Part shown: piece after piece, positions 1-64,000 of the stretch | Layout: each line of letters begins with the position of its first letter | Position numbering within the stretch: position 1 is the first letter of the stretch | Assembly: GCF_000328765.2 (NCBI RefSeq) | Contig: NC_019954.2 | Coordinates: 1,554,501-1,618,500, forward strand | DNA length: 64,000 nt | Reading direction: 5' to 3' | Origin: Tepidanaerobacter acetatoxydans Re1 | GTDB lineage: Bacteria > Bacillota > Thermosediminibacteria > Thermosediminibacterales > Tepidanaerobacteraceae | The notes under the pieces: generated by a model | Database searches by the model: none | Told to the model about the DNA's origin: nothing | The model's input: only the letters and a program-made list of their open reading frames with translations | Translations under genes and position numbers: made by a program

Positions 1-171
1 GTGATTTCTGGGGTAATTCTTATATCCGTTTTTTTTAATAGAAGTATGTTTGCTCATCTTGTCATCAAGAAAAACCACCAGTCCTAAAACATTGGCCATA
101 AGCAATAGGTAAATTACCGGCGTAGTAATTTCATCTTCATAACCAGGAGAAAAATTCTTCACGTCACCCAT
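1..171 (-). CDS. Unknown small membrane protein, N-terminal part (runs off the window)
   Basis: An open frame starts at the ATG complementary to 169-171 and stays open for 57 codons to the window edge. A strong ribosome binding site (GGGGAGAGG) lies just upstream of this ATG, which supports the start. The N-terminus is acidic and is followed by a hydrophobic stretch (residues about 18-33, VIYLLLMANVLGLVVF), then a charged, lysine-rich tail, so a single membrane segment is likely. The family was not recognised and the C-terminus is not visible. Confidence 0.55.
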   Translation of the reverse strand, partial: MGDVKNFSPGYEDEITTPVIYLLLMANVLGLVVFLDDKMSKHTSIKKNGYKNYPRNH

Positions 172-304
172 ATTATATCCTCTCCCCTTACATCAATTCT
201 CTTATTTATTACCTTATATCTATATTATGTTGTCAAAATTTTATTCGCCACAAAAATTTATCTTTGAAAGATTAGAGCTATTGAAGAATTTATATTTACT
301 ATTC

Positions 305-375
305 CTATAAATAAAAACCATGCGTATAAGATGGTTGTCCAGCTTATATTAATGCATGGCTTTTGGTTTTATAGG
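305..375 (-). terminator. Probable intrinsic terminator after ypeB
   Basis: CCATGC and ATAAG in the left arm pair with CTTAT and GCATGG in the right arm around an internal loop. On the minus strand the hairpin is followed by GGTTTTTATTT, as expected for rho-independent termination of the sleB-ypeB transcript. Confidence 0.55.
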
Positions 376-407
376 GGGCTTTTATACCATTATTCAACTT
401 CTGTTTT

Positions 408-1757
408 TTACATAGTCATTGTACCCTTGTCCGTTTCTACAACTTTTAAAATTTGTTCTTCATTACCATTTTCAGCATTTATATAAATAAAATAGCGGTC
501 AGAATTTAGCTCTGCATCCACCTCATAGCAAAGCTTTTCTCTTAACGCTTCATCAGGAATCAAAGCCAGTCGGATTCTTCTGATACTTAAATTTGGACTT
601 AATTTATCTTTTACCTCTTGTTCGGTAATTTCAGGTTCAGGCAACTTACGCTTATTATGCGAGGTTAAATAAGCCAGGGTATTAAACCCTACAACTTCGC
701 CAGTGTCTAAAGCCACCTCAACTTTTATAAAATCAGGATATAATAGCACATCATTTTCTTTTGGAACGAATGATATTGTTACAGTATTGTTTTCCCTGAT
801 AGAACCGGTAGGCTCCATATTTTTGTAATTTATAGATTCTATATAGGTTTTTGCTTTATCTAGTGCTCGCTTTATAGGTATTTTAGAGCCATCTATTTCC
901 CTGGTATTTAAAAACCATATCACATGACCTCCAATTTCACTTACATCCATAATAATATTAGGGGTCGTATTTCCCTTTTTTGTAAATTCGATAGTGTATG
1001 CAGGAATATTCCCCTTTGTTCTCCCAACTACATCAGCTCTAAAATCCCCTTTTGCTACTTTATTTACAGCTTGTTGAGCAATTGCAGCAGCTTCGCTCTC
1101 ACTTATGGGCTTACCTGTTAAGGCTTTTGCAGTCACTTGTTCGACATGATCGGAAAAAGGCCCATCATAAGTAATGGTAGGTACTTCCTTTTTAAGCTTT
1201 TCATCAATGGCTTCAAAATTATCTGCCATACCTTGAACTTTCTTTATAGCTATCAAGCTATCTGGTTTATCTTCCCATCTTATTTTGCCAGCAGTTACAT
1301 CATCTTGTAAACGCCGAAGATCTTTATTTAAGTTTTGAACGTTTTTTCTGAATTGCCTCATCTTCTCCCATTCAGCATCGGATATTTCTTCCTTTTTTAC
1401 TAATTTGTCGGCAATATTATAAGAAAAATCACCTAACTGTGCAAAAAATTTTTGCATATTTGTCATATCTCTGTCACCCAACGGCATAGTTGCCAGGCTG
1501 GTTCTTGCTCCTTCAGCCTGGTGCCAAATCGTAGTCAGCATCATAATCCTCTGTTCGTTTGATGACGTAACTTCACTCTTTGAAATTAAGATATTTAGAT
1601 TGTTTACTTGCTCCAGTAGATTATAAAATCCTCGCTGATAAGAAGCCTCTAAAGCGTTTTCCGCCGAAAATGCTCTGGTGGACACCGACCAGTAGCCAAA
1701 TACAAGGCCTCCTAATACTAGCAGATTAATTATCCAAATATATTTTTTTTTCAACAT
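408..1757 (-). CDS. ypeB: YpeB, germination protein that stabilises the cortex hydrolase SleB
   Basis: YpeB is a spore inner-membrane protein needed for assembly and stability of the cortex-lytic enzyme SleB; in the family it carries an N-terminal anchor followed by PepSY-type repeats. Here the protein of about 449 residues starts with MLKKKYIWIINLL, a positively charged end followed by one membrane segment. A coiled, helical region follows, and then repeated segments rich in 'A..IA...V.K' and 'AL..A..YI', which are PepSY-like. I chose the ATG at 1755-1757 because GGAGGG lies just upstream; an in-frame extension to 1829 would run into the sleB stop. It lies directly downstream of sleB in the same direction, the usual sleB-ypeB operon order. 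Confidence 0.9.
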   Translation of the reverse strand: MLKKKYIWIINLLVLGGLVFGYWSVSTRAFSAENALEASYQRGFYNLLEQVNNLNILISKSEVTSSNEQRIMMLTTIWHQAEGARTSLATMPLGDRDMTNMQKFFAQLGDFSYNIADKLVKKEEISDAEWEKMRQFRKNVQNLNKDLRRLQDDVTAGKIRWEDKPDSLIAIKKVQGMADNFEAIDEKLKKEVPTITYDGPFSDHVEQVTAKALTGKPISESEAAAIAQQAVNKVAKGDFRADVVGRTKGNIPAYTIEFTKKGNTTPNIIMDVSEIGGHVIWFLNTREIDGSKIPIKRALDKAKTYIESINYKNMEPTGSIRENNTVTISFVPKENDVLLYPDFIKVEVALDTGEVVGFNTLAYLTSHNKRKLPEPEITEQEVKDKLSPNLSIRRIRLALIPDEALREKLCYEVDAELNSDRYFIYINAENGNEEQILKVVETDKGTMTM

Positions 1758-1771
1758 CAGACCCTCCGTTT

Positions 1772-2248
1772 CTATTTGGCAAACACATGTCGCCCTATTC
1801 TGGTTACTATTGAACGCGACCATATCCACGGGCTAACTGATTTATAAGGATTCCAGAAGAATACACTGCCATAGGTCGGATCCCATCCGCTCATAGCTTG
1901 ACGAGCAGCGTCAAAATTATTTCTAGATGGGTATCTTGACCATATCAAACCATTGCTGACCGATTCAAATGCCCCCGGTTGGTAGATTACATCGGCTATC
2001 GTCGTCGGAAATTTAGGATGCTTCGTTCGGTTAATGATAACGGCTGCAACACCTACTTGACCAAGATACGGTTCTCCTTCTGCTTCACCGGCTACAAGCC
2101 GAGCTAAAAGAGTGTAATCGCCTTCCCATGATGAAACGGCATAATTTTCTGATTTTGTCTGAGCCTTGCAATTTATGCTTAAAAAGCCTATCAAAACCGC
2201 AACAGATAAAACAATCACCGAAATAATTAACTTCTTAGTTTTGAACAT
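1772..2248 (-). CDS. sleB: SleB-type spore cortex-lytic enzyme (short form)
   Basis: SleB hydrolyses the spore cortex peptidoglycan during germination as a lytic transglycosylase. The 158-residue protein has an N-terminal membrane or signal segment (residues 8-25) followed by a complete hydrolase_2 domain. That domain includes RLVAGEAEGEPYLGQ with the conserved glutamates, AVIINRT, and the C-terminal FFWNP block. It is shorter than Bacillus SleB because no peptidoglycan-binding repeat domain precedes the catalytic domain. GGGGTGATAAA upstream supports the start. ypeB follows after 14 bases, so the pair is very probably one forespore-expressed operon. Confidence 0.9.
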   Translation of the reverse strand: MFKTKKLIISVIVLSVAVLIGFLSINCKAQTKSENYAVSSWEGDYTLLARLVAGEAEGEPYLGQVGVAAVIINRTKHPKFPTTIADVIYQPGAFESVSNGLIWSRYPSRNNFDAARQAMSGWDPTYGSVFFWNPYKSVSPWIWSRSIVTRIGRHVFAK

Positions 2249-2372
2249 TTTATCACCCCATTTTAATTGCTATCTTTAGTTTGCTTATTTTTTTAGCACT
2301 TATTCCGGTACCTTTTTATACACTTTATTCATATAATAACTTAAAGAAGTTCATAGTAAGGAGTGAAAATTA

Positions 2373-2552
2373 ATGAATCCTATGAATACAAATCAAAACA
2401 CCGGTCTTGAGAATTCCGACAATAATTTTGTACCCATTTCAAATCCATACACGCTTTTTCTCATACTCTTATTGCTTATTATTTCATTTGGGGCACTTGA
2501 TCGCATGATAAAAATTATAAGAAGTTTTTTACTAAAGGAAGCGGAGGAATAA
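2373..2552 (+). CDS. Small single-pass membrane protein, 59 aa, unknown
   Basis: An ATG at 2373 preceded by AAGGAG opens a 59-codon frame ending at TAA 2550-2552. The first 28 residues are polar and asparagine-rich. Residues about 29-42 (TLFLILLLLIISFG) form one membrane helix, and the tail is basic then acidic. It lies 2 bases before the next gene, whose ribosome binding site (GCGGAGGAA) overlaps its end, so the two are co-transcribed and probably translationally coupled. Divergence from the germination operon hints at a spore role, but no function can be assigned. Confidence 0.6.
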   Translation: MNPMNTNQNTGLENSDNNFVPISNPYTLFLILLLLIISFGALDRMIKIIRSFLLKEAEE

Positions 2553-2554
2553 AG

Positions 2555-2869
2555 ATGAAGACCTTTTCAATAAGTGATAACGATGTGCAGCTTTTAAAAG
2601 CTATACGACCTTTTATGAGTTCAAAAAGCCAGGAACTGCTTGATTTTCTAATTACAACTATTAATGTGTTTAGGCCGGAACAGCCAAATCATAAAATGAA
2701 TTTTGAAGCCTTGAATACTCTTTTAACAATGATTCATGAATCTAGGCAGTCAAAAAAAAATACTCAAATAATAGAGATAGATGAATGCAAAAAAGATGTT
2801 TTAGCTAAGCAAGCTGAGAATATAGAAAATTTATTAAATACTTTAGCCGAACCAGAAAATAATGTGTAA
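2555..2869 (+). CDS. Conserved-looking hypothetical protein, 104 aa
   Basis: The 104-residue soluble protein is predicted to be largely helical (SSKSQELLDFLITTINVF, then a lysine/glutamate-rich C-terminal half). It has no signal peptide or membrane segment and one isolated cysteine. It is coupled to the upstream 59-aa membrane gene and ends just before an intrinsic terminator. It shares a general style (helical, AL.TLL, 'FRPEQP') with small sporulation-associated proteins of Clostridia, but I do not recognise the family. Confidence 0.65.
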   Translation: MKTFSISDNDVQLLKAIRPFMSSKSQELLDFLITTINVFRPEQPNHKMNFEALNTLLTMIHESRQSKKNTQIIEIDECKKDVLAKQAENIENLLNTLAEPENNV

Positions 2870-2903
2870 TATTCATTAGTGGTTTAAAAAAACTTCCAAA
2901 TAT

Positions 2904-2931
2904 GATGGCTTATTATGCCATCTTTTATTTA
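2904..2931 (+). terminator. Intrinsic terminator
   Basis: GATGGC, a 7-base loop and GCCATC are followed directly by TTTTATTTAT. It closes the 2373-2869 transcription unit. Confidence 0.75.
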
Positions 2932-2964
2932 TCTAAAAATGATCATTTTTAGATAAATAAAAGA
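2921..2964. repeat. Perfect 44-bp palindrome
   Basis: Two 22-base arms starting TCTTTTATTTATC are exact reverse complements with no spacer; the centre lies between 2942 and 2943. The left arm begins inside the upstream terminator's 3' arm and T-run. It could form a cruciform or act as an operator-like site. Confidence 0.9.
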
Positions 2965-3024
2965 ATATATTTTATATAGCACATTTGATACCTGGTTGTT
3001 TTAAAACATAAGGGAGTGGTGAGT

Positions 3025-3393
3025 TTGGAAGAAAATGATGACCGAGGTTTTGGAAATGACTTGCTTGAAACAGTCTTAAAAGTAATCAACGGTCCGAACG
3101 ACCAAAGTGCCAACGAATTAATAAGTCTGCTAGCTCTAAGTAATTTATTGGGAATCATTAGTTTTTTGAATGCGCAAGACTCCAAATCTGATACAAGAGG
3201 TTTCTCATCGAAATCCGAGGTATCTGAATTAAAGGAAATGGCTGCTGACCTGCTAGACTCAATGGGAGGAACCGGTGATAAAAAAATTAATCCAGCCGCG
3301 CTCATTAATTTAATGAAAACCTTTTCAACATCAGACGGCAGCGCAAATAATTCAAAAAACTTAGCTAAATCTGATGAGATCAAAAAAGATTAG
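3025..3393 (+). CDS. Hypothetical small helical protein, about 122 aa
   Basis: The soluble protein has an acidic N-terminus, a central helical block (ANELISLLALSNLLGIISFL), a linker rich in serine, lysine and glutamate, and a polar tail. AGGGAG at 3011-3016 best fits the TTG at 3025; GTG codons at 3016 and 3019 are alternative starts, the first overlapping the Shine-Dalgarno sequence. No known motif was recognised. It sits among small genes near sleB-ypeB and is closed by a strong bidirectional terminator. Function is unknown. Confidence 0.6.
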   Translation: MEENDDRGFGNDLLETVLKVINGPNDQSANELISLLALSNLLGIISFLNAQDSKSDTRGFSSKSEVSELKEMAADLLDSMGGTGDKKINPAALINLMKTFSTSDGSANNSKNLAKSDEIKKD

Positions 3394-3424
3394 GTCGTGC
3401 TCAAAGAGCACGACCTAATCTTTT
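3388..3424. terminator. Strong bidirectional intrinsic terminator
   Basis: A perfect 15-bp stem (GATTAGGTCGTGCTC, loop AAA, complementary arm 3406-3420) has T-runs on both sides. It separates the plus-strand 3025-3393 gene from the minus-strand 30-aa gene at 3423-3515. Confidence 0.9.
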
Positions 3425-3515
3425 AGTTATCTGCAAAAAGCAGAAGGAGTAATATCAGAAACAAGGCAAATGCCCATCTGTCTTTGTGATAACCAGTACC
3501 TAGAGAATCTGTCAT
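3423..3515 (-). CDS. YjcZ-like 30-aa membrane peptide
   Basis: A perfect Shine-Dalgarno (AAGGAGGGAA) precedes the ATG at 3513-3515. The 30-residue product has a polar head (MTDSLGTGYHKDRW) followed by a compact hydrophobic segment (AFALFLILLLLLF) and the end ADN. That layout resembles the tiny YjcZ/sporulation-associated peptides of Firmicutes ('FALIVVLFILL' type). It ends inside the shared terminator at 3388-3424. The location near germination genes is consistent with a spore-associated role, but that is inference. Confidence 0.65.
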   Translation of the reverse strand: MTDSLGTGYHKDRWAFALFLILLLLLFADN

Positions 3516-3643
3516 TACAATTCCCTCCTTTTTATAAGCTACACAAAACATATCTTTCTCTTACATCCGGTATTTTGTTTTTAAATCTGCTTCTCATTAC
3601 CTGCTATAATATATGCAAAATACGGTTTTAAGGTTACAAAAAA

Positions 3644-3682
3644 CAGGTGAGAGGAAATGTTTCTCCTGTCACCTGTTTTGCT
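3644..3682 (-). terminator. Intrinsic terminator after the RNase G/E gene
   Basis: AACAGGTGA and TCACCTGTT arms, with an inner GAGGAAA/TTTCTC pairing, form a long hairpin. On the minus strand it is followed by TTTTTTG. Confidence 0.8.
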
Positions 3683-3690
3683 AAGGTTTT

Positions 3691-5382
3691 TTATATCAGC
3701 CTCGCCTTTGCATAAGTTCTGTAAGTCTTATTTATTTGAACTTTTGCTTTTGCACCTAAAAGAGCAGCACCTTCCTCCACATTGATTACATAGCCGTCTA
3801 CTCTGGCTATGCCATCATTGTGATTGGTTATATGCCTATCTTCTATAATCACATCTATTATCTGACCTTCTCTTACAGGCATAGCAAAATTCTCCAGTTT
3901 AACCCTGCTTCCAACTGCCTTAATTCGGATTTCTTCAGGATGTAGATCATCCTTGCCTTTAATGAAAATATATTTCCCGTAACGCTGCTCTAATTGACTT
4001 AGTCTTGTTCCGCCAGCACCTATAACTACCGCTGCCACTGATGGGTGTACTTCTATAAGAATCGCCTCACCTTTTCGAGTTCTGAATATTCTAGATATTT
4101 CTTGTTCGACTTTTTTAGCCATTGTTTCCTCAGATAATATCCTGCCTCTACCGTCACAATAAGGGCACACTTTTTCTAGGACTTCGTGCAAACTTTGACG
4201 AACTTTTTTCCGCGTCATTTCTACCAAACCTAAATTTGTAATCCCTAATACATGTGCTTTAGTTCTATCCTTTTTTAACTCAATTTCCAAAGCATCTATA
4301 ACCATCTTTTGATGTTCTTGTGAGTCCATATCGATAAAATCTATAATTATTATTCCACCTATATCCCGCAATCTTAGCTGTTTTGCAATCTCTTTTGCTG
4401 CTTCTAAATTGGTTTTAACTACTGTATCTTCCAAGTTTATACTGCCGACAAATTTGCCCGTATTTACGTCTATAGCAGTTAGAGCCTCTGTATGATCTAT
4501 AACGATATAACCGCCGGATTTCAGCCAAACCTTTCTTTCCAAGGCCCTTTCGACCTCTGATTCTATGTTAAAATACTCAAAAATATCTTCCTGACCCATA
4601 TACAGACTTACACGATCTTTCAGGGAATGTGATATCAATGAAGCAGCTTCTAATACTTTCTCATATCCATATGATGTATTTACATAAAACTTATTTACTT
4701 CCGGTGTAAATACATCCCTTACCATGCGAGTAAGCAGATCCATATCTTTATATATCAGCCGAGGAACCTTCCCATTCTTCTGTTTCATTTGTATATTATT
4801 CCAAAGGCGTTTTAAATACTCCATATCGGATTTTAGATTCTCTATATCTTCACCTTCCGCCGCCGTTCTTACAATTATTCCCATATTATGTGGCTGTATT
4901 TCCTCTGCTAGGGATTTTAAGCGTTGGCGTTCTTCTTCATTCTCAATTCTTCGAGAAATCCCTATATAATCAACGGTCGGCATAAGGACCAGGTATCTGC
5001 CAGGCAGTGTTATATTGGTAGATACCCTGGCTCCTTTAGTGCCGATAGGCTCTTTTACAACCTGAACTAAAACCTCTTGGCCAACATGTAATATATCTTT
5101 TATCGGTGCTTTTTTTAAATCACCAATTGCATCCGCATCTTCAAAGCCAAGATTATAAGAATTCAAATCACCTACATATAAAAATGCATTTTTGCCTAAA
5201 CCTATATCCACAAAGGCAGCTTGCATACCCGGGAGTACATTTGCTACCTTACCTTTATAGATATTTCCTGTTATCCTTTCATCATAAGTCTTTTCTACAT
5301 AATATTCTACTAGTTGTCGGTCTTCTAAAACCCCAATTCGAATTTGGTCCCGAGCAACATCTGCCAAAATCTCTTTTGACAT
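3691..5382 (-). CDS. rng: Ribonuclease G/E family endoribonuclease
   Basis: This single-strand-specific endoribonuclease processes and decays mRNA and rRNA. The 563-residue protein has an S1 RNA-binding domain at about residues 36-120 (GKVANVLPGMQAAFVDIG) and an RNase H-like catalytic core. The two metal-binding aspartates are visible at D305 (AIDVNTG) and D348 (IIIDFIDM). The zinc-link CPYCDGRG begins at C406. It lacks the long C-terminal degradosome scaffold of E. coli RNase E, so it is RNase G-sized. A GAGGAG site precedes the ATG. It ends the TIGR03960-TIGR03936-rng series. The rplU-rpmA-obg genes that often follow in Firmicutes are absent here. Confidence 0.93.
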   Translation of the reverse strand: MSKEILADVARDQIRIGVLEDRQLVEYYVEKTYDERITGNIYKGKVANVLPGMQAAFVDIGLGKNAFLYVGDLNSYNLGFEDADAIGDLKKAPIKDILHVGQEVLVQVVKEPIGTKGARVSTNITLPGRYLVLMPTVDYIGISRRIENEEERQRLKSLAEEIQPHNMGIIVRTAAEGEDIENLKSDMEYLKRLWNNIQMKQKNGKVPRLIYKDMDLLTRMVRDVFTPEVNKFYVNTSYGYEKVLEAASLISHSLKDRVSLYMGQEDIFEYFNIESEVERALERKVWLKSGGYIVIDHTEALTAIDVNTGKFVGSINLEDTVVKTNLEAAKEIAKQLRLRDIGGIIIIDFIDMDSQEHQKMVIDALEIELKKDRTKAHVLGITNLGLVEMTRKKVRQSLHEVLEKVCPYCDGRGRILSEETMAKKVEQEISRIFRTRKGEAILIEVHPSVAAVVIGAGGTRLSQLEQRYGKYIFIKGKDDLHPEEIRIKAVGSRVKLENFAMPVREGQIIDVIIEDRHITNHNDGIARVDGYVINVEEGAALLGAKAKVQINKTYRTYAKARLI

Positions 5383-5418
5383 AAAATCTTCAGCTCCTCA
5401 AATCTCCTCCAAAATTAA

Positions 5419-5458
5419 AGCGGACTTATCAAAGATCTGGAGGCTCAGATATTCCGCT
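5419..5458 (-). promoter_or_regulatory. Structured leader in front of the RNase G/E gene
   Basis: In the 79-base gap before rng, AGCGGA pairs with TCCGCT and encloses an inner ATCTG/CAGAT hairpin. The structure sits about 35 bases upstream of the rng start. It could be an RNase target used for autoregulation, as known for E. coli rne, but this is a hypothesis. Confidence 0.35.
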
Positions 5459-5461
5459 AAA

Positions 5462-6145
5462 TCAAAGTGGAAGAATCTTATTATTCTCATTTAAGTAAAA
5501 AATTTCCTCCCTGTGAGTGCTTACTATTTCAAGTTTTTTTGCAAGAAGTTTTTCTAATTCAAAGATTATCAGTTTTGGTGACGCACTGCCTTGCTGACCA
5601 ATCGAAACTTCCATGCAAATATCTGCAGTGCCATTAGTATTGCTTAATAATTTCATATTATAGATAAATGGAGCAATATTCACCGATTTGGCACCAGATT
5701 TAGTGGATTTTTCAATAATAATCTCTTCTCTGTTTAAAAGGTTGTTGATAGCTTTTTCTAGTTCATCCGGATTTTCCTCATCTAAAGCCGTCTTGACCAT
5801 GTATGTGGCAGCATTTACTACGGAAAGAGGTATTTTATTATCGGCGGTTTCAGCTTTTATTATTTGAATGCCTTCTGGCAAGACCGCATTTAGTCGGGTA
5901 ACCGCATCTTCAGGTGAAACGGTTTCCTCAAACTCCACATCCATATATTCACTGCTGCTGGTAATACCCACAGACAAAGCCGGAGTAAAAGATATTCTAG
6001 GCCTTGGATTGAACCCTTGCGTAAATGCCAAAGGCAAATCAGCACGTCTGAAGCTTCGTTCGAAAGTCCTTATCATATCCAAATGAGATATGAACATTAC
6101 AGGACGACCCTTATTAAATTTCATTCTTAGTTTCACAAAAACCAC
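5462..6145 (-). CDS. TIGR03936 / DUF2344 radical-SAM-linked protein
   Basis: This family is almost always encoded next to, or fused to, the TIGR03960 radical SAM protein; its biochemical role is not established. The N-terminal signature is clear: KLRMKFNKGRPVMFISHLDM, followed by RTFERSFRRADLPLAFTQGF and NPRPRISF. Length (about 224-227 residues) is normal. The frame opens at a GTG at 6143-6145, but a second GTG at 6134-6136 preceded by GGTGG is equally plausible and gives a start at KLRMKF. It overlaps the end of the radical SAM gene, indicating translational coupling. Confidence 0.85.
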   Translation of the reverse strand: MVFVKLRMKFNKGRPVMFISHLDMIRTFERSFRRADLPLAFTQGFNPRPRISFTPALSVGITSSSEYMDVEFEETVSPEDAVTRLNAVLPEGIQIIKAETADNKIPLSVVNAATYMVKTALDEENPDELEKAINNLLNREEIIIEKSTKSGAKSVNIAPFIYNMKLLSNTNGTADICMEVSIGQQGSASPKLIIFELEKLLAKKLEIVSTHREEIFYLNENNKILPL

Positions 6146-7970
6146 CGGCTTTCAGCTTACTTACCCCGCAAGCATGACATCTTATCCTACAGTCAGGTGT
6201 AATTTCTGCTTTTTGGGATTTTTCTAATTCTCTCAATAAAAACTTCTTATCAATACCGGGGTCTATAATATCCCACGGGCAAAGTTCATCCTTAGACCTT
6301 TTGCGATAAGCATAAAATTCCGGACATATCCCTGATTCATTAAAGGCAGACATCCATTTTTCAAACGAAAACATATCATTCCATCCATCGAATTTACATC
6401 CTTTATCATGGGCGATTTTTAAAACTTGGCCCAATCTACGATCTCCCCTTGAAAAAACAGCCTCAAGGAAACTCAACTTGCCATCATGCCAACTATAGGA
6501 TATATTTTTGTTTTTCCTGAGCATACTCCTTAGTAGCCTTTGCCTTTCCTCGATTTCCGAAAGTGTTATCTGTGATTCCCACTGAAATGGCGTAAATGGT
6601 TTAGGAACAAAAGTAGATGTACTGACATTAACTTTCAAACCTCTTGTATTGCCATAGACTTTTTTGTATACATCCACAACAGCAAAAGCAAGATTTGCTA
6701 TTCCTTCTATATCTTCATAAGTTTCAGTAGGAAGGCCAATCATAAAATATAGCTTAACCGTTTTCCAACCTGAAGAAAAAGCATCTTTAACTGATGTCAG
6801 AAGGTCTTGTGCTGTAACACCTTTATTTATTACATCCCTAAGCCTTTGCGTTCCGGCTTCCGGTGCAAATGTAAGACCGGATTTTTTGATTTCTTGGACC
6901 TTCTTAGCAAGTTCAAGTGAAAAAGCATCAATTCTAAGCGAAGGCAGGGATAAGCTTACTCGACTTTGGCGAAATTCATCAGTCAATATTTCAGTAAGCT
7001 GTTTTAATTTAGAATAGTCACTGGTGCTCAGTGATGCTAAGGATAATTCTCCATAGCCCGTTGATGCAATGATGTCTTTTGCTAGTTTCTCTAGGCGAAC
7101 TACTGACTTTTCCCTTACCGGCCTATAAATCATTCCGGCTTGACAGAAACGGCATCCTCTGGTACAACCACGGAAAATCTCCAGTACAGCTCGGTCGTGC
7201 ACGATATCCATATAAGGCACCACAAAATTTGTGGGGTAATAAACATTGTCCAGATCTTTTATCAGCCGCTTTTGTATCCTTCTAGGAATATCTGCTTGCT
7301 TTGGTAAGATGCTTTTCATGGTTCCATCATCATTATATGATACATGATATAAAGATGGCACATACACTCCGGAAATTCTGGCAACCTCTTCTAAAAACCG
7401 CTGTCTGCTTTCACCTCTTTCTTTAAAGCTTTTATATAAATCCATAATCTCTACAATAACTTCCTCAGCTTCTCCTATAACAAAAAAATCCACGATATCC
7501 GATAATGGTTCTGGATTATAAGTGCAAGGTCCGCCAGCTATTACAAAAGGATGACCTTCCCTTCTTTCATTTGAAAAAATAGGTATTCCTGACAGTTCCA
7601 GCATATTTAATATATTTGTGTAACTCATTTCATACTGCAGGGTAAAGCCTAAAAAATCAAATTCAGCAACTGCAGTTTTGCTTTCCAGACTGAACAGCAA
7701 AATACCTTCTTTTCGCATTAAACCCTCAAAATCAACCCAAGGAGCAAAAACCCTTTCAGCATAAATGTCAGGATATTGATTAAGAAGATGATATAAAATT
7801 TTTATACCTAAGTGCGACATACCCACTTCGTAGACATCGGGAAATGCCAATGCCACATGAACTTTTATATTATCTTTATCTTTTTTTATACTATTATATT
7901 CGTTTCCCATATAGCGAGTTGGTTTTGAAACCTGTGGTAAAAGTTTTTCCAATAGTTTCTCTATGGTCAA
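6114..7970 (-). CDS. TIGR03960 family B12-binding-like radical SAM protein
   Basis: The 618-residue protein has an N-terminal cobalamin-binding-like Rossmann region (about 40-190, including VALAFPDVYEVGMSHLG). A radical SAM core follows with the [4Fe-4S] motif FRGCTRGCRFC. The C-terminal part ends in a cysteine cluster (CRIRCHACGVSKLKAGGFC) that probably binds metal. The start is a TTG at 7968-7970 with AGGAGG seven bases upstream. In Clostridia this gene sits between the spoIVF pair and rng, as here. The substrate is unknown; a tRNA or protein modification role has been speculated for the pair. Confidence 0.88.
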   Translation of the reverse strand: MTIEKLLEKLLPQVSKPTRYMGNEYNSIKKDKDNIKVHVALAFPDVYEVGMSHLGIKILYHLLNQYPDIYAERVFAPWVDFEGLMRKEGILLFSLESKTAVAEFDFLGFTLQYEMSYTNILNMLELSGIPIFSNERREGHPFVIAGGPCTYNPEPLSDIVDFFVIGEAEEVIVEIMDLYKSFKERGESRQRFLEEVARISGVYVPSLYHVSYNDDGTMKSILPKQADIPRRIQKRLIKDLDNVYYPTNFVVPYMDIVHDRAVLEIFRGCTRGCRFCQAGMIYRPVREKSVVRLEKLAKDIIASTGYGELSLASLSTSDYSKLKQLTEILTDEFRQSRVSLSLPSLRIDAFSLELAKKVQEIKKSGLTFAPEAGTQRLRDVINKGVTAQDLLTSVKDAFSSGWKTVKLYFMIGLPTETYEDIEGIANLAFAVVDVYKKVYGNTRGLKVNVSTSTFVPKPFTPFQWESQITLSEIEERQRLLRSMLRKNKNISYSWHDGKLSFLEAVFSRGDRRLGQVLKIAHDKGCKFDGWNDMFSFEKWMSAFNESGICPEFYAYRKRSKDELCPWDIIDPGIDKKFLLRELEKSQKAEITPDCRIRCHACGVSKLKAGGFCETKNEI

Positions 7971-8014
7971 TGAAGTGCCTCCTATGCTTGATGGTGTAAA
8001 ACTCCACTTATTTA

Positions 8015-8878
8015 TTATATCAGGTCTTTCATCATTAAGTCTAATCCTTTTTCGACTACTTTATCAAATATTTCTGTTTCTGTTAAACTTTTTTTAATCT
8101 TCATATTCTCATCCAGTACATATACAACAAAGTACTTTTGTGGCGCAAATGAATATAGTATCTTTTTTGCCGGAGTATCTTCATTAACCACCATAATTTC
8201 TCCGGGCATATATTTGTTCTTACTAATCTTCTCCTTTTTTCCTGCTAAGTGCTTCATAAAAATAAAGTGTGCATTTTTTTCTTCTTTTGAAGTCTGTTGT
8301 AATAAAAAAATCCCTGCAACAAAAAAGCTTAAAAATAACCTTTTAAAAGCAAGACCTATTAAAGCTAAGATCAACATCGAATACGCAAGTATTTTTCCCG
8401 CTCTTGAAGCAATACGTATTGATAATGTAAAGGCAAAGCGCTGTCTAAGCCATAATGCAAAAATTCTTCCACCGTCGAGGGGAAGAGCGGGAAGCATATT
8501 AAACATTCCCAGCATTAATTGATAATGTATAAATTGTCGAGCTGTGTTTGGCGTTATAAAAGCTTGAGTTAATAAAAAAAGAATTAAACCTGCCATTGTA
8601 AAGTTTGCAAGCGGGCCAGCCATAACCATAAGCATTTCCTTCTCCAAGGTAGCCTCGTCTAAGCTTGACCTTATGCGACCGCCAAATGGCAATATTTCAA
8701 TTTCATGAATTACAATACCAAGCCTGCATCCTACAAATATATGTGCATATTCATGTATTCCCAAAGCCAGTAACGCAGCCAATACTTCAGTATACAAGCC
8801 TGCTAACACGGCAAGGACAACAATTATAATAAAAAAAAAGCTTATACTTATTCTTAAATTAGAGACTCTTAAATTCAT
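8015..8878 (-). CDS. spoIVFB: SpoIVFB-like site-2 protease (M50 metalloprotease)
   Basis: This membrane-embedded zinc protease is the family member that cleaves pro-sigma-K in the mother cell. The 287-residue protein has several membrane helices. The zinc motif HEYAH lies near residue 43, and the second motif LPALPLDGGRIF near residue 134 supplies the aspartate ligand. A cytoplasmic C-terminal domain of about 90 residues (CBS-like) follows. Its start overlaps the end of the upstream M23 gene by 20 bases, matching the spoIVFA-spoIVFB arrangement downstream of the mre/min genes in other spore formers. Its substrate here is inferred, not seen. Confidence 0.85.
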   Translation of the reverse strand: MNLRVSNLRISISFFFIIIVVLAVLAGLYTEVLAALLALGIHEYAHIFVGCRLGIVIHEIEILPFGGRIRSSLDEATLEKEMLMVMAGPLANFTMAGLILFLLTQAFITPNTARQFIHYQLMLGMFNMLPALPLDGGRIFALWLRQRFAFTLSIRIASRAGKILAYSMLILALIGLAFKRLFLSFFVAGIFLLQQTSKEEKNAHFIFMKHLAGKKEKISKNKYMPGEIMVVNEDTPAKKILYSFAPQKYFVVYVLDENMKIKKSLTETEIFDKVVEKGLDLMMKDLI

Positions 8879-9545
8879 TTAACTCCTCCTGAGCATCTTC
8901 ATCTAACATATTTAGCCATTTTTTTGGATCTTCAGCTTTGTCATTATGCCAGATTTCAAAATGCAGGTGAGGAGTCTCTGCAAGGCCCGTCTTGCCAACA
9001 GTTCCTATAATAAATCCCTGTTTTACTTCTTCCTGTTCCTTTACATAGACATCCTTTAAATGAGCATAAACCGTTACCAAATTATTGTCGTGACGTATTC
9101 TAACCATATTTCCCATCTCTTTGTCTTGACCTACCGAAAAAACCACACCATCGAGCACTGATTTTACAGGGATTCCCTCTTTTTGAACTATGTCTATGCC
9201 ATTATGCATGCGCTGCTCTTTTAATATCGGGTGAAGTCGCATGCCATATTCCGAAGATACTTCTCCATCCACCGGCATCGGTAACAGTTCTTGTTTCTTT
9301 TGCCCTATTACCGGAATACTTTTTGATACCTGGGAAATATTATTTGCGACTTCCGCTAAATCCTTAAACTCATATGAATAATCCGAAATAAAATACCCTA
9401 TTTTTGCAAGAGCCGTTTTGGTTACTGGAATATTTATTTTCTTCATACATAACACTAATATTACAATTAAAATGCAGATTGCAATTTTTTTTAGATTTTC
9501 AGGCCCCAGCCATTTTTTTTCGGAAGGCTGTTCATAGTAGTACAT
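8859..9545 (-). CDS. spoIVFA: M23 (LytM) domain membrane protein, SpoIVFA-like
   Basis: The protein (about 228 residues) starts at the ATG 9543-9545, preceded by GGGGGTG; a longer frame to 9614 lacks such a site. An N-terminal cytoplasmic tail is followed by one membrane helix (IAICILIVILVLCM), a stalk, and an M23 domain. The domain retains the zinc-site signature (HPILKEQRMHNGID and HLHFEIW), so it may still be an active endopeptidase or at least fold like one. By position it corresponds to SpoIVFA, which holds SpoIVFB inactive until engulfment signalling. If it is not SpoIVFA, it would be a general M23 cell-wall peptidase. Confidence 0.8.
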   Translation of the reverse strand: MYYYEQPSEKKWLGPENLKKIAICILIVILVLCMKKINIPVTKTALAKIGYFISDYSYEFKDLAEVANNISQVSKSIPVIGQKKQELLPMPVDGEVSSEYGMRLHPILKEQRMHNGIDIVQKEGIPVKSVLDGVVFSVGQDKEMGNMVRIRHDNNLVTVYAHLKDVYVKEQEEVKQGFIIGTVGKTGLAETPHLHFEIWHNDKAEDPKKWLNMLDEDAQEELNEFKSL

Positions 9546-10103
9546 AAAAGGCACCCCCTTATTCTCCCATTTTTTATGGTAAAGTTTGCATTTTCTCTTA
9601 AATATGAATAGCAAACGGTTTTGTGATTTTAATGTTCTTTATAGAGGTCTTGTTATATATATCTATTTTCCGTAAAGCTCATTTATTACAAAAAAATCGT
9701 CTTAGATGACAACATGCTTTTCATTCGGTCTGTGGATAAGACGAAAAGGATAAACATAACCGCAAGAAATCAATAGAGAAGTTACAGACCTTGATTTAGT
9801 CAAAATCTACATTTAAGGCTTAGATGAAGAAGATCGGATGAATACAGCCTAAAGAGAATTCAACAATGACTACGCAATTATTAAAAAAGCACAAGAAGCA
9901 CTCATATGGTTGAAAAATGAGACGAATTATAGCGTAGTTATACATCCATAAACACATAAAGCCTTCTAAGTCATTTGTATCAATGACTTAGAAGGCTTTA
10001 TTACCATTTTGACAGTGCAAAAGTCGATAGTAGCTTTAACGCTTACTTCTTCTGCAATACTGTTATTAAAGAACTCCTTATACTATTAAATTTTCTTTCT
10101 CAA
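9546..10103. other. Non-coding, apparently decayed stretch
   Basis: No intact gene is visible between the M23 gene and the remnant at 10104. From 9760 to 9921 the plus strand reads as a protein-like frame (GLDEEDRMNTA, REFNNDYAIIKKAQEA) broken by two internal stops, which looks like a degraded gene tail. A perfect hairpin, AAAGCCTTCTAAGTCAT with its complement, lies at 9960-10001. The remaining sequence is AT-rich and shows nothing supportable. Confidence 0.45.
9960..10001. terminator. Terminator-like perfect hairpin
   Basis: AAAGCCTTCTAAGTCAT and its exact complement surround an 8-base loop. It is followed by TATTACCATTTT, so termination on the plus strand is plausible. It probably belonged to the decayed gene just upstream. 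Confidence 0.6.
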
Positions 10104-10268
10104 CTAGTCCACAAGTTGTCTCTTACTACCGTCAGTGTGAATTCTATAAGATTTATATTCATTCATATTTAAATAATATATCCAATTGTCAACAACATTA
10201 ATAAACCACGGATAATCATCACATATCTTTGTTATACTACTGCCATCCGTGCGTATTTTGTAAATTGT
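10104..10268 (-). pseudogene. Remnant of a DUF5050-type repeat protein
   Basis: A 54-codon minus-strand frame ends in TAG. It reads IYKIRTDGSS, then DNWIYYLNMNEYKSYRI, then HTDGSKRQL. This 'YKIRTDGS...WIYY' rhythm is the hallmark of DUF5050 beta-propeller repeats found in secreted clostridial proteins. An in-frame stop lies directly upstream, there is no start codon or ribosome site, and only about one and a half repeats remain. It is interpreted as the surviving 3' end of a lost gene. Confidence 0.55.
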
Positions 10269-10414
10269 TTAATCTGTTGAGATTTAAATCGGTTTCAAGT
10301 TTGCGTATTTTCTTTCTTTCTTATATTGTATTGATATGACTTATTGTTATCTGAACACTTCACCTGATATTTTAAGATTTGTTCCTGAGATTAATTAGTT
10401 TTTTATTGCAAAAT

Positions 10415-10445
10415 GAGGTGACAGGAAACCTTCTCTTATCACCTC
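10415..10445 (-). terminator. Hairpin after rodA
   Basis: GAGGTGA/TCACCTC arms enclose an AAGG/CCTT-containing loop, followed on the minus strand by ATTTTGC and T-rich DNA. It resembles the hairpin downstream of the RNase G/E gene. Confidence 0.55.
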
Positions 10446-10455
10446 TACTGCAACT

Positions 10456-11553
10456 TTAAAATAGGATTTTCTGCCGGCGCATTCCAACATTGATTACAAG
10501 TCCGGCGGCAATCATATTCATTAAAAAAGAACTTCCTCCATAGCTCATAAATGGCAGCGGTATACCGGTTACCGGCATTATACCCATGTTCATGCCAATG
10601 TTGATTAAGATCTGAAATGCCCACATTGAAACTACGCCTACAACTATATAAGTTCCTAAAAGATCTCGAGCCTTAAATGCTACCCTTAACGAATAGTAAA
10701 GCAGTATAAAATATAATATGAAAAGCGTTATACCACCTATAAAACCTAACTCTTCACCTAAAACGGCAAAAATAAAATCCGTATGTTTTACCGGAAGAAA
10801 ATTCAGTTGATTCTGGGTTCCCTGATAAAGGCCCTTCCCAAATAACTTGCCTGAACCAATTGCAATTTTAGATTGTATAACATGGTATCCTTTTCCCAAG
10901 GGATCTAGATATGGATTTATAAAAACTAAAATTCGGTCTTTTTGGTAAGGTTTTAAAAACAACCAAACTATAGGTAAGGAAAAAATGCCTGCTGTCATAA
11001 TACCGGCCAAAAGTTTATAGCTAAGGCCCGCGATAAACAGCATGCCTAGAACCATTGCCAATAGAACCAATGATGTCCCTAAATCCGGCTGTTTCGCTAT
11101 AAGCAGCATTACGGGTATCATATGCAGTCCTACTGACAATAAATCTTGCAAGCTGCTTAAAGACTTCTTTTTTTCAAGATGCTTCGCCAGAGTAATTATA
11201 ACGGCTAATTTGGCAAATTCCGAAGGTTGCAATCTAAAAGAGCCAATATCAAGCCATCGCTGAGCTCCTCCGCCTTCTTCCCCAATAAATAATACAAAAA
11301 TTAATAGTAGAAAATTAATAATATATATAATATTAGCCCAATTAGCGAAAGAATGATAATCTATTGAAATGACAAATACCATAGCTGCTAATCCGATGCC
11401 AAACCAAATAAGCTGCTTACGAGCTGTACTGAAACTACCTCCGGAGCTCATGGCATGCGTTGCACTGCTTATCATTAAAACACTTATTATGGTTAGTAAA
11501 ATAATGGCAATTAAAATAGGATACTCTATATTTTTTAACAATTTTCGATCCAT
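10456..11553 (-). CDS. rodA: RodA, SEDS-family peptidoglycan polymerase
   Basis: RodA polymerises glycan strands of lateral wall with the class B PBP2. The 365-residue protein has about ten membrane helices. It carries the SEDS signatures GGGAQRWLDIG and RLQPSEFAKL near residue 100, the long loop around KDRILVFINPYLDPLGKGYHV, and the C-terminal GIPLPFMSYGGSS with the family's conserved motif. AGGGGGCC lies upstream of the ATG. It follows the FtsA-like gene in the same direction, within the mre-min-rod series, which favours RodA over FtsW or SpoVE. Confidence 0.92.
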   Translation of the reverse strand: MDRKLLKNIEYPILIAIILLTIISVLMISSATHAMSSGGSFSTARKQLIWFGIGLAAMVFVISIDYHSFANWANIIYIINFLLLIFVLFIGEEGGGAQRWLDIGSFRLQPSEFAKLAVIITLAKHLEKKKSLSSLQDLLSVGLHMIPVMLLIAKQPDLGTSLVLLAMVLGMLFIAGLSYKLLAGIMTAGIFSLPIVWLFLKPYQKDRILVFINPYLDPLGKGYHVIQSKIAIGSGKLFGKGLYQGTQNQLNFLPVKHTDFIFAVLGEELGFIGGITLFILYFILLYYSLRVAFKARDLLGTYIVVGVVSMWAFQILINIGMNMGIMPVTGIPLPFMSYGGSSFLMNMIAAGLVINVGMRRQKILF

Positions 11554-11624
11554 GTTGATGGCCCCCTACACCCGTTAACCATTATATCATAAAACCTCAC
11601 ATCCATAAAAACTCTTTTATAAAA

Positions 11625-13394
11625 TCATCTTGTTAAGTTTTCCCAATAAATTTCTATTTCATCATTATGTTTTATTGGATCGGCAAAGCCGGCATCAATG
11701 CCGTTTATTTTCATAACCAGCTTACCTGCCATACCTTCGGGCTTAAATGATATAATACTAAAAACATCACTTAAAATCATATCTCTCGGTTCTATGGTTA
11801 TTAAGGCGTCATCGGGTATTTCCTCTTCAGGCGACATTGTACGCCCGGAAACTTTTATAACAGGATCTATGATAAAATTGCGTCCGTTTATTTTTAGAGA
11901 AATTTTGTCTTCTTCAGATATATACTCCTTTATCTTAGAAGACCCTGCCTTTCCGTCCTTCGCAGCTAGAAAGCTTATAACCGCACCATCTTTAATCGGT
12001 TCGTTTAAATCAACATTTTTGCCATTCATTGTAACAATAGCAGGCTTTGCCATCTCACCTTTTACTATTTTAAGCTTTCCATTTAGTTTAAAAGTCTTGG
12101 CAAGCCCCGGTCGCCCAAAAATTTCTGCAGATGATTTCCCTGCATAAAGTAATGCATTCAAAACCGTAGGATTGTCTTGTGCTAAAATATTTATTGGCTT
12201 TTCATTTATATACACCTTGTAGGAGGACAAGTGAGCGCCTTTGAGTGAGTTTATGGCTATACCTATAGGAGTTACTGAAAAAGGGCCTGTAAAATCTTCG
12301 CAGCCCTGTATATCAGTTAACCCTTCACGACCTTTGACTCCAACCCGTTCTTTAGGTATTTCTAGGTGCGCAGCTAAAGACTCCGGTAAACCCGGCATAA
12401 GGCTGCCACCGCCGATCATTAAAACAGCAGCAGGTGTTTTACCATTGAGTTCTAATATTTTCCGTGCTATCTTGGTCGAAAGTTCGTTTATGATTGGACC
12501 TATGGTTTCTGTTATTTTTTTAGTGCGAAATTCCTCTGTATTCCCAAGAATATCCATAAATTTCACAGTTTCATGTAAAGACAACTCACGTTTTACTCTT
12601 TCGCCCTCATCAAAGTTTAATAAAAACTCTTCACAGATTTTTTCCGTAATTTCATCACCGGCCATAGGAACCATTCCATAAGCAAATATACTGCCATCAC
12701 GAGATATAGCAATATCTGACGTTCCTGCACCTATATCTACCAGTGCAATATTAAGTTTACGCATACCGGGAAGAACCACAATATCACCTGCAGCAATAGG
12801 CTCTAAAGTTAAGCTTTCAAGACCTAAATCGCATCTGTTAAGAACCGTAAGTAAGCTTTCAACAACAGTACGAGGAAGAAAAGTAGCTACAATCTTAACC
12901 GATATGCTACTGCCCTTTTGGCCCAGTAAATTTTCTAAAGATTCATCCTCTAAAAACCATTTGATAGGACTAAAACCCACACAGTAATAATTGTCAAAAT
13001 CTCCTTGTTTATTTTTTTCGGCTAAAGATTTAATCGCTTTTGACAGAGCTTCTGTTTCTAAACTTCGAATATCTTCTTCGGTTACTTCCATAAAAGGAGA
13101 AATCTTTCTTTCAGTTTCGGCTTCAACCGTATAAAGCGCTCTGCCCGCTGCAGCAACTGCGGCTTTCTCTAATTTTTTATTAAGTTTTTTTTCAATATCT
13201 TCCTTAATCGACCTTACGCTTTTGGCTACAGCTTCAATGTCATGGATTTGGCCATCATACATAACACGGCTTTCATGTTCAAGAACTTTATGTGCAAGGA
13301 TTTTATAAGTTTTGCCTTGCTTGCTTACAACCAAACCTGCTACAGTTCTGGTGCCGATGTCCAAAGCGAAAACTTCCTGTCCGACTTTATTCAA
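11625..13394 (-). CDS. FtsA-like actin-fold ATPase with an extra C-terminal region
   Basis: The 589-residue protein has actin-superfamily motifs: phosphate-1 ALDIGTRTVAG (about 10-20), phosphate-2 LVDIGAGTSDIA (218-229) and the adenosine motif MIGGGSLMPGL (326-336). The central part resembles FtsA/PilM. About 190 residues beyond the core (from about 395) contain beta-rich, repeat-like segments such as KVYINEKPINIL, ITMNGKN-like and FKLNGKLKIV, suggesting small domains of a beta-grasp kind. No amphipathic FtsA membrane tail was recognised. The start is a TTG at 13392-13394 with AAGGAGG seven bases upstream. It lies 13 bases after minE and before rodA, so a role in wall elongation or septum placement is likely, but the exact function is unknown. 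Confidence 0.85.
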   Translation of the reverse strand: MNKVGQEVFALDIGTRTVAGLVVSKQGKTYKILAHKVLEHESRVMYDGQIHDIEAVAKSVRSIKEDIEKKLNKKLEKAAVAAAGRALYTVEAETERKISPFMEVTEEDIRSLETEALSKAIKSLAEKNKQGDFDNYYCVGFSPIKWFLEDESLENLLGQKGSSISVKIVATFLPRTVVESLLTVLNRCDLGLESLTLEPIAAGDIVVLPGMRKLNIALVDIGAGTSDIAISRDGSIFAYGMVPMAGDEITEKICEEFLLNFDEGERVKRELSLHETVKFMDILGNTEEFRTKKITETIGPIINELSTKIARKILELNGKTPAAVLMIGGGSLMPGLPESLAAHLEIPKERVGVKGREGLTDIQGCEDFTGPFSVTPIGIAINSLKGAHLSSYKVYINEKPINILAQDNPTVLNALLYAGKSSAEIFGRPGLAKTFKLNGKLKIVKGEMAKPAIVTMNGKNVDLNEPIKDGAVISFLAAKDGKAGSSKIKEYISEEDKISLKINGRNFIIDPVIKVSGRTMSPEEEIPDDALITIEPRDMILSDVFSIISFKPEGMAGKLVMKINGIDAGFADPIKHNDEIEIYWENLTR

Positions 13395-13407
13395 ACAACT
13401 TCCTCCT

Positions 13408-13689
13408 TTAAATCTTGGCCAAGTGCTTCACTTTCTTTATAGGAATATTTGCTACTAATGCCGGAACTGTTACATCTTCATCTTTTTCCATACGAGTTAA
13501 TTTTACCTCGAGACCACTTTCATCAATTTCCATATAATCTGAAATCATATCTATAAGTTGGCTCTTTATCATCTCAAGAAATTTCGGTGATACATTAGCA
13601 CGATCGTGCACAAGGATTAACCTTAATCGTTCTTTGGCTATATCCTTACTCGAAACATCCTCTCTGCCGAAAATTTTTAAAAAATCCAC
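13408..13689 (-). CDS. minE: MinE, topological specificity factor of the Min system
   Basis: MinE displaces MinC from MinD and stimulates MinD ATPase, keeping division at mid-cell. The 93-residue protein has the N-terminal membrane/anti-MinCD part (MDFLKIFG, then KERLRLILVHDRANVSP) and the C-terminal specificity domain (ISDYMEIDESGLEVKL). Length is normal. It follows minD by 18 bases, so minC-minD-minE forms one unit here. Its presence implies an oscillating Min system rather than the DivIVA-only arrangement of Bacillus. Confidence 0.95.
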   Translation of the reverse strand: MDFLKIFGREDVSSKDIAKERLRLILVHDRANVSPKFLEMIKSQLIDMISDYMEIDESGLEVKLTRMEKDEDVTVPALVANIPIKKVKHLAKI

Positions 13690-13707
13690 TAAATTCTCCT
13701 CCCTTTT

Positions 13708-14520
13708 TTATTTTGCCCGAGCTTTTAACCCGAAAAACACACGTAATTTATCCATAAAGTTGGGCTCTACGTTTTCTATTTTCATCAAAGGGATTTCCTC
13801 ACCCTCTAAACGTCGAATCATATTTCTGTAGGCTTGGCCTGCTTTTGATGATTCATCAACAACTGCCGGTTCACCTCTGTTGGTAGATATTACAATTTTC
13901 TCATCTTCCGGTATAACTCCAAGTAGCTCAATAGCCAAAACATCTATCATATCATCAATATCCATCATATCTCCGCGTTTTACCATATCCGGCCTTAGTC
14001 TATTAATGATTAGTTTAGGCTCTTCAAAGCCGGCAGCCTCTAAAAGGCCTACTATTCTATCAGCATCTCTTACGGCAGAAACTTCAGGCGTAGTGACAAT
14101 GAGTGCTCTATCGGCTCCGGCGATGGCATTCTTAAATCCCTGTTCTATACCTGCGGGGCAGTCGATTAATATATAGTCGTAATCGCGTTTTAACTCTTCA
14201 CATAATTTTTTCATCTGAGTCGGCGTTATAGCTGTCTTATCTTTGGTTTGAGCTGCCGGCATAAGATATAGGTTTTCAAAGCGCTTATCCTTTATAAGTG
14301 CTTGCTTCAAACGGCACATACCGTTTGCTACATCTACAAGGTCGTAAACTATACGGTTTTCCAGGCCCATTACCACGTCAAGATTTCTTAAACCTATATC
14401 GGCATCTAACATTACTACCTTTTTTTGCTTGTATAAAGCAAGACCGGTTCCAATATTTGCAGTTGTTGTGGTTTTTCCCACTCCGCCTTTGCCGGATGTG
14501 ATTACTATTACTTCGCCCAT
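13708..14520 (-). CDS. minD: MinD, septum-site determining ATPase
   Basis: This deviant Walker ATPase dimerises on membranes with ATP and recruits MinC. The 270-residue protein has the deviant Walker A GKGGVGKTTTTANIG at residues 10-24, the switch motif LDADIGLRNLD, and Walker B DYILIDCPAGIE. A C-terminal amphipathic membrane-targeting helix (FMDKLRVFFGLK) is present. It sits between minC and minE. No unusual feature was seen. Confidence 0.97.
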   Translation of the reverse strand: MGEVIVITSGKGGVGKTTTTANIGTGLALYKQKKVVMLDADIGLRNLDVVMGLENRIVYDLVDVANGMCRLKQALIKDKRFENLYLMPAAQTKDKTAITPTQMKKLCEELKRDYDYILIDCPAGIEQGFKNAIAGADRALIVTTPEVSAVRDADRIVGLLEAAGFEEPKLIINRLRPDMVKRGDMMDIDDMIDVLAIELLGVIPEDEKIVISTNRGEPAVVDESSKAGQAYRNMIRRLEGEEIPLMKIENVEPNFMDKLRVFFGLKARAK

Positions 14521-14559
14521 ATTATCCCTCCTGTTTGCTTTTGTAATTATCTTGGGGCA

Positions 14560-15159
14560 TTATAAGGGTTCTATTACTATTACATTATCTTTTAAGCGTG
14601 CTATTTCCGGAAACGATGGTAGATTTTCCTTCTCTTCCGGAGGTCTTGAAATAACTTCAGCAATTCTTAATTGAGTCGGTTTTAAGGCAAATGCAGCTAC
14701 TATAGCAGTAGTATCTCCCTGTGCCCCAGCATGAGCCATCCCGCGAAGAGTCCCCATAACCAGAATATCGCCGGCGGCAACTATCTCACTGCCTGGATTG
14801 GCATCGCCCAAGATGACTATAGTTCCCTTATAAGTAATTTTTTGCCCCGATCGCACAGTTTTTTTAAGCAGTAATACTCTATTCCTGTTTGGTTTTGGAA
14901 ATATCAGGGTTTTCGGAGAACTTGCCTCCTGCAAGCTCATCCCAAAATCTGTAAAGATATGCTGTAACTTATCATATTCATCTTTACTTAAAAAGCCGTT
15001 TTTAATTTTTATACTAACCTTGCCTCCTGAAAAAAAGTTCCGACTACGTTGAAGTTTCTCGTAAATAGCTTTTTTCACATCTTCAAAGCTCGAAATTTCA
15101 TCGAGTATGATAGTTATACCTTCCTTTGTACCTTTAATTATTACAGACTCGTTCGTCAT
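14560..15159 (-). CDS. minC: MinC, FtsZ polymerisation inhibitor
   Basis: MinC blocks Z-ring formation away from mid-cell. The N-terminal domain (about 1-95) is followed by the C-terminal right-handed beta-helix, with the family's GDANPGSEIVAAGDILVMGT and LRGMAHAGA. I chose the ATG at 15157-15159 because GGAGGGAG lies directly upstream, giving about 199 residues; five further in-frame codons precede it. It begins the minCDE unit, separated from the PBP2 gene by a terminator-like hairpin. Confidence 0.93.
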   Translation of the reverse strand: MTNESVIIKGTKEGITIILDEISSFEDVKKAIYEKLQRSRNFFSGGKVSIKIKNGFLSKDEYDKLQHIFTDFGMSLQEASSPKTLIFPKPNRNRVLLLKKTVRSGQKITYKGTIVILGDANPGSEIVAAGDILVMGTLRGMAHAGAQGDTTAIVAAFALKPTQLRIAEVISRPPEEKENLPSFPEIARLKDNVIVIEPL

Positions 15160-15235
15160 ACTAACTCCCTCCAAGCAGCACCACTACAAAGTATTTTATT
15201 CTTCATAAATCAAGTAAATCCTTCTTTTGATGATA

Positions 15236-15267
15236 AAAAAACCAGAATCTGTAAAGATTCCGGTTAA
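15236..15267 (-). terminator. Intrinsic terminator between the PBP2 gene and minC
   Basis: AACCGGAATCT and AGATTCTGGTT form the stem, followed on the minus strand by TTTTTTT. It overlaps the last codons of the PBP2 gene. It implies that minC has at least some independent transcription. Confidence 0.7.
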
Positions 15268-17336
15268 GGTTGAACAAGATAATCTTCGCTGTTATCGTTT
15301 TCATTGGTTAGATGAAAATATTCTTCAAAAATAGCTCTTGCAACAGGTCCTCCCGTAGTTCCACCTGAACCGGCTTGCTCTATAAACACTGCTACTGCAA
15401 TTTCCGGATCCTCATAAGGAGCAAATGCCACAAACCATCCATGCGGGTCTTTACTCACATCCCACTCGGCGGTTCCGGTTTTCCCCGCTACAGAAATTGG
15501 AAAATCCGCAAAAACTCCGTAGGCTGTACCACCAGACAATGTAGCACCTTTCATACCATTTTTTATTATTTCATATGTCTTGTCGGAAATATCTAGTCTG
15601 CCACCAATTTCCGGGTTTTTTTCAAGAACAACATTACCATCAGCATCAACTATTGACTTTATTAAATGAGGCTTCATCCATATTCCTTCATTTGCAATAG
15701 CTGCAATATAATCTGCAATTTGTATCGGTGTAAAACTATGATAACCTTGCCCTATGGCTGCATCTAGTGTTTCGGCAGGATACCATATTTTATCTTGGGA
15801 ACTGCTAAAAGTATTCTTCTTATATTCACGGCTTGCTACAGTTCCAGCTTTCTCATTGGGCAACTCGATTCCTGTAATGTCTCCAAGCCCATACATTTTT
15901 GCATATTTTTCAATATTATCTATGCCCAATCGACGCCCCATTTCATAAAAATAAATATTGCACGATTCAGCAATGGCCTTTTCAATGTTTACTAAGCCAT
16001 GGCCTCCTGCTTTCCAACACTTTTTCGGCAAAATAGTCCAATAAACCCCGGTATCTCTAATAAGCTCACGCTCGTTAGTTACTTTTTCTTCTAGTGCAGC
16101 AGTTGCTGTAACCATCTTAAAAATTGACCCCGGCGGAAACGTCCCGCTAATGGCAAGATTGACCATCGGATTGAGCGGATTTTTTGATATTTCCTCCCAT
16201 TCTTTTTGAGTTATCCCACGGGCAAACATATTCGGATCGAAATCCGGGACACTTGCCATCGCCAAGACTTCACCGGTTTTTATGTTAATAGCAACTACAG
16301 CACCTCTTTTTGCATTGGGAAAAGGCTTGTACTTATCAGTCTGTAATTTTATTAATTGCTCTCTTAACTTATTTTCAGCAATTTGCTGAAGTTTTATATC
16401 TAGTGTTAGATTTATCGAATTGCCGGGAATCGGCTCCTTTTGACCTAATACTTTTATAAGCTTTCCGGAAGCAGTAACCTCCACCTGCTGGCCGCCGTCA
16501 GTACCTTTTAAATAAGATTCTAATACCTTTTCCAATCCCATTTTACCTATAAGGTCTCCCGGACGATACCCGTTATCCTTTGCAGTATCTAGCTCTTCTT
16601 GACTTATTTCTCCCACATAACCAAAAACATGCGAGCCCATGCTCCCATAAATATAATTTCGCAAAGGTTCTACCTCTATAACAACGCCGGGAAGACGACG
16701 TTCTTCAATTTCTGCTACTGTCTGAAAATCCACATCAGTCTTAAGTCTAACCGGTTTATAATCTTGACTTTGCAGCTTATTCTTTAACGTATCATAATTA
16801 TATGAAACCATTACCTGTGTATTCGGCGGCTGGTTAATCGTAACAGTGCCTGTAGCAAAATCTACTTTACTTGGCAAAACCTGCTTGCCTGTACTGCTAT
16901 CTGTAATAGATATATCAGCAATATCGACTTCGCCGTTCCCATTCCTATCGGCTATCGGCAATTTACTCAAAATAATTTTTTTATCCTTGTCTACAGTATA
17001 GGTTTGATTTGAGATTTCTGTATAATGAGGAATTTCTAGGATGTTTCTGAGAATTTCGAACACTTCTTCCTGTTCAGACTCTTCCGTTTTTACGCTCATA
17101 TATGACACTGTAAAACTAGGTCGGTTATTAACTAATTCTCTACCATATCGATCCTTAAAAACTCCCCTTGGTGCTGTTATAGGAATAAGCCTTATCCTGT
17201 TCTCCTCCGCAAGTTTTTCATATTCATTTCCTTTGACTATTTGCAGAGTTAATAAGCTTATTGTTAATACAACAAAAATTAAAACTACAATCCCTAATAG
17301 GACATTCAATCGTTTTTGGAGTTTTTTTACATCCAT
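15264..17336 (-). CDS. mrdA: Penicillin-binding protein 2, class B transpeptidase of the elongasome
   Basis: This membrane-anchored D,D-transpeptidase crosslinks wall made by RodA. The 690-residue protein has an N-terminal membrane helix (residues 13-33), the PBP dimerisation (pedestal) domain, and a transpeptidase domain. The domain has SxxK at S404-K407 (PGSIFKM), the SxN motif AESCN, and KTG in VAGKTGTAEW. Oddly, the pedestal carries an insertion at about residues 115-182 with an EF-hand/dockerin-like loop DRNGNGEVDIAD (130-141) and a beta-rich segment. It follows mreBCD by 18 bases and precedes a terminator. Confidence 0.93.
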   Translation of the reverse strand: MDVKKLQKRLNVLLGIVVLIFVVLTISLLTLQIVKGNEYEKLAEENRIRLIPITAPRGVFKDRYGRELVNNRPSFTVSYMSVKTEESEQEEVFEILRNILEIPHYTEISNQTYTVDKDKKIILSKLPIADRNGNGEVDIADISITDSSTGKQVLPSKVDFATGTVTINQPPNTQVMVSYNYDTLKNKLQSQDYKPVRLKTDVDFQTVAEIEERRLPGVVIEVEPLRNYIYGSMGSHVFGYVGEISQEELDTAKDNGYRPGDLIGKMGLEKVLESYLKGTDGGQQVEVTASGKLIKVLGQKEPIPGNSINLTLDIKLQQIAENKLREQLIKLQTDKYKPFPNAKRGAVVAINIKTGEVLAMASVPDFDPNMFARGITQKEWEEISKNPLNPMVNLAISGTFPPGSIFKMVTATAALEEKVTNERELIRDTGVYWTILPKKCWKAGGHGLVNIEKAIAESCNIYFYEMGRRLGIDNIEKYAKMYGLGDITGIELPNEKAGTVASREYKKNTFSSSQDKIWYPAETLDAAIGQGYHSFTPIQIADYIAAIANEGIWMKPHLIKSIVDADGNVVLEKNPEIGGRLDISDKTYEIIKNGMKGATLSGGTAYGVFADFPISVAGKTGTAEWDVSKDPHGWFVAFAPYEDPEIAVAVFIEQAGSGGTTGGPVARAIFEEYFHLTNENDNSEDYLVQP

Positions 17337-17354
17337 ACAAATCCCTCAAGGCTA

Positions 17355-17858
17355 TTAATATTTTATATCGAAATAATAATCAAAGAATCGTTCCATCCTA
17401 TAAGTTCCAATATAAATCAAAGGTGATACAAACATGTTTATTAATGACGATGCTACCGTGATAGGCAAAAAATTTCGCCACGGATGAATGAGCTCGCCTG
17501 TCAAAAAAGCAATTGTCATAAAAACAAAATTAAATATCACAGAGCCGGTGAATACAAGTACCATAGTAATAACGACTCTACCCTTGTAAAGATTTCGCGA
17601 ACCAAGCCCAACAACATATCCTGCAATAGACTTTGCTATAGTATTAAGACCTAAAAATCTTCCAAAGAGAATATCATCTAAAAAACCGTTCATTAATCCC
17701 GTCAGTGCTCCCGCTTTTTCATTCTTGACCATCGCCATACACAAAGCAAAAACCAGCGGCAGGTCTGGTTTCACTCCGAAAATTCCAATAAAATTTGAAA
17801 GGGTTGTCTGAACCAATACGAGAACACCTAATACTAAAACATATACAATAGTCCTCAT
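17355..17858 (-). CDS. mreD: MreD, rod-shape determining membrane protein
   Basis: MreD is a small integral membrane partner of MreC in the elongation complex. The 167-residue protein is predicted to have five or six helices and contains the family pattern NFIGIFGVKPDLPLVF and LTGLMNGFLDDILFGRFLG. It overlaps mreC by four bases and precedes the PBP2 gene by 18 bases, the normal mreB-mreC-mreD-mrdA order. Confidence 0.9.
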   Translation of the reverse strand: MRTIVYVLVLGVLVLVQTTLSNFIGIFGVKPDLPLVFALCMAMVKNEKAGALTGLMNGFLDDILFGRFLGLNTIAKSIAGYVVGLGSRNLYKGRVVITMVLVFTGSVIFNFVFMTIAFLTGELIHPWRNFLPITVASSLINMFVSPLIYIGTYRMERFFDYYFDIKY

Positions 17859-18706
17859 TGATCGGCCTCCTTTTCACCCTTAATCACAAAAACTCGCTCA
17901 AGTTTGAGAAAATCTACAGCGGGTTTAACTATAGCATATTGCATTAATTCATAAGATTCTTTTTCGGTTTCCACAACTTCCCCTATAACAATACCCTTAG
18001 GCACCAAACCTCCCAAGCCCGAAGAAATAACTATATCTCCCTTTACTAAGTTGGCATCCTGAGATAAAAAGTCCATTTTTAGGTAACCCCTAGGTGCTGT
18101 ATCAATGCTTCCTTTAATGATTCCGTTATCTCTGGTCCTTTGTAGCATTGCACTAACAGAACTACGCTCATCGGTAATTAACATTACCTTGGATGTATTG
18201 GCAGTAGTGCTTATTATACTGCCAACCAGACCTTCATTGGTAATAACAGCCATATCTTTTTTTAAGCCTTGTTTCTCACCCTTATCAATTAAAATAACAT
18301 TAAACCAATTACCCGTATCTCTTGCTATAACTTCCGCTGCCTCAAGATCATATTGCAGATTTTTATCTTTCAATCCTAAAAGATTGCGCAAATCTGTGTT
18401 TTCTCGCTGATATTCCAAAAGATTTTGCTTATACTGTAAAAGTTCTGCCACCTGTTGTTTTAGAGCCTCATTCTCTTCTTTAAGATAAAAAATCTGTGGT
18501 ATGGTATTCAACTTGTCTTTTATATCGAAACCTATTTTTGACAAGATTTTTTGTGCAGGACTTAAGGCAGTTATCACCGGAATTTCAAAATTTTTAAAGA
18601 CAGTTTCTCTATTCGATGTTATATCCACAATCATTATTGAGATAATTAAAAGCAAAACCAGAATTAACCATTTTCGGTTTTTTAAAAGGCGCTGCAATAA
18701 CACCAC
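17855..18706 (-). CDS. mreC: MreC, rod-shape determining scaffold
   Basis: MreC is a bitopic protein that links MreB filaments to PBP2. The 283-residue protein has an N-terminal membrane helix (about 13-30), a coiled coil (about 65-105, LKEENEALKQQVAELL), and the periplasm-type beta domain with DKGEKQGLKKDMAVI, NEGLVGSI and GLGGLVPKGIVIG. It lies five bases after mreB and overlaps mreD by four. Confidence 0.95.
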   Translation of the reverse strand: MVLLQRLLKNRKWLILVLLLIISIMIVDITSNRETVFKNFEIPVITALSPAQKILSKIGFDIKDKLNTIPQIFYLKEENEALKQQVAELLQYKQNLLEYQRENTDLRNLLGLKDKNLQYDLEAAEVIARDTGNWFNVILIDKGEKQGLKKDMAVITNEGLVGSIISTTANTSKVMLITDERSSVSAMLQRTRDNGIIKGSIDTAPRGYLKMDFLSQDANLVKGDIVISSGLGGLVPKGIVIGEVVETEKESYELMQYAIVKPAVDFLKLERVFVIKGEKEADQ

Positions 18707-18711
18707 AACCT

Positions 18712-19743
18712 TCAGCCTACTTTTTTAGGTGAAATTAATACACGCTTTAAAATATCTAATTCCTCTAAAACCTTACCTGTTCCCATTGCTACACAATTCA
18801 TTGGCTCTTCAGCAATATGCACCGGCATTCCTGTTTCACTGTTTACTCTACTATCTAAACCCGTTAGCAGCGAACCTCCACCGGTCATAACGATACCTCT
18901 GTCCATAATATCGGCCGCTAACTCCGGCGGCGTCTTCTCGAGTGTTACCTTAATCGCATCTACAATATTATTTACCGGTTCTGCCAGAGCACTGTTAATC
19001 TCTTCGGCGGTTACAGAAATAGTCTTCGGTAAACCGGTAACCAAATCACGACCCCGTATATCCATAGATTCGATATCTATATCTAGTGCTGCAGAACCAA
19101 TCGTAATCTTTATTTGTTCTGCAGTACGCTCGCCGATCATAAGGTTATATTCTTTCTTGATATAATAGACAATGGCTTCATCCATCTCATCGCCGCCAAC
19201 ACGAATTGATTTGCTGGTAACAATACCCCCCAGTGAAATAATCGCAACTTCGGTAGTACCGCCTCCTATATCCACCACCATATTTCCAGCCGGTTCATAA
19301 ACTTCAAGACCTGCTCCTATAGCTGCTGCCATTGGTTCTTCAATTAAATAGGCCTCTCTTGCTCCTGCCTGAAGAGTAGCATCGATTACCGCTCTTTTTT
19401 CAACTTCAGTCACTCCCGAAGGAACTCCCACAACAACTCTGGGTTTAATAAAATGTTTGCTCTTTAACGCCCTTGATATAAAGTACTTTAGCATGTTTTC
19501 AGTCACGTCAAAATCAGCTATGACACCATCTCTCATAGGTCTTATTGCCACTATGTTGCCCGGAGTACGCCCTATCATCAGCTTGGCTTCTTCGCCAACA
19601 GCTAAAATAGATCCATTATCTCGCTGAACCGCAACAACAGAAGGTTCTTTAAGAACAATACCCTTTCCTTTAACATGCACCAAAGTATTAGCCGAACCTA
19701 AATCAATTCCTAAGTCATTTGAAAATATATTAAAAAATCTCAT
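18712..19743 (-). CDS. mreB: MreB, bacterial actin
   Basis: MreB forms membrane-bound antiparallel filaments that guide lateral wall synthesis. The 343-residue protein has the phosphate-1 motif [16 protein letters not shown], the connecting segment [14 protein letters not shown], the phosphate-2 motif [15 protein letters not shown], and the C-terminal [12 protein letters not shown]. The amphipathic N-terminus [12 protein letters not shown] suits membrane contact. It starts the mreBCD-mrdA unit, with radC and maf upstream in the same direction. Confidence 0.97.
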
Positions 19744-19798
19744 TAATTTTCCCCTTTCTAGTGCATCAGCTTTTTTGCCGAATTATAGTCATAGATTT

Positions 19799-20503
19799 TT
19801 ACATAAGATTTTTTTCTTTAAGACTTATAATTGAGTCACTACCAATTATAATATGGTCCAAAACATTTATGCCTAAAATTTTACCTGCTTCAACCAACCT
19901 TTCGGTAACTTCAATATCCTCTCTGCTTGGTGTCGTATCCCCGCTTGGATGGTTATGAACCAACAGTATAGAAGCACTACTTCTCCTAATAGCCGGTTTA
20001 AAAACCTCTCGCGGGTGAACTATGGAAGAATTTAAACTTCCTATCGAAATATCTTCGATGGAAATAACATGATTTTTTACATTTAGTAAAATTGTTTTAA
20101 AATATTCCTTCTCTAGAAATCTCATTTCTTCCATAAGAAGATCCTTTACATCCAGAGGGCTTTTTATGATAACTTGCTTACGCTGGTTATACGAAGCTAT
20201 CCTCCTACCAAGCTCCACAGCTGCTTTTATTTGTACAGCCTTAGCTGTGCCTATGCCTTTTATCTTTGAAAGTTCTTCTACACTTGAATCCACCACGTAA
20301 GCAAGCCCGCTCTTGCCTATATCACCTTTTAGTATGCGCTGAGCAAGAACCAGTGCAGATTCTGACCTGGTTCCGGTCCTTATCAATACCGCTAGAAGCT
20401 CCGCATCACTTAAAGCTTGAGCTCCATATTTTTGCAGGCGTTCTCGTGGGCGTTCTTCAATCGGCAAATCCTTTATCAAGATGTCGCTACCCAACAGTCG
20501 CAA
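19799..20503 (-). CDS. radC: RadC family JAB/MPN-domain protein
   Basis: The 234-residue protein has an N-terminal helix-hairpin-helix UPF0758 region (RERLQKYGAQALSDAELLA, ELSKIKGIGTAKAVQIKA). A C-terminal JAB metalloprotease-fold domain has the motif HNHPSGDTTPSRED. The historical DNA-repair assignment of RadC is doubtful, and the biochemical role is unsettled. Position beside maf and mreB is conserved in Firmicutes. Confidence 0.93.
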   Translation of the reverse strand: MRLLGSDILIKDLPIEERPRERLQKYGAQALSDAELLAVLIRTGTRSESALVLAQRILKGDIGKSGLAYVVDSSVEELSKIKGIGTAKAVQIKAAVELGRRIASYNQRKQVIIKSPLDVKDLLMEEMRFLEKEYFKTILLNVKNHVISIEDISIGSLNSSIVHPREVFKPAIRRSSASILLVHNHPSGDTTPSREDIEVTERLVEAGKILGINVLDHIIIGSDSIISLKEKNLM

Positions 20504-20512
20504 CCCCCTAAA

Positions 20513-21091
20513 TCAGAGTATTTTTATGCCAAAACGGATAAGCATTGCGTTTAATTTAAATAGCGGCAATCCTACGATATTATAATAATCACCATCAATT
20601 TTTTCAACAAGCAATGCACCTTTTCCTTGTATTGCATAAGCTCCTGCCTTATCCAACGGTTCACCGGTTTCTACATAGTTTTGTATCTCTGAGCTGCTTA
20701 GGTTTTTAAATTTAACTTGACTTTCTTCAAATTCTTTTAAGCAATGGTTTGTAGCTGCATCTATCAATGCAAGGCCAGTAAAAACTCGATGCCAGCAGCC
20801 GCTTAAACGTCCCAGCATCTCCTCTGCTTCCTGTAAAGTAGCTGGTTTACCAAGGACTTCCCTGCCCAAAACTACTATAGTATCAGCGCCAAGCACCAGA
20901 CCTTTTTCATGTTTTTCTGCAACAGCTGCGGCTTTCTGAAAAGCCATCTCAGCTACTGAATGACCAAAATCAATTTTACAATTAAGATTTTCGTCTATGC
21001 AGCTCGGCTCAACAAAAAAATCCAAACCTATCTGTGTTAAAAGTTGTTGTCTTCGCGGAGAGGCTGAAGCTAAAATTATGCTTTCATGCAT
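20513..21091 (-). CDS. maf: Maf-type nucleoside triphosphate pyrophosphatase
   Basis: Maf proteins hydrolyse dTTP/UTP or modified nucleotides to monophosphates (housecleaning). The 192-residue protein shows the family start LASASPRRQQLL, the central VLGADTIVVLG and GKPATLQEAEEMLGRLSGC, and YAIQGKGALLVEKIDGDYYN with the catalytic aspartate region. It ends 10 bases before radC in the same direction. Confidence 0.95.
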   Translation of the reverse strand: MHESIILASASPRRQQLLTQIGLDFFVEPSCIDENLNCKIDFGHSVAEMAFQKAAAVAEKHEKGLVLGADTIVVLGREVLGKPATLQEAEEMLGRLSGCWHRVFTGLALIDAATNHCLKEFEESQVKFKNLSSSEIQNYVETGEPLDKAGAYAIQGKGALLVEKIDGDYYNIVGLPLFKLNAMLIRFGIKIL

Positions 21092-21107
21092 AGTCTACAT
21101 TCCTCCA

Positions 21108-21356
21108 CTACATACGCTGATACAAAAGAATAGCTATAATAAGTCCTAAGGCAGCAGCCAAATTAAAACTTATATCAATACCAAATGTAACACTTATAAT
21201 GCCTAAGTTCAGCTTAGTCGTAGCTAAACCTATATTCATACCCTTGCTTAAAATTGGAGCAAAACCGCCTAAGGCTTGGCCTAAAGCACCTCCAACTAAC
21301 AAACCCACTATTAGTATTATAACCAATATTGCAGGACTATGGTAATTTCGTCTCAT
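21108..21356 (-). CDS. DUF4321 small membrane protein
   Basis: The 82-residue protein has two hydrophobic segments (about 10-28 and 62-79), a glycine-rich link (GGALGQALGGFAPIL) and the end ALGLIIAILLYQRM. This pattern is the DUF4321 family of Clostridia, which sits upstream of maf-radC-mreB. No function is known. It could be a minor envelope component. Confidence 0.8.
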   Translation of the reverse strand: MRRNYHSPAILVIILIVGLLVGGALGQALGGFAPILSKGMNIGLATTKLNLGIISVTFGIDISFNLAAALGLIIAILLYQRM

Positions 21357-21372
21357 TTTTATTTGTCCTCTC

Positions 21373-21888
21373 CTAAAAATTAGTTTTGGTAAAGAATGTA
21401 AAAAGATTTTGCTTTGCGAAATGAGAAGTCAAGCCTGTGAACAGACCGGTGCAAAGGCCTATTACCATCAAGTATGGCAAGTAAACATAAAGTCCAAAAG
21501 TAGAAAGAACAATGCTCGCCATGGTCACTTGGACAAAATTGTGGGTAACTGCCCCTAAAATGCTTATTCCTACCAGACTAAATGTATCCTTAAAATGATG
21601 GTAGGTAAACGCCATAACCATGGTGCTTAAAATTGCTCCGGACAGACTATAAAGCAAGCTTGAAAGAGATCCTGCCAACAATGCTGCAATAATGCACCGC
21701 AGTACACAAACAATAAGCCCTTCCTTTAACCCATAAAATATGATGGTTAAAAGTGATATTATATTAGCAAGACCTAACTTTGCCCCTGGTATCGGGAAAG
21801 GTACTGGTAGCATATCTTCAATAATGTGTATTATAATACCAAAAGCTACAAGAAGTGAGAGAAATGACATCTTACTGTGTTTTTGCAT
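21373..21888 (-). CDS. Gx transporter family membrane protein (HepS component I-like)
   Basis: The 171-residue protein has five or six membrane helices and the family motif LPVPFPIPGAKLGLANIIS near residue 27, which gives the Gx (PF07456) family its name. Members were first annotated as heptaprenyl diphosphate synthase component I, but their fold looks like an S-component or transporter. It follows the NusG-II gene by 18 bases, a very common pair in Firmicutes. The substrate is unknown. Confidence 0.85.
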   Translation of the reverse strand: MQKHSKMSFLSLLVAFGIIIHIIEDMLPVPFPIPGAKLGLANIISLLTIIFYGLKEGLIVCVLRCIIAALLAGSLSSLLYSLSGAILSTMVMAFTYHHFKDTFSLVGISILGAVTHNFVQVTMASIVLSTFGLYVYLPYLMVIGLCTGLFTGLTSHFAKQNLFTFFTKTNF

Positions 21889-21906
21889 GTTGATTCATCC
21901 TTTAGC

Positions 21907-22293
21907 CTAAAAGCTTACTGCATCGACTTCATCTTTAGCCGGTTTACTGCCTTCTATTTTTAAGACTAACTTATTAGGAAGACATACAATCATCTGCCCC
22001 GGGCGACTTATCCAGCCCTGCCTCACGCAATCTCTGTCGGGGCAATCTGAATACTGCATCCGGACTTTATTCCGGTTAATTTCCACTATGCTTTTACCAT
22101 GAGCTACCGGGATAGTTAATCTAAGGTTTGGACCATTTTCTCCTAAAGAAATCTTTTGATATAGTTTCCCGTCAATTTCGATTAAAACATAAGTTTTATC
22201 ATCAGTAAAACCATATATCTGAAAACCTGTAAAGATTATAAATGCCAGCATCAATACAAAAATAATTAGTAATTTATCACCTTTTGTAATCAA
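21907..22293 (-). CDS. NusG domain II-containing membrane-anchored protein
   Basis: The 128-residue protein has an N-terminal membrane helix (about 8-25) and an extracytoplasmic NusG domain II. The domain ends with the paired-cysteine block YSDCPDRDCVRQGWIS and MIVCLPNKLVLKI. This domain is found alone or beside Gx transporters and FMN-binding proteins and may bind a ligand or mediate contacts. It is the first gene of the long minus-strand block. Nothing unusual was seen. Confidence 0.88.
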   Translation of the reverse strand: MITKGDKLLIIFVLMLAFIIFTGFQIYGFTDDKTYVLIEIDGKLYQKISLGENGPNLRLTIPVAHGKSIVEINRNKVRMQYSDCPDRDCVRQGWISRPGQMIVCLPNKLVLKIEGSKPAKDEVDAVSF

Positions 22294-22564
22294 ACTAATC
22301 CCTGCTTGCTTGAATTCATATATGTTTAGTGTAACATTTTATTCCATCCAAAACAAGTGGAAAAATTGGCTATAAAAGCAATTGAGAGGCGAGCTAAATT
22401 ATGTTAAAAAATAGAATTCTGCTTGGCTCAGCCAAAATTCAAGTAACAAACCAATTAAATATTTTTTCTGCCATAATCTAGTTTTTTATAGTATACTAAT
22501 ATGTATGAGATGAAACCTTTTCATTATTAATTACGTCATTTCTTTTGAAAGGACTTTATGACAA
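22294..22564. other. Divergent intergenic region before the sigma factor gene
   Basis: The region is AT-rich and lies between the NusG-II gene (minus) and the sigma gene (plus). TATAGTATACTAATATG near 22485-22505 is promoter-like but no clear -35/-10 pair can be fixed. No small gene with a ribosome site was found. Confidence 0.4.
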
Positions 22565-23146
22565 ATGAAGCTTCTTACTGCGATTAAACGGTCAAAAAAT
22601 AAAGACAGCAATGCTTTTCAAGTATTATTTGAATTGTTTTATTCGGATGTATATAAAACCTCATATTTTATCACACAAGATTTTTCTCTTGCTGAAGATG
22701 CAACTCAAGAAGCTTTTTGCAAAGCCTTTCAAAAACTTGACACTTTGAGGGAATTCAATAAGTTCGGCTCTTGGATAAAAACCATCGCAGCTCGCTGTGC
22801 CATCGATATTATGCGTAAAAGACAGCATTTCACCGTAGTAGAAGATTTTGCTCAATTCTCCCAGGATAATTATGTAAACTCCCTACCTCAATTATTACCG
22901 GAAAATGAATTAGAAAAGAATGAGCTTAAATCCTGTATAAAGAGAGCTATTTATGATTTAAACCCCATCTACCGGCAGGTAATAGTAATGAAATACTTTT
23001 TAAATCTTACCAGTCAAGAAATTGCAGATGCACTCGACTTGCCTGTGGGCACCGTTAAATCCAGGCTGTTTAGGGCATTAAATCAATTGAAGATTTCCCT
23101 GCAAGATGAAAATAATAGTCTTGGCAAGGAGGAAAGCTTACAATGA
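22565..23146 (+). CDS. ECF-type RNA polymerase sigma factor
   Basis: The 193-residue protein has sigma region 2 (FELFYSDVYKTSYFITQDF, AEDATQEAFCKAFQ, KFGSWIKTIAARCAID) and region 4.2 (SQEIADALDLPVGTVKSRL), with no region 1 or 3. This is the extracytoplasmic-function architecture. The next gene overlaps it by four bases and encodes a single-pass membrane protein, the usual sigma/anti-sigma pair. The target promoters and inducing signal are not visible. Confidence 0.92.
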   Translation: MKLLTAIKRSKNKDSNAFQVLFELFYSDVYKTSYFITQDFSLAEDATQEAFCKAFQKLDTLREFNKFGSWIKTIAARCAIDIMRKRQHFTVVEDFAQFSQDNYVNSLPQLLPENELEKNELKSCIKRAIYDLNPIYRQVIVMKYFLNLTSQEIADALDLPVGTVKSRLFRALNQLKISLQDENNSLGKEESLQ

Positions 23147-23916
23147 AACCTAACGAACTGAATCTTGAAAGTTTAATACAAGAAATATTTCAGGAGGATG
23201 CAGAAAATGTCATTGTTCCTCCTCCGCAACACATATGGGAAAAAATATCTTCAGACCGACAAACGGCAAAAACTATTAGAAGAAGCAGTTTACATCAAAG
23301 ATTTTCTACTTCAAAAGCGATTGCTTGCTTTGTAATTTCTGTATTGTTTATTGGGCTTTTTATATCTAACCAACCAGCAATCGCTATAAACAGCAACATC
23401 TTAAAAACTGTGGTTGACTTTTTTTCGTCACCGGAAACAACCGGTTCGGTCAATGTTTCAATAAGCAAAAATACTTTACCTGACTCTGATGCACCTTTGC
23501 CACCTCCGGATTGGCCGCTAGATACCGGAGAAAAAGTAGTGACATTAGAACAGGCTCGCTCTGAGGCCGCATTCAATTTTATAATGCCTTCTTACCTGCC
23601 AAAAGGTGTAAGCCTCGATATTATTACGGTTTTAAATGAATTTAGAGTTAATCAATACTACCGCTCAGATAAAAACAGACTTGTAATAGAACAGCATTAT
23701 TTTTCAGGAGGGTTTGCATCAAGTTATTATTTTTCATCTTCTAAAGTAAAAAAAGTGAATATAAATGGTACCGAAGCAACGCTAATAACACAAAATAACC
23801 CTTATACGGGCCAAAATCAAATCCACATATTATGGTGCATAGATGATATTGAATTCAACCTCAAAACCGATTTGAGCGAAAAAGACGCCCTAAAAGTAGC
23901 TCGATCTATAAAATAA
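23143..23916 (+). CDS. Putative anti-sigma factor with DUF4367-like extracytoplasmic domain
   Basis: The 257-residue protein has a cytoplasmic N-terminal part (1-62), one membrane helix (about 63-82, AIACFVISVLFIGLFIS), a proline-rich linker (PLPPPDWPLD) and a C-terminal DUF4367-type domain. The domain begins EQARSEAAFNFIMPSYLP and ends around CIDDIEFNLKTDLS. The start overlaps the sigma gene by four bases. No zinc-finger HxxxCxxC motif was found, so it is not a ZAS-type anti-sigma factor. Anti-sigma function is inferred from context. Confidence 0.8.
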   Translation: MKPNELNLESLIQEIFQEDAENVIVPPPQHIWEKISSDRQTAKTIRRSSLHQRFSTSKAIACFVISVLFIGLFISNQPAIAINSNILKTVVDFFSSPETTGSVNVSISKNTLPDSDAPLPPPDWPLDTGEKVVTLEQARSEAAFNFIMPSYLPKGVSLDIITVLNEFRVNQYYRSDKNRLVIEQHYFSGGFASSYYFSSSKVKKVNINGTEATLITQNNPYTGQNQIHILWCIDDIEFNLKTDLSEKDALKVARSIK

Positions 23917-23989
23917 AAAAAGGGAACCGTAAGCAGTTTTCAATTAGGAATTTGAGGAAATAACTAAAGCAATCGGTTCAAGTGTGGCA

Positions 23990-24053
23990 AAAGAGAAGAC
24001 CAGTCGCATATAGGCATAAAGCTTGTATACGACCGGCCTTTTTCTCTTTGGTT
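23990..24053 (+). terminator. Long hairpin after the sigma/anti-sigma pair
   Basis: AAAGAGAA, GTCG and ATATA in the left arm pair with TGTAT, CGAC and TTTCTCTTT in the right arm. TTTTT lies at the base. It resembles an intrinsic terminator with an extended imperfect stem. Confidence 0.6.
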
Positions 24054-24074
24054 ACTTTCAATACAGATGGCTTG

Positions 24075-24465
24075 TTACCTTTTGCATCTACTTAAAACAA
24101 TATCGTCAAACCCTCGTAAACCCAATTCGTTAAGTATAGCCAATACCTTGATATATTCAGAATCTATAAAGAACAGAATTACCTTGATAGTACGCTCAGT
24201 GCAGCTTGCTTTCTCATAGATATCAATCTGTTTTGCACTGTTTTGCAAGGTTATTTTTAAACTTGCTATTACATTCCAGCTTGAATTCAACAAGAGTAAT
24301 ATTCACGGGACCTCCGGGTGTTTTAAAATCAACTGGTCCATGACTATTATTTATTTCACAGTTTACATCTATTTCGTTTGCATGCCAAAAAAGGCAATAC
24401 ATTATTTGTAAATCACTGTTGAATTTGATGGGTTTTCCGTTTAAATAAAATATTCGAAAACAATA
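24075..24465 (-). pseudogene. Frameshifted nuclease-like protein (PVDF / EFKL family)
   Basis: On the minus strand one frame reads YLNGKPIKFNSDLQIMYCLF, HGPVDFKTPGG and VNITLVEFKLECNSK. After a frameshift near 24240-24250 the next frame continues QIDIYEKASCTERTIKVILF and LNELGLRGFDDIVL. D...EFK is the PD-(D/E)XK nuclease-type signature, and the order matches a family of small restriction-endonuclease-fold proteins known from defence-related islands. No intact start was found. The gene is dead unless the shift is a sequencing error. Confidence 0.6.
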
Positions 24466-24593
24466 CTAATTTATAAACTTCTTCATGGAAATCTGCTTCT
24501 ATTTTATAAGAATCTGTCTTTTTAAAAAGGATACAAGTAAGGTCTTACAATTAGACCCGTGTCAATAGGATAGATACAAAATAGTTTAATTAT

Positions 24594-24878
24594 TTATACC
24601 GTCGCAAGCACAGCCTTATATACTGCCTGTGGAGTCATGTAATTGATGGCACTGTAAATCCTTTTTCTATTGTACCAAGATTCGATATATTCGAAGATTG
24701 CTTTCTGGGTAGCATTGAAATCATAGTATTTATAATTGTTAATTTTTTCCTTTTTTAATACTGAATGGAAGAATACAATGCAGGCATTGTCATAAGTGTT
24801 GCTTTTTCTACTAAAGGAATGAACAATACCCTTGGAAGATAAATAATTCTCGAATGTATGGCTTGCTTACTCGACTAA
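24594..24878 (-). pseudogene. IS3-family transposase OrfB, C-terminal fragment
   Basis: About 94 codons remain of an rve-type integrase core. SHTFENYLSSKGIVHSFSRK is followed by NTYDNACIVFFHSVLKKEKI, KYYDFNATQKAIFEYIES and WYNRKRIYSAINYMTPQA. The position of the catalytic glutamate (DNACIESFHS in active members) reads valine (DNACIVFFHS), so even the fragment is inactive. It is cut off at about 24878, next to the inverted-repeat sequence at 24889-24905. Confidence 0.8.
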
Positions 24879-24888
24879 GGGAAAGGAA

Positions 24889-24905
24889 CACGGCAAACGC
24901 ATGAA
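24889..24905. repeat. Left copy of a 17-bp inverted repeat
   Basis: CACGGCAAACGCATGAA is the exact reverse complement of 26143-26159. The two copies bracket the ISAs1-type pseudogene. They may be element ends or remnants of a duplicated sequence. Confidence 0.7.
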
Positions 24906-25064
24906 GACATAAAATGGTAAAATATTAACCAAGAAAAAATATCAATAAAAAATTTACAAAAAAAACCTTCAAATTAGTAAAAAATACCTTGTACTTTTCC
25001 TTAAACTAGTGTATTATAGTATTAGAAAATTCACTTCATACAATAAGGGAAACAAGGTAAAGAA

Positions 25065-25948
25065 GATGGAAAACAACTCAACAAAACTAATAAAAATACT
25101 AAATCGCATACCCGATATACGCCAGCAAAGTAAATTACTACATTCACTGATTGACATCATATTTATAGCCATAGTAGCAACCGCTTAAGGTGCAGACGAT
25201 TGGGAATGCATGCAAATATTTGCCGAAGACCATATAGAGTGGTTTAAAAAATATATACCATTAACCAATGGCGTACCTTCCCATGATACAATTGAGCGGG
25301 TATTCAAACAAATAAACTCCAAAATATTCATGAAGTGCTTCATGGAATGGACACAGCTAATAGCAAACATAATAAACAAAGGCGATTATGTGCTAGCCTT
25401 AAAAGGTAACCACCCATTACTTCATAAAGAAATCGAAGAATTTTCCAAGGAAGCTGAAGACAAAAAATATCAAAAGAAATATGGTATAAATACATATCAA
25501 AATTATGATAAAGGTCATGGCCGTATAGAACGAAGAACTTACTACATCGCATCCAATATTTGCTGGCTGGATGCAAGAAAAGAATGGAAGAAACTCACCT
25601 CCATAGGTATGGTCAAATATTACAGCGAACAAAACGGTAAAAAAACATGTGAAACAAGATATTACCTATGTAACATAGAACCTGATGCCACAAAATTTGC
25701 AAATGCAGAAAAAACATTGGGGCATAGAAAGTATGCACTGGTCCTTAGATGTTACATTCAACGAAGATTCAACAAGAGTAAGAAAAGACAATGCACCTGA
25801 AAACCTTTCAGTGTTACATAAATTTGCAGTAAACATTCTCAAACTGGAAAAGTCAAAAAAGAGAAGAAGCTTGAAGGCTAAACGTTTTAAAGCATCAGGG
25901 AGTTTAAGTTACCTTGAAAAAGTATTATCTTGTATAAGTGCTGATTAA
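25065..25948 (+). pseudogene. ISAs1-family transposase, multiply broken
   Basis: Reading starts at ATG 25065 (MENNSTKLIKILNRIPD...). It hits an in-frame TAA at 25186-25188 just before GADDWECMQIFAED and continues through NGVPSHDTIERVF and FMEWTQLIANI. There it jumps directly to INKGDYVLALKGNHPLL. In intact ISAs1 transposases about 80 residues with the IDGK and IDAMG catalytic aspartates lie between these blocks, so an internal in-frame deletion is inferred. A frameshift near 25725 moves the tail (HWGIESMHWSLDVTF...ENLSVLHKFAVNIL) to another frame. The element cannot transpose. Confidence 0.85.
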
Positions 25949-26142
25949 ATTACTGGGCATATCCTTATTTAAGGACTGCTTGGTTTTTAGATCAAATAAT
26001 TCCAATATATAAAAGCTCCGAACATGGTTTTAGACACATCAATTGAGTTTGGAGCACCACAAATATACTGCATCTCTCATATTTTTTGCCGCAATGGCAT
26101 TTTTTTAAAAATCCTTTTAGGATTGTTGTGTGAGAATAATTT

Positions 26143-26159
26143 TTCATGCGTTTGCCGTG
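26143..26159. repeat. Right copy of a 17-bp inverted repeat
   Basis: TTCATGCGTTTGCCGTG is the reverse complement of 24889-24905. In both copies one frame of the CACGG strand encodes HGKRMK, so the repeat might come from a duplicated coding segment rather than an IS end. Confidence 0.7.
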
Positions 26160-26633
26160 GGGGCTATAGGAAGCAATCAGCGTAAATACTTTGATATGGA
26201 CATATGCTACCAAGCTACTAATAACAAGGCTTCAAGAAGTAATACAGCAGCGTAAATTGCATTTTCAAGGTTGTAACCATCGCATTTATTCCACGATGTT
26301 GTTTACAGCAAGCCTCTGCTTGGCATGGATTAGAGCATCAACGGCATCACCATTTAAAAAAAGTATGATGCATGGCACACTAGTCTACCATACTGGGTCA
26401 CTCACTGTAAACAACCTTTCGCGGCATAAACGCTTACAGATGACTTTAGTATCTGCTTCTTTTGTGACCCTAAAAAACGCTTTAGACGTTTGGAATCTTA
26501 ATAATAATTGTAACTCTAATATTTAGGGGTGAGTTAAGGGGTTAACCGATGACCGAGGAAATTACACGCTAATTTGGACTTGACTCACTAACACTGAGCT
26601 GCAAACATGTATTTGTAAAAAGTGTAACTATAA
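26160..26633. other. Unassigned accessory stretch
   Basis: The stretch holds only unconvincing frames on either strand, with no ribosome sites and frequent stops on the minus strand. It is probably decayed mobile DNA joined to the SAF-dehydrogenase gene end at 26634. Nothing further can be supported. Confidence 0.4.
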
Positions 26634-28046
26634 TCAATCAAATATTTCTTCTTGCTGGAGCCTTAAATTCCATAATAATGAATTATTTGGCTGCTCTACC
26701 ATAGAATAGGTTATAACTGTATCTTTGGGGATATCTCTTTTAGCTTTATTCCCATCAAGCATATGGCCAGGCACGGAACTATTGCTTGCTCTCTTAGTTG
26801 TTGGAACTATAATGGCTTCTAATTTTGGATCATGATCATTTCCAAATACTTCACCTGCCTTAATATCTCGTTTGGCCTTCTTGACTAAGTCGTATCTTGG
26901 AATGTAATCATCGGAGACTGTGCTTATACCTAATTGAACGGCTTGTTTTATTGAGGTTGTAACTTCAACTCCACATAAATGATAAGGGCGATAAATAATT
27001 GCAGCATTTAAATCATAATTTGAAATTTGGCCTTTCGTTGTTAATATGTAATTTGAATAAGAGTTATCACATTTAACAATTAAAAATACCCCGCCACCCA
27101 TTCCAGCTTCATCATTGCGTCTGAGTATAGTTGCAACATCAATAATTCCCTCTTGATCTTCATATATGCCATTATTTTGCTTAGAACAATAAGCGATAGG
27201 CAATTCTGTAATTCTTAAAGTTCCTTGAGTCAAATCGGGAGTATAAGGTTTTAAGCCAGTAGCGTTGGCAGCAATAGTAAGCTCGCATAAGTCGAAAGCT
27301 CCAGCATTTGGTAGGGATTTTAAAATTTCTTTCCGTTTTTTAAGATATTCTTCGGTTCTTCCTTTCGGTATCATTTCAAAGTATTTCATATAGGTATCTG
27401 GAACTTTTACTTCAGCATTTTCATGTACTGTAATGCCATCTGCTTTGACGGAAACAATCTTAGATTTTTCATCAAAGACAAATTCTGCATCCCGTGCCTT
27501 TCCACCAGAAATAACATGTAAGCCAATACCTTTAGCCCATTCATACATATTTATTAATAACCCATGCTGATCTCCATCAACTGGGGTAAAAACCAATCCC
27601 TTTTCATTTGCCATTTTATTTAGTATTGGACCAATCACAGAATCTAATTCTTTGCTGATAAGAGCAATATGCTTGCCCTGTTCAATTGCAGTTTTGCAAT
27701 GCTTTGAACCAACCTCTGGGACACCAGTGGCTTCACAAATAATATCTATAGCTTTTAGATTAAATATTATATCTACTTTATCAGTATATAGGTAGTTTCC
27801 TATAGATATTTCTGTCTCCGCCTGTTTTGTGTTACACACATATTTTATTTTATTTTCTGGTATACCCGCTTTTACAAGGGCATTTTTAGCATTATCTAAA
27901 TTTAGGTCTGCTACAATTGGAACAATTAAATCTTTAACATATTTTTGTTGAGTCACTATAGCTGTTCCAAAATGTCCTGCTCCTATAACAGCGGCACAAA
28001 CATTATCCTTACTCTTAAATTTGTCAATGCATCGAAAAATTGTCAA
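26634..28046 (-). CDS. NAD(P)-dependent dehydrogenase with C-terminal SAF domain
   Basis: The protein of about 470 residues has a Rossmann-type N-terminus (AAVIGAGHFGTAIV near residue 20) related to homoserine dehydrogenase. The middle contains EATGVPEVGSKHC and HIALISKELDSVIGP. The C-terminal SAF-like region (KKAKRDIKAGEVFGNDHD, DGNKAKRDIPKDTVITY) resembles sialic-acid synthase antifreeze domains. I chose the TTG at 28044-28046, with AAAGGAGAG upstream; a longer frame to 28139 lacks a site. Relatives occur in sugar-acid catabolic clusters. It is the last gene of the catabolic group here. The substrate is unknown. Confidence 0.75.
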   Translation of the reverse strand: MTIFRCIDKFKSKDNVCAAVIGAGHFGTAIVTQQKYVKDLIVPIVADLNLDNAKNALVKAGIPENKIKYVCNTKQAETEISIGNYLYTDKVDIIFNLKAIDIICEATGVPEVGSKHCKTAIEQGKHIALISKELDSVIGPILNKMANEKGLVFTPVDGDQHGLLINMYEWAKGIGLHVISGGKARDAEFVFDEKSKIVSVKADGITVHENAEVKVPDTYMKYFEMIPKGRTEEYLKKRKEILKSLPNAGAFDLCELTIAANATGLKPYTPDLTQGTLRITELPIAYCSKQNNGIYEDQEGIIDVATILRRNDEAGMGGGVFLIVKCDNSYSNYILTTKGQISNYDLNAAIIYRPYHLCGVEVTTSIKQAVQLGISTVSDDYIPRYDLVKKAKRDIKAGEVFGNDHDPKLEAIIVPTTKRASNSSVPGHMLDGNKAKRDIPKDTVITYSMVEQPNNSLLWNLRLQQEEIFD

Positions 28047-28507
28047 AATAAGTCTCTCCTTTTTAATTGAAATTGAAGTTCGTTTGAAATTTTTTACTAA
28101 ATTTTTATAATTGATATTTATTATTAGTTTTATTACCACTACATAGCGAATTAAGTAAAAATTAATTAGTATAATGAATTTTTATAATTTTATGTAATGA
28201 CTTATTTAATCTAAGTAAATTTTGTAGCCGGTGACTCCTTTTCCATCATTTAATTATTTAAACAACTACATCATTCATGATTATAAAATATATTCGTTTA
28301 TCTACGACTTGATTATAGTTTTGAATATAGCTTCCCTGTTAATAACAACCTTTGAATGCGAAAATAGTATTAAATATCTTATTCTTGTTCATCTACAGCT
28401 TAAATATTTCAAAATGCAATAATCACATATTTAGATTTATATTATCGAAATATTTTTAGACTCATATAGATTTTTAGATTTTTAAGATTTGATAATTATA
28501 ATTGATC
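28047..28507. other. AT-rich intergenic region in the catabolic cluster
   Basis: This 461-base gap lies between the Zn-alcohol dehydrogenase gene and the SAF-dehydrogenase gene, both on the minus strand. It is very AT-rich. Only TATAAT-like strings can be seen (for example on the minus strand near 28172). No consensus -24/-12 sigma-54 element, clear terminator or coding frame with a ribosome site was found. An independent promoter for the SAF gene is likely, but cannot be placed. Confidence 0.45.
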
Positions 28508-29497
28508 TCATGGTCTAAAAACAATCTTTATAGCTGATTCATCTTTCTCGGCTATGTCAAATCCCTCTTTTAATTTTGTTAAAGGTAATTTATGAGTTAT
28601 TAATTGTTTGATTTGTATTAACCCTTGAGTTACAGGTTTTAATGCTTCAAAAGTCCAAACAAATCTTTCCTGCCATGTATGATGTACAAGACAAGTATTA
28701 ATAAATCTAAATCCATCATCGTGCCATCTGCTAATATTTAAAGTTACAGGTTCTGTAACCCAGCTATAAAATACAAATTTACCATTGTGCTTTAATATTT
28801 CTGTAGCAGTATTATAGGAATCAGCTGTGCCTGCAGCTTCTACTACGACATCAGCTCCTGTTCCGTCGGTGAGATCATTAATAAATTCTTTTACATTAAC
28901 TTTTTTTGAATTTATAGTATAATCACAACCCAGTTTGTTGGCTATTTCTAGTTTGCCATCCATTACGTCAACTATTATCACCTTATAAGCACCTTTTATT
29001 TTGGCACATTGAGCAATAATTTGGCCGGCAAATCCTGCTCCCATAATTACCACAATATCTCCAAGCTGAATTTGACTATTCATGCCAGAATGCATTGCAC
29101 ATGCAATAGGTTCACCTAACGAAACAAGGTCTATGTCTAAATTTTGGGGAGCTGGTTGCAACTGAAATGCTTTAGCCTTAAAATATTCTGCATAATTATT
29201 ATTCCATCCGAAAGAAATTACTTTATCTCCTATTTTATAATCATTAACTCTTGGGCCAACTGCAACTACAGTCCCTCCGCTTTCGTGGCCTAAATAAAAT
29301 GGAAATTTGGGCTCTTGACGGAATTCAGACGTTTTTTTAGGTAAATGCCCTAGATAAAAATTTTTATCCGATCCACACATACCTATAAGATGATTTTTAA
29401 CTATTATGTCATCTTCGTCACATATTAGCTCTTTTTCGATAAGTTCGATATCCCGTGGACCATTTAGGCGTGCAGCTAGTGTTTTAAATTTTTTCAT
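28508..29497 (-). CDS. Zinc-type medium-chain alcohol dehydrogenase without structural zinc cysteines
   Basis: The 329-residue MDR protein has the catalytic zinc cysteine in GMCGSDKNFY (about residue 41) and GHESGGTVVAVG. The nucleotide-binding motif is VVIMGAGFAGQIIAQCAKIKG (around 150). The loop that normally holds four structural-zinc cysteines is replaced by SFGWNNNYAEYF, so only the catalytic zinc is expected. It probably oxidises a polyol or sugar acid in the pathway encoded around it. An IS4-type remnant lies immediately upstream and separates it from the permease gene. Confidence 0.8.
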   Translation of the reverse strand: MKKFKTLAARLNGPRDIELIEKELICDEDDIIVKNHLIGMCGSDKNFYLGHLPKKTSEFRQEPKFPFYLGHESGGTVVAVGPRVNDYKIGDKVISFGWNNNYAEYFKAKAFQLQPAPQNLDIDLVSLGEPIACAMHSGMNSQIQLGDIVVIMGAGFAGQIIAQCAKIKGAYKVIIVDVMDGKLEIANKLGCDYTINSKKVNVKEFINDLTDGTGADVVVEAAGTADSYNTATEILKHNGKFVFYSWVTEPVTLNISRWHDDGFRFINTCLVHHTWQERFVWTFEALKPVTQGLIQIKQLITHKLPLTKLKEGFDIAEKDESAIKIVFRP

Positions 29498-29632
29498 AAG
29501 TTCTCCCCCTGATATTATTTAGTAGTGTAAAATTACTGATGTACTCTTGACCTTCAATGCTTTATATAACTCGCTTACGCAAGTATTTAAGCCTTTACCC
29601 CCTAAGCCTGCCTTCATGTTTTTAGTTTTAAT

Positions 29633-31174
29633 ATACTCAACTTTCCCACCTGCTAATTGCAGCTTGAACCTTAAAAAATCTATATAGTCACGCACACAAC
29701 AATAATTTTTGCCTCAAAGGATGCGGTATAGTATTCAAAAATGTATCATCTTAGCCATTTCCTGACTGAGCAAAGGCAATTTGCTTAGAGTCTGACGAAG
29801 GGTATCGATCAAAAGCATCAGCGACTGAGAAAGCTTTTTGTCTTGCAGTTCTTCTTTGAGGTAGAAAAATAGATCACCTATAGTTCTATCATCGGTAGCA
29901 TTTCTAGCTTCCATAGATAACATAGCATATCTAAGGAAAACGATCGTTGTTGCCGCAACTTGCATGTCATAGCTACGTCCCTGATACTCTTTAGCCAAGG
30001 CTAGATATGACTTGCAAACCTTGAAGAAAACCTCTATATCCCAGCGTTTCCCGTAGACCCGAGCGACTTCTTCATCACTTACGGAAATATCAGTGCAAAG
30101 AAGGAGAGGCCAATTATTCGAACTACGGTCTTTTACAAAAACAATTTTAGCATCAATAAATTTATCAGTAGTGGTGGCATTATCCTCTCTAAGTTTGACA
30201 CATGCTGACCCGAGGATACCCTTAGTATCGGAGGACTTTTTAATCCTTTGGTAGATACTTTTGACATTTTGCCATTTACCTTGGTATTGATAATGGATCT
30301 TTTCTGTAATACGGGATCATACCTATAACTTCACGATTTTCTCTTTTTACCCGAATTACGGTCTTAGGCATTGTAAACCAACTATCAAACAACACAAATT
30401 TAGCGGGGATATCCTTTGCACTGCGAAGCATGGTTAACACGACATCGGGAGTTTCCTGTTTGGCCAATTGTCGGTGCTTGTAAGCAAGGGTCCTTTTATC
30501 CGTCGTCTTGGCTTTGCAGAGCACATTTTTATCATTATGGGAACTTAACAAGCAGAAGGAAATAGGCATAAAGGTGTTTTGCGAGACCATCCCATAGTTA
30601 GCATTTGGAAACCTTTGCAAAATTTATGGCTAGTATGATCAAACACCTTGGCTAAAAGTTCTACTTTCTTACTGCGGTTACGGCTAAAAAGCAAGTCGTC
30701 AAAAATCAGTACTGACTGCCGGTTTTCCCCGGTTAGACCGTCAATGAATAAAACCAGACGTGTCATTATCAATTGAAGTAGCTTTTCCCAGTTAAAGCAC
30801 CCATCATTAAGGAAGCGATAAGCGGTATTTTTCCTAAAAGGCAAATCTTTACTTTATAGGACTAAGGTTCGATAAAGATTTTTGCCTTGAAAAGCTAGAG
30901 AGAACAATGTTTTTAAGATGACAACGCAGCAAACCCCTGATTCCTTGTAGAAATTAGATTTAAGCAACATTTTTGAAATGTTAAGCTTCTTAAAGAAATA
31001 ATCAATTCTAGAATCAAGCATCTGGTCATGGGAAACCTCCTTAGCGACTGGTATTATTGGGTTTGGTCTACTTCAATTATACCATTCTTTGGAGGTTTCT
31101 TGTTGTTTTAAAGTGCGTTTCTATATGAATTTTTCAAGGTTCAAGCCCATTTTATGGGTGGGAAAGTTGAGTAT
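29633..31174 (-). mobile_element. IS4-type insertion sequence copy (inactive)
   Basis: The ends are imperfect inverted repeats. The left end reads ATACTCAACTTTCCCACC and the right end is its complement at 31157-31174. A second matched block (CTTGAACCTT) lies about 30 bases inside each end. The element is about 1.54 kb and contains one broken transposase gene. No convincing target duplication was seen. It lies between the Zn-alcohol dehydrogenase and GntP genes. Confidence 0.8.
29735..31021 (-). pseudogene. IS4-type DDE transposase, frameshifted
   Basis: Three minus-strand frames must be joined. The N-terminus (MLDSRIDYFFKKLNISKM) is followed by an in-frame stop before DLPFRKNTAYRFLND. VLIFDDLLFSRNRSKKVE holds the first Asp. 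A frameshift near 30590 leads to NTFMPISFCLLSSHNDKN and KFVLFDSWFTMP with the second Asp. Another shift near 30280 leads to KRWDIEVFFKVCKSYL with the Glu. The C-terminus is MLSMEARNATDDRT and beyond. All DDE residues are still readable but cannot be made in one protein. Confidence 0.85.
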
Positions 31175-31317
31175 TTATATTAAGTTTAAAATAAAAGTTT
31201 TGGCAATTAACCACGTTAGCAAAAACTAAAGGTTATCTTACGAAATATTTTATATTTGATGAATTTTCATCATTCGTATTTATTATTTCTTGTATAATTA
31301 AAGACTCGAATAGTTGT

Positions 31318-32640
31318 TTAAATAATGCCAGCTGCATAAAGTATTATTGTTATAATCGCTCCTGTAAATCCAGCAATAGTAGACGCAATTCCAACACTTT
31401 TCAGTCCCTGCCTAGCATCCATATTTGACATAGTTACTGTAACCCAAAATCCGCTTGAATTAGTATGTTTGAACATTAAAGCCCCAGTAGCGCAACAAAG
31501 AAATGCAGCAAGCGGAGAGATGTTTAAAGAATCTAGCATGGGCTGGACAAGAGCTGCTGCTGTCATAACCCCTAAGGCATTTGAACCGGTTATTACATGA
31601 ATAAGGGCTGCTATTAAAATAGGTATAATAATACCTGGAATATTAAAACTCACTACTAATTCAGCTATTTCTTCAGCAACTCCGGAGTTTTTAATGAAAG
31701 TTGCCAAAACTCCGCCCATACCCGTAACAACAATTGGCATTGCAGCTGATCTTAAGCTATCTTCAACCCAATCATTTAGTACTTTTTTAGATTTCCACTC
31801 TTCTCCAGTTAGTGCTAAGGAAAAGATGCAACCCGTTAGTAGTGCTGCAAGAGGTGACCCTATAAACGCAAATAAATTTGCTACTTTAGTTCCAGGAAGG
31901 AGAGCATTAACAATATTATTTAGTATAATAAGAACTAATGGTAAAATTATGGGGGATATAGAAGAGGCTAAACTTGGTAATTTTTTATTTAAAAAATATG
32001 TCTGTGTGAGATATTCTTCCTTAGGCAAAACTTTTTCATCAAGAGTGTTGCAATACAATACCGCCATAAATACACTTGGTATAGCAACTATTAGACCCCA
32101 AATAATTGCATCAGCCAATGATACGCCTAGTAATCCAGCTGCAGCAATAGGACCTGGAGTTGGTGGAACTAAAGAGGCTGTTACAAGAGCTCCTAAATAT
32201 AAGGCAGTTCCATATGCCATCATTGATTTGCCTGTCTTGGCAGCTAGCAATGATACAATTGGGATTAATAAAATAACTACTGTGTCTGCCCAAATTGGGA
32301 TACCTAATATCAGTGAACTAAATCCAATTGCCCAAATAACTCTTTTCTCTCCAAAGAGTTTTAAAGCATAATTTGTTATTTGATATGCAGCTCCTGTTTC
32401 TTCTAGAACTTTTCCTAATATACATCCAAGTACAATGACAATGGCAATGCTCTTTATCGTTCCTGCAAAGCCACTATTAATAGTTCCCTCTAATTCCTCC
32501 CATGGTGTTCCAAGTCCGATACCTAAGCCGATAGAGGCAATCAAGATACTTATTGCTGCATGCAATTTGAGTTTTGTTATCAATAAGATCATACCAATGA
32601 TAACAATAGTAAAAATTGACAGAACATAAGCTGTGGACAT
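31318..32640 (-). CDS. GntP-family sugar-acid permease
   Basis: The 440-residue protein has about twelve hydrophobic segments. Family motifs include LIASIGLGIGLGTPWEEL, GFAGTIKSIAIVIVLGCILG, VPPTPGPIAAAGLLGV and HTNSSGFWV, typical of GntP/GntT gluconate-type H+ symporters. It lies downstream of the Tdh-like, pdxA2 and DUF1537 kinase genes in the same direction, so a four-carbon sugar acid is the most likely substrate. An IS4-type copy inserted 39 bases upstream of its start interrupts the transcription unit. Confidence 0.88.
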   Translation of the reverse strand: MSTAYVLSIFTIVIIGMILLITKLKLHAAISILIASIGLGIGLGTPWEELEGTINSGFAGTIKSIAIVIVLGCILGKVLEETGAAYQITNYALKLFGEKRVIWAIGFSSLILGIPIWADTVVILLIPIVSLLAAKTGKSMMAYGTALYLGALVTASLVPPTPGPIAAAGLLGVSLADAIIWGLIVAIPSVFMAVLYCNTLDEKVLPKEEYLTQTYFLNKKLPSLASSISPIILPLVLIILNNIVNALLPGTKVANLFAFIGSPLAALLTGCIFSLALTGEEWKSKKVLNDWVEDSLRSAAMPIVVTGMGGVLATFIKNSGVAEEIAELVVSFNIPGIIIPILIAALIHVITGSNALGVMTAAALVQPMLDSLNISPLAAFLCCATGALMFKHTNSSGFWVTVTMSNMDARQGLKSVGIASTIAGFTGAIITIILYAAGII

Positions 32641-32678
32641 AAAATCTCTCCTTTGCTAATTTAATGATTATTTATTTA

Positions 32679-34170
32679 ACTAAAACTTCGCACTTGTAAA
32701 AGTGCCTATAAACCTTGAAAAATCAACATTATTCGGCATAAATATAGCATGAACCTACCATTTTTGGTATAATTAAGTTGACAAACCAACAAACCAAAAT
32801 GATAAGATGGTTTCGTCATCTATAAAAAGTTTTTTCAAAGAATATAGGATTTCGAACGCATTGAAAGAATCTAATGCCTACAAAAGCAAAGGCATTTCTG
32901 TAATAGCCATTTTCCGATACCTGTTTATGCTGATTTTGGAAAAGATACGGTTTACAGATTTATAAATTCTATCAATATAAACTGGATTAGGTTTACCACT
33001 TTGCTTAGTACGCAAATTGCATCCGAAACCCTTACCAAGCTCACAGATGAAAAGCGAGTGAATGTTCTAATACTGGACGATACACTATTTGAACGAGCAG
33101 GTGCTAAGAAAGTAGAATTATTAGCCAAAGCATTCGATCATGTAAAGAGAACATACAAGTATGGCTTTAGACTTCTTACATTAGGGTGGTCGGATGAAAA
33201 TACTTTTCTCCCGGTTAATGGTTGCCTGTTGTCTACCGAAAACAAGAAAAATCGTATTAACGAGGCTGCTATCGTTGATAAGCGGACTGCTGGCTATACT
33301 CGGCGTAACTTAGCCCAGACAAAGGCAACTACTGTCGCCCTTGAATTGATAAAAGCTGCTAAAATGGCTATGATTCCTGCATCCCATGTACTGTTTGATA
33401 CTTGGTTCTGTTCACCATCTTCTTTGATTTCCATCAAGGAAATGGGTTATGATATCATTGCAATGGCAAAGAAAACACCAAAAATCCATTATCTCTATGA
33501 TGGAAAAATGCAACCACTAACAGAGATATACAAGAAAAACAAAAAGCGTAGAGGTAGATCTAGGTATCTTCTTTCCGTTGAAGTCACTATTAAAAAGGAT
33601 GACTACTCAATCCCTGCTCGGATTGTATATGTCCGCAATAGAAATAAGCGTAAGGATTATCTAGCGATTATCACAACCGATATGAACATCAGTGAGGATG
33701 AAGTTATCCGTATATGTAGGAAGCGCTGGGATATCGAGGTATTTTTTAAAGTATGCAAATCGTATTTAAAGCTAGGCAAGGGGTGTAACTCCTTATCTTA
33801 CGATGCAATGACAGCGCATGTGGCTATCGTATTTACTAGGTATATGCTACTGGCTGTAGAGAATCGTCAACAATCTGACCTGCGAACATTGTAGAACTAT
33901 TTTACTATATATCGGATGAGATGTCCGATATTACATGGATTCAGGCTTTTCACTTACTGATGCAGGTGTTCGTGGATACAGTTACGGATAAGTTATTCTT
34001 AACTTCTGAACAGTTAGATCAACTGATGGAAACATTTATGGCTGCGCTCCCAAAAGAACTAAAGAAAAGGCTACAATTATGCGCATAAGGCCAAAAATCG
34101 GGATACTGTTTTAATCCCAAATATTGAATTCTCAAGGTACATAGACAATATTTATGTGCGAAGTTTAAGT
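32679..34170 (+). mobile_element. Second IS4-type insertion sequence copy (inactive), opposite orientation
   Basis: ACTAAAACTTCGCAC at the left end and the complement of ACTTAAACTTCGCAC at 34156-34170 are near-perfect inverted repeats. A further CCTTGA block inside each end also matches. ATTTA occurs immediately outside both ends and may be part of a target duplication. It separates the permease gene from the Tdh-like gene. Confidence 0.8.
32807..34088 (+). pseudogene. IS4-type DDE transposase with two frameshifts
   Basis: It starts MVSSSIKSFFKEYRISNALK and stops in frame before FGKDTVYRFINSI, which is in another frame (shift near 32935). The main frame (32965-33893) carries LILDDTLFERAGAKKVE, HVLFDTWFCSP and KRWDIEVFFKVCKSYL, which contain the DDE residues. 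A second shift near 33890 puts ELFYYISDEMSDITW through KELKKRLQLCA in another frame. It is related to the broken transposase at 29735-31021. Confidence 0.85.
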
Positions 34171-34204
34171 ATTTAACTTTTTATATTGATATTAGTATAT
34201 AGTT

Positions 34205-34360
34205 GTGGACACTGAAAGTTTAACACGATAAAATAAATAGGATGAAAGGTAGTGTTAAACGACGTCTAAAACTGGTCAAGATTTCAGAAGAATTTAAAGA
34301 GCAAAGATGTTATGAAGGCATAGCATCAACTCTGTGAATAGTTAAACTTTTTGTGTCTAC
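34205..34360. repeat. Short element with imperfect 20-bp terminal inverted repeats
   Basis: GTGGACACTGAAAGTTTAAC at 34205-34224 pairs with 34341-34360 (GTTAAACTTTTTGTGTCTAC) with three mismatches. The 156-base unit encloses a short reading, KRRLKLVKISEEFKEQ, that looks like the start of a transposase. It is probably an internal-deletion remnant (MITE-like). Confidence 0.55.
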
Positions 34361-34416
34361 TATCTTGATCTGATTCCATAGTTAAGTCAGGAATACTAAT
34401 AAACATACGTTTTTTA

Positions 34417-35460
34417 CTAAGGAATAAAAATCATTTTGCCTGGAGCTCCGTTTTTTAAGGCTTCAAATGCTTTTTCATAATCTTTAATTGGATAAATTCC
34501 TCCGATAACAGGTTTAATATCAAGTTTGCCTGATTTTAATAATTCACTGCACTGCCACCAAGTTTCATACATCAAACGCCCAGTAGAACCATTAACATGA
34601 GCTTCTTTATAAATAATGCTTTCGCTTAAGTCTAATTCTACTGGACTATTAGGTAAACCTACCATGGTAAAACGTCCACCCTTTTGAAGAATTTTAAATC
34701 CCTCTTGGATTGCCTTGGCATTTCCTGAGTAATCTAACACAACATCTACTCCTCGTCCATAAGTAGCATCGAGCACAGTTTTCACAACATCATCTTGACC
34801 AGATTTTAGCACAACATCTGCTCTCATTTTCTTTGCTACTTCCAGTTTCTTCTCGAAAACATCCATCGCAAAAATTTGAGATGCTCCACAGGCTGCTGCT
34901 GTACCGACTGCCATTAATCCAATCGGGCCGCAACCATATATAGCTATGGTTTTCCCACCAATTTCGCCAGATAACACACCATGTACAGCAACCCCCATTG
35001 GTTCAAGAATAGACCCAGTTTCATAACTTAGACTATCGTCTAATCTCCATGCACAATCTTCAGGTATAGATATATATTCTGCAAAAGATCCTGGAGTGTG
35101 TACTCCAATTATCTTCATATCCTCACATATATGTTTATTACCGGTTTGACATTGATAGCAAATATTACAAGGAATATGCGTCTCTCCTGCTACTCTATCG
35201 CCTATCTTAAAATTCTTAACCATTGAGCCGACTTTCACGACATCACCAGCAAATTCATGACCAAAAACCATGGGTAACTTAAGCCGCTCTTGCGCATATT
35301 TTTCCCAATTGTATATATGCATATCTGTACCACATATAGCTGTAGCTTTAACTCTTACAAGCATCTCATTATCCCTAACTTCGGGTACTGGTAAATTATC
35401 ACGATAAGCAGCACCTACTTCTGGTTTTTCTTTGATAATCCCTTTCATAACTCCAATCAA
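34417..35460 (-). CDS. L-threonine 3-dehydrogenase-like zinc alcohol dehydrogenase
   Basis: The 347-residue MDR enzyme has ATAICGTDMHIYNW (catalytic cysteine) and VFGHEFAGDV. The structural zinc ligands are in PCNICYQCQTGNKHIC, and the nucleotide motif is IAIYGCGPIGLMAVGTAAACG. Overall order and the W...RLKLPMVFGHE and GRLMYETWW segments are closest to threonine 3-dehydrogenases. In this operon it more likely oxidises a hydroxy acid such as a threonate-type compound. The start is a TTG at 35458-35460 with GGAGG nine bases upstream. It follows pdxA2 in the same direction. Confidence 0.8.
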   Translation of the reverse strand: MIGVMKGIIKEKPEVGAAYRDNLPVPEVRDNEMLVRVKATAICGTDMHIYNWEKYAQERLKLPMVFGHEFAGDVVKVGSMVKNFKIGDRVAGETHIPCNICYQCQTGNKHICEDMKIIGVHTPGSFAEYISIPEDCAWRLDDSLSYETGSILEPMGVAVHGVLSGEIGGKTIAIYGCGPIGLMAVGTAAACGASQIFAMDVFEKKLEVAKKMRADVVLKSGQDDVVKTVLDATYGRGVDVVLDYSGNAKAIQEGFKILQKGGRFTMVGLPNSPVELDLSESIIYKEAHVNGSTGRLMYETWWQCSELLKSGKLDIKPVIGGIYPIKDYEKAFEALKNGAPGKMIFIP

Positions 35461-35532
35461 GGCTAATAACCTCCAATTTTAATATTTCAAAATTATATAT
35501 AAAATACATGTGTTATTCTTAAATTTTTTTAC

Positions 35533-36567
35533 CTATTCCTTCCCACCAGCCATCACAGCTGCAAGATTTATGGCGTCAATCATGCTTTCGGGGTTTGCTG
35601 TGCCTTTACCGGCTTTGCCGAAAGCCACACCATGGTCTACCGATGTCCGAATTATTGGCAATCCTAAAGTTGTATTGACGCCGGAGAGGGAGCCCCATTT
35701 TCCTAACTTGTCATCGTATTTAAAGCCAACAAGTTTTATGGGGATATGGCCTTGGTCGTGGTACATAGCTACTACCGCATCATATTGGCCTCCTCTAAGT
35801 TTGACAAATACGGTATCAGGCGGTATGGGACCTTCTACCTGTATTCCCATTGAAGATGCTTCTTTTATCGCAGGCTCAATTTCTTCTATTTCCTCTCGTC
35901 CGAAAAGGCCGTCTTCACCGGAATGTGGATTAAGACCCGCTACAGCTGTGCGAGGATTTTCTATGCCCATTTTTGTTACTGCTTCATTCGTAAGCTGGAT
36001 TACCTTAAGAACTCTGTCCTTCGTAACTAAATCCGGCACTTGCCTAAAGGCCACATGTGTTGTAACATGTGAAACTCGAAAATCTTTGTCCACAAGCATC
36101 ATGCAGTAGTCTTTGGTATTAGTATAATCGGCAAATATCTCCGTGTGGCCCGAATACTTATGTCCTGCAAGATTTATGGCCTGTTTGTGTATCGGACCTG
36201 TTGTAACCGCATCCACCTTGCCTTCCAATGCCAGCTCGATACCTTTTACTATATACTGAAAGCTTGACTCACCTCCTAGTTTTGTTACTTTACCAAATTC
36301 AATTCTCTCGACATCTACATTTTTTAAATCAAATACATCGATTGTCCCATACTCGTATTTACAGTCTTCGACATTAGTCACAGGGTTTATTTGCATATTT
36401 ACTTTTGCAATTTTTATCGCTTGTTTCATGACCTCGGCATCACTTATTACAACAGGGTTGCATTTATCATATATTTCAGCATTACTTAAGGCTTTAGCCG
36501 TTATCTCAGGGCCGATACCGCAGGGATCACCTACTGTGATAGCTACTATGGGCTTTTTACTAGACAT
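35533..36567 (-). CDS. pdxA2: PdxA2-type 4-phospho-threonate/erythronate dehydrogenase
   Basis: PdxA-family enzymes oxidise and decarboxylate 4-phosphorylated hydroxy acids. PdxA2 members paired with DUF1537 kinases convert 4-phospho-D-threonate or -erythronate to dihydroxyacetone phosphate and CO2. The 344-residue protein has ITVGDPCGIGPEI at the N-terminus, GPIHKQAINLAGHKYSGHTE with metal ligands, LNPHSGEDGLFGREE, and MYHDQGHIPIKL. No other pyridoxal synthesis gene is present. It directly follows the DUF1537 kinase gene (44-base gap), which strongly favours PdxA2 over the vitamin B6 enzyme. Confidence 0.88.
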   Translation of the reverse strand: MSSKKPIVAITVGDPCGIGPEITAKALSNAEIYDKCNPVVISDAEVMKQAIKIAKVNMQINPVTNVEDCKYEYGTIDVFDLKNVDVERIEFGKVTKLGGESSFQYIVKGIELALEGKVDAVTTGPIHKQAINLAGHKYSGHTEIFADYTNTKDYCMMLVDKDFRVSHVTTHVAFRQVPDLVTKDRVLKVIQLTNEAVTKMGIENPRTAVAGLNPHSGEDGLFGREEIEEIEPAIKEASSMGIQVEGPIPPDTVFVKLRGGQYDAVVAMYHDQGHIPIKLVGFKYDDKLGKWGSLSGVNTTLGLPIIRTSVDHGVAFGKAGKGTANPESMIDAINLAAVMAGGKE

Positions 36568-36611
36568 TATTTATTGACCTCCTTGGCAACAAATTTAAGT
36601 ATTATAGATTA

Positions 36612-37946
36612 TTACACTTCTTCTAAAAAATTTAATGTTTTTTCTGCTTCGATATTATTTTGCAGATGTTTAATTACCTCCAAAATTGCCGTCGGTGTTC
36701 CAAAACCTCCGGCTTTAGTCACAATGGGAATATCATGGGCTTTACCTCCGATTAATCGTCCCAATGGAATACCGGCTAGGATTTCATCTTTCAACTCTAT
36801 ACCCTTCGCTTTTAATGCGCTTAATACATGAAGAGCCGTATCGCCACCGGTTATTACAAGGCTTTGAACTACTTTTTCATCAACCAGCTTAACTACAATT
36901 TCACCGATAGCAGATGCTATAATCTTTCCCTGTTTATTTATTGAGGAGTCTTTTTCGTTTATTGGCTTAAAAAGCGTATCCACCGCTATTATGAATGGCT
37001 TAGATGCTGTTTTTTGAGTTTCAATATTTATTTGAATCTTTTGCACAACATCTTGTATTTCTTCAGCTGCCATACCTTTAATTATTTTTTCTGTATTGAT
37101 TTTTGTAAAATCAGCATTTATGTTTTTTAATACTTCTTCTATCTGCCGGCGAGTTGTCTGATTGCATGTTCCGGCTACCACTAGTATAATTCCTTCCTTT
37201 GACGGCAGCCTTGCAAGTTTATCAGATGATAGACCTATCACCTTAGGTAAATATGCGGCAAATCCTGCTGCACCTGCCATTACTGTTTCTTCCGGCAGGG
37301 ACTTGCAAGCAAGTGCAATATTGTTAAAATCATCTTTCGTGACAGCATCAATTGCTATTATTTGGTATCCATTTTTCTGGAAATCATCTACTGCACCTAA
37401 TATTGCAAAACTACCTTGACGAACAGTTTTCAAGTCTATGTTGCCCACTTTTCTTCCTACTTGTTTTTGAATAATCGTTGGAACATGGCATAATTCTTGT
37501 TCCATTTTATTGGATGAGCATAGGTTTTCAACACTATTATCATTATAAATAGGCACTGATGTAACTTTTAAATATCCATTTACCATATAGCGTCCATTAT
37601 CCGGATAAGACGGGACTAATATTGCTAAGTCTGAACCAAGCGCATCCATCACAGCCTCAAGTTCAGCTCCCGGATTTCCTCTAAATGTTGAATCTACCTT
37701 TTTGTATATACGGCTAAAACCAGCATTTTTTAGCATATTGCATATATCAAAAACTCTTTTGTAGGCTTTTTCGTCATTTAATGGTCGGGTATTTGAATTA
37801 ATTGCTAAAATCTCATCACAATCTAAAAACTCACCTAATGTATCATAATTTACTACAACTTTGGTCTTTAATCCATATTTTCGAAATTGAATGCCTGTAT
37901 CACTGGCACCGGTAAGATCATCTGCTATTATTGATATGTACCCCAT
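36612..37946 (-). CDS. DUF1537 four-carbon acid sugar kinase
   Basis: This kinase family phosphorylates four-carbon sugar acids (D-threonate, L-threonate, D-erythronate or 3-oxo-tetronate) at C4. The 444-residue protein has the N-terminal substrate domain starting IIADDLTGASDTGIQF, with KKVDSTFRGNPGAELEAVM, and the C-terminal nucleotide domain with LVVAGTCNQTTRRQIE and SLVITGGDTALHVLS. Length is typical. It is the first gene of the kinase-pdxA2-tdh-like unit and lies downstream of a consensus sigma-54 promoter. The exact acid cannot be told from sequence. Confidence 0.9.
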   Translation of the reverse strand: MGYISIIADDLTGASDTGIQFRKYGLKTKVVVNYDTLGEFLDCDEILAINSNTRPLNDEKAYKRVFDICNMLKNAGFSRIYKKVDSTFRGNPGAELEAVMDALGSDLAILVPSYPDNGRYMVNGYLKVTSVPIYNDNSVENLCSSNKMEQELCHVPTIIQKQVGRKVGNIDLKTVRQGSFAILGAVDDFQKNGYQIIAIDAVTKDDFNNIALACKSLPEETVMAGAAGFAAYLPKVIGLSSDKLARLPSKEGIILVVAGTCNQTTRRQIEEVLKNINADFTKINTEKIIKGMAAEEIQDVVQKIQINIETQKTASKPFIIAVDTLFKPINEKDSSINKQGKIIASAIGEIVVKLVDEKVVQSLVITGGDTALHVLSALKAKGIELKDEILAGIPLGRLIGGKAHDIPIVTKAGGFGTPTAILEVIKHLQNNIEAEKTLNFLEEV

Positions 37947-38026
37947 AGATTTACTCCTTCCGATAGCTTTGCTTTTTAAAGTGCAGCGAATGTCAAATGT
38001 ATTTCTATTTTCATTATTTAATAGCT

Positions 38027-38042
38027 TGCAATATCTGTGCCA
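38027..38042 (-). promoter_or_regulatory. Sigma-54 promoter (-24/-12) for the sugar-acid operon
   Basis: On the minus strand the sequence reads TGGCACAGATATTGCA. It has the GG (-24) and GC (-12) dinucleotides with exact spacing and a near-consensus match (TGGCAC-N5-TTGCA). It points towards the DUF1537 kinase gene, about 80 bases upstream of its start. The neighbouring gene encodes a sigma-54 activator. Confidence 0.88.
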
Positions 38043-38095
38043 GTGTTAAAATAAAAGTTGATAAATAATTTTAAAAGCAGCTATATCTTAGTAAT

Positions 38096-38118
38096 AGCAA
38101 GAGTTTAAAGAACTTGCT
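38096..38118. promoter_or_regulatory. Candidate upstream activator site
   Basis: AGCAAG, 11 bases, CTTGCT is a dyad located about 55-75 bases upstream of the -24 element. It would suit binding of the dimeric Fis-type HTH of the adjacent PrpR-like activator. Inference from position and symmetry only. Confidence 0.5.
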
Positions 38119-38169
38119 GTTTTAATTTTATAGCTAAAATATTCTCTTTATTTTAATTCGATTTTTTCA

Positions 38170-38206
38170 AAATGAAAAATAGGCTGTCTTGATAAACAGC
38201 CTATTC
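38170..38206 (-). terminator. Intrinsic terminator after the sigma-54 activator gene
   Basis: AATAGGCTGT and ACAGCCTATT surround an 8-base loop. On the minus strand TTTCATTTTG follows. It insulates the activator gene from the operon promoter. Confidence 0.8.
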
Positions 38207-38257
38207 CACTTGAGTAGTAACAGAACAATGTATTTTTTTCAATTTGAAATAAATATC

Positions 38258-40177
38258 TCATTTTGCAATATCCCATTTTTTTAATTTCCGCCACAATGTA
38301 GTCTGGCTTATTCCGAGTTTTTTACAGGTTTTCTCTTTATTGTAGCCCGTAAGCTCTAAGGTTTTACGTACTATTTCCTTTTCCATATCTTCCATGCTAC
38401 CTTTTAGTTCTATGTGAACACTGCCGCATGTTTCTTTATTATTCATTTTATCTTCAGATATCCCTTTTATTCCATCTATATCTTCCAGAGTAATTTGTAG
38501 TCCTCCCTTAAGCACTACTAATCGTTCAAGCATATTTTCCAACTCTCTCACATTTCCCGGCCAATGATAGGCATTAAATATCTGCAATACTTCATCAGTA
38601 ATTATAGGCCGTGCCTTGTTAGTTTTACTGCAAATCTTTTCAAGTAAGCGGTCTATTAGCAAGGGAATGTCATCTTTTCGTTCTCGTAAAGGGGGCAGCA
38701 ATAATCTAAGCACATTTAACCTATAATATAAATCTTGACGAAAGGTGCCTTTTTCAACATCTTCTTCTAAATTTCTGTGAGTTGCCGCGATAATGCGAAC
38801 ATTAACCGGGATAACTCTGTCACCGCCTACTCGTATAATGGCTTTTTCCTGAAGAACTCGAAGAAGGCGGGCTTGTAATTTTAGCGGAAGTTCTCCAATC
38901 TCATCCAAGAATATAGTACCATTGTGAGCTAATTCAAATAATCCTTTTTTGCCTCCGCGGCGAGCACCGGTGAAGGCTCCTTCTTCATAGCCGAACAGCT
39001 CGCTTTCCAACAGATTCTCGGGGACCGCCGCACAGTTAACGGCAACAAAAGGGCCGTCTTTTCGGAGGCTCGCATTATGTATGCTCTGCACAAGCATTTC
39101 CTTGCCTGTACCAGTTTCCCCAGTAACTACCACTGCTGCCTCAGCTTGTGCAAATTGTTTTGCCTGATTGATAACCTTTTTCATCATCGGTGAGCAAGTT
39201 ATAATATCTTCAAAAGTATGTTGTGCAACATGCCCTTTTAAATAAAGTTCCCGTCGTACTTTATTTTCAACAGCCTGCAGATGGCCGGCATCTTGAAATG
39301 TTATTACGATTCCGTTTGTTTCGTTGTTTGTTATTACCGGGACTAAATTATGAACTATCATAGAGCTTCCGATACGATGAAGTTCTCCCAAGAGAGGTTT
39401 GCCCTGTTCTTGAACTCTTTTTAGTGCCAGGCTCGGCAGCACGTTTCCCGCAGGCTGGTTTAAAAGTGAAACTTTTGATTTACCTAATATCTTCTCTGCT
39501 GCAGGGTTCACCAAGGAAATTTTGCCTTCTGCATCTGTAGCGATAATTCCTTCATATGTAAAATCCAGTATTGCTTTAAACTGCTCAGCTTTAGCTTTTT
39601 CCCTTCGGCGCACGGCAACTAACTCTTGAGCTTCTCTTAATGCCATACTTATCGACTCTTTACCGGAAGTTACAAGCACAGACTCTAAGCCCATTTTTTT
39701 GCTGTATCGAACAGATACCGCATCTCCCACTATTACCTGTATGCCGTCTTGCTTAGCCTTTTTAATAACACTCAGTGCATCAGCTTCAGTTTTTATCTCC
39801 AGTTCCTCAATTTTTACATCCAATACTTCCTCTAGACTCTTACTGCCGTATATTATATTTCTAAACCCTACCACACCTATATGATCGCCGCATCTTTTAG
39901 CACTGGCTACGGCTCTTATAATATCATAAGGGCTTACTATAATTTCCACTACCGGCTCATCTAGTTGCCGGGTTATAGCCGTTGCAGTACCTCCCCGACT
40001 AATTATTACTTCCGCACCCTCATCGATAAGCTTTTTTGCAGCTTTAACACCTTCTTCTAAATCACCTACTACAATTTTTGCTGCAACTTCAAGTTCATCA
40101 CATGTGTGTCGAGCCACATCCGATAACTCCACATATGGTGCTACAATGGCTATTTTATATGGCATGATTCTTTTCAC
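38258..40177 (-). CDS. PrpR-type sigma-54-dependent transcriptional activator
   Basis: The 639-residue protein has an N-terminal PrpR_N sensor domain (about 1-190, IAIVAPYVELSDVARHTC, DEGAEVIISRGGTATAI). A PAS domain follows (about 200-310, LDFTYEGIIATDAEGKI), then the AAA+ activator domain with Walker A GETGTGKEM and the sigma-54-contacting GAFTGA loop (YEEGAFTGARRGG). A C-terminal Fis-type HTH (ELTGYNKEKTCKKLGISQTT) completes it. PrpR_N domains sense small metabolites. It is encoded just upstream of the sugar-acid operon, whose promoter is sigma-54 type, so it is almost certainly its regulator. Confidence 0.93.
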   Translation of the reverse strand: MKRIMPYKIAIVAPYVELSDVARHTCDELEVAAKIVVGDLEEGVKAAKKLIDEGAEVIISRGGTATAITRQLDEPVVEIIVSPYDIIRAVASAKRCGDHIGVVGFRNIIYGSKSLEEVLDVKIEELEIKTEADALSVIKKAKQDGIQVIVGDAVSVRYSKKMGLESVLVTSGKESISMALREAQELVAVRRREKAKAEQFKAILDFTYEGIIATDAEGKISLVNPAAEKILGKSKVSLLNQPAGNVLPSLALKRVQEQGKPLLGELHRIGSSMIVHNLVPVITNNETNGIVITFQDAGHLQAVENKVRRELYLKGHVAQHTFEDIITCSPMMKKVINQAKQFAQAEAAVVVTGETGTGKEMLVQSIHNASLRKDGPFVAVNCAAVPENLLESELFGYEEGAFTGARRGGKKGLFELAHNGTIFLDEIGELPLKLQARLLRVLQEKAIIRVGGDRVIPVNVRIIAATHRNLEEDVEKGTFRQDLYYRLNVLRLLLPPLRERKDDIPLLIDRLLEKICSKTNKARPIITDEVLQIFNAYHWPGNVRELENMLERLVVLKGGLQITLEDIDGIKGISEDKMNNKETCGSVHIELKGSMEDMEKEIVRKTLELTGYNKEKTCKKLGISQTTLWRKLKKWDIAK

Positions 40178-40206
40178 CTCTTTAAAAAACGTTTAATAAA
40201 ACACAG

Positions 40207-40230
40207 ATGGGAACCTTGCGGTTCCCATTA
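40207..40230 (-). terminator. Small GC-rich hairpin at the end of the Asp23-like gene
   Basis: TGGGAACC, a TTGC loop and GGTTCCCA overlap the stop codon. The T-run (TGTGTTTTATT) is displaced by a few bases, so termination is plausible but not certain. Confidence 0.45.
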
Positions 40231-40623
40231 TTCTTCAACTTTTTCTTCAGGCTTTTCTTCCTGAATATCTTCAGGCTTTATAATTCTTTCAACAACAAGA
40301 TCAACTTTTTCTACTGTATATCCTGTAAGGGTTTCTACTTCACTGATAATCTTTTCTCTTGCCTTTTCGGCTACTTCAGGAATCTTAACACCATATAAAA
40401 CGGTAACTTTTACCTCAAAAGACACAGTGCCTTCCGATTCCTCAAACTCCGTCGGATCGGTTTTCTTTACTGAAATCTGTGGTGTAAACCTATCTACAAA
40501 CATTCTGGTGAAACCTGCAAGGCCTCCCTTTTTATCCTGCTTATAAACTTCCTCAACTTTACGCATAGCCTCTTTTGCTATCTCAATAAAAACCGAATCA
40601 CTTATAAAGGTTTTGCCACTCAT
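40228..40623 (-). CDS. Asp23/Gls24 family envelope-associated protein
   Basis: The 131-residue protein has the Asp23 pattern ISDSVFIEIAKEAMRKVEEV, RFTPQISVKKTD and VTVLYGVKIPEVAEKAREKI, followed by LTGYTVEKVDLVVE and a glutamate-rich tail. Members are associated with alkaline or envelope stress and membrane homeostasis in Gram-positives. It is a single gene, divergent from the threonine aldolase gene. Confidence 0.85.
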   Translation of the reverse strand: MSGKTFISDSVFIEIAKEAMRKVEEVYKQDKKGGLAGFTRMFVDRFTPQISVKKTDPTEFEESEGTVSFEVKVTVLYGVKIPEVAEKAREKIISEVETLTGYTVEKVDLVVERIIKPEDIQEEKPEEKVEE

Positions 40624-40821
40624 AAAATTAGCCCTCCTTTGTTATATAATTTATTATCATCTAAATTATATATTCGTTATAAACCGCAAATAACCTCTTT
40701 ATTTTTTATTTTTTATTTTATGACATTGTGTATTTTTTTCAGAAAGGATTTCCCATTTTAATGTAGAATTAATATGCTAAACTAAAAAACAGATTTTATT
40801 AGAATTATGAGGAGATGCACT

Positions 40822-41856
40822 ATGAAATATATTGATTTGAGAAGCGATACAGTAACCTTGCCAACACAAGAAATGCGGGATTCAATTTGTCATGCTTCAG
40901 TAGGAGATGATGTATACGGTGAAGACCCCACCATCAATCGGTTGGAAGAAATGGCAGCCGATATTTTCGGTAAAGAAGCAGCTATGTTTGTAACCAGCGG
41001 GACCCAGGGTAATCAGATATGTGTAATGTCACATACACGACCAGGTGATGAAATTATTCTTGAAAAAAAATGTCACATAATAACCTATGAGGTTGGCGGC
41101 ATAGCTCGACTTGCAGGAGTTCAAGGCAGACTTCTTCGAGGCAAAAAGGGTATTATGGACCCTTCGGATATCGAGGCAGCTATACGTGAAGACGATATTC
41201 ATCAACCGAAAACCAGCCTTATATGTCTTGAGAATACTCATAATCGGGCTGGTGGTACTGTAATTCCTATAGATGTGCTTAAAGGCACTTATGAAGTGGC
41301 AAAAAAGCATAATATTCCTATACATATGGATGGAGCCAGAATTTTTAATGCAGCCTCATATTTAAAGGTTTCGGTAAAGGAAATCGCAAGCTACGCTGAC
41401 TCAGTAATGTTTTGTCTTTCAAAAGGACTGTGTGCCCCTGTAGGATCTATAGTTGTCGGAAGTAAAGATTTTATTTTAAAGGCTCGTAAATTTAGAAAAA
41501 TGTTAGGCGGCGGAATGCGGCAGGCTGGTTTTTTAGCAGCTGCAGGTATTGTTGCGTTGGAAAAAATGACTTCTCGATTAAGCGAAGACCATAATAACGC
41601 TAGGATTTTAGCCGAAGGACTTAATAATATCCCGGGTGTTAATATAGATATGGAAACTGTTCAAACCAACATAATCTTATGTGATATCAGCGGTCTTAAA
41701 ATGTCCGCTAATGAATTTTCAGCTAAACTTTATGAAAAGGGTATAAGGGTAAATGGCGGAAGTACAGCAACTGTAAGGTTTGTAACCCATTATTGGATTA
41801 CAAAAGAAGATATAAATACAGTTTTGGAAGCCGTAAAAGCTATTGCTATTAAATAA
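40822..41856 (+). CDS. ltaE: L-allo-threonine / low-specificity L-threonine aldolase
   Basis: This PLP enzyme cleaves threonine or allo-threonine to glycine and acetaldehyde. The protein of about 344 residues has the family start MKYIDLRSDTVTLPT, the cofactor-binding MFVTSGTQGNQI, IPIHMDGARIFNA, and the Schiff-base lysine in MFCLSKGLCAPVGS. I chose the ATG at 40822, six bases after GAGGAG; an upstream ATG at 40807 precedes that site. It is the only such gene in the area and lies upstream of the transducer gene. Confidence 0.92.
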   Translation: MKYIDLRSDTVTLPTQEMRDSICHASVGDDVYGEDPTINRLEEMAADIFGKEAAMFVTSGTQGNQICVMSHTRPGDEIILEKKCHIITYEVGGIARLAGVQGRLLRGKKGIMDPSDIEAAIREDDIHQPKTSLICLENTHNRAGGTVIPIDVLKGTYEVAKKHNIPIHMDGARIFNAASYLKVSVKEIASYADSVMFCLSKGLCAPVGSIVVGSKDFILKARKFRKMLGGGMRQAGFLAAAGIVALEKMTSRLSEDHNNARILAEGLNNIPGVNIDMETVQTNIILCDISGLKMSANEFSAKLYEKGIRVNGGSTATVRFVTHYWITKEDINTVLEAVKAIAIK

Positions 41857-41887
41857 AGTGCGATATTTTTGAAGGGAGGATTTACTG

Positions 41888-43435
41888 TTGAAGTTTTTTA
41901 ACATGGTAAATGAAAATTATATTACGGCTACTCTTTTGGCAGTCGTTATTCTTTTCGCCATAATACACTTTATAAAAAGCAAAAAAGAAAAAGATAAGAT
42001 TGGCAAAGTAATAGAACGACTCCAGCAATTTAACGACGGGCTTTTATGGCAAAATTTCGATGACATTAAAGGCGGTAAATTAGGCGAACTTTGCCAAGAA
42101 ATTAGTGCTATGACCCAAAACACGAGGCATCTCGTAGGCGAACTTTCTATAGCGTCTGAGCAGTTGCAAGAACTATGCAAGAAATTCTCTTCAGAAACCG
42201 ACACATCGGCTAAGGCCTCTCAAGAGGTTGCCGAAACCATAAGTCATATAGCTCATAGAGCCGAAGAGCAGGTAAAAGCATGCAGCAATGCCGTCAATGA
42301 AGTTGAAAATCTCAGCAACCTTTCCAACCGCATAGCTTCAGAAACTGCAAGTGTTGTTTCGGGAAATATTGAGGTGCAAAAATCGTTAAGCGAAACCTTT
42401 AAAATGATTGAAAATCTTGTCCATTCAGTTGAAATGACCTCACGGGAAAACAGCGTTACCGCCGAAAGGGTTCAGGGTTTAAAACAGGAAACCGATAAAA
42501 TCGGCGGGATAATAACTTCTGTCGAAAGCATCGCCCAACAGACAAATCTTCTCTCATTAAATGCAGCAATTGAAGCTGCTAGAGCCGGCAATGCCGGAAA
42601 GCAATTTGCTGTTGTCGCCGATGAAATACGAAAGCTTTCAATAAATGCTCAGTCTGCTGCAGGAGAAATTAAAAATAACATAAAAAATATTAGTGACAGG
42701 ATATTGAAATTATCAGAAGAAATTGTATCAAGTTTTAATAAAATAAAAAAAGAGGCAGAACATGCAAATACTACAAAAGAATCACTGCAGGCTACTTCTG
42801 AAATAATTGAAAACACGCTCAAGTCTATGGACCACATAAATGAACTTACAAAAGATGAGGCTTCGGCTACCGAAAACATCAAAAATTTAATTGTTGATTT
42901 TTCATCACTGACCGAGAATATATCTGCTGCTTTTCAGGAAACCGCTGCCGTTTCTGAAGAGCAGGCCGCTGTAATGAGTAATATAAACAACACTACAGAA
43001 AGTCTTGTAAAAGTATCTTCAGAAATATCGGGTTACGTGGAGAAAGTTCTACAAAATCGGAATTACGACGTATCTGCAGAAATCAAATCAAAAGTACTAG
43101 ATGCGCTTAAAAATCATGTCAAGTCAAACGAAATACTCTCTATGCAAAAAGAAAACCATCTTAAAATCTTTAATGAATTAAAAAGAGAATTCCCAAACCT
43201 TACAGGTATAATTACTGTTGATGCTTACGGAAAGAGCGTAGCAAATTCTAATCCTTCGGAAGTAACCGATTTTTCTTTTCGAGATTGGTTTAAGGCTGCA
43301 AAAGAAGGAGATGATTTTACATCACAAATGTATATTTCGGCTCTTACCGGAAAACCTACGGTTACCGTAGCGACTCCAATTTTCAAAGAAGGCCGCTTTA
43401 TCGGAGCTGTTAGTGCCGGTATATGCCTAAAGTAA
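41888..43435 (+). CDS. Methyl-accepting-type transducer with C-terminal Cache-like domain
   Basis: The 515-residue protein has one N-terminal membrane helix (about 11-29, [15 protein letters not shown]). A long coiled-coil cytoplasmic signalling domain follows, with the hairpin tip [20 protein letters not shown] and the segment [12 protein letters not shown]. At the C-terminus (about 415-515) a PDC/Cache-like half domain appears: [41 protein letters not shown] and [11 protein letters not shown]. Sensor domains normally precede the signalling domain and are extracellular; here the order is reversed and the sensor should be cytoplasmic. The start is a TTG with GGGAGG upstream. Confidence 0.88.
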
Positions 43436-43480
43436 GAGTAGAATGGCTATTAATATTGATTTTTCAGCAAAATAAATTCT

Positions 43481-44017
43481 TTACAAAAAAACTTTTCTAA
43501 CTATGTAAACCGAAGCCACAAAACTTGCAAAATCAGCAAGCAAACCTAATAAAACCGAATATCTTGTTTTTCGTATACCTACTGAACCAAAGTATACTGC
43601 TATTATATAAAATGTGGTATCACTCGAACCAAGCATTGTTGATGCTAATCTTCCAATAAACGAATCAGGACCGTGTGTATCAAAGATTTCCATCGTCATG
43701 CTTAGTGCTGCAGGCCCCGAAAGACTGCGAATTATAGATAAAAGCAGAGCATCTGTCGGGGCCTTTATTACTTTTAAAATGGGCGATAAGAGTTTTACAA
43801 GGATATCAACAGCCCCCGACTCTCTAAAGATTCCTACGGAAACATATATCCCAATAAGGTAAGGTATAAGTTTTACAGCCATTATAAATCCTTCTTGAGC
43901 TCCTTCGATAAAAACTTCAAATATTCTGACTCCTTTTATGTGCCCATATAAAACCACTATAAAAATCAAGCCCGGTATAAACCATGAAAAACTTTCTCCC
44001 AACATTTCAGAGGTCAA
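43481..44017 (-). CDS. spmB: SpmB, spore maturation protein
   Basis: SpmB with SpmA is needed for full spore-core dehydration in Bacillus. The 178-residue protein has a nucleoside-recognition (Gate) domain with helices and motifs GVFRESGAVDILVKLLSPIL, SIIRSLSGPAALSMTMEI and TMLGSSDTTFYIIAVYFGSV. It overlaps spmA by four bases. It converges with the transducer gene. Confidence 0.9.
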   Translation of the reverse strand: MTSEMLGESFSWFIPGLIFIVVLYGHIKGVRIFEVFIEGAQEGFIMAVKLIPYLIGIYVSVGIFRESGAVDILVKLLSPILKVIKAPTDALLLSIIRSLSGPAALSMTMEIFDTHGPDSFIGRLASTMLGSSDTTFYIIAVYFGSVGIRKTRYSVLLGLLADFASFVASVYIVRKVFL

Positions 44018-44604
44018 TTATATTTCCTCCTCCGGTATAGATTTCGAATTATCATATCACTTATAATAGCCGTAATAGTAGAACAAGTAGTGGCAAACAG
44101 AACAGTCCCTACTATTTCCGATGGATTTTTAGACCCGGCCGATGCCCTTAATGCTATTAATGTTGTAGGAATTAAAGTAACGCTTGAAGTATTGATTGCC
44201 AAAAATGTGCACATAGCCTCAGATGCGGTATCAGGGTCATTATTGAGTTTTTGTAGTTCTTGCATAGCTTTTAGACCGAAGGGGGTTGCCGCATTTCCAA
44301 ATCCCAGTATATTGGCACTTAAATTCATTAAAATACAGCCTAATGCCGGATGGTTTTTAGGTATAGACGGAAAAAGCCAGCTAAAAAGCGGTGCTATTAC
44401 ATGACTGAGTCTATCTATAAGACCGGATTTTTCTGCTACTCTTGCTATACCCATCCATAAACCGACAATACCAATAAGAGCTATGGCTCTTTGAACCGCA
44501 CTGCCTGCTGCTGTCATAGCAGCAGTTGTAACAATATCAATTTTCCCGCTAACAGCCGCCGCAGCAATACCTCCTAAAATAAAAAAAGAAAAAATATGAT
44601 TCAT
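44014..44604 (-). CDS. spmA: SpmA, spore maturation protein
   Basis: The 196-residue integral membrane protein has the Gate domain signatures ALIGIVGLWMGIARVAEKSG, HVIAPLFSWLFPSIPKN and NLSANILGFGNAATPFGL. It is the first gene of the spmA-spmB pair. Length is normal. Confidence 0.9.
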   Translation of the reverse strand: MNHIFSFFILGGIAAAAVSGKIDIVTTAAMTAAGSAVQRAIALIGIVGLWMGIARVAEKSGLIDRLSHVIAPLFSWLFPSIPKNHPALGCILMNLSANILGFGNAATPFGLKAMQELQKLNNDPDTASEAMCTFLAINTSSVTLIPTTLIALRASAGSKNPSEIVGTVLFATTCSTITAIISDMIIRNLYRRRKYN

Positions 44605-44632
44605 TATCTATTCCCTCCCTTAAATATCTATG

Positions 44633-44660
44633 AAAAAAAAACAGGAACTTTCCTGTTTTT
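44633..44660 (-). terminator. Intrinsic terminator after uvrC
   Basis: AACAGGAA, a 2-base loop and TTCCTGTT have A-runs and T-runs on the two sides. On the minus strand it closes the arsR-uvrC unit before spmA. Confidence 0.7.
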
Positions 44661-44758
44661 TATAAACATTAGTATTGAACTTGCTTTTGTTGTGTTGAAA
44701 TGCCCTTTGATATTGCGGTTTAAAGATAGTAGTATAATAAGATTATCTGCATATCTTT

Positions 44759-46588
44759 TTATTTTAAGATGCAGTGAAAATATTCATATACTGCCTGTGC
44801 TGCTTTCTTATTCATGCCCGGTGCGCTCGCAAGTTCTTCTAAGGAAGCCTGCTTAATACCTTCAAGACCGCCGAATGTCTTAAGAAGTGCCAGCCGGCGA
44901 GCTTTTCCTATACCGGGAATGTCTTCCAATACAGATTTTAGATTTCTCTTGGTTCGAAGGCTTCGATGAAAGCTCAGTGCAAAGCGGTGTGCTTCATCTC
45001 TTATCCTTTGAACCAAATAAAGTGCCTCAGAGTTTTCCGGCAGTATGATAGGTTCGTCATTTCCTTCCGTAAAAATATGCTCAAACTCCTCTGCTAAAGC
45101 AATCGTGGGTATAAAAGATAACCCTAATTCCTTTAAAGCCTGGCGCGCATACTTGAGTTGGCCTTTACCTCCATCGATTAGAAGAAGGTCAGGTAAATTG
45201 TTAAATTTCTTATCACCTGAAAGTGCCCGCTTAAACCGTCTAAAAACAACTTCTTTCATACTTTCAAAGTCATTTGGCCCTTTAACAGTCCTTATTTTAA
45301 ATTTCCGATAATCTTCCTTTTTAGGCTGAGCCTCCTCAAAAACTACCATGGACGCCACCGATTCAGCACCTTGCGTATTTGAAATATCGAATGCTTCGAT
45401 GCGCCTGGGTATATCCTCTAGATTTAGATATTGCTTCAACTCTTCAAGTGCTTGAAGGTTTCTTAGTTTTTCACGCTCGTCCTTACTATCAACTTGATCC
45501 AAATAGATTCGTGCATTTTCAGCAACCATTTCCGCAAGTTTCTTCTTTTCTCCGCGCTTTGGTATTATTACATAAACTTTAGACCCTTTTTTGTGTTTAA
45601 GCCATTCTTCTATTGTAGATTTATCATCGATGTCTTCATCGATGATAATTTCATCAGGTATAAAATTAGCATTGTTATAAAACTGTTTTACAAAAGCCGT
45701 AAGGATTTCTCTCCGTTCTGCACCATTTGTATTGCTCAAAATAAAGGGTTCCCGCCCAACAACTTTCCCTTCTCTTACAAAAAATACCTGTATACACACC
45801 ATGTCAATGCCTCTTGCCATAGCAATAATATCTTGATCTATCATATCTGTAGATACTATCTTTTGTTCTTCTAATACCTTCTCCAATGCCGCAATCTGAT
45901 CCCTTAGCGCAGCAGCTTTTTCGAAATTCAAATTATCAGCAGCCTCTTGCATTTTCTCCTTTAGTTGTTTAACTAGGGTTTCCTGTTTTCCTTCTAAAAA
46001 CATTATAATGTTTTTAATAATTTCATCATACTCCTCTGCTTCAATAAAACCTTGGCATGGAGCAAGACAGCGCTTTATGTGGTAATTAAGACATGGTCTT
46101 TCTTTTAGCGGAATTTGGCTTAAATCCTTTCTACAGCTACGAATTGGAAAAATCTTATTTATTACATCAATAGCTTCCCTCATAGCCCCTACATCAGCAT
46201 AAGGTCCGAAGTAGCGAGCTTTATCTTGTTTTACCCTTCTGACAACCTCTAGACGTGGAAAGGGTTGGTTCAGTGTAATTCTGATATAAGGATACTGCTT
46301 ATCATCGCGGAGTAAAATATTGTATTTAGGTCTATTAAACTTTATTAAATTACACTCTAGTATAAGTGCTTCAACTTCTGAATCCGTAACTATATATTCA
46401 ATATTTTCGACTTTTGAAATCATTGAAGCAACTTTTATCGGAAGGTTTTTCGGGGACTGAAAATAAGACCTTACTCTGTTTTTTAGAGATACGGCCTTAC
46501 CTACGTATATTATTCTATTTCGCTTGTCTTTCATTATATAAACACCGGGTTTTTCTGGGAAATCAGCTATTTTATCCGGGTTAAACAT
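44759..46588 (-). CDS. uvrC: UvrC, excinuclease ABC subunit C
   Basis: UvrC makes both incisions in nucleotide excision repair. The protein of about 609 residues has the GIY-YIG domain (FPEKPGVYIMKDKRNRIIYVG) and the CX-rich linker CLNYHIKRCLAPC. The UvrB-binding UVR motif is KLKE-like, at NFEKAAALRDQIAALEKVL. The RNase H-like endonuclease domain (RIEAFDISNTQGAESVASMV, LLIDGGKGQL) and a C-terminal helix-hairpin-helix pair (DIPGIGKARRLALL, APGMNKKAAQAV) follow. I chose the ATG at 46586-46588 with GGAGGAA upstream; a longer frame overlaps the ArsR gene. Confidence 0.96.
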   Translation of the reverse strand: MFNPDKIADFPEKPGVYIMKDKRNRIIYVGKAVSLKNRVRSYFQSPKNLPIKVASMISKVENIEYIVTDSEVEALILECNLIKFNRPKYNILLRDDKQYPYIRITLNQPFPRLEVVRRVKQDKARYFGPYADVGAMREAIDVINKIFPIRSCRKDLSQIPLKERPCLNYHIKRCLAPCQGFIEAEEYDEIIKNIIMFLEGKQETLVKQLKEKMQEAADNLNFEKAAALRDQIAALEKVLEEQKIVSTDMIDQDIIAMARGIDMVCIQVFFVREGKVVGREPFILSNTNGAERREILTAFVKQFYNNANFIPDEIIIDEDIDDKSTIEEWLKHKKGSKVYVIIPKRGEKKKLAEMVAENARIYLDQVDSKDEREKLRNLQALEELKQYLNLEDIPRRIEAFDISNTQGAESVASMVVFEEAQPKKEDYRKFKIRTVKGPNDFESMKEVVFRRFKRALSGDKKFNNLPDLLLIDGGKGQLKYARQALKELGLSFIPTIALAEEFEHIFTEGNDEPIILPENSEALYLVQRIRDEAHRFALSFHRSLRTKRNLKSVLEDIPGIGKARRLALLKTFGGLEGIKQASLEELASAPGMNKKAAQAVYEYFHCILK

Positions 46589-46635
46589 AAAAATTCCTCC
46601 CACCAATATTATTATATCAGCAGAAGGAAAGATTG

Positions 46636-47010
46636 TCACTTTTCCTGATGAATATGATTTACATGTTCAAATCCTTCTTTTATGATATGGACTACATGCT
46701 CATCATCCAAAGTATAGTATACTTGCTTGCCCTCTCTGCGAAATTTAACAAGGTGGGCAGTTCGAAGTACCCTAAGATGATGCGATATGTTGGAAACCGT
46801 AGAATTTAAGAGAGCCGCAATATCGCATACACATAATTCTTCCTTGGACAATATGTAAACAATCTTCACCCGTGTTTCATCAGCAAGAACTTTGAATAGA
46901 TCTGCCAAACCCAACATATCCGGAATAGTATTTGCCAATCGCCTTACTTTATCTTCTTCAATGCAGAATACTTCACAAACATCTTTTTCTTCACTTACAT
47001 TATCATCCAC
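46636..47010 (-). CDS. ArsR/SmtB-family metal-responsive repressor
   Basis: The 124-residue winged-helix protein has the DNA-recognition segment AALLNSTVSNISHHLRVL. It carries two potential metal sites: cysteines of the alpha-3N type (N-terminal DVCEVFC and ELCVCDI), as in CadC/ArsR, and an alpha-5 type site (DDEHVVHIIKEGFEHVNHIH), as in SmtB/ZiaR. It lies 47 bases upstream of uvrC in the same direction, with no metal exporter next to it. The metal (Zn, Cd, Pb or similar) cannot be fixed by sequence. Confidence 0.88.
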   Translation of the reverse strand: MDDNVSEEKDVCEVFCIEEDKVRRLANTIPDMLGLADLFKVLADETRVKIVYILSKEELCVCDIAALLNSTVSNISHHLRVLRTAHLVKFRREGKQVYYTLDDEHVVHIIKEGFEHVNHIHQEK

Positions 47011-47316
47011 TTTATTTTTCTTCCCTTATAATGTATTTAATAAAATTATACCAAAATGGCCAAAATTTTTCCACTAATAATATAGTATCACAAAAACATC
47101 ACATTTCACACAAATTTTTACCAAAATTCATTGTTAAAATTAAGATTGTATAAGAATTTATTTAAATCCCCCTTTATAATTTGTTTAAAGCCCCTCTTTG
47201 GCAGGTTCATCCTGCTTTTTTTTTTAATTTTACTGGTTTAATTATTGCTTTTTTGATATACTTTAAAATATATTATTTTTTATTAACGCTCGCAATCTTT
47301 TTGAGGAGGCAAAAAA
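47011..47316. other. Divergent region between the ArsR gene and ald
   Basis: The 306-base AT-rich region holds a GCAGG/CCTGC hairpin with ten T's at about 47203-47226 on the plus strand, upstream of ald. The ArsR-type gene start faces left. An operator for the metal sensor is likely near 47015-47090, but no convincing 12-2-12 dyad was found. Confidence 0.45.
47203..47227 (+). terminator. Attenuator-like hairpin in the ald leader
   Basis: GCAGG, TTCAT, CCTGC is followed by a run of ten T's, with no plus-strand gene upstream. If the ald promoter lies upstream of it, it would act as a 5' leader attenuator; otherwise it blocks readthrough into ald. Confidence 0.5.
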
Positions 47317-48441
47317 ATGATTATTGGTATTGTTAAAGAATTAAAAGAACAGGAAAATCGCGTGGCAATTACACCTGCCGGTGTAGATACCCTAACAGCT
47401 TGCGGCAATAAGGTTTTGATTGAAAAAGGTGCCGGTATAGGATCTGGCTTTTCTGACGAAAGTTACGCAGCCGCAGGAGCAGATATAATAAACAGTGCCT
47501 CTGACGTGTGGAAAAACAGTGAACTGATAGTAAAGGTCAAGGAGCCCCATGAATCAGAATATAAGTATTTAAGACCAGGTTTAGTCTTTTTTGGCTATCT
47601 GCACTTGGCAGCCGATCCGAGCTTAACTAAAACTCTTATGGATTCAGGTATTACCGCAATAGCCTATGAAACAGTTCAACGCCATGATAGGAGCCTTCCG
47701 CTCTTAACCCCTATGAGTGAAGTAGCAGGGCGTATGGCTATTCAAGAAGGTGCAATATACCTTGAAAAAACCCGCGGAGGTAAAGGTATATTATTAGAAG
47801 GTGTGCCTGGCGTAACTCCTGCATCTGTAGTAGTTGTTGGAGCCGGCACTGTCGGGAGAGGAGCTATAAGGAGGGCGATGGGATTAGGCGCTCGTGTAAC
47901 CGTTATAGATATAAATGTTGACAGGCTCAGGTATCTGGAAGATATTTTCATGGGCAGAATTGAAACACTGTATTCTAACCGTTTTAACCTTTCCAAAGCT
48001 ACAAAATATGCAGATTTAGTAGTAGGTGCAGTCCTAATCCCCGGTGCAAAAACGCCCAAGGTAATTACCGAAGAAATGGTTAAAAAAATGCAGCCCGGCA
48101 GCGTTATTGTTGATGTAGCTATCGATCAAGGCGGTTGTGTTGAAACTATTAAACAGCCCACAACGCATGCTGATCCTGTATTTGTAAAGCATGGTGTTAT
48201 ACATTATGCCGTTTCTAACATCCCCGGAGCGGTACCCCGCACATCTACTCTTGCCTTGACAAATGCTACTTTACCATATTTAGTCGAACTAGCCAAAAAG
48301 GGATGGAAACAAGCTGCTTTAGATGATCAAGCATTAGCAAAAGGTATAAACATCATGAACAATAAAATTACAAATCAAGCGGTAGCTGAAGCTCATAATC
48401 TTCCATATTATCCTGTGGAAGAAGTAATAAATGAAATTTAA
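47317..48441 (+). CDS. ald: Alanine dehydrogenase
   Basis: Ald catalyses reversible NAD-dependent deamination of L-alanine to pyruvate and ammonia. The 374-residue protein has the family start MIIGIVKELKEQENRVAITP and the lysine-bearing SELIVKVKEPHE. The catalytic region is GLVFFGYLHLAADP, and the NAD-binding motif is VVVGAGTVGRGAIRRAMGLG. The end GINIMNNKITNQAVAEAHN is also typical. GAGGAGG precedes the ATG. It converges with the hexokinase gene through a strong terminator. Confidence 0.96.
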   Translation: MIIGIVKELKEQENRVAITPAGVDTLTACGNKVLIEKGAGIGSGFSDESYAAAGADIINSASDVWKNSELIVKVKEPHESEYKYLRPGLVFFGYLHLAADPSLTKTLMDSGITAIAYETVQRHDRSLPLLTPMSEVAGRMAIQEGAIYLEKTRGGKGILLEGVPGVTPASVVVVGAGTVGRGAIRRAMGLGARVTVIDINVDRLRYLEDIFMGRIETLYSNRFNLSKATKYADLVVGAVLIPGAKTPKVITEEMVKKMQPGSVIVDVAIDQGGCVETIKQPTTHADPVFVKHGVIHYAVSNIPGAVPRTSTLALTNATLPYLVELAKKGWKQAALDDQALAKGINIMNNKITNQAVAEAHNLPYYPVEEVINEI

Positions 48442-48447
48442 CTTTAA

Positions 48448-48497
48448 AAACTCTACTCTGTGAAGAAATTCTGACTTTACAGAGTAGAGTTTTTTAT
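48448..48497. terminator. Bidirectional terminator between ald and the hexokinase gene
   Basis: AACTCTACTCTGT and ACAGAGTAGAGTT form a 13-bp stem around a 17-base loop. It has T-runs in both directions and serves both convergent genes. Confidence 0.88.
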
Positions 48498-48526
48498 TAC
48501 ACCATATAATCATAAAAAGCCATATT

Positions 48527-49837
48527 TTAGTTTAGCAATCCCGCAATAGCTGCTCCTATTAATGTTGCATTTTCTGCCTGAACAAATTCACAGTAAAAAT
48601 CCTTTTTATCATTAAGATAATCCTTTATATAATAATCAAGTTTATCTTTAAACAGTTTGGATTTATAAAAAGTTGAACCTTCGGCGGTTATACATACAGG
48701 TTTACAAGGATTTATACCTTCACCAATTTTGAGTAATATAGCCGAAAGATTTATTGCTACAAGTTTTGCAGCTCTTTCTATTATGCAGTCAATAATGTGA
48801 TATAAGATTATAGCATCATCACCTTCCTCCGAACAGCAAGTTGAAAGAATACTCTTTGAATAAGGGTAATAGAGAAAATCATTTATATCCTTAGCAGTGA
48901 GTTCACTTATTTTATCAAATTTCTTAGAAAATGCTTCAGAAAGCAAGCCTTCTGCTGCAGCTTTTTTTATGGCAGTGGCTATTAAACCGCCTTGATATTT
49001 GCCTGAAAGCATTTTTTCAAAAGCATATTCACCCGGATTAACTGTTTGAAGGTCATATTCCTCATCGATTAAACCCCTTGGTGCCTTGGAATACCCCCCT
49101 GATTCTACGTTAATAATTGTGAAACCCGATTTTTCCACAAGAGCTTTAGCTTTTTTTATATTACAGTTTTGCTCAATATAACATGTATTTGTTCCCGTTC
49201 CCAGGATAAAACCTACATAGCTGGAAAATATTCTATCCGGATATTTGACCTTACCTCCAAGTAGTGTTGCAACAGTATCATTCAAGATTACTATATCCTT
49301 ATTACCATCTAATCCCATATCCCTTAAAGTTTTTAACAAATTCTCACCAATGACCTCGCCTATCAAATCTTTAACTCTTACCTCTTTGCTAAATTGAAGC
49401 AGTCGTCCGTCTTTATTCGGAAGAACTTCTGTCGGATATGAAAAACAAAACCCTATTTTCTTGCTATACTGCAAAACCGGCTTAATGTAGTTGGCCATTG
49501 TTTCAAAAAACTCTTTTTTTGATATCTCTCCGTAGGTTCCAGGCATGCGATATGATTTATAATTTTCAATAATTGGTTTTTCCTCTCGGTCAAAATAGCA
49601 GGTGGCCACTCGAAAGTTTGTACCGCCGGCATCCAGCACTATAATAGGTTCTTCAAGAGGTATTTCCCTATCTACAGTTATGTATGTAGGTATCATTTGA
49701 AGAGAGCTAGGCTTACCTTCAAGACCATTTTTCATCTCATCAATAAATATTTTGCAATTTTCTTCTATATCTATATTTTCATAATCCATATGATACCTTT
49801 TTAAGAAATCTTTAACAAGTTGTTTTTGTTTTGGCAT
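48527..49837 (-). CDS. Hexokinase of the eukaryotic type
   Basis: The enzyme would phosphorylate glucose or related hexoses with ATP. The 436-residue protein has phosphate-1 IVLDAGGTNFRVATCYF, GFCFSYPTEVLP, the catalytic-aspartate segment VILNDTVATLLGGK and phosphate-2 GFILGTGTNTCYI. NVESGGYSKAPRG and the adenosine-type ITAEGSTFYKSKLF are also present. These are features of the hexokinase_1/2 family rather than the bacterial ROK glucokinases. It stands alone with its own terminator. The sugar specificity is unknown. Confidence 0.88.
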   Translation of the reverse strand: MPKQKQLVKDFLKRYHMDYENIDIEENCKIFIDEMKNGLEGKPSSLQMIPTYITVDREIPLEEPIIVLDAGGTNFRVATCYFDREEKPIIENYKSYRMPGTYGEISKKEFFETMANYIKPVLQYSKKIGFCFSYPTEVLPNKDGRLLQFSKEVRVKDLIGEVIGENLLKTLRDMGLDGNKDIVILNDTVATLLGGKVKYPDRIFSSYVGFILGTGTNTCYIEQNCNIKKAKALVEKSGFTIINVESGGYSKAPRGLIDEEYDLQTVNPGEYAFEKMLSGKYQGGLIATAIKKAAAEGLLSEAFSKKFDKISELTAKDINDFLYYPYSKSILSTCCSEEGDDAIILYHIIDCIIERAAKLVAINLSAILLKIGEGINPCKPVCITAEGSTFYKSKLFKDKLDYYIKDYLNDKKDFYCEFVQAENATLIGAAIAGLLN

Positions 49838-49924
49838 TTATACCACCCTTTTTAAATTTAGTTTTCTATAAATAATTGATTAGAAAAAGAGAACACACCC
49901 TTATTTATATATTAATAAGCAAAC

Positions 49925-51643
49925 TCATGCACCCCAAGGCATAAGAAAGGAAAATTCTGCCCCTCCTTCCGGACAATTTTTTGCCCAAACTCTACCGCCA
50001 TGCAGTTCAACAATTTTTTTTACAATAGCCAGTCCCAAACCTGTACCACTTTTTTGCCGTGTTCTGGATTTGTCTACCTTGTAAAACCTTTCCCAAATAA
50101 AAGGAAGTTCATCCTCCGGTATACCGCTTCCGCTGTCTTTTACGGAGATAATGATACCTTCTTTGCAAGACTGTGCTTTTATTATTATTTTGCTGTCATT
50201 GGAAGAATATCTTACAGCATTATCTATAAGATTTATCATTACCTGCTCAATACGGTCTTCATCAGCTGTAATTGATGGAATGTCCTCTATTTCTATTTTA
50301 AGCTCTATGTTTTTATCATCACAAATAGGTAAAACCTTTTTAGAAACCCTTTCAATTAAGTCTTTAATTGATACACGGTCTTTTTTTATATTTAAATGCC
50401 CTGCCTCAATATGCGAAAGTTGTAATAGTTCGTCCACTAGCCTGCGAAGTCGCAGTGTTTCTTCAAGAATAACATTAAGGTATCTGTCATGTTCTTCGCG
50501 ATTTTCGACTAAACCATCCAGCAGAGCCTCGGTATAACCTTGTAAATATGTTAGAGGTGTCCTTAATTCATGAGAAATATCACCTAAAAATTCTTTCCTT
50601 AAGTCTTCCAGTTTTCTTTCTCTAGTAACATCCTTTAGCACTACAAGGATTCCCCACAGCTGCTGGTTTTCGTTAAAAAGCGGCGTCAACCTTGTACTGA
50701 TAATTCTTCCATTAATTCTCAATTCTTCACTAATATATTCTCCGCTGTCTTTAACGTGTTTTAACAGAGGCTCTAGGATATTAAGGTAACTGTTATCATG
50801 TTCTTTTATAGTTGGCATAATCTCAAGAGCTTGAGGATTAGCCATTATAATCTGATTTGCAGTATCAAATGTTACAACACCGTCAGTCATGCTCAGAAGT
50901 ACATTTTGAAGCTGTTTTTTTTCTTGGTCTAGTGCATTAATATTTTCATTTAGTACATCTGATAAATAATTTATAGTTTTGGCCAAAGTCCCAATTTCGT
51001 CCTCAGAATCCACATCAACTTTGCTTTTGAATTCACCCCTTGCCATTTCCTCTGCCGCTTTCTTCATTTGAACCAGTGGTTTAGATACAGTCTTTGATAA
51101 TACAAAGCTCAAGCCTGTAGAAATCAATACTGCTATAACCGCCGCAGACAAAATCAAACGTCGTATCTGCCATACTGTGTCTTCAATTGACGACATAGGA
51201 GAAAACAAAATAAGGCCACCGGCTACCCCTGCCTCAGTTCTTATAGGTAAAGCCACAGTAAGCATAGAAGCATTAAACTGAGGCGTATGACCTTTATGCA
51301 CAACAATATTACCTTTTAAGACCTCTGACAACTCTTTTGGCCCAATAGCAATGCCGTTGAATTTTATCACATTTGAGCTGGCTTGAATCAAACCTTGCCG
51401 GTCTATCAACACGGCATAAGCATTGATAAACTTACTTACATCAAGCAGTTCCGACGGATTTGCTCCCCCTAAAATTAAGGATATAAGCTGCTGACCTTCG
51501 TTTATCATCTCATTTTTTCGCAGGTTAAAATAAAAGTCCTCAAACACACTGGAAAGCACCAGACCTGAGAACAGAAGAGCAACAATAGCTAAAACCGTCA
51601 TATAAAGCCATAACTTTGTTACGATACTTTTCTTCGGATTCAC
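49925..51643 (-). CDS. Membrane sensor histidine kinase (HAMP-PAS-HisKA-HATPase)
   Basis: The 572-residue protein has membrane helices at about 12-31 and 157-178 that enclose an extracytoplasmic sensor domain. A HAMP region follows (SFVLSKTVSKPLVQMKKAAE), then a PAS-like segment, and HisKA with the phosphoacceptor in GDISHELRTPLTYLQGY. The ATPase domain has N box QVMINLIDNAVRYS, G1 VKDSGSGIPEDEL and G2 KSGTGLGLAIVKK. The architecture is like ResE/PhoR/WalK. It overlaps the response regulator gene by four bases. Confidence 0.92.
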   Translation of the reverse strand: MNPKKSIVTKLWLYMTVLAIVALLFSGLVLSSVFEDFYFNLRKNEMINEGQQLISLILGGANPSELLDVSKFINAYAVLIDRQGLIQASSNVIKFNGIAIGPKELSEVLKGNIVVHKGHTPQFNASMLTVALPIRTEAGVAGGLILFSPMSSIEDTVWQIRRLILSAAVIAVLISTGLSFVLSKTVSKPLVQMKKAAEEMARGEFKSKVDVDSEDEIGTLAKTINYLSDVLNENINALDQEKKQLQNVLLSMTDGVVTFDTANQIIMANPQALEIMPTIKEHDNSYLNILEPLLKHVKDSGEYISEELRINGRIISTRLTPLFNENQQLWGILVVLKDVTRERKLEDLRKEFLGDISHELRTPLTYLQGYTEALLDGLVENREEHDRYLNVILEETLRLRRLVDELLQLSHIEAGHLNIKKDRVSIKDLIERVSKKVLPICDDKNIELKIEIEDIPSITADEDRIEQVMINLIDNAVRYSSNDSKIIIKAQSCKEGIIISVKDSGSGIPEDELPFIWERFYKVDKSRTRQKSGTGLGLAIVKKIVELHGGRVWAKNCPEGGAEFSFLMPWGA

Positions 51644-52332
51644 TTTTCCACCTCAAATTTATAGCCAATACCCCAAACAGTATTTATATATGAGGCAGCT
51701 TTGCTGCGGCCAAGTTTTTCCCTAAGTTGTTTTATGTGCGTGTCCACAGTTCGCAAACTACCGTAAAAATCATAACCCCAAACTTCTTTTAGCAGCTTTT
51801 CTCTATTAAATGCTTTCCCTTTATTTTTAGCTAAAAAATATAATAGGTCAAATTCCTTAGGTGTAAGTGCAACTTCTTTTCCATCAACTTTAACAACTCT
51901 AGCTGCAGGATCAATTAACAATTCCGGAAAAATCAAGGCTTCAGCTTCATAATCTTGCTTAGATGCCATACGCCTCAATAATGCTTTAACTCTAGCCGTA
52001 AGTTCTCTGGGACTGAAAGGTTTTACTACATAATCATCTGCTCCTAATTCAAACCCCAAAACCTTGTCAAATTCTTCGCCTCGAGCTGTCAGCATTATCA
52101 CAGGCGTATCATATTTTTCTCTGATTTTTTTACAAACAGTCCAACCGTCAATAACCGGAAGCATCAGATCCAAAATAATCAAATCATAGGATACACTTGA
52201 TATCATGTCTAGAGCCTGTTGGCCTTCAAAAGCCTCATCGACAATAAATCCTTCCCTTTCCAAATACAATCTCACCAAATCTACAATACGTTTTTCATCA
52301 TCAACTACAAGTATTCTTGCGTTTCCTTGCAC
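51640..52332 (-). CDS. OmpR/PhoB-family response regulator
   Basis: The protein of about 230 residues has the receiver domain (ARILVVDDEKRIVDLVRLYL, phosphoacceptor aspartate in LIILDLMLPVIDGWT, conserved lysine in DDYVVKPFSPREL). A winged-helix domain follows (LLKEVWGYDFYGSLRTVDTH). I chose the GTG at 52330-52332 because GGGAGGGG lies six bases upstream; the frame is open further to 52380. It is coupled to the kinase gene downstream. Regulated genes are unknown. Confidence 0.92.
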   Translation of the reverse strand: MQGNARILVVDDEKRIVDLVRLYLEREGFIVDEAFEGQQALDMISSVSYDLIILDLMLPVIDGWTVCKKIREKYDTPVIMLTARGEEFDKVLGFELGADDYVVKPFSPRELTARVKALLRRMASKQDYEAEALIFPELLIDPAARVVKVDGKEVALTPKEFDLLYFLAKNKGKAFNREKLLKEVWGYDFYGSLRTVDTHIKQLREKLGRSKAASYINTVWGIGYKFEVEK

Positions 52333-52541
52333 ATCTAGCCCCTCCCTAGTTAGAACAAGGCCTTTAAATCTACTGCTCAAATTCTTATTTTGAGTCTAGC
52401 AGGTCTTTTTAAAGCCAAATCTTTATATTCCATTCCCTAACAATATTATAGATTTAACCGGTACGCCAGTCAATATATGAATGTTTAAAGTTATTTCAAA
52501 AATTTAAAAAGATTGCTTTAGTCATCAATGTATAAGGGTAA

Positions 52542-53327
52542 TTACATATGCCCCCTTTTCATCTCTCCACTGGACTTATCTATGTAGTAATCTCCTTTTA
52601 TCAAAAGCTCTGATATAGGTACAATTTTATATCCCTGATTGTTCAGCTCCTTTATAATTGACTCTAAGGCATCTTTCGTATGTTTTCCGTTATTATGAAA
52701 AAGCACTATGGAACCTGGTTTTACTTGATTTATTACTCTTTCATAAATTGCATTAGCGCTCAAATCCTTCCAATCCAGAGAATCTACATCCCACTGTATA
52801 GCGTAATATCCTAACTCGTTACAAGTAGCTATAAGCGTGTTGCTATAATCTCCAAAAGGCGGTCGAAATAAAGTGGCATTTTGACCTGTAAGTTCTTTGA
52901 TTTTATTATGTGTTTCAGTTATTTCTTTCACGATTTCATCTTTCGAAAGGCTCCCCATATTAGGATGGGTTGCTGAGTGATTTCCTATCTCATGACCTTC
53001 TGCGGCTATACGCCGGGTCATATCCGGATATTTGTCCATCCAAAATTTAACGAGAAAAAAAGTGGTTTTTATGTTATTTTTCTTTAATATCTCCAATAAT
53101 TTCGGCGTAATATCCGAACCCCAAGCAGCATCAAAAGATATAGCCACCTTTTTTTCCTGTGTTTCTACCCGGTATATAGGCACAAGCCGATCAGTTCCGG
53201 CAAAAACAGCAATAGCTTTGGGGAAAAATGTATAATAGTTAGCGAATATCACAACTGCCAAGGTTAAAAAACATATAAGCCTAGTTATACTAATCCTGCT
53301 AAAATATAACCGTTTGATTTTTCCCAC
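52542..53327 (-). CDS. pdaB: PdaB-like polysaccharide deacetylase
   Basis: The 261-residue protein has an N-terminal signal-anchor (about 14-33) and a NodB deacetylase domain with the metal aspartate in ISFDAAWGSD, HSATHPNM (HxxxH), and the later RPPFGDYSN and QWDVDSLDWKD blocks. FDAAWG and the pattern near KTTFFLVKFW are closest to PdaB, which is needed for spore cortex maintenance, and to YlxY. The substrate is thus probably spore peptidoglycan, but the assignment is by similarity. It stands alone, divergent from the following gene. Confidence 0.85.
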   Translation of the reverse strand: MGKIKRLYFSRISITRLICFLTLAVVIFANYYTFFPKAIAVFAGTDRLVPIYRVETQEKKVAISFDAAWGSDITPKLLEILKKNNIKTTFFLVKFWMDKYPDMTRRIAAEGHEIGNHSATHPNMGSLSKDEIVKEITETHNKIKELTGQNATLFRPPFGDYSNTLIATCNELGYYAIQWDVDSLDWKDLSANAIYERVINQVKPGSIVLFHNNGKHTKDALESIIKELNNQGYKIVPISELLIKGDYYIDKSSGEMKRGHM

Positions 53328-53466
53328 CTCCCTCTTAATACTTCAAACTTCTTTATTTTATTCATAATAAAAGCCTGATATGAATATTAAGCAAAAATAT
53401 CATTGCATCGAATATAAGTTAAAAGTTTCGAATACTATTTACTAATAAATCGGGAGGTGGATTTGA

Positions 53467-53766
53467 ATGATTACCACGAGACAGCGAAAAGGAGTTGTCC
53501 TAGGAATAATCTGGAGCTTTATTTCATGGATACCTTTTTATACCGAATACCTCAGTACAATCAGAGGTTATGTTGGAATACCGGCAGCGCTGGGGCTTAA
53601 CCTTGAGCTGGCTTTAAATCGCGGCGATGCTTTCGTTTTCAGTATTCTATTGGGAGCTGGTATTGGTTTTTTTACAGCAAGCCTATTGGACTTTTTTACT
53701 AACAGTGTTAAAATTATTGGGCTATTCCAAGCAAAGGGGAAAAAACTTTCTCGAAGGGGGCTGTGA
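53467..53766 (+). CDS. Hypothetical two-helix membrane protein, 99 aa
   Basis: The protein has hydrophobic segments at about 9-28 and 55-80, a basic start (MITTRQRKGVVLG) and a basic end (AKGKKLSRRGL). CGGGAGG lies upstream of the ATG. Its stop overlaps the start of the GDT1-like gene, so the two are translationally coupled. The family was not recognised. It could be a partner of the downstream transporter half. Confidence 0.7.
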   Translation: MITTRQRKGVVLGIIWSFISWIPFYTEYLSTIRGYVGIPAALGLNLELALNRGDAFVFSILLGAGIGFFTASLLDFFTNSVKIIGLFQAKGKKLSRRGL

Positions 53767-54044
53767 TTTTGCTTATATGGAAAACATTTGTGACAACTTT
53801 TACCTTGGTTTTTTTAGCAGAACTGGGTGATAAAACTCAGCTGTCCACAATGCTTTTAGCCGCTCACAACGAATCATATCTAAGTGTCTTTCTCGGAGCA
53901 GCTTTGGCTCTTATCTTAAATACTATTATAGGCGTGTATTTAGGCTCAGTCATATCAAAATCACTGCCTATGCATTATATCCATTTAGGGGCAGGTATGG
54001 CTTTTATAATTATAGGTATACTACTCATTACTCAGAAGTTCTAA
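53763..54044 (+). CDS. Half-length GDT1/UPF0016 (TMEM165-like) membrane protein
   Basis: The 93-residue protein starts at a GTG overlapping the upstream stop. It has three helices and the hallmark ELGDKTQ (FLAELGDKTQLSTMLLAAHN) in the first. GDT1/MntX-type proteins transport Mn2+ or Ca2+ and normally carry two such repeats with two ELGDKT/S motifs. Here one repeat is encoded, so a homodimer or a heterodimer with another half would be required. The upstream 99-aa gene does not carry a second ELGDKT motif. Confidence 0.82.
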   Translation: MILLIWKTFVTTFTLVFLAELGDKTQLSTMLLAAHNESYLSVFLGAALALILNTIIGVYLGSVISKSLPMHYIHLGAGMAFIIIGILLITQKF

Positions 54045-54169
54045 AGATCCATTTCAAAATGTCACATTAATCATACTTGTTTTCAGGAATACCGATATCA
54101 AAGACTATAACTTAATAAAAAATATTTTAGCATCAATTGCGTTTTATCTTAGAATCATGGTAGAATTAG

Positions 54170-54295
54170 TAGGCATTAATACATATTTAAATTATAAGAT
54201 TTTGATTAGACCAAGTCGCATCAAAATCTTCATTAATAATACATATTTAAGTTGTTAAGATTTTGATATAATTAAATCGACGCATCATTTTTTAC
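54170..54295 (+). repeat. Tandem 60-base-spaced direct repeats upstream of the first Na/Pi gene
   Basis: ACATATTTAA, two variable segments and AAGATTTTGAT occur at 54181 and again at 54241. Between the copies GATTTTGAT pairs with ATCAAAATC to form a hairpin. The following ATTAAATCG-CATC sequence also occurs before the second Na/Pi gene. This may be a regulator-binding array or a leftover of the gene duplication. Confidence 0.5.
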
Positions 54296-54309
54296 AAGGG
54301 GAGGATACT

Positions 54310-55932
54310 TTGTCACTAAATTCATTCTTTACATTATTAGGGGGTTTGGGCCTTTTCATATATGGCATGCGACTTATGGGTGATGGGCTTGAAATGGCTG
54401 CCGGCGAACGATTGAAAGGTTTACTGGAGCTTCTTACTCGAAACCGCTTATTAGGAGTTTTGGTAGGTACTCTGGTTACTGCAATAATTCAAAGCAGCAG
54501 TGCCACTACTGTTATGGTAGTTGGTTTGGTAAATGCAGGGATTATGGATTTTTCTCAAGCCATAGGCATTATAATGGGTGCTAATATAGGTACTACAATG
54601 ACGGCTCAACTCATCGCATTTAAACTGACTAATCTTGCTCTACCTGCCATAGGCATTGGAACTGGAATATTCCTTTTCGGCAGGAATAAGAGTCAAAAAT
54701 ATCTTGGACAAGTTATATTAGGATTTGGACTTTTATTTTTTGGCATGCAGACCATGGAAATAGCCTTAAAACCTCTTGCTCAAATACCGGAGTTTACTAA
54801 ATTCATAGCAAGCTTTAGTAAAAACCCGTTTCTAGGAGTTTTAGCAGGGTTTTTAACCACAGGCATAGTCCAAAGCAGTAGTGCTACTATAGGTATTCTG
54901 CAAGCATTAGCCGGTCAGGGTATTGTTAATATATCTTCAGCATTGCCTATTTTATTTGGAGATAATATTGGGACATGTGTTACAGCCTTGCTTTCCAGCA
55001 TCGGCACCAATATTACGGCTCGGCGGACTGCCCTATTTCATCTTATCTTTAATATAGTCGGAACCATAATCTTCATGCTGCTTTTGCCTCTGGTTCAAAC
55101 GGCTGTAGCTTTAACTTCCCCTGATCCGGTAAGGCAAATTGCAAATGCCCATACTATTTTTAATGTGGCAAACACCATTATTCAACTTCCTTTTGCCTTT
55201 TTGATTATGAAGCTTGTCATTCATCTTGTTCCGGGGGAACCGGAAATAATAGAACGAGGTTTGAAATACATTGATGACAGACTGCTTGAAACACCTTCTA
55301 TTGCTTTAGCTCAAGTTAAGAAAGAAATTGCAAGAATGGGTAACCTAGCCTTAGAAACTTTAAGAGATTCTATAAATACATTTCTTTATTACGACGAACA
55401 AAAAAATAAAATTGCAAAAGAAAAAGAAACTGTTATCAATGATTTAGCCAGAGAAATCACGCGTTATCTCGCCTTACTTTCACGCACATCATTACCTGAT
55501 GATGAACATGTTTCTATAACCGACTTAGTAAGCACAGTAAATGACATGGAGCGTGTTGGAGACCATGCCATGAATATACTGGAACTTGCTGAGTTTCGCA
55601 ATGAACATCGATTGCCTTTTAGCAATGAAGCCATTCAGGAATTAGTTGAAATGTCTTCCAAGGTCACGGAAACCTTCGATCTGGCAGTTTATACATTTTT
55701 GCATTGGGATAAGCCCTCGGCTCAAAAAATTGTGAAAAACGAAGAAGAAATTGATAATATGGAAAACAAATTGCGTCTTAACCATATAAAACGACTTAGT
55801 GGCGGATTATGCGATCCTAGTTCAGGCGTTATATTCCTTGATCTTTTAACCAACCTTGAGCGTGTAGGGGATCACTCTTTTAATATTGCATCATACGTTT
55901 TGAAAATAGATAAGAACTACAAAAGACTGTAA
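54310..55932 (+). CDS. Na/Pi cotransporter family protein with C-terminal PhoU-like domain (copy 1)
   Basis: The 540-residue protein has about eight or nine membrane helices in two inverted repeats, each with a QSSSAT motif (IIQSSSATTVMVVG and IVQSSSATIGILQA). These are the substrate/sodium-binding signatures of the PNaS (NptA) family. From about residue 340 a PhoU-like helical domain follows (NDMERVGDHAMNILELAEF, LTNLERVGDHSFNIAS). The family imports phosphate or acts in phosphate homeostasis. The start is a TTG with GGGGAGG upstream. A tandem paralogue follows. Confidence 0.92.
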   Translation: MSLNSFFTLLGGLGLFIYGMRLMGDGLEMAAGERLKGLLELLTRNRLLGVLVGTLVTAIIQSSSATTVMVVGLVNAGIMDFSQAIGIIMGANIGTTMTAQLIAFKLTNLALPAIGIGTGIFLFGRNKSQKYLGQVILGFGLLFFGMQTMEIALKPLAQIPEFTKFIASFSKNPFLGVLAGFLTTGIVQSSSATIGILQALAGQGIVNISSALPILFGDNIGTCVTALLSSIGTNITARRTALFHLIFNIVGTIIFMLLLPLVQTAVALTSPDPVRQIANAHTIFNVANTIIQLPFAFLIMKLVIHLVPGEPEIIERGLKYIDDRLLETPSIALAQVKKEIARMGNLALETLRDSINTFLYYDEQKNKIAKEKETVINDLAREITRYLALLSRTSLPDDEHVSITDLVSTVNDMERVGDHAMNILELAEFRNEHRLPFSNEAIQELVEMSSKVTETFDLAVYTFLHWDKPSAQKIVKNEEEIDNMENKLRLNHIKRLSGGLCDPSSGVIFLDLLTNLERVGDHSFNIASYVLKIDKNYKRL

Positions 55933-56056
55933 AAACAATAAATAAAATCATATTAGTAGCTTTTTTTGGGTGTAAATAACAGGCACAGTAAAACCATAAA
56001 GTTTTTAATGCTATTAAATCGATTCATCTTTTTAGTTTAGAAGGGGGGGTTATCTG

Positions 56057-57682
56057 TTGTCTTGGAATTCATTTTTTACAATGTTTGGCGGTTTGGGACT
56101 TTTTATATATGGCATGAGATTGATGGGTGAGGGTTTAGAAAGAGCTGCCGGCGACCAACTTAAAAACTTGGTAGAAATTTTAACGACAAATCGACTAATG
56201 GGCGTTTTTGTAGGTGCCTTGGTTACCGCTATAATTCAAAGCAGTGGTGCTACTACTGTCATCGTAGTAGGTCTGCTCAATGCAGGAATTATGGATCTTT
56301 CCCAAGCAGTCGGTGTTATCATGGGTGCAAATATCGGAACTACTATGACAGCTCAACTCATCGCCTTTAAACTTTCCAGTATTGCTTTACCGGCAATTGG
56401 TATCGGAACCGGGGTATTTTTATTTAGTAAAAATAAGACTCGCAAATTTATAGGACAAGTTATATTAGGATTTGGCCTTTTATTTTTCGGCATGCAGACC
56501 ATGGAAACAGCCTTCAAACCTCTTGCTGAACTACCACAGTTCATTGGCTTTATGACAAATTTTAGTAAAACACCGATTCTGGGTGTATTGGCAGGTTTTA
56601 TGCTCACCGGTCTTATCCAAAGCAGCAGTGCAACCATTGGCGTACTCCAAGCACTGGCCAGTCAAGGTCTGGTAAATTTATCAATAGCACTGCCAATTTT
56701 ATTCGGAGATAATATTGGTTCATGTGTCACTGCACTGCTGTCAAGCATCGGAACCAATATAAATGCTAGGCGAGCCGCCTTATTCCATCTTTTATTCAAT
56801 ATTATCGGAACGATAATTTTTTTGCTAATACTTCCGCTAGTTCAGATGACTGTTGTCTTAACTTCTTCTGACCCCGTGAGGCAAATCGCCAATGCTCATA
56901 CTTTTTTCAATGTAGTAAATACTGTCATTCAATTTCCTTTTGCATTTTTGCTTGTAAAGCTAATCACTTATATTATTCCGGGAGAACCTGAAGTCATTGA
57001 GCGAGGTTTAAAATACATTGACGACAGGCTACTTGAAACACCTTCTCTTGCTTTAGTCCAAGTAAAAAAAGAAATTGCCAGAATGGGCAGTTTAGCTTTA
57101 GAAACTCTTAAAGATTCAATAGATACATTTCTCAAATATGATGAGAAAAAAGATAAACTTGCCAGGGAAAAAGAAACAGTTGTTAATGAGCTTGCTCGAG
57201 CGACTACCCGTTATTTAGCCTTGCTTTCACGAACCTCTTTACCACTTGATGAATATAACTCTATAACATATTTAATAAGCGCGGTAAATGATATGGAACG
57301 TGTAGGAGATCATGCTATGAACATCTTAGAATTAGCGGAGTTCCGAAATGAACACAGGTTGCCATTCAGTCAAGATGCTATTAATGAGTTACTTGAAATA
57401 GCCGTAAAGGTTCAAGAAACATTTGATTTGGCTATTTATTCTTTTTTGCATTGGGATGAAGAATCTGCTAAAAAAATTCTTGCAAATGAAGAAGAAATCG
57501 ACAGCATGGAAAAAATACTGCGCAACAATCATATAAAAAGGCTTAACGAGGGAACATGCAATCCAAGCTCAGGTGTTATTTTCCTTGATATGTTAAGCAA
57601 TTTTGAACGTGTGGGAGATCACTCATTTAACATAGCTACATATGTTTTAGACATCGATAAAAACTATAAAAAACTATCTTAA
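56057..57682 (+). CDS. Na/Pi cotransporter family protein with PhoU-like domain (copy 2)
   Basis: The 541-residue protein is a close paralogue of the preceding gene along its whole length, with membrane helices, the second-repeat QSSSATIGVLQAL, and the C-terminal PhoU-like domain (NDMERVGDHAMNILELAEF). In the first repeat, however, the motif reads IIQSSGATTVIVVG, with glycine in place of serine. The TTG start follows GGGGGGG. The two genes seem to arise from a recent tandem duplication with divergence of one binding motif. Confidence 0.92.
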   Translation: MSWNSFFTMFGGLGLFIYGMRLMGEGLERAAGDQLKNLVEILTTNRLMGVFVGALVTAIIQSSGATTVIVVGLLNAGIMDLSQAVGVIMGANIGTTMTAQLIAFKLSSIALPAIGIGTGVFLFSKNKTRKFIGQVILGFGLLFFGMQTMETAFKPLAELPQFIGFMTNFSKTPILGVLAGFMLTGLIQSSSATIGVLQALASQGLVNLSIALPILFGDNIGSCVTALLSSIGTNINARRAALFHLLFNIIGTIIFLLILPLVQMTVVLTSSDPVRQIANAHTFFNVVNTVIQFPFAFLLVKLITYIIPGEPEVIERGLKYIDDRLLETPSLALVQVKKEIARMGSLALETLKDSIDTFLKYDEKKDKLAREKETVVNELARATTRYLALLSRTSLPLDEYNSITYLISAVNDMERVGDHAMNILELAEFRNEHRLPFSQDAINELLEIAVKVQETFDLAIYSFLHWDEESAKKILANEEEIDSMEKILRNNHIKRLNEGTCNPSSGVIFLDMLSNFERVGDHSFNIATYVLDIDKNYKKLS

Positions 57683-57754
57683 ATTCTTGGTGATTATATT
57701 CAATTAATGATATTTTATTGCTATAATTTTGAAAAACTATTACGATTAAAGGTC

Positions 57755-57796
57755 TTTCCGGCATTATTTATTATATGGTGTCGGAAATTTTTTTTT
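57755..57796 (+). terminator. Intrinsic terminator after the second Na/Pi gene
   Basis: TTTCCG and CGGAAA arms, extended by GCA/TGT-type pairs, are followed by nine T's. Confidence 0.75.
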
Positions 57797-57843
57797 AAGT
57801 TTTGGGCATTATTATAATAGATTGCAATAGCCCCTAGCATATG

Positions 57844-57882
57844 CAAAGAAAGAACAGGGCTATTTTCCCTGTTCTTTCTTTG
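57844..57882. terminator. Perfect hairpin overlapping the end of the zinc-ribbon gene
   Basis: AAAGAAAGAACAGGG, a 7-base loop and the exact complement form a long stem. On the minus strand it spans the stop codon and ends in TTCTTT, so it may terminate the small gene at 57860-58000. Confidence 0.65.
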
Positions 57883-58000
57883 TGTTCCCCTTTTCTTCTT
57901 CTTTTTTTATATCTTTATTGCAATACGGGCAAGTCCAAACGTCCAAATTCGCTGCAGAATATGAGCGTTTGTTGCAATGTGGGCATATGATATACGGCAA
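57860..58000 (-). CDS. Zinc-ribbon microprotein, 46 aa
   Basis: A TTG at 57998-58000 preceded by GGGGGGG opens a 46-codon frame. It encodes two CxxC pairs (IICPHCNKRSYSAANLD and WTCPYCNKD) spaced as in a zinc ribbon, followed by a lysine/glutamate-rich tail. The CPHC...CPYC pattern is too regular to be a chance frame. It could bind nucleic acid or protein; function is unknown. Confidence 0.65.
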   Translation of the reverse strand: MPYIICPHCNKRSYSAANLDVWTCPYCNKDIKKEEEKGNTKKEQGK

Positions 58001-58117
58001 TATAACCCCCCCACTTAAATGATTACCCTGAAATATCCGCTCCGCTTATTTGTATAATTCACTAATTTTTTTATAAATCCTGCTTTGATATTAAAAATTT
58101 TTAGGTGGTATAAGTAA

Positions 58118-58819
58118 ATGCACACATTTTTTAAAATATTATTTTTTAGTTCTATTTCGGGTTTGGCTGTAGTTTTAGGCGGTTATCTCGGAACAAAAAA
58201 TATTCCGGACAAGATCCTTGCTTTTATTTTGGCCTTTGGATCAGGAGTTTTATTATCGGTGCTTTCATATTCTCTGATGCATGAAGCTTACCAACTGTCA
58301 GGGCCATTTTTTACTTCCTTGGCTTTTCTAATCGGAGGTGCCTTTTTTTATATTGTAGAAAGCCTACTGGCTAAATTTGTGGCGCCAGGTACCGGTGCAA
58401 TACTCGGTACAGCTCTGGATGATTTACCCGAAGCTCTGAGCATGGGAATCGGATTTGCTACTGATGAAGGTAAGTTGGGAGTCGTAATAGCTCTGTCAGT
58501 TCTACTGCATAATATTCCCGAAGGCATATCTTCTACAGGTGATCTTATGGATAAAGTTGGGCTTACAGCAAAATCAGCCATGGTATTGGCCATAACTATA
58601 GCACTTTTGGATCCGTTAGCCGCTTTAACCGGGTATTATTTGCTAAAAAATTTAAGCGATATTTGGTTAGGCATGATAATGGCTTTCTCGGGCGGCTCCA
58701 TACTGTTTATGACAGGTACATCTCTTATACCTAAAGCTCACAGTTTAGGAACGCATTTAGAAAATGCAGGGTTACTATTCGGATTTTTAGCTGCTTTTCT
58801 AATAAGCAGATTAATGTAG
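58118..58819 (+). CDS. ZIP-family divalent metal transporter
   Basis: The 233-residue protein has about eight hydrophobic helices and the ZIP signatures. Conserved residues are in ALDDLPEALSMGIGFATDEG (helix IV) and in LLHNIPEGISST, where His/Glu and Asn/Pro form the binuclear metal site (helix V). It imports zinc or iron-type metals. It is followed 80 bases later by hutP-like in the same direction. Confidence 0.88.
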   Translation: MHTFFKILFFSSISGLAVVLGGYLGTKNIPDKILAFILAFGSGVLLSVLSYSLMHEAYQLSGPFFTSLAFLIGGAFFYIVESLLAKFVAPGTGAILGTALDDLPEALSMGIGFATDEGKLGVVIALSVLLHNIPEGISSTGDLMDKVGLTAKSAMVLAITIALLDPLAALTGYYLLKNLSDIWLGMIMAFSGGSILFMTGTSLIPKAHSLGTHLENAGLLFGFLAAFLISRLM

Positions 58820-58899
58820 TAAGGTGGTTTATTCTATGATATAATAATAAAAAATATGCAGTTAAAGGACAATATACTTTGGGTAGGGAGGTTTTCTTT

Positions 58900-59319
58900 T
58901 TGGAGAGTACTGATGTAGCAAAAGCGGCTATAAAAATGGCTCTTTCTACACGGTCTGAAGAAGCTGAGCTAAAACAGGTTTTTCGAAATATGGATGTAAA
59001 GGTTTGTGCCGTAGATTTTGGAGGTAATTTAGTAAATTCCATTGAAAAAATTATTGAAAGGGCATTGGTTGCCGCAAAGCGGGAAGGGGTTATAAAGGAG
59101 AATGTTCACGTATTGGAAGGTGCTCTCATCGGTGCCACCAGAGAAGCTCTTTCACAAGTCTTGCAAAAAGCTGTTGGCTTTAATGTGGGTGGCAAAATCG
59201 GAATTGCCCGCTGGGGAGAACATATAAGTGTAGCTATGTTTTTTGGCGTAGGCTTTTTGAGTTTTAATGAAGTGGTTATCGGTTTAGGACACAGGTCCTT
59301 ACCTGGCAATGACTACTAA
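58900..59319 (+). CDS. HutP-family RNA-binding regulator (orphan)
   Basis: HutP of Bacillus binds histidine and Mg2+ and disrupts a terminator in the hut leader. The protein of about 139 residues has the family end GGKIGIARWGEHISVAMFFG and VVIGLGHRSLPG, and a helix-rich N-terminus. I chose the TTG at 58900, eight bases after GGGAGG; the frame continues upstream to 58879. No histidine-utilisation gene is near. The function of such orphan HutP proteins in Clostridia is not established. Confidence 0.82.
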   Translation: MESTDVAKAAIKMALSTRSEEAELKQVFRNMDVKVCAVDFGGNLVNSIEKIIERALVAAKREGVIKENVHVLEGALIGATREALSQVLQKAVGFNVGGKIGIARWGEHISVAMFFGVGFLSFNEVVIGLGHRSLPGNDY

Positions 59320-59353
59320 TCAAACCCAAATAGTTTCAAGATTAAAATTGCTA

Positions 59354-59382
59354 TTGACAAATTCTGATTATAGTTATATGAT
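59354..59382 (+). promoter_or_regulatory. Sigma-A-type promoter for the ABC importer operon
   Basis: TTGACA (59354-59359), 17 bases, TATGAT (59377-59382). Transcription would start near 59390 and give a leader of about 140 bases before the binding-protein gene. Confidence 0.75.
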
Positions 59383-59389
59383 TTATGCA

Positions 59390-59528
59390 AAATAACTTGT
59401 AGAACGGTAGTATGGTAGGAGATGGGTTTTGTTTGTACGAAAACACTCTTACTGGGTGTTTTTTTGTGTACTCTTTATTTGTCCATATCCCCCCCATACT
59501 GCTAACTAAGATAAGGGGGCTTTTTTAA
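59390..59528 (+). promoter_or_regulatory. Structured leader of the ABC importer operon, possible attenuator
   Basis: The leader contains an intrinsic terminator-like hairpin (AACACTC/GGGTGTT then T's, 59442-59465). A second hairpin pairs the C-run at 59489-59495 with GGGGG at 59515-59519, which is the ribosome binding site of the next gene, and is followed by TTTTTT. AGTATGG at 59409-59415 is complementary to CCATACT at 59494-59500, allowing an alternative structure. The layout looks like a riboswitch or RNA-regulated attenuator, but no known class was recognised. Confidence 0.5.
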
Positions 59529-60554
59529 TTGAAGAAAATTTTCGTAACAACATTAATCCTCATCATTGCTTTATCATTTATATTAGTTGGGTGCGGCAGT
59601 CAAGATAGCAGCAGTTTAAATTCTGATAAATCTTCTCCTGAACCTTCCACTGCCGACAAGGTATTCAAAATAGGCATATCTCAATTTGTCGAACATCCGG
59701 CATTGGATGCAGCTTGCAAAGGCTTTATTGACGGATTAAAAGAAGCCGGCTTTGAAGAAGGTAAAAATCTAAATATTTTAATAGAAAATGCTCAGGCGGA
59801 TTTTCCGACTACTCAAGCCATAGCCAGTAAGCTTATAGCAGAAAAAGTAGATCTTATTTTGGCCATTGCCACTTCATCGGCTCAAGCAGCAGCAAATGCG
59901 ACCAAAGATATACCGATTTTAGTAACTGCTGTTACCGATCCAGTGGATGCAGGTCTTGTCAAGAGTTTGGAAAAACCGGAAACAAATGTTACCGGTACCA
60001 CTGACTTAAATCCTGTTTATGAACAGTTAGAATTGTTAAAAGAAATCCTTCCCGAAGCAAAAAAAGTAGGTATAGTCTATAATGCTGCTGAGCCTAATTC
60101 AGTTATTCAAGTCAATATTGCTAAAGAATCGGCTAAACAATTGGGACTTGAAATACTTGAAGCTACCGTAGCTAATACCAGTGAAGTAAACCAGGCGATT
60201 CAATCTTTAATCAGAAAAGTCGATGTTATATATACTCCGACTGATAATACTGTGGCTTCAGCCATAAGTAATATTGTAAAAGTTGCAAACGACGCAAAAA
60301 TCCCTGTTATAGGCGCTGAGCGGGGCCATGTAGATGGTGGAGCCTTAGCCACATTAGGAATAGATTATTATCTCTTAGGAAAGCAGACAGGTATGGTAGC
60401 TGCCAGAGTTTTAAATGGTGAAGCTCCTGCAGATATACCCGTTGAGGGCTCAAAGGATTTAAAACTTATAATAAACAAAAAATCCGCCGATATATTAGGT
60501 TTAAGCGTTCCTGAACAGGTACTATCCAGGGCAGATGAAATTATAGAAAAATAA
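59529..60554 (+). CDS. ABC importer substrate-binding lipoprotein (TrpX/YtsP-like family)
   Basis: The 341-residue protein has a lipoprotein signal (MKKIFVTTLILIIALSFIL then LVGCGSQ, cysteine about 22) and a serine-rich linker. The periplasmic-binding domain of the PF04392 type follows (KIGISQFVEHPALDAACKGF, LNILIENAQADFPTTQAIA, ATSSAQAAANATKDIPI). Members include the tryptophan/tyrosine-type TrpX. The start is a TTG at 59529 nine bases after AAGGGGG. Permease and ATPase genes follow. The ligand is unknown; an aromatic amino acid or similar is a guess from the family. Confidence 0.9.
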   Translation: MKKIFVTTLILIIALSFILVGCGSQDSSSLNSDKSSPEPSTADKVFKIGISQFVEHPALDAACKGFIDGLKEAGFEEGKNLNILIENAQADFPTTQAIASKLIAEKVDLILAIATSSAQAAANATKDIPILVTAVTDPVDAGLVKSLEKPETNVTGTTDLNPVYEQLELLKEILPEAKKVGIVYNAAEPNSVIQVNIAKESAKQLGLEILEATVANTSEVNQAIQSLIRKVDVIYTPTDNTVASAISNIVKVANDAKIPVIGAERGHVDGGALATLGIDYYLLGKQTGMVAARVLNGEAPADIPVEGSKDLKLIINKKSADILGLSVPEQVLSRADEIIEK

Positions 60555-60570
60555 TAGGAGTGTTTCCCAC

Positions 60571-61494
60571 ATGTTGCAAAACTTACTCTTGAATTCTTTG
60601 GAGCAGGGTATGGTATACGGTATAATGGCTATGGGAGTATATATAACTTTTAAGATACTGAAGTTTTCCGACCTTACCGTAGATGGAAGTTTCCCTTTAG
60701 GAGCCGCAATAGCTGCTGCCCTTATAGTAGGAGGTTATCATCCTTTTTTCGCTACCCTGGCGGCACTTCTTGCTGGAGCATTGGCAGGATGTATAACCGG
60801 AATCTTAAATACTAAGGCCGGTATCAGCGACCTCTTATCCGGGATTCTAACCATGACATCACTATATTCAATAAATCTTCGTATAATGGGTCGGCCAAAT
60901 ACACCACTGTTAAATCAGCCGACAATTTATTCAGTAATAGATACTTTTGTAAAAGGGATTTGGCCGGCATTTCCGTCAAAGCATGTTTATTTGATATTTT
61001 TTATAATATTTGCCTTATTAATTAAGTTTATAGTTGATGCTTTTTTAAAAACTCAAATAGGATTTGCACTTAGAGCTACGGGTGATAATCCTCAAATGAT
61101 ACGAAGTCAAGGTGTAAATACCGATCTTGCAAAGATAATCGGCTTAGTTATTTCTAATAGCTTGGTAGCTTTGTCCGGCGCCTTAGTGGCACAGTATCTT
61201 GGATTCGCAGATGCCGGAATGGGAGTTGGCACTATAGTAGCAGGCCTTGCTTCAGTAATAATCGGTGATACCCTTTTAGGTGGAAGAACTGTATTTATTA
61301 GCACATTGGGAGTGCTGTTTGGCTCTTTCCTGTACCGCTTTAGTATTTCGTTAGTTCTTTCTTTCCGTTTGGCTCAAGCCTCGGATTTAAAACTTTTTAC
61401 TGCTATCGTTGTAGTTATTGCTTTAACAGCACCCCAGATTAAACAGGCCTTGAAACTTCGTATAAAAGGATGTGATTCTTATGGTAATTCTTGA
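60571..61494 (+). CDS. ABC importer permease (BPD_transp_2 type)
   Basis: The 307-residue integral membrane protein has eight or so helices and the motifs GIMAMGVYITFKILKFSDLT, VDGSFPLGAA and GFALRATGDNPQMIRSQGV, which are typical of the branched-chain-like permease family (LivH/BPD_transp_2). It starts 16 bases after the binding-protein gene and overlaps the ATPase gene by 14 bases. Confidence 0.9.
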   Translation: MLQNLLLNSLEQGMVYGIMAMGVYITFKILKFSDLTVDGSFPLGAAIAAALIVGGYHPFFATLAALLAGALAGCITGILNTKAGISDLLSGILTMTSLYSINLRIMGRPNTPLLNQPTIYSVIDTFVKGIWPAFPSKHVYLIFFIIFALLIKFIVDAFLKTQIGFALRATGDNPQMIRSQGVNTDLAKIIGLVISNSLVALSGALVAQYLGFADAGMGVGTIVAGLASVIIGDTLLGGRTVFISTLGVLFGSFLYRFSISLVLSFRLAQASDLKLFTAIVVVIALTAPQIKQALKLRIKGCDSYGNS

Positions 61495-62275
61495 CCATAT
61501 ACAAAAAATTTTTTATCGGAATACTCCTAACGAAAATCAAGTTTTAAACAATTTATCGCTTAAAGTTGAAGATGGGGATTTTATTACCGTAATCGGCAGT
61601 AACGGTGCAGGTAAATCTACCATGCTAAATGTTGTCGCTGGGGTACACCCTGTTGACAGTGGCAGCATTGTTCTAGACGGCATAGATATTACCCATCTTC
61701 CGGAATTTAGGCGAGCAGCTTTTATTGGACGAGTTTTTCAGGACCCCATGCTCGGTACTTCCCCTTCAATGACAATTGAAGAAAACCTGTCCATGGCTTA
61801 CGCACGACCAAATAATATGACACTTCGCTGGGGTTTAGATTTTCAGCGTAGGAAAATATTTAAAGATTATCTGAAGAACATTCCTCTCGGGCTTGAAAAT
61901 CGACTTTCAACTAAAGTGAAATTACTTTCAGGCGGTCAGCGACAGGCTTTAACTCTAATCATGGCTACTATGAAAAAACCAAAACTTCTGCTCCTGGATG
62001 AGCATACAGCTGCTTTAGATCCCAAAACAGCACAAATGGTAAATAGTCTTACAGAGGAAATCGTTCAAAAGAATAATATCACTACAATCATGGTAACTCA
62101 CAATTTAGAACACGCTATAAAAATGGGCAATCGGCTCATTATGATGCATAAAGGGCAAATTGTCATGGATTTAAGTGGTGAAGAAAAATCTACTATGACC
62201 ATCCCCCGCTTGCTCAACAAGTTCGAACAGCTGCAAGGCGAAAAATTTGCTGAGGATAGAGTTATGCTGGCTTAG
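61481..62275 (+). CDS. ABC importer ATPase
   Basis: The protein of about 264 residues has Walker A GSNGAGKSTML, signature LLSGGQRQALTL, and Walker B PKLLLLDEHTAALDP with the switch histidine near MVTHNLEHA. I chose the ATG at 61481 (MVILDHIQKIF), with AAGGATGTG upstream, rather than an ATA/ATT extension from 61472. It ends the three-gene operon. Its stop overlaps the stop of the convergent radical SAM gene by four bases, so no terminator separates the two. Confidence 0.93.
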   Translation: MVILDHIQKIFYRNTPNENQVLNNLSLKVEDGDFITVIGSNGAGKSTMLNVVAGVHPVDSGSIVLDGIDITHLPEFRRAAFIGRVFQDPMLGTSPSMTIEENLSMAYARPNNMTLRWGLDFQRRKIFKDYLKNIPLGLENRLSTKVKLLSGGQRQALTLIMATMKKPKLLLLDEHTAALDPKTAQMVNSLTEEIVQKNNITTIMVTHNLEHAIKMGNRLIMMHKGQIVMDLSGEEKSTMTIPRLLNKFEQLQGEKFAEDRVMLA

Positions 62276-63960
62276 ATGTCAAACTCAGCATAGTAGTTTT
62301 CTCCATCTTTCTGTAAAAAAACTATACCCTTCGTTTTTTTATTGGTATTGTTTGGAACATCATGCCTGAAAAGGCCGTAACTCAGTTTTTGTGATAATTT
62401 ATGATTTGATAAACCCACAGCTTGAAACAAATTTGTTTCAAGCCATTTTTTATTGTACGCGTATTCTTTGGCCTTATTTAAAAATTCTCGAGTTTCAATA
62501 GGTTCAATACACTCTGGCAAAGCTGCTTTACCGCTAGTTAGCATAAAATCAAATTTAATTATATCCTTGAAAACATCCGTATCAATGCCAACATTTTCTG
62601 CAAAGGAATATAGTATATCATATTGACTTTTTAAAGAATGTCTGGTTCTAAAAAGGTTTCTTTCTTTACAATAATTGTAAAGAGACATAAAAAGTGCAAA
62701 TGGCCGTTCAAATTTTGTATTAAGATAAGTCATCGAGTATCTGAATCGACCAGTGTTATAATACTTATCCACTAAAAGAGCTATTCCCTTAAGTATGCAG
62801 AGCTCTTGATAGCTTATATCATTGTTATAAAGAATTTCGTAAGGAGGTCTTGTGCGATAGACAATGCCGTATTTATGGGCATATTTTCTCAGCCCGGTAC
62901 CTTTTAACAGCTTTAAAAATCCCAACTGAATCTCAGCAGGATGAAGATTGTATACCTCATCAAAGGAATAACCAAACCTTTCAAAGCTCTCATGGGGCAG
63001 ACCTGCTATCAAATCCACATGAAGCTTTATACCGGTTGTCTTAAGCAGCTTAATTCCTTCAATTGTCCTTTTTACATTTGGTGTCCTTGATATTTCTTTT
63101 AGAGTTTCTGGATTGGTACTTTGGATTCCCACTTCAAACTGCAACTGCTTTTCAATGCCTGACAAAGCTTTTATAAAACGGTCATTTACCAGTTCTGGAT
63201 TTATTTCACAATGAAATACTGTATTACCAGGAAACTGACGAATGATATCCAACAAATCCAGTGCTCTGTCTAAATTGCAGTTAAACGAACGGTCTACTAA
63301 TTTTACTACCTTTACTCCCATCTGGGTAAATTTTAATAAGTCATTTTTAACTTTTTCCAGATCCGCTGTTCTGACGTGGGTTTCCAGTGAAGAAATACAA
63401 AATGCGCATTTAAAAGGGCATCCTCGAGACGTTTCATAATACACTAATTTATGTTCCAGGTCTTCATCGATGTAGGGAAAGGGAATGTCATTTAAATCCA
63501 CATACTCCTTTGGAATGTTTACCAATATATTATCATTGATTCGATATGCTAAACCATCAATGCTTTCTACAGGCATCTTCCCATTAAAAGCTTGAAGTAA
63601 TTCGCAAAAGCGCTTCTCTCCCTCACTTAATATTACATAGTCTACATGCGGAACTCTTTTTAATAATTCTTCTGTTTCATACGAAACTTCCGGCCCGCCA
63701 AGAACAATCACAGTCTCACTCTTTATTTTTTTTATATTTTCAGCGATGTACAACACGTCTTCAATATTCCATAAATAGCAGGAAAACCCAATTAGGTCAG
63801 CATTGTAAGACATGATATCTTCTAGAATATCATCAAAATTGTCATTTATTGTTGCCTCGTAGACACTAATATCTTCATCTCTGCAATAGGCAGCAATGTC
63901 CCGTATAGCAAGATTTGTATGAATGTATTTTGCATTTATTCCTACCAGTAATGTTTTCAT
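62272..63960 (-). CDS. B12-binding-domain radical SAM protein (DUF4080-type)
   Basis: The 562-residue protein has an N-terminal cobalamin-binding domain (about 1-135, IGFSCYLWNIED, VLGGPEVSYETEEL). A radical SAM core has the [4Fe-4S] motif SRGCPFKCAFCISS, with QFEVGIQSTNPETLKEISRT and VDLIAGLPHESFERF after it. A C-terminal DUF4080-like region follows. The family may methylate or otherwise modify an unknown substrate. A CGAGGGG ribosome site precedes the ATG. It overlaps the end of the ABC ATPase gene by four bases. Confidence 0.9.
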   Translation of the reverse strand: MKTLLVGINAKYIHTNLAIRDIAAYCRDEDISVYEATINDNFDDILEDIMSYNADLIGFSCYLWNIEDVLYIAENIKKIKSETVIVLGGPEVSYETEELLKRVPHVDYVILSEGEKRFCELLQAFNGKMPVESIDGLAYRINDNILVNIPKEYVDLNDIPFPYIDEDLEHKLVYYETSRGCPFKCAFCISSLETHVRTADLEKVKNDLLKFTQMGVKVVKLVDRSFNCNLDRALDLLDIIRQFPGNTVFHCEINPELVNDRFIKALSGIEKQLQFEVGIQSTNPETLKEISRTPNVKRTIEGIKLLKTTGIKLHVDLIAGLPHESFERFGYSFDEVYNLHPAEIQLGFLKLLKGTGLRKYAHKYGIVYRTRPPYEILYNNDISYQELCILKGIALLVDKYYNTGRFRYSMTYLNTKFERPFALFMSLYNYCKERNLFRTRHSLKSQYDILYSFAENVGIDTDVFKDIIKFDFMLTSGKAALPECIEPIETREFLNKAKEYAYNKKWLETNLFQAVGLSNHKLSQKLSYGLFRHDVPNNTNKKTKGIVFLQKDGENYYAEFDI

Positions 63961-64000
63961 TTCTACCCCTCGGTTTATATTTTAAAATTGGCATATAAAA

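Follow-up and report, generated by a model that had tools for sequence, protein, structure and literature searches.

Uncharacterised FtsA-type ATPases of Clostridia-like Bacillota carry tandem beta-grasp domains in place of a membrane helix

On the minus strand of the window, i.e. the 64,000-nucleotide stretch of the Tepidanaerobacter acetatoxydans Re1 genome that was analysed, lies a gene (11625..13394) for an FtsA-like ATPase of 589 aa, in which an FtsA-fold head (residues 1-385) is followed by a tandem beta-grasp tail (residues 386-589). The gene begins at a TTG, 7 nt in front of which stands a strong ribosome-binding site (AAAGGAGG), and Ka/Ks values of 0.06-0.10 in head and tail alike point to strong purifying selection; thus, it can be taken as a real gene. 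The genome is a single contig of 2.76 Mb from the Tepidanaerobacter group, and the closest named match of the protein, with 95% identity, was found in Tepidanaerobacter sp. EBM-38. As had been noticed in the sequence-only reading, the gene sits between minE (13408..13689, minus strand; profile match), 13 bp upstream, and rodA (10456..11553, minus strand; TIGR02210 over its cut-off), 71 bp downstream. The minus-strand order is mreB, mreC, mreD, PBP2, minC, minD, minE, the ATPase gene, rodA, M23, M50 and a gene for a B12-binding radical SAM protein, the row from mreB to minD covering 13708..19743 and mreB being assigned by a PF14450 match and alignment with MreB; the M23 and M50 proteins are presumably, by position, SpoIVFA and SpoIVFB. 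A promoter scan gave fewer matches than shuffled sequence, and therefore no transcript boundary was inferred. Elsewhere in the window two adjacent genes for Na/Pi-cotransporter and PhoU fusions (54310-57682; 540 and 541 aa) are perhaps a tandem duplication, and two transposase pieces, a DDE_Tnp_1-associated fragment (25210-25800) and a DDE_5 transposase (33001-33894), lie where the GC skew is weak.

The structure predicted for the head (12240..13394, minus strand) is a high-confidence FtsA fold (pLDDT 89.5) that includes the 1C-type insertion, and its best solved match in Foldseek was FtsA 7q6i_B (E 1.8e-30, TM 0.84 on the target), followed by PilM and EutJ, with MreB far lower (TM 0.60 on the target). 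The ATP motifs (D12-G14-T15, D220-G222-G224-T225, G328-G329) were invariant in the 77 aligned members of the family, bearing out the earlier proposal of an FtsA-like ATPase with intact actin-fold motifs. The Pfam FtsA profile PF14450 matched the head at 7e-15 with 55.9 bits against a cut-off of 31.8, which together with the FtsA/PilM fold places the protein in the FtsA/PilM actin superfamily. MreB belongs to the actin superfamily as well, and in this lineage its gene stands in the same row, but it is a much weaker structural match than FtsA, and MreB has a 1B subdomain instead of 1C. A second, Mbl-like MreB paralogue of 345 aa is encoded in the same genome (L004, 1417-2454), adjoining genes for a SpoIIID-like regulator and a flagellar-rod-type protein. 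Residues that are invariant across the family cluster at positions 41-53, 76-90 and 171-202, which by alignment would border the entry to and the exit from the 1C subdomain, and three motifs, R-x-MYDGQIHD, AAAGR-x-L-x-T and TFLP, are invariant and specific to the family.

The C-terminal part, estimated at about 190 residues in the sequence-only reading and described there as repeat-like beta segments, was found to be 204 residues long, and while its beta character stood, it is more exactly described, by profiles and structure comparison, as two ubiquitin-like beta-grasp domains. Predicted alone, the tail reached a mean pLDDT of 90. It matched the TGS profile in 66 of the 77 members and ThiS in 63, and tandem ubiquitins were Foldseek's best matches for it. 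The first domain (residues 386-482; 11949..12239, minus strand), which is TGS/ThiS/MoaD-like, superposes on the TGS domain 3hvz_A (Z 8.2, with an rmsd of 1.9 over 62 residues). The second (about residues 499-589, or tail residues 115-204; 11628..11900, minus strand), closing with a conserved strand of the GD-x-I-x-I-x-W type, superposes on MoaD 2q5w_D (Z 6.6). Such Z values are modest taken alone, but because the profile matches add to them, the first domain is firmly assigned as a beta-grasp domain and the second is likely to be one. Across the family the tail is between 195 and 344 residues long, which is consistent with additional beta-grasp units in the sequences of other orders. Unlike ThiS, MoaD and TGS proteins, the ATPase joins its tandem beta-grasp domains to an actin-fold head, and a C-terminal Gly-Gly was present in none of the 77 aligned members, so that sulfur carriage by the tail was rejected. 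A RodZ_C match in three of the 77 tails was put down to chance. In the literature on the beta-grasp fold that was searched FtsA was not mentioned. Since beta-grasp domains have many functions, any role given to the tail is a guess.

Could the protein simply be the FtsA of this organism? A canonical FtsA of 405 aa, ending in LLERVKRILREYF and scoring 368 on TIGR01174, the FtsA equivalog, is encoded at C1:1197248-1198342 and holds the place beside ftsZ in the division cluster, which rules out the 589-aa ATPase as the only FtsA; the latter scored 110.8 bits on the same model, below the cut-off of 175.85. In a maximum-likelihood tree 30 family proteins split from 30 canonical FtsAs with support of 100/99, and although the root is unsure owing to the long PilM and MreB branches, the family forms, by sequence, one clade apart from canonical FtsA. 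The additional FtsA-type protein that had been suspected from the letters alone thus outlived both of the objections foreseen for it, as a canonical FtsA and a separate PilM each exist in the genome. Where it had been called a second actin-like protein beside MreB, "additional" holds and "second" does not, the protein being one of at least five (MreB, the Mbl-like MreB, FtsA, PilM and the 589-aa ATPase).

The next question is whether, alongside FtsA and SepF, it might bind FtsZ and modulate the Z ring as a second FtsA. FtsA is its closest match among named families by fold and by sequence, sharing the 1C-type subdomain and the ATP motifs, and in 12 of the 45 carrier genomes tested no other FtsA-type protein was found (31 had an FtsA over the family cut-off and two, G042 and G086, a divergent candidate). 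However, R299 and E302 of the 2B region (numbered as in the canonical FtsA of this genome), which lie in the FtsZ-binding subdomain, do not vary in any of the 30 FtsAs and are taken by us to be the FtsZ contact, with R299 presumably corresponding to the E. coli FtsA arginine needed for FtsZ binding; they vary in the family, where the commonest residue reaches only 27% and 23%. A literature search for the published FtsA mutant gave no match. Binding of FtsZ is, on this residue comparison, probably absent. The C-terminal amphipathic helix, judged by sequence and model, was present in all 30 FtsAs and in none of the 77 aligned family members, the 589-aa ATPase itself terminating on a beta strand, so that the absence of a membrane-targeting tail was correctly read. 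The helix was also absent in 13 further proteins from genomes picked for missing FtsA or for their family, among which carriers that have no FtsA; one more locus fetched for this check (L172) held no frame with the motif used. Furthermore, SepF is available as an alternative anchor in all 14 tested genomes with a missing or divergent FtsA, and replacement of FtsA by the family protein where it is missing was accordingly rejected. A function as an FtsZ-binding second FtsA is, on this evidence, quite improbable, and the job of the ATPase probably differs from that of FtsA.

The family gene was present in 167 of the 299 species sampled from the phylum, nearly always as one copy. FtsA was found in six of 13 tested genomes without the gene, and neither FtsA nor the family protein requires the other. 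In the family f34 (L169, L170, L171) the protein reaches 849-866 aa, extended by a long stretch at the N-terminus and by one of low complexity at the C-terminus; SpoIVA is missing from these genomes, as is FtsA from the two that were tested for it. Literature searches gave no description of the family, and no model in Pfam or NCBIfam matches the 589-aa ATPase as a whole. The family is a large clade of FtsA-type actin-fold ATPases in Clostridia-like Bacillota, as yet uncharacterised, with tandem beta-grasp domains in place of the helix.

A second known system to be weighed is the type IV pilus, in which the ATPase would be a PilM. The PilM_2 profile was matched over its cut-off (47 bits), PilM is likewise without a membrane helix, and besides the superfamily the two may have in common docking at the cleft between subdomains 1A and 1C. 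Nevertheless, a distinct PilM of 338 residues is encoded in the same genome in a pilB-pilC-pilin-pilM-pilN-pilO locus (the pilN- and pilO-like neighbours recognised by eye), a context that the 589-aa ATPase gene does not have; the latter's TIGR01175 score of 67.1 bits is far below the PilM cut-off of 133, no pilus genes were seen near family relatives at the loci examined, and PilM (TIGR01175/PF11104) has no beta-grasp tail. The separate locus and the low score contradict this reading, and we give it next to no credence.

From its position between minE and rodA the protein had been proposed to act in wall growth or in positioning the septum, that is, as an elongation- or Min-linked cytoskeletal protein acting with MinE, RodA and MreB. 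Within its own class the arrangement is stable. In all 11 named loci the gene directly upstream is minE, and RodA follows directly downstream in the nine where it could be recognised, a contig end cutting off the remaining two. The minE-gene-rodA arrangement was seen in its own order as well as in three more families from this class. In the Syntrophomonadaceae, where the order is csaB-gene-ctsR-mcsA-mcsB-clpC-like, an mreB paralogue lies a few genes away. Yet the minE-gene-rodA order was not seen in the other orders examined; in Tissierella/Alkaliphilus-type genomes the row is DUF503-nth-gene-vanW-DUF2225, and in others the gene adjoins pfkA-/lgt-like or tsaE/tsaB/rimI-like genes. Moreover, in two genomes of a sister family (G013 and G014) the gene is missing while the mreBCD-PBP2-minCDE-rodA row is otherwise intact and colinear, minE being followed directly by rodA after gaps of 114 and 66 bp (L162 8959-9074; L163 8317-8384), a natural empty site; with the row intact without it, the gene is dispensable there. 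Nor does the presence of MreC track the gene, as MreC occurs in all 58 genomes tested, carriers and non-carriers alike, and hence does not discriminate. The place of the gene in the mre-min-rodA row is therefore a lineage-specific arrangement, and since this place is class-specific and G013 and G014 keep the row without the gene, what the position says about function is weakened: that the protein is dedicated to wall growth or to placing the septum is at best faintly suggested, and joint action with MinE, RodA and MreB is in our judgement doubtful. A VanW/G5 protein was the most frequent downstream neighbour of the family gene; a functional link to it was rejected, as VanW is also found in non-carriers, including G013 and G014. 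At three loci (L113, L114, L115) a protein of about 1155 aa that starts like the PHP domain of DNA polymerase III alpha is encoded a few genes past the family gene.

Sporulation was considered too, with the ATPase acting at a stage such as asymmetric division or engulfment. SpoIVA was found in 154 of 167 carriers and in 96 of 132 non-carriers (odds ratio 4.4, Fisher p 7e-6, a statistic that ignores phylogeny), the neighbours here include the probable spoIVFA and spoIVFB, and in the Syntrophomonadaceae spoIID-like and spoIIID-like genes were identified by eye nearby. But 13 carriers are without SpoIVA, family f34 contributing four of these and f86 three, and G013 and G014 have SpoIVA and not the gene, which makes a sporulation-stage protein improbable.

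The reading that we prefer, with a probability of roughly 0.4, is that the ATPase is cytosolic and serves, as PilM does, for docking or as a scaffold, the tandem beta-grasp domains replacing the membrane helix, and that it is not an FtsZ tether. PilM-like behaviour is proposed because the membrane helix is absent and FtsZ binding is probably absent. In both PilM-PilN and FtsA-FtsN a peptide is known to dock between the IA and IC subdomains (PMC7613929). Like PilM, the 589-aa ATPase would be soluble and ATP-dependent, and would reach the membrane through a membrane protein whose short cytoplasmic tail is bound in the 1A-1C cleft, near which, judging by sequence, the motifs R-x-MYDGQIHD, AAAGR-x-L-x-T and TFLP would lie. 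The beta-grasp tail might then recruit cytosolic partners as a protein-binding platform. In this lineage the partner might come from the elongation machinery or the Min system; no partner was identified. Superfamily ATPases such as EutJ and DnaK are not scaffolds, and this counts against a scaffold reading. A bolder proposal, which we consider unlikely, is a further actin-type filament system of Clostridia that is distinct from FtsA, MreB and PilM, polymerises on ATP, and uses the tandem ubiquitin-like tails as a recruitment platform that positions envelope enzymes.

Over half of the species sampled from the phylum carry this family of ATPases, which has so far gone without a description in the literature that we could find. 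Because two close relatives naturally lack the gene while their mre-min-rodA row is intact, its role can be tested directly, by comparison and by deletion, and if the protein were indeed a cytoskeletal scaffold, Clostridia would gain one additional actin-type system.
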